A DNA stretch of 23,301 bases. Source: a virus. How positions within the stretch are numbered: the stretch's first letter is position 1; each line of letters begins with the position of its first letter. The position numbers and the translations under genes were made by a program. Shown here piece by piece: positions 1 to 23,301 of this stretch. The DNA lies in the IMG/VR virus record IMGVR_UViG_3300005295_000055, positions 1-23,301 of that record, one strand, 5' to 3'. The notes under the pieces are model-generated. The model searched no databases. It was not told the DNA's origin and was given only the letters and a program-made list of their open reading frames with translations.

Positions 1-148
1 CCAGCCCAATCCTATCGGCGGGTTCTCGCCGCAGCTTTCGGCGGCCATCCATGAAGCCTCCCGTCGAAAAGCTGCGGCGTTGATTTGTGTAGCACTTCTA
101 TCGGCAGTGCTGGTTGTTCTTGTTGTGTCAGTAAAGGAGTCCCGCGTC
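1..148 (+). other. Left edge, coding status unresolved
   Basis: No complete gene can be assigned here. One frame ends at a TGA at 52-54 and overlaps an ATG at 51 that opens only ten codons, ending at 83. A second frame is open from base 2 straight into the next gene and would add a hydrophobic stretch (about residues ICVALLSAVLVVLVV) if a TTG at 80 were used. The TGA at 52-54 may be the end of an upstream phage gene, because ATGA overlaps are the rule in this operon. No promoter was recognised. Confidence 0.3.
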
Positions 149-700
149 ATGAGTTCACGATTGATGTCGAGATTGAATAACGATCTGTGGTTGGAGCGTG
201 AAGGTTTTGTGCGCCCGGCTGGCGGGCTGCAGGTTGTGCAAGGTCCAGTTTCACAGCCGGGCGATGATCTGTCGCCGCTACAGCAGATTGCAATTCTGCG
301 GATGATGTACTCGACCACCGCGCGCGGACTGGCGCAGCGGATCGCAGCCGTAAACGACATTCAGGATCGGCCGGCGTGGAGCGATTTCTACGCGCTGGTT
401 GAAAAGGGCCTCTGCATCCGTCCGGTTGGATCACAATGGCATGTCTTGACGTTGGACGGGCAAGCATTTGCCAAGTCGATGCTCACGCATCTGTGCCGCG
501 TGCATGACGTGCATGTGATGGATGAAATCAGAGGCGATGACGGCTCGGTGCGCTTTCGCTGTTCATGCGGGGGATGGTCGTCGGGCGTCTTTCGCAGCAA
601 TGGCATGTACACCTGGCGACGGGCATCGAATTCTTTTTCAGCACATCTGCCGAAGGTGGATGCGAACGGCAACCGGTTGACGAAATTGGAGCGGGCATGA
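149..700 (+). CDS. Hypothetical phage protein, winged-helix-like with CxC motif
   Basis: This is a 183-residue soluble protein of unknown function. The ATG at 149 is chosen because AAAGGAG lies at 133-139 with good spacing; an in-frame TTG at 80 would add a hydrophobic N-terminus but has no ribosome binding site. Residues 41-110 look like a small winged-helix unit: a helix-rich start (LSPLQQIAILRMMY), then a wing-like segment ending LTLDGQAF. A CSCGGW motif at 138-143, followed by a histidine near 166, could bind a metal. The gene is first in a plus-strand run of small early genes, and its TGA overlaps the next ATG by four bases. A DNA-binding role is only inferred from this pattern; no family was recognised with certainty. 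Confidence 0.75.
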   Translation: MSSRLMSRLNNDLWLEREGFVRPAGGLQVVQGPVSQPGDDLSPLQQIAILRMMYSTTARGLAQRIAAVNDIQDRPAWSDFYALVEKGLCIRPVGSQWHVLTLDGQAFAKSMLTHLCRVHDVHVMDEIRGDDGSVRFRCSCGGWSSGVFRSNGMYTWRRASNSFSAHLPKVDANGNRLTKLERA

Positions 701-1038
701 TGTTGGACCGGCGCCAGGAGAGTTTCAGGGAATTCAAGCAAGGCGTGTTCAATGTCCTGAAGCTGGCGCTGGCCTACGATCTTAATCGCGCGATCTTTGA
801 GCAGTACGAAAAAACTATCCGCCTGACGATGCCGGCGGAAGCGCGCGCACAAATGCTTGCTTATACCGACACGATCGAGGTTTCCGTCAGCGGCCGACAA
901 TGGCAGGCCGGCTGGTGGTTCGCAAAGAAGACGACGCACAAGCACATTACCGCCGACATCCTATTCAATCCGTATCGCATGACGCTTTCCGCCTGGACCG
1001 ATCCGAAGGCTGAAGGCGGCATCGTTTGCTTTGAATGA
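697..1038 (+). CDS. Hypothetical phage protein
   Basis: This 113-residue protein starts at an ATG that overlaps the stop of the preceding gene (ATGA), with GGAG at 688-691 as ribosome binding site. The frame is open further upstream to 565, but that part overlaps the previous gene and is ignored. The N-terminal half looks helical (RRQESFREFKQGVFNVLKLA). The C-terminal half is rich in beta-type residues and tryptophan (QWQAGWWFAKK). There is no signal peptide or membrane segment. I do not recognise a family. The stop is again an ATGA overlap with the next gene, so the genes are probably translationally coupled. Confidence 0.7.
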   Translation: MMLDRRQESFREFKQGVFNVLKLALAYDLNRAIFEQYEKTIRLTMPAEARAQMLAYTDTIEVSVSGRQWQAGWWFAKKTTHKHITADILFNPYRMTLSAWTDPKAEGGIVCFE

Positions 1039-1247
1039 AGGGACAGCATCAGGTGAACGCACCTCACCCCTCCCCTCTCCTGAATTTGGACATCGACGAT
1101 TGTTCAGAAGCAGTCGGAGAGCAAAAAGATTTGGTTCAGGAAAGTCTCTCGCGTCTTGAACCGTGCATGCGATCACCCACGGGCTGTCACGAGTTCGTTG
1201 ATGATCTTCCCAACTGCCTCTGGTGTGGGAACGAATTTGAGCCATGA
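1035..1247 (+). CDS. Small CxxC protein, hypothetical
   Basis: This is a 70-residue acidic protein of unknown function. It begins at an ATG overlapping the previous stop and ends by overlapping the next ATG. Its C-terminus carries CHEF, then NCLWCGNEFEP: a CxxC knuckle plus nearby Cys and His residues, so a single small zinc site is plausible. The first half (HPSPLLNLDIDDCSE) looks disordered. It has no strong ribosome binding site of its own, so it probably depends on coupling to the upstream gene. It is one of several small cysteine-pair proteins in this early region. Real-gene status rests on the overlaps and the CxxC pattern. Confidence 0.6.
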   Translation: MKGQHQVNAPHPSPLLNLDIDDCSEAVGEQKDLVQESLSRLEPCMRSPTGCHEFVDDLPNCLWCGNEFEP

Positions 1248-1618
1248 AACACCAGCGCCGCACCGTCAATCGCACATGGCACATGGGCAAGCTCACCGCC
1301 GACATGAAACGGGCGCTGCTTCTGATCCACAAAGACGGCCGGCTGATCCAAGAGCCGACGGGGTGGCGCTCGCGGCTCTCGCAAACGCACGTCAAGATGA
1401 CGACGGTGGCGGCCTTGTTCGATCGTTATCTGATCATCGTGTGCTACGGCGCCGACTTGCGCCGGCGCCACATCGCTCGGCTGTCGGACATCGGCGCGAT
1501 GGTTGCCAGTCAACTCGCCGCGGAATTTGGCGATGACGATCCGTTCAAATCTCAAGCATCGGCAACGCGCCATCTGTCGGAAAAATCCGCCCGCTTCATT
1601 GCCGAGGTGACGGCATGA
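1244..1618 (+). CDS. Hypothetical phage protein, possible winged helix
   Basis: This 124-residue basic protein is joined by ATGA overlaps on both sides. The segment ADMKRALLLIHKDGRLIQEP, then a stretch ending TTVAALFDRYLIIV and a later RLSDIGAMVASQ, follow the helix-turn-helix-wing order often seen in small phage proteins with a winged-helix fold. The tail (about residues 90-124) is helical and polar. No catalytic motif, signal peptide or membrane segment is visible. A nucleic-acid-binding role is inferred only from the pattern and the basic N-terminus (KHQRRTVNRTW). No named family was recognised. Confidence 0.7.
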   Translation: MKHQRRTVNRTWHMGKLTADMKRALLLIHKDGRLIQEPTGWRSRLSQTHVKMTTVAALFDRYLIIVCYGADLRRRHIARLSDIGAMVASQLAAEFGDDDPFKSQASATRHLSEKSARFIAEVTA

Positions 1619-1827
1619 AACGCAACCGCTCCAAGCGATATGCGCACTACCTCATTCGACCTCGCTATGACGGCTCATGGGAATGGATATTGATACAGAG
1701 TGTGCGAACACTGGCAGCATCATCTGACACCTTTGCCACCAAACAGAAGGCACTCGCCAACGCGAAACTGGTGCGAAAATATGCGGGCGATGCTGAGATT
1801 ACAGAAGCCGCAAGTGTAAACCGGTGA
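1615..1827 (+). CDS. Small YegP/DUF1508-like protein
   Basis: This 70-residue basic protein overlaps the previous gene by ATGA. The pattern WEWILIQ, then LAASSDTFATKQKALANAK, then a C-terminal AGDAEI resembles the YegP-like (DUF1508) unit, in which a W-x-W strand is followed by an S-x-x-(F/Y)-x-T/S-K turn and a helix. That family is widespread, has no firmly known biochemical role, and is common in phages and mobile DNA. The match is by eye on one short repeat only, so the family call is tentative. It sits between a winged-helix-like gene and another small hypothetical gene. Confidence 0.6.
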   Translation: MKRNRSKRYAHYLIRPRYDGSWEWILIQSVRTLAASSDTFATKQKALANAKLVRKYAGDAEITEAASVNR

Positions 1828-1831
1828 CGGC

Positions 1832-2050
1832 ATGAAACTTCCCGCCATCAATCCCGATCGGCCGAAGATCGCCGTGCGCAGGCTGGTGCAGTTTCAGCAA
1901 TGCACGTTCCTAACTTGGCAACAGAATATTCAGGTCGATACGCTCAAGCATTCCATCCGCGGCTATGAACGCAATCGCGGCACAGAGAGTGCGAAAGGCG
2001 CGCTGGCGCACGTTCAGCAAGAGCTCAGCAAATTGGAAGCGATGCTGTGA
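1832..2050 (+). CDS. Small hypothetical protein, helical C-terminus
   Basis: This 72-residue protein starts four bases after the preceding stop. Residues 30-72 (IQVDTLKHSIRGYERNRG, then ALAHVQQELSKLEAML) form a likely long amphipathic helix or short coiled coil, suggesting an oligomeric protein. There are no membrane segments or catalytic motifs. I do not recognise the family. The position inside the early operon with minimal spacing supports a real gene. Confidence 0.6.
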   Translation: MKLPAINPDRPKIAVRRLVQFQQCTFLTWQQNIQVDTLKHSIRGYERNRGTESAKGALAHVQQELSKLEAML

Positions 2051-2063
2051 TGTGGAGAGGTTA

Positions 2064-2138
2064 ATGCTCAAGCGCATCTATCGGTGGCTATGGCCGGATG
2101 GGTTTTTCGGTGATTGGTTCAAGAGGGGTGGAAAATGA
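2064..2138 (+). CDS. 24-residue microprotein, Trp-rich and basic
   Basis: This tiny gene has a strong ribosome binding site, GGAGAGG at 2054-2060, just before the ATG. Its TGA overlaps the ATG of the next gene (ATGA). The peptide begins MLKRIYRWLWPDGFFGDW and ends FKRGGK: aromatic, basic, and possibly membrane- or nucleic-acid-associating. It may be a real microprotein or may serve only to couple translation to the next gene. The binding site and overlap make chance less likely, but there is no family evidence. Confidence 0.5.
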   Translation: MLKRIYRWLWPDGFFGDWFKRGGK

Positions 2139-2299
2139 CGACACGCTGGAAAGTTGGCTGCTGGAACTGCGACGAAGGCTATGTAGAGCCGGTGGACGAA
2201 TGGGACGCTGATCAGTGCTCAGTGTGTCACGGCAAAGGCTTTCTGATCGTGACCGAGTTAACAGACGACAACTGCGAAGAAGCTGTCGCATTCGATTGA
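2135..2299 (+). CDS. Small two-CxxC zinc-finger-like protein
   Basis: This 54-residue acidic protein starts at the ATG overlapping the microprotein stop, with a purine-rich GAGGGGTGG before it. The cysteine pairs CWNC (near residue 9) and CSVCHGKGF (near residue 29) match a four-cysteine zinc ribbon; the CxxCxGxGF part is like the DnaJ cysteine-rich repeat. The remainder is acidic. Proteins of this kind are common in phage early operons and usually have no assigned function. A structural zinc site is inferred from the four cysteines. Confidence 0.7.
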   Translation: MTTRWKVGCWNCDEGYVEPVDEWDADQCSVCHGKGFLIVTELTDDNCEEAVAFD

Positions 2300-2318
2300 T
2301 GCGCCCTTAAGGAATGAC

Positions 2319-2783
2319 ATGCGGATTCTAGATGCAACATGCGGAGGGAGGCACCTGTGGTTTGAAAAATCACGTGCCGATACCGTTTATGTTGACCGCC
2401 GTATGCTGCCGAAGGGCACGATACCTATTCGCCCGAATTGGGAGGTTCGCCCGACCGTGGTTGCCGACTTCACTATGCTTCCGTTCGCAAAAGAGACTTT
2501 CGATCTTGTGGTGTATGACCCGCCGCACATTATCCGCGACCGGCCTTCAAAATCGTTCCTGCGAACCAAGTACGGTGAGCTCAATTCCGGCACATGGCAA
2601 TCGACGCTGCGCACAGGTTTTGATGAATGCTGGCGAGTTCTGCGGACCGGCGGAACACTTCACTTCAAATGGGCTGAGGGGAACGTACCGCTAAAGAAGG
2701 TGCTGGATTTGTTTCCAATCAGGCCGCTTTTCAAAAACAAGCATCACGTATCGTGGTCCGTTTTTGCAAAGGTGGCCGCATGA
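2319..2783 (+). CDS. SAM-dependent methyltransferase-like protein (DPPH motif)
   Basis: This 154-residue protein starts at an ATG preceded by TAAGGA at 2307-2312. The N-terminus ILDATCGGRHLWF (residues 3-15) is a class I methyltransferase motif I that would bind S-adenosylmethionine. VYVDRR near residue 23 fits motif II. FDLVVYDPPH (residues 61-70) fits motif IV of N6-adenine DNA methyltransferases (DPPY/F), with His replacing the aromatic residue. RVLRTGGTLHFKW follows as the next strand-turn. At this length there is no room for a target recognition domain. It could methylate DNA, modify a base or other small substrate, or be degenerate. No restriction enzyme gene is nearby. A tRNA gene follows directly. 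Confidence 0.75.
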   Translation: MRILDATCGGRHLWFEKSRADTVYVDRRMLPKGTIPIRPNWEVRPTVVADFTMLPFAKETFDLVVYDPPHIIRDRPSKSFLRTKYGELNSGTWQSTLRTGFDECWRVLRTGGTLHFKWAEGNVPLKKVLDLFPIRPLFKNKHHVSWSVFAKVAA

Positions 2784-2788
2784 AACGG

Positions 2789-2864
2789 CGTGGCGTAGCT
2801 CAGTGGATAGAGCGCCCGACTTCTAATCGGGAGGTCGCTGGTTCGAATCCAGCCGCCTCGACCA
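2789..2864 (+). tRNA. tRNA-Arg (anticodon UCU)
   Basis: A full cloverleaf can be drawn. The acceptor arms are 2789-2795 and 2854-2860, the D stem GCTC/GAGC is at 2798-2801 and 2810-2813, and the anticodon stem CCCGA/TCGGG has the loop CTTCTAA at 2820-2826 with anticodon TCT at 2822-2824. The variable loop has five bases. The T arm has the standard TTCGAAT loop, and discriminator A is followed by an encoded CCA at 2862-2864. The acceptor stem has one T-T mismatch at the third pair. It would read AGA codons, which are usually rare in high-GC alphaproteobacteria but do occur in neighbouring genes (three AGA in the glycosyltransferase-like gene). It starts six bases after the upstream stop. Confidence 0.93.
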
Positions 2865-2877
2865 TAACCGCCGCACA

Positions 2878-3090
2878 ATGACAAACGCCCTGCGATCAGT
2901 CCCCGTCACACCCTATGGCTGCTACATGCCGTGGCACGCCAGGTATTGGGACCCCGATGCCGTTGGAGCCGCGTGCTGGTTCTGTGACAGGGCGATTGCG
3001 ATACCGGAAACCGCCAAGGGCAAGATCGTAGCCTGCATTTACTGCGGGCTTGAGCGCGGCTTTATTCCAGAAGTTGAAATTGAACCGTAG
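2878..3090 (+). CDS. Small zinc-ribbon-like protein (CWFC, CIYC)
   Basis: This 70-residue protein begins 13 bases after the tRNA and has no clear ribosome binding site. CWFCDRAI (near residue 33) and CIYCGLERGF (near residue 53) give two cysteine pairs about 20 residues apart, the layout of a small zinc ribbon. The first 30 residues are rich in Pro, Tyr and Trp. No signal peptide or membrane segment is present. The function is unknown. The overlapping frame through the tRNA is a known artefact and is not this gene. Confidence 0.65.
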   Translation: MTNALRSVPVTPYGCYMPWHARYWDPDAVGAACWFCDRAIAIPETAKGKIVACIYCGLERGFIPEVEIEP

Positions 3091-3100
3091 GGCATGTCTC

Positions 3101-3337
3101 ATGACTTGGATGCACTCGTGGAAGAGCACGCTTGGCGACGTTTACCATCGCGAGCACCCCAATGGGGATTTCGTTGCGTGGTGCAATCCAGGCATCAGCC
3201 TCGTTCAATCGAGCGCCAGAACGGTTCCAGATGGATATGTGTGCGCTAGGTGCCGCGCCCTTTCCTCGAGACTCCCGCTGGACCAACAACACCTGCCGCC
3301 GTCCGACATAAACCACGCCCAGATTATTGATGGCTGA
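3101..3337 (+). CDS. Small CxxC hypothetical protein
   Basis: This 78-residue protein uses the ATG at 3101, with AGGGC at 3089-3093 as a weak ribosome binding site; an in-frame ATG at 3110 is an alternative, and the frame is open upstream to 3050 inside the previous gene. VAWCNPG (near residue 28) and YVCARCRAL (near residue 48) hold three cysteines, and with nearby His residues they could form a zinc site. The C-terminus is Pro- and Asp-rich. No family was recognised. Confidence 0.55.
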   Translation: MTWMHSWKSTLGDVYHREHPNGDFVAWCNPGISLVQSSARTVPDGYVCARCRALSSRLPLDQQHLPPSDINHAQIIDG

Positions 3338-3345
3338 ACATCGGC

Positions 3346-3351
3346 AAGGAG
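3346..3351 (+). promoter_or_regulatory. Ribosome binding site deciding a TTG start
   Basis: A perfect AAGGAG lies six bases before the TTG at 3358. It supports the TTG start over the in-frame ATG at 3382. Confidence 0.7.
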
Positions 3352-3357
3352 ATTGAT

Positions 3358-3537
3358 TTGCCCGTAAATACTCAACAGCTTATGCGGCAGTATGATGAAT
3401 TAGTCGCAGAGAATGCGCGGCTCCGTGATGTTCTACGAGAGGCGGCATTGCAGATCGAATATCTGCAAGACAAATTTCAGCACACCGGGACAGGCAACTC
3501 GACCTTGCAAAAGATCGAGTTTGCCCTTCATGGCTAG
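3358..3537 (+). CDS. Small coiled-coil phage protein, TTG start
   Basis: This 59-residue protein starts at TTG behind a perfect AAGGAG; starting at the in-frame ATG at 3382 would lose eight residues. The sequence MRQYDELVAENARLRDVLR continues as a helix to LQIEYLQDKF. Its heptad pattern (L, V, N, L, L, I, L) indicates a parallel coiled coil, so the protein probably forms a dimer or higher oligomer. The tail GNSTLQKIEFALHG is short. Such short leucine-zipper-like proteins are frequent in phage early regions and have no defined role. Confidence 0.7.
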   Translation: MPVNTQQLMRQYDELVAENARLRDVLREAALQIEYLQDKFQHTGTGNSTLQKIEFALHG

Positions 3538-3578
3538 GGAATGAGCGACTCCATGACATTCAAACGCTGCGAGACGCG

Positions 3579-4499
3579 ATGAAGCCACTCTATATTTCTA
3601 TACCGGCATGGGGAAAGACTTACGTCGACATTGCGACGAGGTTCACCATCCCGGCTGTGTTTGCATCGCTTGCGGCCGGAGGAATGAGGGAGCCAGCCAA
3701 CTTCATCATCCACACCGATGATCAGGATAGATTCAAGACAGCGCTTTGCGGCCACAATCTGATCTTCCGAGCACTAGCAGAACCAAGACCCACGCAAGCG
3801 CAGAACTGGCCAGTGTTCAAGGCAGCGCATCGGGACGCGATGGCGATCACCCCAAAGGGTGCAATCCTGACACTGCTCAATTCAGATATTGTTGTATCGC
3901 GCGAGACCTTCGGTTTTGTGAGCGACGTGTTCGAGAGCGACAAGATCAGAGTCATCGCCTCAAGCGGCGGCATCCGGGCAACGTTGTGCGATACAAGTGC
4001 ACCACCAATCGGTGCTTCAGCGGTTGATCTCAATGCATGGATCTGGGCGAACAAGCATTCGATCATACAGGAGTGCATCTGGGGGAAGGGCCGATCTGGA
4101 TTGCCGACCGTTCTTTTCTTTGAGCACGACGATGGTGGAGTCTCCATGCATTACTTCCATCTGGTGCCGATGTTCATGATCAAGGACGACCGCAGTTTGA
4201 GTTTTAAAGGAACTATCGATGACGATCTGCTCGGCTGCTATGGCGATGACGAATGTTTTTTCGTGAGCGACAAGCAGATGGCATTTGCCGAATTAAGTCC
4301 GGCCTCGAAAGTGCATTCAGTCGGGCAACTGCTTACGGTCGACGTCATGATGAATTTCTGGAAGGACAGGTTTCTACCCTGTCACTTACGGAATTTTCGC
4401 CACAGGATTTCGGTGCTCGGAAATCCGCAGAACACCCACCCTGCAGCAGACGAGATCATCATGAAGTTGTCGCGGTTGCCGCGGGCCGTACCCCGCTAA
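3579..4499 (+). CDS. Glycosyltransferase-like protein (GT-A type, tentative)
   Basis: This 306-residue soluble protein starts at an ATG that overlaps the end of a 13-codon leader ORF (3541-3582). The N-terminus LYISIPAWGKTYVDIATRF and then FIIHTDD (residues 42-48) read like the first strands of a GT-A nucleotide-sugar fold. LTLLNSDIVVSRETF (residues 98-111) carries an NSD in the place of the DxD metal/nucleotide motif. GTIDDDLLG (211-219) and GDDECFFVSD (222-231) are acidic loops where acceptor or metal residues could sit. There is no membrane segment. Members of such families may decorate phage DNA, virions or host surface sugars. Which one applies here, and whether the enzyme is active, cannot be told. 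Arg codons AGA occur at residues 51, 70 and 124, fitting the nearby tRNA. Confidence 0.6.
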   Translation: MKPLYISIPAWGKTYVDIATRFTIPAVFASLAAGGMREPANFIIHTDDQDRFKTALCGHNLIFRALAEPRPTQAQNWPVFKAAHRDAMAITPKGAILTLLNSDIVVSRETFGFVSDVFESDKIRVIASSGGIRATLCDTSAPPIGASAVDLNAWIWANKHSIIQECIWGKGRSGLPTVLFFEHDDGGVSMHYFHLVPMFMIKDDRSLSFKGTIDDDLLGCYGDDECFFVSDKQMAFAELSPASKVHSVGQLLTVDVMMNFWKDRFLPCHLRNFRHRISVLGNPQNTHPAADEIIMKLSRLPRAVPR

Positions 4500-4515
4500 C
4501 AATCGGAGATTCAAA

Positions 4516-4692
4516 ATGCCAGACAACAAACGCAAGCGCGGCAAGGCAGACAGATTAAAGGTTGCGCGTTTGGAATCCTATGAGGTTGCTTACGTTGCAA
4601 AGAAATTCGCTGTGACCGCAGCCAAGGTGCGTGCAGTCATCAAACGTGTGGGGAATAGCAGGCGGAAAGTGTATGCGGAGTTGAGGGGGTGA
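4516..4692 (+). CDS. DUF3606 family small protein
   Basis: This 58-residue basic protein starts at an ATG preceded by CGGAGAT at 4504-4510. It shows the DUF3606 pattern: an N-terminal MPDNKRKRGKADRLKV, a middle YEVAYVAKKFAVTAAKVRAV and a short basic tail. The family is small (about 55-65 residues) and common in alpha- and other proteobacteria, often on mobile DNA. It is helical and possibly nucleic-acid-binding, but its function is not established. The middle KKFAVTAAKVRAVIKRVG resembles a helix-turn-helix-like pair. It lies between the glycosyltransferase-like gene and an unrecognised gene. Confidence 0.8.
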   Translation: MPDNKRKRGKADRLKVARLESYEVAYVAKKFAVTAAKVRAVIKRVGNSRRKVYAELRG

Positions 4693-4708
4693 GCGCTAGG
4701 AGAACGAC

Positions 4709-4993
4709 ATGAAGAGGACCGAGGCAGCATATAAAGTTGGATTTAACACGGGCTGGAAGCTAGCCAGCGAGCAGGCCGCCATTACCGTTGTAAACGGGCG
4801 TGTCACCACAAAACTGATCAGCGGCTTACAACATCAGGATGGATCGCAAATCCGTGAACGCAAGATTGTGGGTTTTTTTGATTTTATCAATAGGGAGACG
4901 GATCGGCAGGACCTGATTCTATATGCTGAGTTTTTTGAAAAACTTGCAAAGCGTTGCCGCAGATTAGCAAAAAACAGTCTTGAAAATGATTAA
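4709..4993 (+). CDS. Hypothetical phage protein
   Basis: This 94-residue basic protein has a clear AGGAGA ribosome binding site before its ATG. The start KRTEAAYKVGFNTGWKLASE and the end DLILYAEFFEKLAKRCRRLA are likely helices around a beta-type centre. Base composition is visibly more AT-rich than in the tail genes, with a run of seven T at about 4873, and it uses AGG and AGA arginine codons. Its end overlaps the HNH-like gene by eight bases. No family was recognised. Confidence 0.65.
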   Translation: MKRTEAAYKVGFNTGWKLASEQAAITVVNGRVTTKLISGLQHQDGSQIRERKIVGFFDFINRETDRQDLILYAEFFEKLAKRCRRLAKNSLEND

Positions 4994-5390
4994 CCGCCGT
5001 AAAGAGTTTTCAAAAGAGATAAAGCGCCAGGCATTCGCGCGCGCGAACGGCATCTGCGAATGCCATCTGATACCGCACGTCTTTGCCGTTGCCTGCGGCC
5101 GGGCGCTCGGTGAAGGCAACACCTTTTATGAGCATATCGATCCGTCGCGCATCTCGGGACGCAACGACGTCGACAACTGTGCAGTGCTCACCCGCACCTG
5201 CTGGCGCATGAAGACGGCTTCCTATGATCAGCCGGTCATCGCCCGCGTGCGATCGCGGGAAGACCGCGCGCGCGGTATCCGCAACACCCCGACATTGCCG
5301 GGATCCCGCGTTGACCCGTTCAAGATCAAGGTGCAGCGGCGGCAGATTGTTGATCGATCGACCGGGCAACCGTGGAGGTTCGGGCGATGA
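4986..5390 (+). CDS. HNH-nuclease-like protein, active site probably degenerate
   Basis: This 134-residue basic protein uses the ATG at 4986 (a TTG at 4980 is an alternative) and overlaps the previous gene by eight bases. RANGICECH (residues 19-27), YEHIDPSRISGRNDVDN (48-64) and NCAVLTRTCWRMKT (64-77) follow the order of phage HNH proteins: a Cys-rich start, a DH/HH beta hairpin, then N-C-x-x-L-C-x-x-C-H-x-x-K-T. Here the first His/Asp is Glu (EH), the first Cys of the second zinc pair is Thr, and the final H is Trp. A normal two-metal HNH site is therefore unlikely; loss of nuclease activity is inferred. The stop overlaps the excisionase-like start (ATGA). Confidence 0.65.
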   Translation: MINRRKEFSKEIKRQAFARANGICECHLIPHVFAVACGRALGEGNTFYEHIDPSRISGRNDVDNCAVLTRTCWRMKTASYDQPVIARVRSREDRARGIRNTPTLPGSRVDPFKIKVQRRQIVDRSTGQPWRFGR

Positions 5391-5776
5391 GCGATCTTCT
5401 GACCCTCGAGGAAGCCGCCCAGCGCCTGCGCAAGCCGTCGGCGCGCTGGCTGCGCGACTGGCTGCGCAACAATCCCCCGCCCGATGGTGAGCCGCCCTAT
5501 TATCTACAGGCGGGCCGCGACCGGCTTTTTTCCCCCGGCGATATCGCTAGAATTGAGGCACGTCTGCGTGAGTTGACCCCATGCCGCTCAAGCTCATCCC
5601 GCCGCACAAGCGCAAGAGCCCGAACTGGATCATCCGCGGCACGTACCTCGGAACATACGTGGAGCGAAGCGCGAAGAGTAACCGGCGATCCGTCGCTGTG
5701 CAGCGCAGACGCCAAATCGAAGCCGAAATTGAGTCTGGCCAGTACCAACCCGACGCCGATCAGCCGACGTTCCTGA
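5387..5776 (+). CDS. Excisionase-like MerR/Xis helix-turn-helix protein
   Basis: This 129-residue protein starts at an ATG overlapping the previous stop. Residues 1-63 (LLTLEEAAQRLRK, then ARWLRDWLRNNP, then YYLQAGRDRLFSPGDIARIE) match the small winged helix of excisionases: a helix-turn-helix followed by a strand with Arg, then a helix ending in an acidic stretch. It probably binds att DNA and steers the integrase toward excision. From about residue 65 the frame runs 196 bases into int and becomes Ser/Arg-rich. That tail is a by-product of the overlap and probably contributes little. The position directly before int supports the role. The Xis call is by pattern and context. Confidence 0.65.
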   Translation: MSDLLTLEEAAQRLRKPSARWLRDWLRNNPPPDGEPPYYLQAGRDRLFSPGDIARIEARLRELTPCRSSSSRRTSARARTGSSAARTSEHTWSEARRVTGDPSLCSADAKSKPKLSLASTNPTPISRRS

Positions 5777-6627
5777 GCGCCGCTGTTGCCTATCTCAAGG
5801 CCGGCCGGTCCAAGCGCGGGGTGGCCGCGCTGATCAAGCATTTCGGGGAAAGGGTATTGCCGATCGAGCAGGCCGCGATCGACGCTGCCGCGCTGGCGCT
5901 CAAGCCCGACGTCACGGATGCGACCCGAAATTGCTACGTTTACACGCCAATTTCGGCCATCCAACGCTATGCGCTGGGCGACAAGGCACCGAAGATCAGG
6001 CGCCCAAAAGGTGCCAAAGGTCGCGTGGTGACGGACTATCTCAACCAGGCGGACGCGGCAGCAATCATCACGGCGGCGGAATCATTCGATGCCGAGCTCG
6101 CCCTGCTGTTGCGGTTTTTGCTCTATACCGGCTGCCGCCTGGGGGAGGCCTTGCGCCTGCACTGGTCGGAAGTCTCGATCGAGGAAAGCATGGCGCGGGT
6201 GCGTGAGACAAAGAACGGCGACCCGCGGGCGATCCGACTGCGCAATGATCTGGCCGCGCTATTGGCCGCCCGGCGCCCGGAAGAGCCCTATGGGCGGGTT
6301 TTCCGGTTCAACCAGGGCGGACATCTGAAGCACTTGCTTGTGCGCGCCAAGCTGGCCGCGCTGGGGCTGACCTGCCCCATCCGCCGGCCGACCGGATGGA
6401 AGCAACCACCGAACCGGCTGCAATGGGCAAACTTCCACACGTTCCGCCACACATATGCAACGTGGATGCGGAAATATGGCGGGCTTGATGAGATTGGATT
6501 GGTGGCGACCGGCAACTGGCGTGATCCGCGCAGCGCGCGGCGCTACGCTCACGCGGTGCCGCGCGACGAATGGTCGAAGACCGAGTTGCTGCCAGCGATC
6601 GGGGGAAAAACCGGGGAGTCGGCCTAA
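5581..6627 (+). CDS. int: Tyrosine recombinase / phage integrase
   Basis: This 348-residue integrase would recombine attP with a host attB and, with Xis, excise. The catalytic domain has the expected order: R186 in YTGCRLGEALRLHW, K211 in ETKNG, H286-x-x-R289 in HTFRHTYATWMRK, W313 in GNWRDP (in the place of the second His) and nucleophile Y322 in ARRYAHAV. The N-terminal part (residues 1-60) is basic and could include an arm-type DNA-binding unit; residues 64-150 would be the core-binding domain. The length fits the family. The ATG at 5581 is chosen because the protein begins at the usual place for this group. Int is the last plus-strand gene and is convergent with the late operon. Confidence 0.93.
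   Translation: MPLKLIPPHKRKSPNWIIRGTYLGTYVERSAKSNRRSVAVQRRRQIEAEIESGQYQPDADQPTFLSAAVAYLKAGRSKRGVAALIKHFGERVLPIEQAAIDAAALALKPDVTDATRNCYVYTPISAIQRYALGDKAPKIRRPKGAKGRVVTDYLNQADAAAIITAAESFDAELALLLRFLLYTGCRLGEALRLHWSEVSIEESMARVRETKNGDPRAIRLRNDLAALLAARRPEEPYGRVFRFNQGGHLKHLLVRAKLAALGLTCPIRRPTGWKQPPNRLQWANFHTFRHTYATWMRKYGGLDEIGLVATGNWRDPRSARRYAHAVPRDEWSKTELLPAIGGKTGESA
6600..6616 (+). repeat. Imperfect direct repeat copy 1 (candidate attP arm site)
   Basis: CGGGGGAAAAACCGGGG matches the copy at 6785-6801 with one mismatch in 17 bases. It lies inside the last codons of int. Arm-type integrase sites are often short direct repeats flanking the core, but no binding evidence exists. Confidence 0.35.
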
Positions 6628-6628
6628 A

Positions 6629-6654
6629 CGGGTAAAGAAATGCCCGGTTTTATT
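6629..6654 (+). terminator. Intrinsic terminator after int
   Basis: A short hairpin, CGGGTAAAGAAATGCCCG at 6629-6646, pairs the outer four GC bases plus a G-T and an A-T. It is followed by GTTTTATT. It begins two bases after the int stop and would end the early transcript. The stem is short, so it may be weak. Confidence 0.5.
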
Positions 6655-6700
6655 ACCTGCGACATGCCCTCCCCCAAGATCCGGCCGCACTCTTTCGTTA

Positions 6701-6721
6701 TTGAAAATGGCCTTGTTTCAA
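6701..6721. other. Candidate attP core: inverted repeat TTGAAA-N9-TTTCAA
   Basis: TTGAAA at 6701-6706 and TTTCAA at 6716-6721 are perfect inverted repeats around the nine-base spacer ATGGCCTTG. Tyrosine recombinase core sites typically are two short inverted sites around a 6-8 base (sometimes longer) overlap. The element lies in the non-coding gap just after int and between the two direct repeats. This is inference from layout only. Confidence 0.3.
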
Positions 6722-6784
6722 AGCAATTCGTGGCGACAAGCGCCGACCGGCAGCGTGAACAATACCGCAACTGACGACTGGCGC

Positions 6785-6801
6785 CGGGGGAAAATCCGGG
6801 G
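6785..6801 (+). repeat. Imperfect direct repeat copy 2 (candidate attP arm site)
   Basis: CGGGGGAAAATCCGGGG differs from 6600-6616 by one base (T for A). The two copies are 185 bases apart and lie about 100 and 80 bases from the inverted repeat at 6701-6721. They may be coincidental GC-rich strings. Confidence 0.3.
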
Positions 6802-6819
6802 GGATTTGTTCGCATATGT

Positions 6820-6942
6820 TCACGGCAACGGCCCCGCCAGCAAAAACACGCCCAGCCCGATCATGGCGATGATCGAGACGACGCCAATCCAGAATGCAAA
6901 ACCCTCGCCAGTGGTCTGGCGAGGGTCGAGGTTTATTGTCAT
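6820..6942 (-). CDS. Small single-TM protein ending the late operon
   Basis: This 40-residue protein starts at an ATG that overlaps the stop of the M15-like gene (ATGA) and ends TGA at 6820-6822. Residues 16-38 (FAFWIGVVSIIAMIGLGVF and LLAG) form one strong membrane helix after a short polar N-terminus with Asp, Arg and Glu (MTINLDPRQTTGEG). Such one-helix proteins occur in phage lysis modules, but their roles differ. The coding strand also contains a perfect 11-bp hairpin followed by TTTT (6898-6926), so part of the message may terminate before the TM segment is made. The overlap and uninterrupted hydrophobic stretch favour a real gene. Confidence 0.55.
   Translation of the reverse strand: MTINLDPRQTTGEGFAFWIGVVSIIAMIGLGVFLLAGPLP
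6897..6926 (-). terminator. Strong hairpin plus T tract, late operon terminator
   Basis: On the minus strand, ACCCTCGCCAG and CTGGCGAGGGT pair perfectly (11 bp) with a four-base loop and are followed by TTTTGC. This is a classic intrinsic terminator located 13-42 bases after the M15-like stop. It sits inside the next short ORF. On the plus strand the same stem is followed only by a later TTTATT, so termination in that direction would be weaker. Confidence 0.7.
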
Positions 6943-7568
6943 TGCTGAGCCATTTTCGAATGCCTGCGGCGTGCAGCAAGTGACCGCTCGCCGCACGCCG
7001 CAGCGCTCACCCCCGCCTGAACGTGGCCGTAGTCTGAGTTACACCAGCGCCCACCCTCAAAAAGTCCGTGCCTCTCAGCAATTTCAGCAACCACTGCAGC
7101 CCCAGGCAGATTGCACCGCCTATCAATGCGCCCGCGGCTGAGCTGGCAAACATCAAGGGCTCTGCCACAGGGGTGCATGTGACGATTGCTACAAGACCCC
7201 CGACGAATCCCGCCCATGAAATGAACAGAAGCGCCGCCAGATTCCAGATCATCGATGTAAGCCTGGAAGGCTGCGGCATATTGAGCGCCGACGCGGGCGG
7301 TGGCGCCGGTCTTTTTCGAGACAACCACGCCGGCAGCGGCCGAGCCGTTCGCATCGACCACAGCGTTTGCCTTCGCATGAGATCGCTTGTGTGATCGATG
7401 TTTGACAACTGCAACGGATGACCCTTGAGACAATTCGCAGACAGTTCGACCGTTATTGTCGGTTTGACAACTGACTTCATGGTGCCCTTTGGCTTGCGCT
7501 GGATCTACGAGCGTGACGGCGAGCATTGCGACGGCGAGGGCCGCCATGAATGAACAAACTGATTTCAT
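6939..7568 (-). CDS. Secreted M15/extensin-like peptidase
   Basis: This 209-residue protein has an N-terminal signal peptide (KSVCSFMAALAVAMLAVTLV ending AQA at residue 26), so it should go to the periplasm. Residues 91-185 fit the M15-like D-Ala-D-Ala peptidase/extensin fold. HPCGRALD (132-139) gives the H-x-x-G-x-A-x-D zinc pattern with H132 and D139, and RWCNSDYGHV (174-183) gives the last His, H182. The linker 27-90 is Lys/His/Ser-rich. The family usually cuts peptide bridges of peptidoglycan, and activity here is inferred. It follows the holin-like and GH19 genes, so a second wall-cutting step in lysis is plausible. GGAGAT lies before the start. A hydrophobic ORF is nested in another frame. 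Confidence 0.75.
   Translation of the reverse strand: MKSVCSFMAALAVAMLAVTLVDPAQAKGHHEVSCQTDNNGRTVCELSQGSSVAVVKHRSHKRSHAKANAVVDANGSAAAGVVVSKKTGATARVGAQYAAAFQAYIDDLESGGASVHFMGGIRRGSCSNRHMHPCGRALDVCQLSRGRIDRRCNLPGAAVVAEIAERHGLFEGGRWCNSDYGHVQAGVSAAACGERSLAARRRHSKMAQQ
7007..7252 (-). CDS. Nested out-of-frame ORF, possible two-TM protein (uncertain)
   Basis: Within the M15-like gene, another frame on the same strand gives 81 residues from an ATG at 7252. Two hydrophobic stretches are seen: IWNLAALLFISWAGFVGGLV and, after PVAEPLMFA, SSAAGALIGGAICLGLQWLL. These are followed by a basic KLLRG. This is the shape of a small holin or antiholin. Codon use includes AGA, AGG, ATA and CTT, unlike neighbouring late genes, and there is no clear ribosome binding site. 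The M15-like frame has recognisable catalytic motifs, so this may be a by-product of that gene. Kept as low-confidence because nested lysis genes are known in other phages. Confidence 0.2.
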   Translation of the reverse strand: MIWNLAALLFISWAGFVGGLVAIVTCTPVAEPLMFASSAAGALIGGAICLGLQWLLKLLRGTDFLRVGAGVTQTTATFRRG

Positions 7569-7681
7569 GGTTTAAATCTCCGTGTTGATGACAGGCGTGT
7601 TCGCTCGCGCGACCTCCGACGCGCGGTTAACGGTTGAAGGAAAAATTCAGGAGAGGGCGTGCACTGTGATCTGACGTGCGA

Positions 7682-8020
7682 TCACCGACGGCGCATATCG
7701 CGCCTTAAATCTTCGCGGATGTCGCGCAAGATTTCAGTCTCGCGCTCGTGACGCTGGCGGAATTCCTTGATAGCTTCGCCCTGCTCATCCCGTATCTCGT
7801 CGAGTTTGCGATAGATGCCCTGCAGGGTGTTGAGCGCTTCATTGAGCGGACCATCAAAGAACAGGCTGACGCCGCCACTTGGCTCGAGCGGTCCCGGCTT
7901 CTGCTTTTTCTCGCCGCGCAACCAAGCCACGACAGCGCCGCCGACAATGACAACGGCAATCGCCGCCTGAAGCAGAACAAACGGCCCGAGGTTAGGAATT
8001 TGGGTTGCGGAATCTGACAT
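7682..8020 (-). CDS. Membrane-anchored coiled-coil protein
   Basis: This 112-residue protein has one membrane helix at residues 12-35 (PFVLLQAAIAVVIVGGAVV) followed at once by basic RGEKKQK. By the positive-inside rule the C-terminal part should then be cytoplasmic. Residues 60-112 (EALNTLQGIYRKLDEI and on to RRDMRRR) are a highly charged amphipathic helix, probably a coiled coil. The start overlaps the previous gene by 29 bases. It may be a lysis- or assembly-related membrane protein; the topology does not fit an inner-membrane spanin, which needs a periplasmic C-terminus. Family unknown. Confidence 0.65.
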   Translation of the reverse strand: MSDSATQIPNLGPFVLLQAAIAVVIVGGAVVAWLRGEKKQKPGPLEPSGGVSLFFDGPLNEALNTLQGIYRKLDEIRDEQGEAIKEFRQRHERETEILRDIREDLRRDMRRR

Positions 8021-8417
8021 CGGTGGCGGCCCGGTAGCAGGAGATCAACTCCCCGAGTGTGAGGCATAAGTAAACCGGTACGCCGATCGAAATATATCCG
8101 CCTTGCGAAGACCAGGCCGCAAGCGCTGATGCCATCTGTGCCCATAGCGCTGCACCAATGAGTGCCGCAGCGGCGCGGGCGCGCGGGCCCCAGGCCGGCC
8201 AGATGCCATTCGCCACCAATGCTGCAATACGCGCGCAGGCAACAAAGGTGGTGAGCACGCCGAGCATCGGTGCTGTTAACCCGATGTTGGTCATCAGGTA
8301 AAAGCCACCGACTTTGACTGTCTGTGGGTTGATGCCAATGACGATCGCTATACCGAGCATCATCAGCGAACTGACCCATTCGAACAGTCGGCCGTTTGCA
8401 TTCATCGGATTGGGCAT
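7992..8417 (-). CDS. Four-TM phage membrane protein
   Basis: This 141-residue protein contains four likely membrane helices at about residues 13-30, 38-62, 82-104 and 107-126, with short loops. The loop at 78-82 is basic (GPRARA), and the C-terminus (RAATDVRFR) is basic, suggesting that both lie in the cytoplasm. AGGACTT lies eight bases before the ATG. It is an inner-membrane protein in the lysis module. A holin-like role is possible but not shown, and I do not recognise the family. Its end overlaps the following gene. Confidence 0.65.
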   Translation of the reverse strand: MPNPMNANGRLFEWVSSLMMLGIAIVIGINPQTVKVGGFYLMTNIGLTAPMLGVLTTFVACARIAALVANGIWPAWGPRARAAAALIGAALWAQMASALAAWSSQGGYISIGVPVYLCLTLGELISCYRAATDVRFRNPNS

Positions 8418-8434
8418 TCAAGTCCTATTCACCG

Positions 8435-8893
8435 TCATTTCCCCTGCGCTTTCAGTTCTCTCAGCGTCTTGATCTGCTCATCGAGCGCCTGGATTGATTG
8501 CTTGGAGGCATCAAGTTGCTTGTCGATAAGATCGAGTGTCAGCGGGTCTTTGGCTTTCTCTTTTTCAAGATTCCACTTTGCGAGGTTGTTGGCCTCATCG
8601 CGCTTTGAGCGATTGGCCGTGTCGATTTGAAGGTCGCGCAGGATGGATCGGTCGCCGCCCTGCGCCATCACCACAGGCTTGAGCTTGTCGTCGACGTGAT
8701 CGCGCACCCAGGCGCGGCTCGCATACCATGAGGGTTCTGCCTGCGCGCCGATCAGTCTGGCGCCGGCCATGCCGCTCGGATAGGCCGCCAGAATACCGAG
8801 GGCGGCGGTCACGGACTTTATCGGATTGCGCCGGACCGCCGCCCATAACTTCCCCACAATAGAAGATGGTGCAGGTGTTGGTTTCTTTGCCAT
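8435..8893 (-). CDS. Single-TM protein with C-terminal coiled coil
   Basis: This 152-residue protein has a basic Ala/Lys/Pro N-terminus, a membrane helix near residues 26-50 (KSVTAALGILAAYPSGMAGA) and a long charged helix from about 85 to the end (DKQLDASKQSIQALDEQIKT). The basic start suggests N-in and C-out, so the coiled coil would lie in the periplasm. That layout fits an inner-membrane spanin or a lysis accessory protein, but no outer-membrane lipoprotein partner is seen nearby, so this is only a suggestion. The ATG is two bases from the stop of the holin-like gene. Confidence 0.65.
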   Translation of the reverse strand: MAKKPTPAPSSIVGKLWAAVRRNPIKSVTAALGILAAYPSGMAGARLIGAQAEPSWYASRAWVRDHVDDKLKPVVMAQGGDRSILRDLQIDTANRSKRDEANNLAKWNLEKEKAKDPLTLDLIDKQLDASKQSIQALDEQIKTLRELKAQGK

Positions 8894-8894
8894 A

Positions 8895-9344
8895 TCAACT
8901 GCCTTTGTCGCTGCGATTGGCGAAGATCATTTTGCCTACCGTGATCGCTGTGCCCGACCCGAATATCGAGACGATGATCGTGTTCGCCCACTCGGCAACC
9001 TGGCCGCGGATCGGATCAGTGTCGTGGCAGAAGGAAAATTTTCCATAGCCGCAGACCGTTACGTCAATGACGATGACCTGCCACATAAAGATGACTAGAG
9101 GTGCAGCAAACGCAACGACCAATAGCGTCAAGACGCTATTTCCAGCGATGATGGCGAGACGCGCTGTCCCTTCGTGCGCTTCCGTACTGGCGAGGCGGAC
9201 GATCTCCTTGGCACGCGCAGTATCGCCGCCGATCCGCGCCGCCATGATGCGGACCTTCGCGTCATAGGCATTCTTCTGCCAGCGTTCTGCGAAGCCAAGG
9301 ACGCCGGGGATCAGCCCGAGCAGCGAACCGATGAGTGATAGCAT
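8895..9344 (-). CDS. Putative holin, 3-TM family
   Basis: This 149-residue protein has a hydrophobic N-terminus (LSLIGSLLGLIPGVLGF), then an amphipathic basic stretch WQKNAYDAKVRIMAARIGGD, and two strong hydrophobic helices at residues 64-97 and 121-141. The layout, length and the motif DAKVxxxAARIGGD match the three-transmembrane phage holin group by eye. Such a holin would permeabilise the inner membrane at a set time and let the GH19 lysin reach the wall. CCGGAGG lies before the ATG. Confidence in the gene is high; the holin call is medium. Confidence 0.7.
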   Translation of the reverse strand: MLSLIGSLLGLIPGVLGFAERWQKNAYDAKVRIMAARIGGDTARAKEIVRLASTEAHEGTARLAIIAGNSVLTLLVVAFAAPLVIFMWQVIVIDVTVCGYGKFSFCHDTDPIRGQVAEWANTIIVSIFGSGTAITVGKMIFANRSDKGS

Positions 9345-9361
9345 CTATGCCTCCGGCTTTT

Positions 9362-9547
9362 TTAGCGCTTAATTGCACAGGCATAAGTGCGCACTGTGCC
9401 GTTGGGGTTGACGGCCGGTGCCACCCATTGCGCGCCGGCGGCGAGACAAGCGGCGCGGCTCTCATAGGTCTGCGGTAGCGTCACCGTTGGCGGCGAGCAA
9501 TCGACGCGGCAGGCAAAGATCAGCGTGAGCACATAAAGCGTGATCAT
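9362..9547 (-). CDS. Small exported Cys-containing protein
   Basis: This 61-residue protein starts with a hydrophobic stretch (ITLYVLTLIFACRVDC), which could be a signal peptide or anchor, then has two more cysteines in AACLAAG and TYACAIKR. C12, C17, C34 and C57 might make two disulphides in the periplasm. The Cys near residue 12 follows a hydrophobic stretch but is not a convincing lipobox. The ATG overlaps the previous stop by four bases (ATGA). The function is unknown. It is part of the lysis module. Confidence 0.6.
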   Translation of the reverse strand: MITLYVLTLIFACRVDCSPPTVTLPQTYESRAACLAAGAQWVAPAVNPNGTVRTYACAIKR

Positions 9548-9834
9548 GGTGTTGGGTTATCTTCCGTCGGCGAGGCATCGGACACCGCCGGCGTATTGGC
9601 CGAGAGCAGCGTGTTGTTTTGTTCCAGCGAAGCGGCCAGCGTATTGAGCACCTGATCCTCAGTTGCATTGGCAGTGGAAAAAGCTGCCACCTGGACGCTC
9701 AGATCGGAAACCTGCGCGGTGAGATCAGTAACCGAAGCCTGCAGCTCGGATAACGCGGTGACCGCCGCGGTGACAGCCGCGGTATTGGCGTCGACGCTGG
9801 CGACTAGGCGGGTGAGCGTGTCTTGTGATGCCAT
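9544..9834 (-). CDS. Ala/Thr/Ser-rich coiled-coil protein
   Basis: This 96-residue protein is a likely long coiled coil. From residue 5 to about 75, hydrophobic residues fall in heptads (LTRLVASVDANTAAVTAAV, then LQASVTDLTAQVSDLSVQV). The last 20 residues are Pro/Thr/Asp-rich. No signal peptide or membrane segment is seen. It may be a multimeric structural or accessory protein. The start follows the winged-helix gene stop directly, with GGAG upstream. No family was recognised. Confidence 0.65.
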   Translation of the reverse strand: MASQDTLTRLVASVDANTAAVTAAVTALSELQASVTDLTAQVSDLSVQVAAFSTANATEDQVLNTLAASLEQNNTLLSANTPAVSDASPTEDNPTP

Positions 9835-10209
9835 CTATGCCACTCCTTTTTTCTGCTCATCAAAAACCAAGCGATAGCCGCGAAAGCCGCGCGGTATACT
9901 GATCTCGGTCCCGGAAAATATTTTCCGCAGGCGGCAGGCATAATTAGACAAATTGCGGCCGCGCATTTCACGGTGACCGCCCCACAGCGCCAGCATGAGC
10001 TCGCCCTCGCCGACCTGGCGCGGCCAGGCGCGGTTGAGGCAATAGAGGAACTCAGCCATTTTCGGTGTCATGTTCCAGATCCGCTCGCGATAGATCACCA
10101 CATTGGCAGCCAGATCGATGATCAGCCCAGGATGGGTGATCTTGCCGCCGCAAGTCGGACATTTCATTGGCTGATAATGCGCGGGCATCAGCGTGATCGC
10201 GTCAGGCAA
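9835..10209 (-). CDS. OmpR/PhoB-type winged-helix DNA-binding protein with CxxC
   Basis: This 124-residue protein begins with a CPTCGG knuckle at residues 17-22, which may bind zinc with a third ligand nearby. Residues 29-119 match the C-terminal domain of OmpR/PhoB regulators: GLIIDLAANVVIYRERIW, then LTPKM-like helix TPKMAEFLYCLN, then ELMLALWGG, then NLSNYACRLRKIF (recognition helix) and ending PRGFRGYRLVF (the wing). There is no receiver domain, so it would not be switched by phosphorylation. It probably binds DNA as a phage regulator, but its target is unknown. It lies inside the lysis module and overlaps the gene before it by 22 bases. Confidence 0.75.
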   Translation of the reverse strand: MPDAITLMPAHYQPMKCPTCGGKITHPGLIIDLAANVVIYRERIWNMTPKMAEFLYCLNRAWPRQVGEGELMLALWGGHREMRGRNLSNYACRLRKIFSGTEISIPRGFRGYRLVFDEQKKGVA

Positions 10210-10301
10210 TTAACCACGAGATAAAACATCATGAGCACCAAGCAGCCGAGCCCAGCGCTAACGACGATTGCGGCGGCGGTGCTAAAAATAAAGTCAAGCA
10301 T
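10188..10301 (-). CDS. Small single-TM protein
   Basis: This 37-residue protein is one membrane helix, residues 3-29 (DFIFSTAAAIVVSAGLGCL and VLMMFYLVV), with a basic end TRSR. Its ATG shares one base with the previous stop (TAATG), and its end overlaps the winged-helix gene start by 22 bases, which suggests coupled translation. It may be an antiholin, a holin, or an unrelated membrane peptide; nothing distinguishes these here. Confidence 0.5.
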   Translation of the reverse strand: MLDFIFSTAAAIVVSAGLGCLVLMMFYLVVNCLTRSR

Positions 10302-10534
10302 TAACTTTCCGGCTTGCCGCCAGGCGGCGTTGTCGTAATGGTGCGCAGATAGATGTTGAGCAGGTTCAGCCCGACGGCAATCCAAAAGAGTGTCTTCGGA
10401 TTTTGCACAATGCTTGCCCATTGCGCGCCTGAGAGATAGGCGACGATCTCGGTCGAGCTCAGCACCAGCGCTGAAAACACATTGACAAAAATGGTGCGCG
10501 AATAGTGCCACCACGATTTGATTGTGTTCCACAT
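10301..10534 (-). CDS. Two-TM membrane protein, holin candidate
   Basis: This 77-residue protein has two likely membrane helices, about residues 14-36 (TIFVNVFSALVLSSTEIVAYL) and 45-67 (PKTLFWIAVGLNLLNIYL), with a short polar loop. The basic, Trp-rich N-terminus (WNTIKSWWHYSR) is probably cytoplasmic. Two-helix proteins of this size are often class II holins, but no sequence match was recognised. It sits right after a 49-residue membrane protein and the GH19 lysin. Confidence 0.6.
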   Translation of the reverse strand: MWNTIKSWWHYSRTIFVNVFSALVLSSTEIVAYLSGAQWASIVQNPKTLFWIAVGLNLLNIYLRTITTTPPGGKPES

Positions 10535-10535
10535 A

Positions 10536-10685
10536 TCAATCGGCCTTCCGCAGCCCGATTTTGGCGAGCAACTTATTGATCAAGGCGTCGGCCCAGGCCG
10601 GTCGCTTAAATACGATCCAGCCGACGACAAAGCCGACGCCGAGATGAATGGCGCCTGATACAAACCATTGTGTGATTGCGTTCAT
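10536..10685 (-). CDS. Small single-TM protein
   Basis: This 49-residue protein starts at the ATG at 10685 behind AAGGAG. Longer upstream frames run into the lysin gene and lack support. One membrane helix lies near residues 8-27 (VSGAIHLGVGFVVGWIVFK), and the C-terminus (DALINKLLAKIGLRKAD) is a basic amphipathic helix. It is the first small membrane gene after the GH19 lysin. A role in lysis timing is possible but not shown. Confidence 0.55.
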   Translation of the reverse strand: MNAITQWFVSGAIHLGVGFVVGWIVFKRPAWADALINKLLAKIGLRKAD

Positions 10686-10695
10686 GGCAATCTCC

Positions 10696-11535
10696 TTATT
10701 GTTTTCGACGGAAGTGCAGAAACAGGATGACGCCAGCGCACACCGCAACGCCGATCGCGATCACGGCCCACCATGGCAATCCGGCCTGGATGGCAGCGAT
10801 CACGGCACCAGTGCCGGCGGCGGCCCCGCCGGCGGCTTTCTTCGGCATCGGAGTTGGCTGTGGCGCCGGTATGACATCAACTGCTGGCTTTAGCTCGACG
10901 CTGGTGAGCAGCGGCTTGATCCTGCGCAGCCAGGCCTCGCGATCGGCGAGCCCGTTATAGCCGCCGTTGATCTTGCGGGTGATGGCGCGGATGTCGTCAC
11001 GATCGGCCGCATCGTTGAGATTGCCTTCGGTCCATTCCGCAAGGGCAGGCTTGAGCGCATGTGCGGCCGACACCACCAGCTCGGGATGAGATTCAAAATC
11101 GACGTTGCACTTGACGCCCATGCGGCGATAGTTGGCGCGTCCCGTGGTCTGCAGGATGCCGCCGCCGCGGTATTTATAACCATCGCCTGGTTCGCTGTTG
11201 CCGAGCTCTTTTGCTTTCTTCGGATTGCCGAGACCATAGACCCGCTCGAAGATGGCCGGGCCGTTGTGCGCTAACTTCTGCGCTTCCTCGGGCGTGATGG
11301 CTGCCGAGTGACGGCCAACCCCAAAGATCTCCAGTAAGCGCTGCGCCGAATAGTTGCCGCTCTCCCATTCGATCGTCAGGCCACCTGTCTCGTGGAAGGC
11401 TTGCGCGAGAAAGTGTGCCAGTCGAATTGGCGTGGTGATGCCTGCCTTGCTGAACAAGGCATCGCCATTCTCGAACGCTGAAACATAAGGCTTGGCGCGC
11501 GGGCATAAGCGCCGCACGACGTCGACCGGTCGCAT
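10696..11535 (-). CDS. GH19 endolysin with C-terminal membrane anchor
   Basis: This 279-residue protein is a glycoside hydrolase family 19 (chitinase-like) lysozyme that should cut peptidoglycan glycan strands during lysis. LAHFLAQAFHETGGLTIEWE (residues 39-58) holds the proposed catalytic Glu E49 and a second acid at E57 or E59. YKYRGGGILQTTGRANYRRM (120-139) is the conserved substrate-binding stretch, and DFESHPELV follows. Residues 218-250 are a Pro/Ala/Lys linker. Residues 255-274 (WWAVIAIGVAVCAGVILFLH) are one membrane helix, followed by FRRKQ. No N-terminal signal is visible. The tail anchor is unusual for an endolysin and may hold the enzyme at the inner membrane. Its gene lies just before the small membrane genes. 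Confidence 0.85.
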   Translation of the reverse strand: MRPVDVVRRLCPRAKPYVSAFENGDALFSKAGITTPIRLAHFLAQAFHETGGLTIEWESGNYSAQRLLEIFGVGRHSAAITPEEAQKLAHNGPAIFERVYGLGNPKKAKELGNSEPGDGYKYRGGGILQTTGRANYRRMGVKCNVDFESHPELVVSAAHALKPALAEWTEGNLNDAADRDDIRAITRKINGGYNGLADREAWLRRIKPLLTSVELKPAVDVIPAPQPTPMPKKAAGGAAAGTGAVIAAIQAGLPWWAVIAIGVAVCAGVILFLHFRRKQ

Positions 11536-11550
11536 TGTGTTTTGAAAGTC

Positions 11551-11892
11551 CTATTTGCGCGCGAGGATCGCGTAGAGACGCACAGAGCCCCATATCAGCC
11601 AGCGCACCGTGACGTTGACGCCGCAGACCACCATGGCGTCAAAGAACACGCGATCCGCCTCGGCGCGCGACACAATCTTGTTGCGGCAGAGATAATCATG
11701 CACCACGGCAGCGCGCGAATAGCGCCCCCACGCCGGCAGGAACCACCACAATGGACGTGGAACGCTGGCACCGTCGGTGACAAAGCCTGCTGGCACAGTA
11801 TAGGGACCGAAGGTCAGTGGCTGCTCGAGCCGCCATTCGCGCCATTCGAGTGCCATCTCGGTCATCGTCAGATCGCCGGTAAAGGCGTTCAT
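11551..11892 (-). CDS. DUF1353 family protein
   Basis: This 113-residue protein starts at an ATG overlapping the previous stop. TVPAGFVTDGASVPRPLW (residues 32-49), YSRAAVVHDYLC (58-69) and RAEADRVFFDAMVVCGV (76-92) match the DUF1353 pattern, a family common in phages of Gram-negative bacteria near lysins and tail genes. The HD in VVHDYLC and the nearby Asp hint at metal binding, but no activity is established. It lies between the tail fibre block and the lysin, as in many related phages. Residues 93-113 (TVRWLIWGSVRLYAI) are aromatic and partly hydrophobic. Confidence 0.8.
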   Translation of the reverse strand: MNAFTGDLTMTEMALEWREWRLEQPLTFGPYTVPAGFVTDGASVPRPLWWFLPAWGRYSRAAVVHDYLCRNKIVSRAEADRVFFDAMVVCGVNVTVRWLIWGSVRLYAILARK

Positions 11893-12041
11893 GGCTCATC
11901 ATCCGCCGGATCGGGCACGCCGCCCTCTTCGACCCATGTCTGATAGTCGCGATAATCGGCATTGCCGGGATCGGGCGGAATCCAGGCGCCGTCGCTTAGC
12001 CGGATGATCTGCCCGGTTGAGTGTAATTTGTATGCGCTCAT
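11889..12041 (-). CDS. Small acidic tail-associated protein
   Basis: This 50-residue gene is joined to both neighbours by ATGA overlaps (12038-12041 and 11889-11892). The protein has the pattern IIRLSDGAWIPPDPGNADYR, then YQTWVEEGGVPDPAD. Similar short proteins with an R-x-x-DGAxIPxDPxNxDYxxY core are seen downstream of phage fibre genes, and the same motif occurs at fibre tails. A role as fibre partner or assembly protein is inferred. Confidence 0.7.
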   Translation of the reverse strand: MSAYKLHSTGQIIRLSDGAWIPPDPGNADYRDYQTWVEEGGVPDPADDEP

Positions 12042-13480
12042 AGTCCGGCATCCGCTTGGGCGTGGATGAGAAAATTATCCGCAAGGGTGCTGGGGCTTGG
12101 GGCCGTTACGGCATTGCCAATCGGCACCCGACTGTCTGAGATCGTTCCGACGCTGACCGTGACATCTGCGGCGGTGGTACTGTTTCGCCAGTTTGCGTTC
12201 GCGGCGGATGGATTATAGGTTGTTACCGTTGGTGTTGTTCGCATCCGCGCTAAAAGTTGCAACAGATAGAAAACCGCGCGCGCTGATGAGCTCGCGTCAC
12301 CATGCGCTAGGGCCTGCAAAGCGCCGGTCGTTCCTGCGTTTTGCGCCGGTGCAGTGGCATAAGGAAATGTTTTTAAGTAGTGCCGCTGGCATTGCGCCAG
12401 CATGAAAGCAAACGGGGCATATTCAAAATCAGCCGCCGCGGTATTTGCCTCCAATTGGCAATTGTCGATCTCGACATAATCTGCGGCGCCCGCTGTTCCC
12501 GTTGGCGTCCATGAAAAGCGAAACTCACCTTGCGTGACGTTTGTAGCGACCGTTCCCGATGACACCGCAGTGACCGCGACAGCCGCCCCGCCCGCGGTCA
12601 AATTGACCGATGAGGTTACATGCGTGGTCTCACCGGTAAAGCCGGCGCCGCGTTTTCCTTCCGTGCCGGTGCCGAGATAAAGCCCATAGCTCACCGTGCC
12701 GGATGTCGGCGAAAAGTTGGCGCCGGCGCGCGCGACAAACTGAAATGCGATCTTTGATCCGCGCAGCCTGACGCATTCTTCGGTGGTGAGTGGATAGGTG
12801 AAGACAAATGAGGCCGTTCCGGTCTGTCCGCTATTGCGTTGTACCCTGGCGCATTTGCGCGAGCGATCGGTTAGCCCGGCCTGTGCCGAGACCACGCTCG
12901 CCTGGTTGGCATTGGTCGTGAGATACCAGCGATCGGCTGTGTAGGCTGTGGTCGAGGCACCAACCGCGATCGATGCCGAATCGCCTGCGCCGCGCTGCCA
13001 GATTTCAAGGCCGCCATTGTCCATGAGCACGTTGCGGAATGATGGTTGTGCAATGGCAGCGGTAGGCGTCGGTTCGATGTTGTCGAGCACGCGGAATTTA
13101 TCGAGCCCGGAATCATATTCGAGCACGTGCCGGCGGCTGGCCACCCACTGCCCGGCCGGAATGGCATTGCCGTCGCGGTCGACCACGCTCTTGGCCGTGC
13201 CGGTTGGCGTGCCGCCAGGCCCGTCGACGCGCAGTGTAAAGCCGGTGATGGTGTTGGCACCGGTCGGCGTGATACCGAACTTCATGCCATTGACCAGCCC
13301 GCCGGTCATCGCCGGATCGCATTGCGCCGTGATGGCATCAGCTGTGCCGCCAATGCTGGTGAGCGGCAGAACGGACGCATCATAAAGCTTGGCGAGCTCA
13401 AGATTGAGATCGTCAAACATATCGGCACCGGTCACCGGCGGCGTGGTGGGGACCGTTCTGTTTGCGACAGGTGTCGGCAT
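12038..13480 (-). CDS. Tail fibre / receptor-binding-like protein
   Basis: This 480-residue protein follows the tip protein with a TAATG start overlap. Residues 1-145 read like a beta-rich phage connector region with GITPTGANTITGFTLRVDG. NGGLEIWQRG (155-164) and ADRWYL (182-187) begin a carbohydrate-binding-like beta-sandwich that ends near NCQLEANTAAADFEYAP (340-356), the usual QLE-G-xx-A-x-x-FE closing motif. The C-terminal 120 residues (RHYLKTFPYATAP and on) resemble the tails of other phage fibre proteins. It probably binds the cell surface. The exact receptor and fold are unknown; the call is by motif and position. Confidence 0.7.
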   Translation of the reverse strand: MPTPVANRTVPTTPPVTGADMFDDLNLELAKLYDASVLPLTSIGGTADAITAQCDPAMTGGLVNGMKFGITPTGANTITGFTLRVDGPGGTPTGTAKSVVDRDGNAIPAGQWVASRRHVLEYDSGLDKFRVLDNIEPTPTAAIAQPSFRNVLMDNGGLEIWQRGAGDSASIAVGASTTAYTADRWYLTTNANQASVVSAQAGLTDRSRKCARVQRNSGQTGTASFVFTYPLTTEECVRLRGSKIAFQFVARAGANFSPTSGTVSYGLYLGTGTEGKRGAGFTGETTHVTSSVNLTAGGAAVAVTAVSSGTVATNVTQGEFRFSWTPTGTAGAADYVEIDNCQLEANTAAADFEYAPFAFMLAQCQRHYLKTFPYATAPAQNAGTTGALQALAHGDASSSARAVFYLLQLLARMRTTPTVTTYNPSAANANWRNSTTAADVTVSVGTISDSRVPIGNAVTAPSPSTLADNFLIHAQADAGL

Positions 13481-16266
13481 TAGGCGGCAAACCTCACGAG
13501 TTCTGGGGCTTCATCGACCGCAACGATGGTGGCCTGCAATTCTTTGGTCGGGGCAATCGATGCAACTTTGAAGCGGCGATAGACCGTCTCGCCCGGAGTG
13601 CCGGCAACCACCAGGCAGCCATAGGTATCATCGGTGTCGGCGCGGCCGAGGATATTGGCGGTGTCGGCGAACGGCGTTGCTAATGTGAGCACCGCGCTTT
13701 CCCCGGTTGCGTTCGACAGCGCGTGGGTGGTGATCGATCCGTCCCTGCGGCGGATGGCGATATTGGTGGTAACGCCAAGCTCGAACACATCGGGCACCGA
13801 CAGGATGTCGGTCACCGATATGCAGTCCGGCTCATTGACAATCCTGATGGTGGAATCGAGCGTGAGCGTCGTGATGTTGCCGGTCACCACTGTCTTAGAC
13901 TTGAGCACACCCTCGCCATAGCCGTTGAGGGTATCGTGCTGAAAGCCGATCAGATCGCCCTTGCGGCAGACAATCGATTCCACATCGGTGTCGAAGGCAT
14001 AAAACACCGAGCGCAGGTTGGCCTGGTCGAGATCAAACAAGGCGCGCGCAATGACGGCATCCTCATCGACCAGCCCGTCATAGGTGATGCTTTCATAGCG
14101 CCCCGATGTGGTGATCGAGGCATCACGCTGGTCGACCTGGATCTGCGCCGGCGCATAGTTGGCCGCCCGATCATTGAAGTTGACCAGAAAGCCTTTCGGC
14201 GGCCTGGCAAAGGCCTTTTCGAAATGGAAGTTGGCGGAGTTGCGGCGTGAGAAAATCTGCACCGGTGCATCGCCCGACACATCGTCATCAACGATCACGC
14301 CATAGATTTCACATTGATAGGGCCGCGCATAGCCGCAGGAAGCGAGCAGCGTCAGCGCATCCTGCTTGCGGAAATCGTCAATGATGGCATCGCAGGTCCA
14401 GCCGTTGGTGATGCATGTTGTGCGCCAGGCCACCAACCCTGTGTCATCGCGCAGGTCAGGTGGCATCGGTTCGGCGTTCTGATAACCGCACAGGATATCT
14501 GCATAATGCGCTGCCGGATAAGATGTGGTGGTCCAGGTGTTCCAACCAGAACCGTCCCAATCACGTACCAATCCTGAGGCCAACACCGAGAGCTGACTGA
14601 CGTCGCGGTTAAACGCCTTGACCGCAATCAGGGCAAATCCCTTTTTATTAACCGGCGACGCATTGACCACCGAGACCACGCGGATCAGCTGCACGATGTC
14701 GGCAAGATTGGAACGCGATTCGGGGATGGTCGGCGTGGTCATGTTGGAATAGGCAAAGAAATCCTGCAGCGTGCCGCCATAGGTATAAGTCGCCGCGGTA
14801 AAGCTCGACACCTTGTAGGCGGTTCCGCGCTTGATCTCGATCTCATAGACGCCCTTGGGAAACGTCGCCTCGTCGAGATAGACCTCAACCCGGTTATCGA
14901 ACAGACAGAGGTTGGTGATCTTGGTGGTGCCTTCACTGCCGGTGTTGAGATAATCAACCGTGCCGCTGGCATCGGTAAAATACGAGCTTGCAACCCATCC
15001 ATCGGTGGCCGGCGCTATCGATTGCCCCGGCACATTGCGGTTGGCATAATAAAATCCCGATTTGGTCGGCACCGGCTCGATCACATCGCCGCGCGTGCGC
15101 CACTGAAACAGAATGGCTCTGCGCCGCGTTTGCAGCGTCGAATCAGACAGATGAAGTTCCGGCAGGTTGTTCCAGTCGCTATCGCCACGCTTGCGAAAGC
15201 GCACGCGCAGCGGAATGGCAACATCGGTCGAGGTTGAGCCATTGATCGAGATGCCATTGGGCAGGCTAAACTGCACCCAGATTTCATCCTGCGTCTTGCG
15301 TGCGGGGGACGCCACCTGGGCAAACACCGGCAGATCGCTCGCCGGATCAAGCGGATGCTTGAGCAGGTTCTGGGTGTTGGAATCAACGCTATGCACCGAC
15401 AGCGTGATCTGCGGCCCGATGGTGCGGGCATAGCGCGTGACCAAGGTGATATCGGCGTCGGTCTCAAAGCCTTCGCGCGTCTCGAATTCGACGTCTTCGG
15501 CTTCCGCAATCGCGGTGCCATTGAGCCGAATGTCATCAAGCTGATGCGGTCCGTTGAGCGCATAGGCCGCATGCACCACTTCATCGTCACCGACGATCTC
15601 GACAAACGGTTCGCTGATCAGTGGCGGGTAGATTAGATGCGTGCCGACCACGCGCGGGATCGAACCGCCGGGGCTTAGCACGTTGCCCGATGCCGAGGCC
15701 GAGCGCTTCTGGTCGGTATTGGTGTCGTCTTGTGCGCCACCTGCTACCGCGCCGACGCCGACATTCGCTAATGATGGAGGTGGGGAAAGCGCCGAGAGCG
15801 CCAGCGCGCCACCGATGCCGATGGCGGCCGCGAGTGCCGTGGCGCCGATGGTGTTGGCGGCAAAAGAGGCACCCAGCAGCGGGGCGAGTGCACCGCCGGC
15901 AATACCGCCTGTTATGATAACCAGCGCAAAGGCAGCGACCAGCGACAGCACTGTTTTTCCGGTTGAAGCGCCGCCACCGCCGCCGGGGCTCTTTCCGGGC
16001 GGATAATGCAGGGTGACGCAGATCGGCCATTCGGACGTCGCGCGCGGCCGCAATACCGACCACAGTTCACGCGGCCAGGCTTCGCCGTTGATCTTGACCA
16101 CACCGCGCTCGAGGAAATCCTTCGGCAAATCGGGCACGCTCTTGACCATGTCGAGGATGGTTTCCCCGACCTGGCGATAGTCGCGATAGGCCGCGGTCAT
16201 CACCGCAAACGGCGCCCGCCATGCGAGCCCAATGCGATGTTCCGTTTTTACGTCCTCAGGTCGCAT
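13480..16266 (-). CDS. Phage tail tip protein, TipJ/host-specificity type
   Basis: This 928-residue protein (from the ATG at 16266; a TTG at 16311 would add 15 residues) is the central tail tip protein, like lambda gpJ or TipJ proteins. An Ala/Gly-rich hydrophobic stretch at about residues 105-175 (TVLSLVAAFALVIITGG and LAAAIGIGGALALSAL) is typical of this group. GGSIPRVVGTHLIYPPLIS follows, and many Tyr/Thr-rich beta repeats fill the middle. PPKGFLVNFNDRAANY is close to a conserved J-family segment. It should trim the tail end and carry or position the receptor-binding parts. It follows the NlpC/P60 gene with an 11-base overlap and precedes the fibre gene. Confidence 0.85.
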   Translation of the reverse strand: MRPEDVKTEHRIGLAWRAPFAVMTAAYRDYRQVGETILDMVKSVPDLPKDFLERGVVKINGEAWPRELWSVLRPRATSEWPICVTLHYPPGKSPGGGGGASTGKTVLSLVAAFALVIITGGIAGGALAPLLGASFAANTIGATALAAAIGIGGALALSALSPPPSLANVGVGAVAGGAQDDTNTDQKRSASASGNVLSPGGSIPRVVGTHLIYPPLISEPFVEIVGDDEVVHAAYALNGPHQLDDIRLNGTAIAEAEDVEFETREGFETDADITLVTRYARTIGPQITLSVHSVDSNTQNLLKHPLDPASDLPVFAQVASPARKTQDEIWVQFSLPNGISINGSTSTDVAIPLRVRFRKRGDSDWNNLPELHLSDSTLQTRRRAILFQWRTRGDVIEPVPTKSGFYYANRNVPGQSIAPATDGWVASSYFTDASGTVDYLNTGSEGTTKITNLCLFDNRVEVYLDEATFPKGVYEIEIKRGTAYKVSSFTAATYTYGGTLQDFFAYSNMTTPTIPESRSNLADIVQLIRVVSVVNASPVNKKGFALIAVKAFNRDVSQLSVLASGLVRDWDGSGWNTWTTTSYPAAHYADILCGYQNAEPMPPDLRDDTGLVAWRTTCITNGWTCDAIIDDFRKQDALTLLASCGYARPYQCEIYGVIVDDDVSGDAPVQIFSRRNSANFHFEKAFARPPKGFLVNFNDRAANYAPAQIQVDQRDASITTSGRYESITYDGLVDEDAVIARALFDLDQANLRSVFYAFDTDVESIVCRKGDLIGFQHDTLNGYGEGVLKSKTVVTGNITTLTLDSTIRIVNEPDCISVTDILSVPDVFELGVTTNIAIRRRDGSITTHALSNATGESAVLTLATPFADTANILGRADTDDTYGCLVVAGTPGETVYRRFKVASIAPTKELQATIVAVDEAPELVRFAA

Positions 16267-16678
16267 TGAGCAGCGTCCTATGCCGGAAATAGCCAATGAT
16301 GCGTTGTTCAACAGAACGATGATCGATCGGGATCAACACGGAATCGGTCTTGCGCTCGATGTGCAGCAGGCGGCTCTGTTCTGCCAGAATGCCGAGATGA
16401 ACCGGCTCGCGCGCGCGCCGCATCACCACCACATCGAAGGCGGATCGCGCCTTTGGATGTATTTCAATCCACGGCTCAACCCGGCAGGCCTGGGCGACCA
16501 TTCCTGCTATGCCCATGAGGTCCTCAGCGGAGATTTCGCCATAGCTCGGGGTGTCGATGTTCTTTTCACTGCGCAGGATGAGCCGCACCAAGCCCCAGCA
16601 ATCGACCCCGGTGAGGTCGCGCCCACCATCGATAAACGGCAGCCCGACATACTTCTCAAACCACGGCCGCTCGTTCAC
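16256..16678 (-). CDS. NlpC/P60-type tail peptidase (gpK-like)
   Basis: This 140-residue protein starts at GTG overlapping the previous stop (GTGA). LTGVDCWGLVRLIL (residues 22-35) holds the catalytic Cys C27 of NlpC/P60 cysteine peptidases; H94 in PVHLGILA is the expected catalytic His, and H106 is the likely third polar residue. This is the short gpK-like form that sits in the tail tip complex and may nick peptidoglycan or process the tip during DNA entry. The order DUF1833, NlpC/P60, TipJ is the usual one in related phages. Confidence 0.85.
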   Translation of the reverse strand: MNERPWFEKYVGLPFIDGGRDLTGVDCWGLVRLILRSEKNIDTPSYGEISAEDLMGIAGMVAQACRVEPWIEIHPKARSAFDVVVMRRAREPVHLGILAEQSRLLHIERKTDSVLIPIDHRSVEQRIIGYFRHRTLLNAT

Positions 16679-17190
16679 AGGAACAGGCCGGGGAAGGTCT
16701 GCTGGGTGGCGCGCTCGGATGGCCAGACGATCTGCGAAAAGTCATAGCCGGTCAGATCACCGGTCACGGTGAGCACATCGACCTTACAATTGGACAGAAA
16801 CAACTTTGATCCGGCGTTGATCGAGCTCGGCGTGCCGATCGGCGTGCGCGGGGTTACCGTTAGATCAAAGTCATCGGAATGGAGCAGATCGATCTGGATG
16901 CGCGGCGACTGCGGCAAGGTGCGGATGGTTTCACCAATGCGGGAATCGACGTTCTGGAACTGGATTTGTGCGGCCCGCGGCGGGCTGTTGTCGTCATCGC
17001 TTAGCAGCACCAGATCGAACGGGAAGCCGATATAGGTATTTCCGTTCCAGACGAAATCCTTGGCATCCCACACCACCCGGATCGGATCGGCCAACAGCTC
17101 GTGCGAGATGGTGAGAAAGGCAAGATCGACCTCGTCTTCATATTGCGATTCCGCGGCGTTGCGGAAGGAAGCAGAAATGGTGCGCGGCAT
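16675..17190 (-). CDS. DUF1833 family minor tail protein
   Basis: This 171-residue protein fits DUF1833: an N-terminal SFRNAAESQYEDEV, LAFLTISHELLADPIRVVWD (residues 24-43), YIGFPFDLVLLSDDDNSPP (53-71), QFQNVDSRIGETIRTL (77-92) and an acidic beta-rich end. The family lies between the gpM-like gene and the NlpC/P60 gene in siphovirus tail modules and is thought to be a tail-tip structural protein. The stop overlaps the next start (GTGA), and it begins one base after the previous stop. There is no signal peptide. Confidence 0.8.
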   Translation of the reverse strand: MPRTISASFRNAAESQYEDEVDLAFLTISHELLADPIRVVWDAKDFVWNGNTYIGFPFDLVLLSDDDNSPPRAAQIQFQNVDSRIGETIRTLPQSPRIQIDLLHSDDFDLTVTPRTPIGTPSSINAGSKLFLSNCKVDVLTVTGDLTGYDFSQIVWPSERATQQTFPGLFL

Positions 17191-17191
17191 T

Positions 17192-17548
17192 TTAGGGCAA
17201 CCGCATCAGCTTGCAGGACACGTTATGCAGATCGACGTTCTGCGCCGAGATTTGCGGGGCTTCCTGCACATCAAACATCCATGAATAGGACGCGCCATCG
17301 ACCGGATGTGTCCAGGTGAAGGGCAGCGAGCCATCGACCAATGTGGTCTCAAAAAAGGTCTTGAAGGTTGCCAGCTGCGCATCCGTCATTTCGAAGGTGG
17401 CAGAGGTCGGCACGCCCACCGCGGTTGAACGACGTCGTGCCTTCGGCGGGCCAACCTCGGGCGCAAACATCGCCAGATTGCGCTGCCGAACTTCGGTAAA
17501 CCCGCCATAAATCGGTCGCTGCGGCAGTCCGCCGGGCCAACTCGGCAT
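17192..17548 (-). CDS. Minor tail protein, gpM-like
   Basis: This 118-residue protein has the shape of a lambda gpM-type tail-tip subunit. A proline/Trp-rich start (PSWPGGLPQRPIYGGF) is followed by APEVGPPKARRRSTAVG, then FETTLVDGSLPFTWTHPVDG (65-84) and a beta-rich end PQISAQNVDLHNVSCKLMRL. It lies directly after the tape measure gene and before DUF1833, the place of gpM. It probably joins the tape measure to the tip complex. The family call is by position and general pattern. Confidence 0.65.
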   Translation of the reverse strand: MPSWPGGLPQRPIYGGFTEVRQRNLAMFAPEVGPPKARRRSTAVGVPTSATFEMTDAQLATFKTFFETTLVDGSLPFTWTHPVDGASYSWMFDVQEAPQISAQNVDLHNVSCKLMRLP

Positions 17549-17549
17549 A

Positions 17550-19568
17550 TTAAGTCACCTTCGGTGGGCGGGCGCCGAACTTGCGGCGCATGGCGCTATC
17601 GTGATAGCCGCCGGCGATATTCTCATTGGTGACATCGCGCACCATCACCTGCAGATCGACGCCGCCCAGCGGATTGCGCTGCTGCGATACCGATACATCG
17701 GACCCGTTTTGATTGATCACGTTGACGTTGACCTGCACGCCACCGCCCGATACGCCCAGCCGCCCGCTGGCATCGCGCTGCAATGGCATGATGGCTTCCG
17801 GGCCCGCTTCCCCCATCAGCCCGGTGCCATTGGCGAACGGAAACAAAGTGGGCCGGCTGACAATGCCGCCGCGGGCAAAGGGAACAAGGTTGCCGCCGTC
17901 GAAGACACTGCCATTCGCCGATACAAACGTCCCCGACGACAATGGCGCATTCCACCCAGCGTTGCCTGCCCCTGACAGATCGCCGCCGCCGAACAGATTA
18001 AATAATTTCGAAAACAGCATATTGATCGCCTGGCGCGTCGCCATCTGGATCAATTGCGATTCAAGACCGCGCAACGAGCTTTGCAGAGCCTCGGTCGCGC
18101 TTTTTCCCTGCTGCAATCCCTGATTAAAACTGTCGAAGAAATTGAACGCGAGATCAGCGCCAGTGCGCAGCTGCTGATTGATATAGGCAAGCCTTGGTCC
18201 GGCATCGTTGAGATGGGCTTGCCAGTTGGTCGGATCGATCTGGTGCGCGGCCTGTGCCGCCGCCTGGTCGGCCGGTGACATGAACTGCGTGGCGCCGCGG
18301 AATTGTTCTTGCTGCAGCACGCGCAATTGGTTTTGCTTGATGATCAGGTCGGCGATTTGATCGCCGTACTCTTTCCACTTCTGCCGCATTTCTTCCGTCA
18401 CCGGAATCCCGGCCTTCATCGCGGCAATATTTAATTCATGCGCGGCCTTTAATTCCTGATATTCCCGTGACGTGCGGCCGACGCCTTCCGCCTCAAGCCG
18501 TAACAGGTCGATCTGCTTCTCGATCTGTGCGACCGCGCGGTCATAGGCGTTCGGGCCCTGTGCCTCTTCCGGCTTTGGCGGGTTGGCGAGATCGTTGATC
18601 GCATTCGTGAAGCGGCCGGCAAAACCACCGCCGAGGCCGGCGGCAAGGCGCGCACGCGCGAGCTGTAGAGCCCGAAAGGTCGAGTTGGTATCGAAATTTC
18701 CCTTGCCGCCTGATTGTGCATCGCCGACCGAAATCGGCGGCACTCCGGTCGCAGCGATCGACAGGTCGGTATCACCAATCTGCGGCAATTTCGACGGCAG
18801 GCGCGAGGCATAATCGACCGCCTTGGCGATCGCTTCGACGATGCCGACCCAGGCCGCCTGCAGCGCCAAGGCCGGCGCTGTCAGATCAAACTGGATTTTG
18901 AAAAAATCACTGATCGTCTGCTTGGCCTTGTCAAGCCGAACACCCAACTCGGTTGCATACTGCACCTGTTTCAGCGAGATCGTGTCCTGCTGGAATTTCG
19001 TTAACTTTTCCAGATTCTTGTCGACGTCGGGCCCGAATAGCGCGCGGCCGGCGCCGCCATATTTCTCAAGCAATGATGATCCGGTATCGATGATCGCATT
19101 GAGCGTCTTCCAAACCACAACCAGCGCCGTGATTGGAACAGCCAACCGCGTGAAAAACGCAAGCGCTGGGGAGAGAAACGATACCACCCGCGCCATGGCC
19201 GAGGCAAAAACGCCTGCATTGGCGCCGAGCTGCCCCATGACAACGGCAACGCCGGAATTGGTGAATGAGCGGAAAGCCGGCGAGAGCGCATAGGCGCCGA
19301 CCGCCAGCAACTTGAGATGACTGGCCGTCTCGAGGATGCCGGATGCGGTGTCAACAATGGTGCGGCCAAATTGCTCATAATTGTCGTTGGCCGCCTTGAT
19401 GTTCTGCCGCAGATTATCGTTGGCAGCGGCATATTGCTTCTGCTGCGCCTGCACGCGCGCATAGGCCTGCTCGACTTTCGACAGGCTGGCGGCCGTCTGT
19501 TCGGCACCATCGATTGTATATTCGATGCGCAGGCGTCTGACGGCTTCATCGACATTAGCCATTGGCAT
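17550..19568 (-). CDS. Tape measure protein
   Basis: This 672-residue protein sets tail length. ATG at 19568 or at 19562 can start it; both overlap the previous gene. Residues 20-70 form a helix (SLSKVEQAYARVQAQQKQY). A long hydrophobic block at about 85-165 (LKLLAVGAYALSPAF, AVPITALVVVWKTLNAI) is typical and may insert into the host membrane at DNA entry. The middle is coiled coil, with RAVAQIEKQIDLLRLEAEGV. The C-terminus FARGGIVSRPTLFPFANGTG then MGEAGPEAIMPLQR is the usual conserved end. At about 0.15 nm per residue it predicts a tail near 100 nm (inference). Confidence 0.9.
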   Translation of the reverse strand: MPMANVDEAVRRLRIEYTIDGAEQTAASLSKVEQAYARVQAQQKQYAAANDNLRQNIKAANDNYEQFGRTIVDTASGILETASHLKLLAVGAYALSPAFRSFTNSGVAVVMGQLGANAGVFASAMARVVSFLSPALAFFTRLAVPITALVVVWKTLNAIIDTGSSLLEKYGGAGRALFGPDVDKNLEKLTKFQQDTISLKQVQYATELGVRLDKAKQTISDFFKIQFDLTAPALALQAAWVGIVEAIAKAVDYASRLPSKLPQIGDTDLSIAATGVPPISVGDAQSGGKGNFDTNSTFRALQLARARLAAGLGGGFAGRFTNAINDLANPPKPEEAQGPNAYDRAVAQIEKQIDLLRLEAEGVGRTSREYQELKAAHELNIAAMKAGIPVTEEMRQKWKEYGDQIADLIIKQNQLRVLQQEQFRGATQFMSPADQAAAQAAHQIDPTNWQAHLNDAGPRLAYINQQLRTGADLAFNFFDSFNQGLQQGKSATEALQSSLRGLESQLIQMATRQAINMLFSKLFNLFGGGDLSGAGNAGWNAPLSSGTFVSANGSVFDGGNLVPFARGGIVSRPTLFPFANGTGLMGEAGPEAIMPLQRDASGRLGVSGGGVQVNVNVINQNGSDVSVSQQRNPLGGVDLQVMVRDVTNENIAGGYHDSAMRRKFGARPPKVT

Positions 19569-20304
19569 AGCCCAGCAGAAGCGGTTGATTGCGCGCGATC
19601 AGTTGCGGCGTGCCTGCACTCGCCGATTGCCCTGCGCGCATGGTGATAATGATCGCCGGCGAAGGAACGCTTGCCCCCGCGCGGCGGTCACGGCGGATGG
19701 TCGGCGAGCGATAAATGCGGCCCGGTAGAAACTGTCGAGACGGCTGATCGTGCCGCAGCGCGTAAGATCGCGGCGGATCGACATAGCCGAATGAAATACT
19801 GGCCGAATTGTCGAAGCGCGCATGTGCCTCCTTGGCCACCCGTTCATAGATTCGGTTCTGCACCTGGATCACGAAGGACCGCCCCGATTCTGTTTTTCCG
19901 ACTTCGATCTTGCGCGCATAAGGCTCGGTGTTGAGAAAGACATAGCGTTGTGCTTGCGGAATCTTGCCGTCGGCGGGAACGATGATGTCATCAGCCATCA
20001 GGATGTGCCCGCGCCGGTAGGCGCCGGAGACGATTGGTGAGTGCTCCCGCAGGCTCTTCCAGATCCACAGCAGGACCGTATCGAGCAGTTCCCACTCAAA
20101 GACGAGCGTGCCTTTTTTATCGTTGATGGCGGTTATCGGCGCGTTACGGCGGCCATCAACTGACACAATGGCCGCGACATTGCGCCCGGTTGCCGCTGAG
20201 TTGGCCTTGTCGATCTGCTCGAATTGCTCGCGCGCATAAAGCGCCACTTCCTGGCGGGCGATGTCCGTCAGGAGGCGGGCGATTTGCTGTTGCGAAGCGG
20301 GCAC
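19555..20304 (-). CDS. Phage tail-associated protein of unknown family
   Basis: This 249-residue protein has a GTG start (20304) and a stop that overlaps the tape measure start. Residues 4-35 are helical (QQQIARLLTDIARQEVALYA). The middle has LVFEWELLDTVLLWIWKSL and HSPIVSGAYRRGHILMADD. YVFLNTEPYARKIEVGKTES (122-141) looks like the G-x-Y/N-T-E-Y-A-x-x-I-E-G pattern of HK97-gp10-type tail/neck proteins. The C-terminus is beta-rich and Arg/Pro-rich. It lies between the tail chaperone and the tape measure, where lambda has no gene. A tail completion or assembly role is only inferred. AAGG lies too close to the GTG to be a clear binding site. Confidence 0.6.
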   Translation of the reverse strand: MPASQQQIARLLTDIARQEVALYAREQFEQIDKANSAATGRNVAAIVSVDGRRNAPITAINDKKGTLVFEWELLDTVLLWIWKSLREHSPIVSGAYRRGHILMADDIIVPADGKIPQAQRYVFLNTEPYARKIEVGKTESGRSFVIQVQNRIYERVAKEAHARFDNSASISFGYVDPPRSYALRHDQPSRQFLPGRIYRSPTIRRDRRAGASVPSPAIIITMRAGQSASAGTPQLIARNQPLLLGYANG

Positions 20305-20320
20305 CTTCGGAACGAAGGCT

Positions 20321-20710
20321 TCAGCCCTTACCGGGAGCAGATTTCTTCTCCATTGCTATGCTTGCCCGCAATTGCGACAGCTGCACCAGCACCAGACTTT
20401 CCCATGGCTCGATTGCCATCCGCCGCAACTCACACCAGGCCTGCAGCGTTTCCCAGCTGATCATCGGCGGCGCAAAGCCGTTGGCCGTTAACCCGAGCGC
20501 GATCTCCTGGAAGTAGTCGTAGAGATAGGCAATCGAGGGCGGGCATTCCGGCGCTGGCTTCTCGAGCTCTTTCGATTTGAGACCGAGCGCCTTGAATTGC
20601 CGCAGCGCTGACGCCCGGTGCTCACGCTCCGTCGCGCCGTCGGCTAACCGGCGGCCCCCGCGGAATTCGTGCTCGGCGAACTGACGGAGGCCTTCGACGA
20701 GCGCTTGATA
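20321..20710 (-). CDS. Tail assembly chaperone, -1 frameshift extension (gpT-like part)
   Basis: This frame has no ATG, GTG or TTG upstream that would give a full-length product, and it overlaps the end of the chaperone gene by 67 bases in the -1 frame. After the slippery site it encodes 129 residues: YQALVEGLRQFAEHEFRG, then a charged linker, then PPSIAYLYDYFQEIALGL and ISWETLQAWCELRRMAIEPW, ending KSAPGKG. The sequence has the composition and helical pattern of a real protein across the whole overlap. It should be made only as the C-terminal part of a 266-residue fusion, as with lambda gpGT, which binds the tape measure during tail assembly. Confidence 0.75.
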   Translation of the reverse strand, partial: YQALVEGLRQFAEHEFRGGRRLADGATEREHRASALRQFKALGLKSKELEKPAPECPPSIAYLYDYFQEIALGLTANGFAPPMISWETLQAWCELRRMAIEPWESLVLVQLSQLRASIAMEKKSAPGKG

Positions 20711-21120
20711 AAATTTCCGGCGGTGTTCACGAACACCCAGGCCTGCTTGCGCAGATAGGCCATGCCAGGATCGTTGTAGAACTCGACCGCATTCTCCTTG
20801 GAGAACGGGACATCGAGTGCTTCACCGCTCGCTGGGTCGACCAGATACCAGCCGACCGTCAGCGCGACCAGTTTTTCGATCTGGCCGTCGGTTAAATCAT
20901 CGCCATCATCTTGCAGGTTTCGGCCCGAGCGCAGTTTGCGGATCTGCTGCAGGTTTTGCTTGCGATCGATTTCGCGCCCGGCATCGCTGTCGGCTGACAG
21001 CAGAGAGAGGAAGGCCTGTTTGCCATCTTTGTCGGTCAGGACCGCATCGGTCAGCGGATCAATGATCGGCATCTTGAATGCGTCGGACGTATTTGTCGCG
21101 AGCGCGGAAAACTTACCCAT
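20644..21120 (-). CDS. Tail assembly chaperone (gpG-like)
   Basis: This 158-residue protein starts at an ATG behind AAAGGAG. It reads as a helical, acidic protein (PIIDPLTDAVLTDKDGKQ, then DLTDGQIEKLVALTVGWYL) and ends with a disordered Ser/Thr/Ala tail after residue 137. It lies between the tail tube and tape measure genes, the place of lambda gpG. In siphoviruses the short form and the rare frameshifted long form together guide tail tube assembly on the tape measure. The residues after F137 are read in place of the extension when no frameshift occurs. Confidence 0.8.
   Translation of the reverse strand: MGKFSALATNTSDAFKMPIIDPLTDAVLTDKDGKQAFLSLLSADSDAGREIDRKQNLQQIRKLRSGRNLQDDGDDLTDGQIEKLVALTVGWYLVDPASGEALDVPFSKENAVEFYNDPGMAYLRKQAWVFVNTAGNFIKRSSKASVSSPSTNSAGAAG
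20710..20716 (-). promoter_or_regulatory. Programmed -1 frameshift slippery heptamer A AAT TTT
   Basis: AAATTTT on the minus strand fits X XXY YYZ exactly in the chaperone frame: Asn codon AAT at 20715-20713 and Phe codon TTT at 20712-20710. A one-base slip joins residue 137 (Phe) to the Tyr codon TAT at 20710-20708. Both tRNAs can re-pair with AAA and TTT after the slip. Confidence 0.75.
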
Positions 21121-21146
21121 GGAATTCTCCTTTGGTGGGAAGGAAT

Positions 21147-21179
21147 GGGCCGCGGCCGATCACCCATCGCCCGCGGCCC
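21147..21179. other. Intergenic hairpin between tail tube and chaperone genes
   Basis: GGGCCGCGG at 21147-21155 and CCGCGGCCC at 21171-21179 form a perfect 9-bp stem with a 15-base loop in the 142-base gap. On the transcribed minus strand it is followed by ATTCC, not a T run, so it is not a clear terminator. It could stabilise or attenuate the abundant tail tube message. Confidence 0.4.
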
Positions 21180-21262
21180 GGCTGCGCAACCGCAAAGTCC
21201 GGCGCATCACTGCGGCGGTCCTTTGTCGCTCTGCCCCGTGGTGGGCGGGGAAGCCGAACCGA

Positions 21263-22510
21263 TCAGACTGCCTCGGTGTCGTGGATGCGGATGGTGGTGG
21301 CGTCATCGCCGGCCGTTGTGCCGGCGGCTTTGAGCGCCTGGAATGGCATGGTGATGGCCTGGCCGCTTTCGCCCTGCGTTGCGACGTCGGCATCGCCGAA
21401 CTTGACGCGCGGCAGGTAGATCGACATCGCTTGTGCGTTCACCGCAGAGCTCGCGGTCAGATAGGCCAGGATCGACACCTCGGTTTCATTCTTGAAATCG
21501 TTCACCAGCGTCGAGTCCTCGAAAAATGCCGTGACCTGCCCGCTGACATTGGCGAGGCCAAGGAATATCTCGGGCACGAAGTTCTGCCCGACCACGCCAT
21601 CGGAAGACGGATTCAGGTTGAGGTTGATGTCGATGCCAGTGACGACACCAACGACCGTGCCGCCGACCCGCAAGAGACCGTTCACCGCCGCGATCAGGCC
21701 GGTGGTGGTCTCGGCCGTGGGCGCGGTAAAGAATGGGGCCGAGCCGCCGCTTGCGACTTCCATGTCGCGGCCCATGAACGGGACCTCGATCGTACCTATG
21801 CCGGTCGCCGGCAATTTGAGCGAGAACCCGCCGACGCGGCATTCGGTAAACAGCCGCGAAATATCGATATCCGAATTGTAGATCTCGATGCCATATTTGC
21901 GATTGACGAAGCTCGATGACGGCACATAGATCGACTTGCCGGTTGTCACCAGTGAAAAGCTGGTGTCGGCGGTCATTGTATCCGGCGCCGGGTAGACCGA
22001 TATCGTGCGGTTCGATCCGCCAGAAAAGCCCGTGATCAGGAAGTTTTTCGTATTGTTGTCGGCGTCCGACATGCCGGTGAGCCGGAAGATCATGCCGGTG
22101 CGCAGGCCAAGTGCGACGGGATCGCCGCCGCCGGCGGTAAACTTGCTGGTCGTGTTATCGGCCGACAGAGAGGTCAACGCGCTCGGGCCAAGCGTAATCG
22201 CCGCAGCCTTGGTGCCGCGACACGCCGCTTCGATAAAGTCGAAATAGGTCGCACATGACAATTCGCCAGAAATAGAGCCGGTTGCCCGTTTTACCCCGTG
22301 CCGAAAATCCTGAAGCTGCCGGTCGGTACGGATTTCGTTTGCGGCGTAAGTGTCCTTGGCAAGTTTGAGCGACGATGAGACGCGGCGTAGCGTTTGACCG
22401 CCGGTCGCCACCAGATCGCTCGCTGACACAGCTTGCGCATTCGAGGCGATTGTGCCCGATGCATAGGCCTTATATCGAACTGATGCTTGTACGCCTTCCG
22501 CGAGCGACAT
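21263..22510 (-). CDS. Major tail tube protein (Phage_tube_2-like)
   Basis: This 415-residue protein starts at an ATG behind AAAGGAAA. RYKAYASGTIASNA, LRRVSSSLKLAKDTYAANEI, DRQLQDFRHGVKRATGSISG and SCATYFDFIEAACRGTKAAA (residues 11-100) match the start of long tail tube proteins of siphoviruses, including the -I-R-T-D-R-Q-x-x-D-x-R-x-G- motif. The later domain has a second beta-rich repeat (residues 230-330), so the tube subunit may carry an outer decoration domain. It should polymerise into the hollow tail around the tape measure. The order terminator, tube, chaperone supports the call. Confidence 0.85.
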   Translation of the reverse strand: MSLAEGVQASVRYKAYASGTIASNAQAVSASDLVATGGQTLRRVSSSLKLAKDTYAANEIRTDRQLQDFRHGVKRATGSISGELSCATYFDFIEAACRGTKAAAITLGPSALTSLSADNTTSKFTAGGGDPVALGLRTGMIFRLTGMSDADNNTKNFLITGFSGGSNRTISVYPAPDTMTADTSFSLVTTGKSIYVPSSSFVNRKYGIEIYNSDIDISRLFTECRVGGFSLKLPATGIGTIEVPFMGRDMEVASGGSAPFFTAPTAETTTGLIAAVNGLLRVGGTVVGVVTGIDINLNLNPSSDGVVGQNFVPEIFLGLANVSGQVTAFFEDSTLVNDFKNETEVSILAYLTASSAVNAQAMSIYLPRVKFGDADVATQGESGQAITMPFQALKAAGTTAGDDATTIRIHDTEAV

Positions 22511-22571
22511 GGCGGTTTCCTTTCGAGATGGAGTGCGACGGCATCACGCCGGCGCTTTCGTTTCAAATAGA

Positions 22572-23054
22572 TTAGCCGACGAGGTCGAAAAACATGTCGA
22601 TCTCACAGACCGCGCAATAATAGTTGTCGACTTCGTTGGCGCTTAAGCCCTGCGGCTTGATGCCGGACCGATCGCCGCCCAGCGGGTAGATCGTTGCATC
22701 AAAGCAATGCAGATCGGCACTGCGAAAGCCGCGAAATAAAGTCGCAACCTGTTCGGCCAGATCGCTGGCAGCGGCAAAACCCGCCCCGCGCGGCACAAAA
22801 CAGAAGGCCTCAATGCGGCAGGGATGGCGCCATAGATTTGCGCCGGTGCCGCCACCAAATCCTGCAAGAAAGGCTTTCTCGGCGGCGAGCTCGATATAGA
22901 TGAATGCCGCAGGGATATCTGGCAGGCCAAAATTGCCATCGGTGTCGGCATCCTCATTCTGCCAATAGAGCTGCGCCTGAGTGCTGCCATAGGTCGGGCG
23001 ATTTGCTTCAAGCCGCGTCCTGATTGCCGCCTGCGCCGCGGTCGCTGTGGTCAT
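22572..23054 (-). CDS. Tail terminator-like protein
   Basis: This 160-residue protein begins TTATAAQAAIRTRLEANRPT, then has YWQNEDADTDGNFGLPDIPA and IYIELAAEKAFLAGFGGGTG, and ends VDNYYCAVCEIDMFFDLVG. This layout (helix, beta sheet with the pattern PAAFIYIEL, second helix, final strand of a dimer or hexamer) fits the small tail terminator proteins that cap the tail tube before head joining. It lies between the connector and the tail tube gene, the normal place. The DUF4128 family is a likely match but was not tested. Confidence 0.75.
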   Translation of the reverse strand: MTTATAAQAAIRTRLEANRPTYGSTQAQLYWQNEDADTDGNFGLPDIPAAFIYIELAAEKAFLAGFGGGTGANLWRHPCRIEAFCFVPRGAGFAAASDLAEQVATLFRGFRSADLHCFDATIYPLGGDRSGIKPQGLSANEVDNYYCAVCEIDMFFDLVG

Positions 23055-23056
23055 GC

Positions 23057-23301
23057 TTAGCCCTTCACCACCAGGTCATAGGCGATCAAGGTGTCGCCGA
23101 GCGCGCGCGTCGTATCATCGAGCCCGGTGATGGTGTGCTCTTTGTCATCGATCACGATCTTGTCGCTCGAGCGTAGTGGCAGGACAAATCCGGCATCGAT
23201 TAAATCCTGCGCCAGCGCGATCACCTGCTGACTGCCTTCCTGTAGTGCACCGACCAATGGCTCGTCGTGCGTGCCCGACACGCGGGTGGCCAGCACCCGC
23301 G
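23057..23301 (-). CDS. Head-tail connector protein (5' end cut by window edge)
   Basis: The frame is open to the window edge. A GTG at 23296 could start an 79-residue protein, but the pattern RVLATRVSGTHDEPLVGALQ is interior in related proteins, so the gene is probably longer. SQQVIALAQDLIDAGFVLPL, KIVIDDKEHTITGLD and TRALGDTLIAYDLVVKG follow the shape of small phage head-tail joining proteins, a beta barrel with a GDTLIAYxLVVxG end. It is the first late gene seen here and precedes the terminator by two bases. Function is inferred from position and pattern. Confidence 0.6.
   Translation of the reverse strand, partial: RVLATRVSGTHDEPLVGALQEGSQQVIALAQDLIDAGFVLPLRSSDKIVIDDKEHTITGLDDTTRALGDTLIAYDLVVKG

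Follow-up and report, generated by a model that had tools for sequence, protein, structure and literature searches.

Two overlapping open reading frames in the tail region of a viral DNA raise the question of whether they are separate genes or a single gene that yields two products. The DNA, hereafter the window, is the whole stretch of 23,301 nucleotides that we analysed (positions 1 to 23,301 of IMG/VR record IMGVR_UViG_3300005295_000055), and both frames lie on its minus strand. The 0-frame gene, G (20644..21120), encodes a short chaperone of 158 residues and runs from an ATG at 21120 to a TAG at 20646-20644 (158 codons plus the stop), with a Shine–Dalgarno-like AAGGAG, read from the sequence, 6 nt before its start (21127..21132, minus strand). 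The -1 frame stays open between 20821 and 20324 and closes with a stop at 20323-20321; its overlap with the 0 frame spans 58 codons. Within this overlap, at 20710..20716 on the same strand, lies AAATTTT, phased A AAT TTT, from which the -1 frame extension, T (20321..20710, minus strand), continues for 129 codons plus a stop.

A sequence-only reading had proposed that G is a tail assembly chaperone with a -1 programmed frameshift at this heptamer. All three features lie where it had placed them: the exact X XXY YYZ heptamer at 20716-20710 is the sole in-frame one in G, and the -1 frame has 129 codons and no usable start, with no ATG, GTG or TTG in its first 82 codons and the first at codon 83 of 129 (ATG at 20464). 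The two product sizes that it had derived, 158 and 266 residues, also agree with the arithmetic of slippage (137 + 129 = 266).

The G/T locus sits in a tail operon, between the tail tube and tape measure genes, all on the minus strand. The upstream neighbour is the tail tube gene (21263..22510; PF18906, E 1.7e-27), and the tail terminator gene lies at 22572..23054 (phrog_179, E 5.6e-07). On the other side, one gene without an assigned function (19555..20304; phrog_16336, E 4.9e-32, scanned as 19555-20331) intervenes between T and the tape measure gene (17550..19568, 672 aa; phrog_1716, E 6.9e-25). The scanner called no promoter or terminator in window positions 20300-21300.

Both parts of the locus have chaperone signatures. 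For G, the match is to phrog_313 (Tail assembly chaperone, E 1.4e-10), and T (20710-20324) scores 39.6 bits against the Pfam family PF23812, Phage_TAC_18, whose curated cut-off is 27; this domain was found in all 15 members of T alignment A9. A Pfam scan of the window at E up to 1 returned PF23812 as the sole family for T and none for G, and Pfam on the G alignment gave isolated weak matches, one member each. Because Pfam gave no match to the family of lambda gpG/gpT, we do not file the window gene as their sequence homologue. Among 50,697 phage records searched by tblastn, T matched 58, with at least 80% of its length covered in 48, and G matched a single one.

Predicted structures place the domain boundary at the joint. 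The AlphaFold2 model of G is ordered through a helix at residues 118-137, beyond which the 0-frame tail has low confidence, as disordered stretches give; the predicted fold thus ends at the slip site. The T model is a five-helix domain that begins at residue 2. Viral structure matches of G are, where named, tail or tape-measure chaperones, and include both forms of the tape-measure chaperone of Caulobacter phage Sansa. Against the PDB, a second-look aligner ranked YqbN (3klu, Z 5.4 over 102 residues) and the HK97 tail assembly chaperone (2ob9, Z 5.1 over 99 residues) highest for G, both weak and below the tool's clear level. Foldseek found no PDB match under E 0.69 for G or under E 0.97 for T, and a search of PDB sequences with the two profiles found nothing for G up to E 1 and, for T, two weak matches that look unrelated.

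Substitutions relative to the nearest relative, L002, indicate translation of the -1 frame. Across the 106 codons of the T-only region, differences at codon positions 1, 2 and 3 were 0.35, 0.25 and 0.66, a pattern that, judged by sequence comparison, is that of a translated frame, and the G region upstream of the heptamer likewise shows a coding-like pattern. For the overlap, the sequence-only reading had contrasted a coding-like -1 frame with a low-complexity 0-frame tail, a contrast that conservation did not support: in the 21 codons compared with L002 it is about equal, with 12 of 21 residues identical in the -1 frame and 11 of 21 in the 0 frame. The codon-position test there preferred neither frame (5, 6 and 8 differences by T codon position).

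T might instead be a separate protein, started internally or by ribosomes that reinitiate past the G stop, with no fusion made, much as some deposited records give it, as a short ORF from a late start codon. A start at codon 83 of 129, however, would lose the first three of the five predicted helices; the similarity of T to phage proteins starts at the first residue past the joint and runs onward from there; and in-frame fusions of the two parts exist (described below). We therefore regard separate translation as very improbable.

The heptamer by itself is unremarkable. AAATTTT occurs three times in the window against 2.67 expected, and when the gene was resampled synonymously (5,000 draws), an in-frame heptamer fell in the -1-open overlap in 33% of draws and at the exact site seen in the window in 5.5%. 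Since a third of resamplings place a heptamer in the overlap, its presence proves little, and relatives were therefore gathered by protein similarity, irrespective of any heptamer; annotated loci were fetched from the listed matches and chosen for variety. After excluding 7 repeat loci (L001, L004, L015, L017, L020, L021 and L025) and 14 in-frame loci (L027-L040), we kept 34 loci, window included, which form 27 clusters at 80% T identity.

In these relatives the heptamer keeps the same place as in the window. A canonical heptamer lies inside the G/T overlap in 24 of the 27 cluster representatives, window included, and in-frame heptamers number 25 per 904 overlap codons against 5 per 2,841 codons elsewhere in G, totals that carry a small error because L042 entered with a wrong-frame 22-codon ORF as its G. 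A chance heptamer, possible from the window alone, is ruled out by this difference. In L003, L009, L018 and L019 the -1 frame opens just 1-2 codons upstream of the heptamer, and in relatives whose overlap is down to 7-11 codons the heptamer is still inside.

By class, the 24 clusters divide into AAATTTT (7), AAATTTC (5), TTTTTTC (6), TTTTTTG (2), GGGAAAC (3) and GGGAAAG (1). The slip site of lambda is GGGAAAG. Compared with lambda, the AAATTTT of the window is indeed unusual, as the sequence-only reading had remarked, but within its own family AAATTTT/C leads all other classes, with 12 of the 24 heptamer-bearing clusters.

The frames could also be joined elsewhere in the overlap or by other means, such as another slip site, a +2 shift or transcriptional slippage. 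The 58-codon overlap in the window would allow this, and the three clusters that lack a canonical heptamer (L014, L047 and L042, the last in a different frame) show that other mechanisms occur in the family. Against it, AAATTTT is the sole in-frame heptamer in the window overlap, the 7-11-codon overlaps of relatives still contain one, and runs of three A and four T are, from general knowledge, short for transcriptional slippage; we think it highly unlikely that the window departs from its heptamer. A sequencing error or recent one-base mutation in a single-frame gene, to which the in-frame relatives might point, is least credible and close to negligible, since most of the 34 loci, which come from many different samples and isolates, share the out-of-frame layout, and substitutions stay coding-like in the T-only region as well as in G upstream of the heptamer.

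Together, the comparison with relatives, rather than the heptamer alone, leads us to conclude that -1 programmed frameshifting very probably yields chaperone forms of 158 and 266 residues. What computation shows directly is the open reading frames and their domains, the order of the genes, and the conservation of both joint and slip site, and the original proposal of a frameshifted tail chaperone gains support from PF23812, the conserved position of the heptamer and deposited relatives joined by slippage. From these we infer slippage itself, its rate, any help from a hairpin and the binding partners. The gene would be a gpG/gpGT-type tail assembly chaperone, on which the majority of ribosomes would end at G's own stop to give the 158-residue protein. 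A minority would slip back one base, with the Asn and Phe tRNAs on A AAT TTT, and continue in the -1 frame; the resulting fusion, 266 residues long, would carry a Phage_TAC_18 domain at its C-terminus. If the parts behave as in lambda, the tape measure protein would be bound by G and tail tube subunits recruited by T.

Downstream of the heptamer, the evidence on a stimulatory RNA hairpin points both ways. Across 24 loci, 45-nt segments starting 0 and 5 nt past the heptamer had mean folding z scores of -1.74 and -1.70 (dinucleotide shuffles), against a mean of -0.15 in 744 control windows; the Mann–Whitney p of 7.5e-8 for the +5 segment is optimistic because the loci are related. In the 12 AAATTTY loci, an 11-pair stem from 6 nt past the heptamer has 73.5% of 132 cells paired, with none of 500 shuffles as high and slid versions at 33-45%, and 7 of its pairs show changes on both sides, but these counts are in-sample, since a scan of those very 12 sequences had chosen the stem. 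The window carries 9 of the 11 pairs (20671..20702, minus strand; arms 20702-20693 and 20680-20671), and its 42-nt fold reaches -13.5 kcal/mol (z -1.87), whereas its 70-nt fold favours a different structure.

With the T protein held fixed, the mean z shrank to -0.84 (median -0.5; Mann–Whitney p 0.03 against other codon windows) and that of the window hairpin to -0.21. Most relatives have a hairpin past the heptamer, but much of its signal stems from the encoded protein. Given this and the in-sample choice of stem, we dropped a strong claim for the hairpin; a stimulatory hairpin after AAATTTT is plausible, not established. By eye, no Shine–Dalgarno stimulator was seen in the 24 nt upstream of the window heptamer. 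Further downstream, about 90-150 nt past the heptamer, the 24 loci show another, weaker folding peak, with a mean z of -0.80 at +90 and of -1.16 at +105.

In the 14 IMG/VR contigs set aside as in-frame (L027-L040), a single frame holds the whole joined protein; this relative group with an in-frame fusion supports the frameshift reading. Their long form has 246 aa from an ATG at 1129 where the start is covered (L032 ends before it). In all six contigs searched whole, a shorter second copy lies directly upstream of the long gene; it is a paralogue of 131 aa in L035 and L040, and that of L035, which comes after a tail-tube-like ORF, matches phrog_313 (E 1.3e-11) and shares 31% identity with the N-terminal portion of that contig's long form. 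The stretch that separates the two genes contains a hairpin followed by a T-rich tail, together with TTGACA-17-AATAAT, in all 13 contigs that cover it. In L035 the order is short paralogue (603-998), terminator-like hairpin (1023-1055), near-consensus promoter (1073-1101) and long gene (1129-1869).

On the two contigs scanned, L035 and L040, the scanner called a terminator and an 11-of-12 promoter between the genes. Promoter-like totals were 3 and 7, against 2.5 in shuffles, and terminator-like totals 3 and 3, against 0.2 and 0.3, with two of each three terminator-like calls being short stems on the other strand. DNA identity among five of these contigs compared was 83-98%, and the group is therefore one evolutionary case. 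It looks like gene duplication and transcription in place of frameshifting: with a terminator and promoter before an in-frame long gene, the ratio of the two forms would be set by transcription, not recoding. The literature searched contained no report of a frameshift being replaced by a terminator and promoter.

A third way of joining the frames is suggested by Limnohabitans phage DC31 (L042, 1485-1510), in which G ends ILNFRSE and T continues DPSEIEEA. As read from the sequence, the two would join only through a +1 shift, for which AAC UUU CGA is the simplest site; influenza virus is reported to undergo +1 shifting within UCC_UUU_CGU, according to the title of PMC3498833. In L023 (1486-1495), GGGAAATTTC is a composite of two overlapping in-frame heptamers, counted above as AAATTTC with an overlapping GGGAAAT also present; this could possibly be a stepping stone between the two site types, GGGAAAN and AAATTTN, which lie one codon apart. 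We consider it an evenly balanced proposition that the family has exchanged its short/long mode while keeping the joint, between -1 slippage, a +1 shift, and a paralogue with terminator and promoter. The -1 sites in this proposed exchange would be A AAT TTY, G GGA AAN one codon upstream, and T TTT TTN.

Several further loci differ at the joint. Roseobacter phage CRP-6 (L014, 1495-1501) has GGATTTT there and Rhizobium phage RHph_N28_2 (L047, near 1485) has CTCTTTT; in both, good re-pairing after a -1 slip is possible at the A-site codon only. In Pseudomonas phage PaMx28 (L049, not a cluster representative), a T run at about 1492 shifts the annotated G relative to its relatives' frame, through either a sequencing error or a +1 case. 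Beyond the loci gathered, two genome-contig scans yielded no confirmed relative, a plasmid search gave no match, and in a search of phage DNA for distant matches to the tail region the eight matches listed cover 2% of the query. A search for window G in 15 whole records gave exactly one match in 13 and none in 2.

In kind, the window gene is ordinary, frameshifting tail chaperones being already known and well described in PMC5009743 and PMC5313236. Lambda, according to the former, makes a short chaperone and a -1 frameshifted long form ahead of its tape measure gene, an arrangement that the window shares while using AAATTTT in place of GGGAAAG. Heptamers of the form R_RR.U_UU.Y are described as highly shifty exceptions in E. 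coli in an excerpt of PMC4066793. We found no report of AAATTTT in a tail chaperone in the literature searched by text; the one phage-related match concerned a Wolbachia phage hydrolase, as seen in part of PMC10299305.

Among deposited relatives, Acinetobacter phage DMU1 (MT992243, L041) has an annotated gpG/gpGT pair, a short and a slippage-joined chaperone of the same family and place, whose slip site is TTTTTTC, unlike that of the window. The Sansa chaperone (KT001913, L063) also has a short and a joined form, with 'ribosomal slippage' in its record and GGGAAAA, rather than AAATTTT, near the annotated slip point; it was not detected by sequence search with window G at E 0.01. In T4-like phages the short and the long chaperone each have a gene of their own (Vladimirov 2022, as relayed in an excerpt of PMC10885494), as they do in L027-L040, whereas the window uses one gene; set against T4-like phages, L027-L040 are marked by the Phage_TAC_18 domain of the long gene and by the terminator and promoter between the genes.

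Under the frameshift reading, the annotation of the window is corrected from two ORFs to one gene with two products. Gene finders based on start codons lose or truncate T, as in deposited relatives. The family also supplies natural cases in which a recoding signal seems to have given way to other means; these allow one to ask whether phages need the short-to-long ratio rather than frameshifting itself, and raise the comparative question of how that ratio is kept when the signal changes or disappears.

Bradyrhizobium phage ppBdUSDA122-1 (OP596612, L009), with an alphaproteobacterial host, has the same joint and the same AAATTTT as the window, a T 32% identical to window T, and a tape measure gene that adjoins; its record has T as an ORF of its own with a later start and notes no slippage. 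Its G (1076-1525 of L009) is labelled a branched-chain amino acid ABC transporter, apparently an annotation error. Elsewhere in the window are a tRNA-Arg with anticodon TCT (2789-2864) and a tyrosine-type phage integrase (5581-6627, PF00589), which together fit a temperate phage or prophage, as expected.
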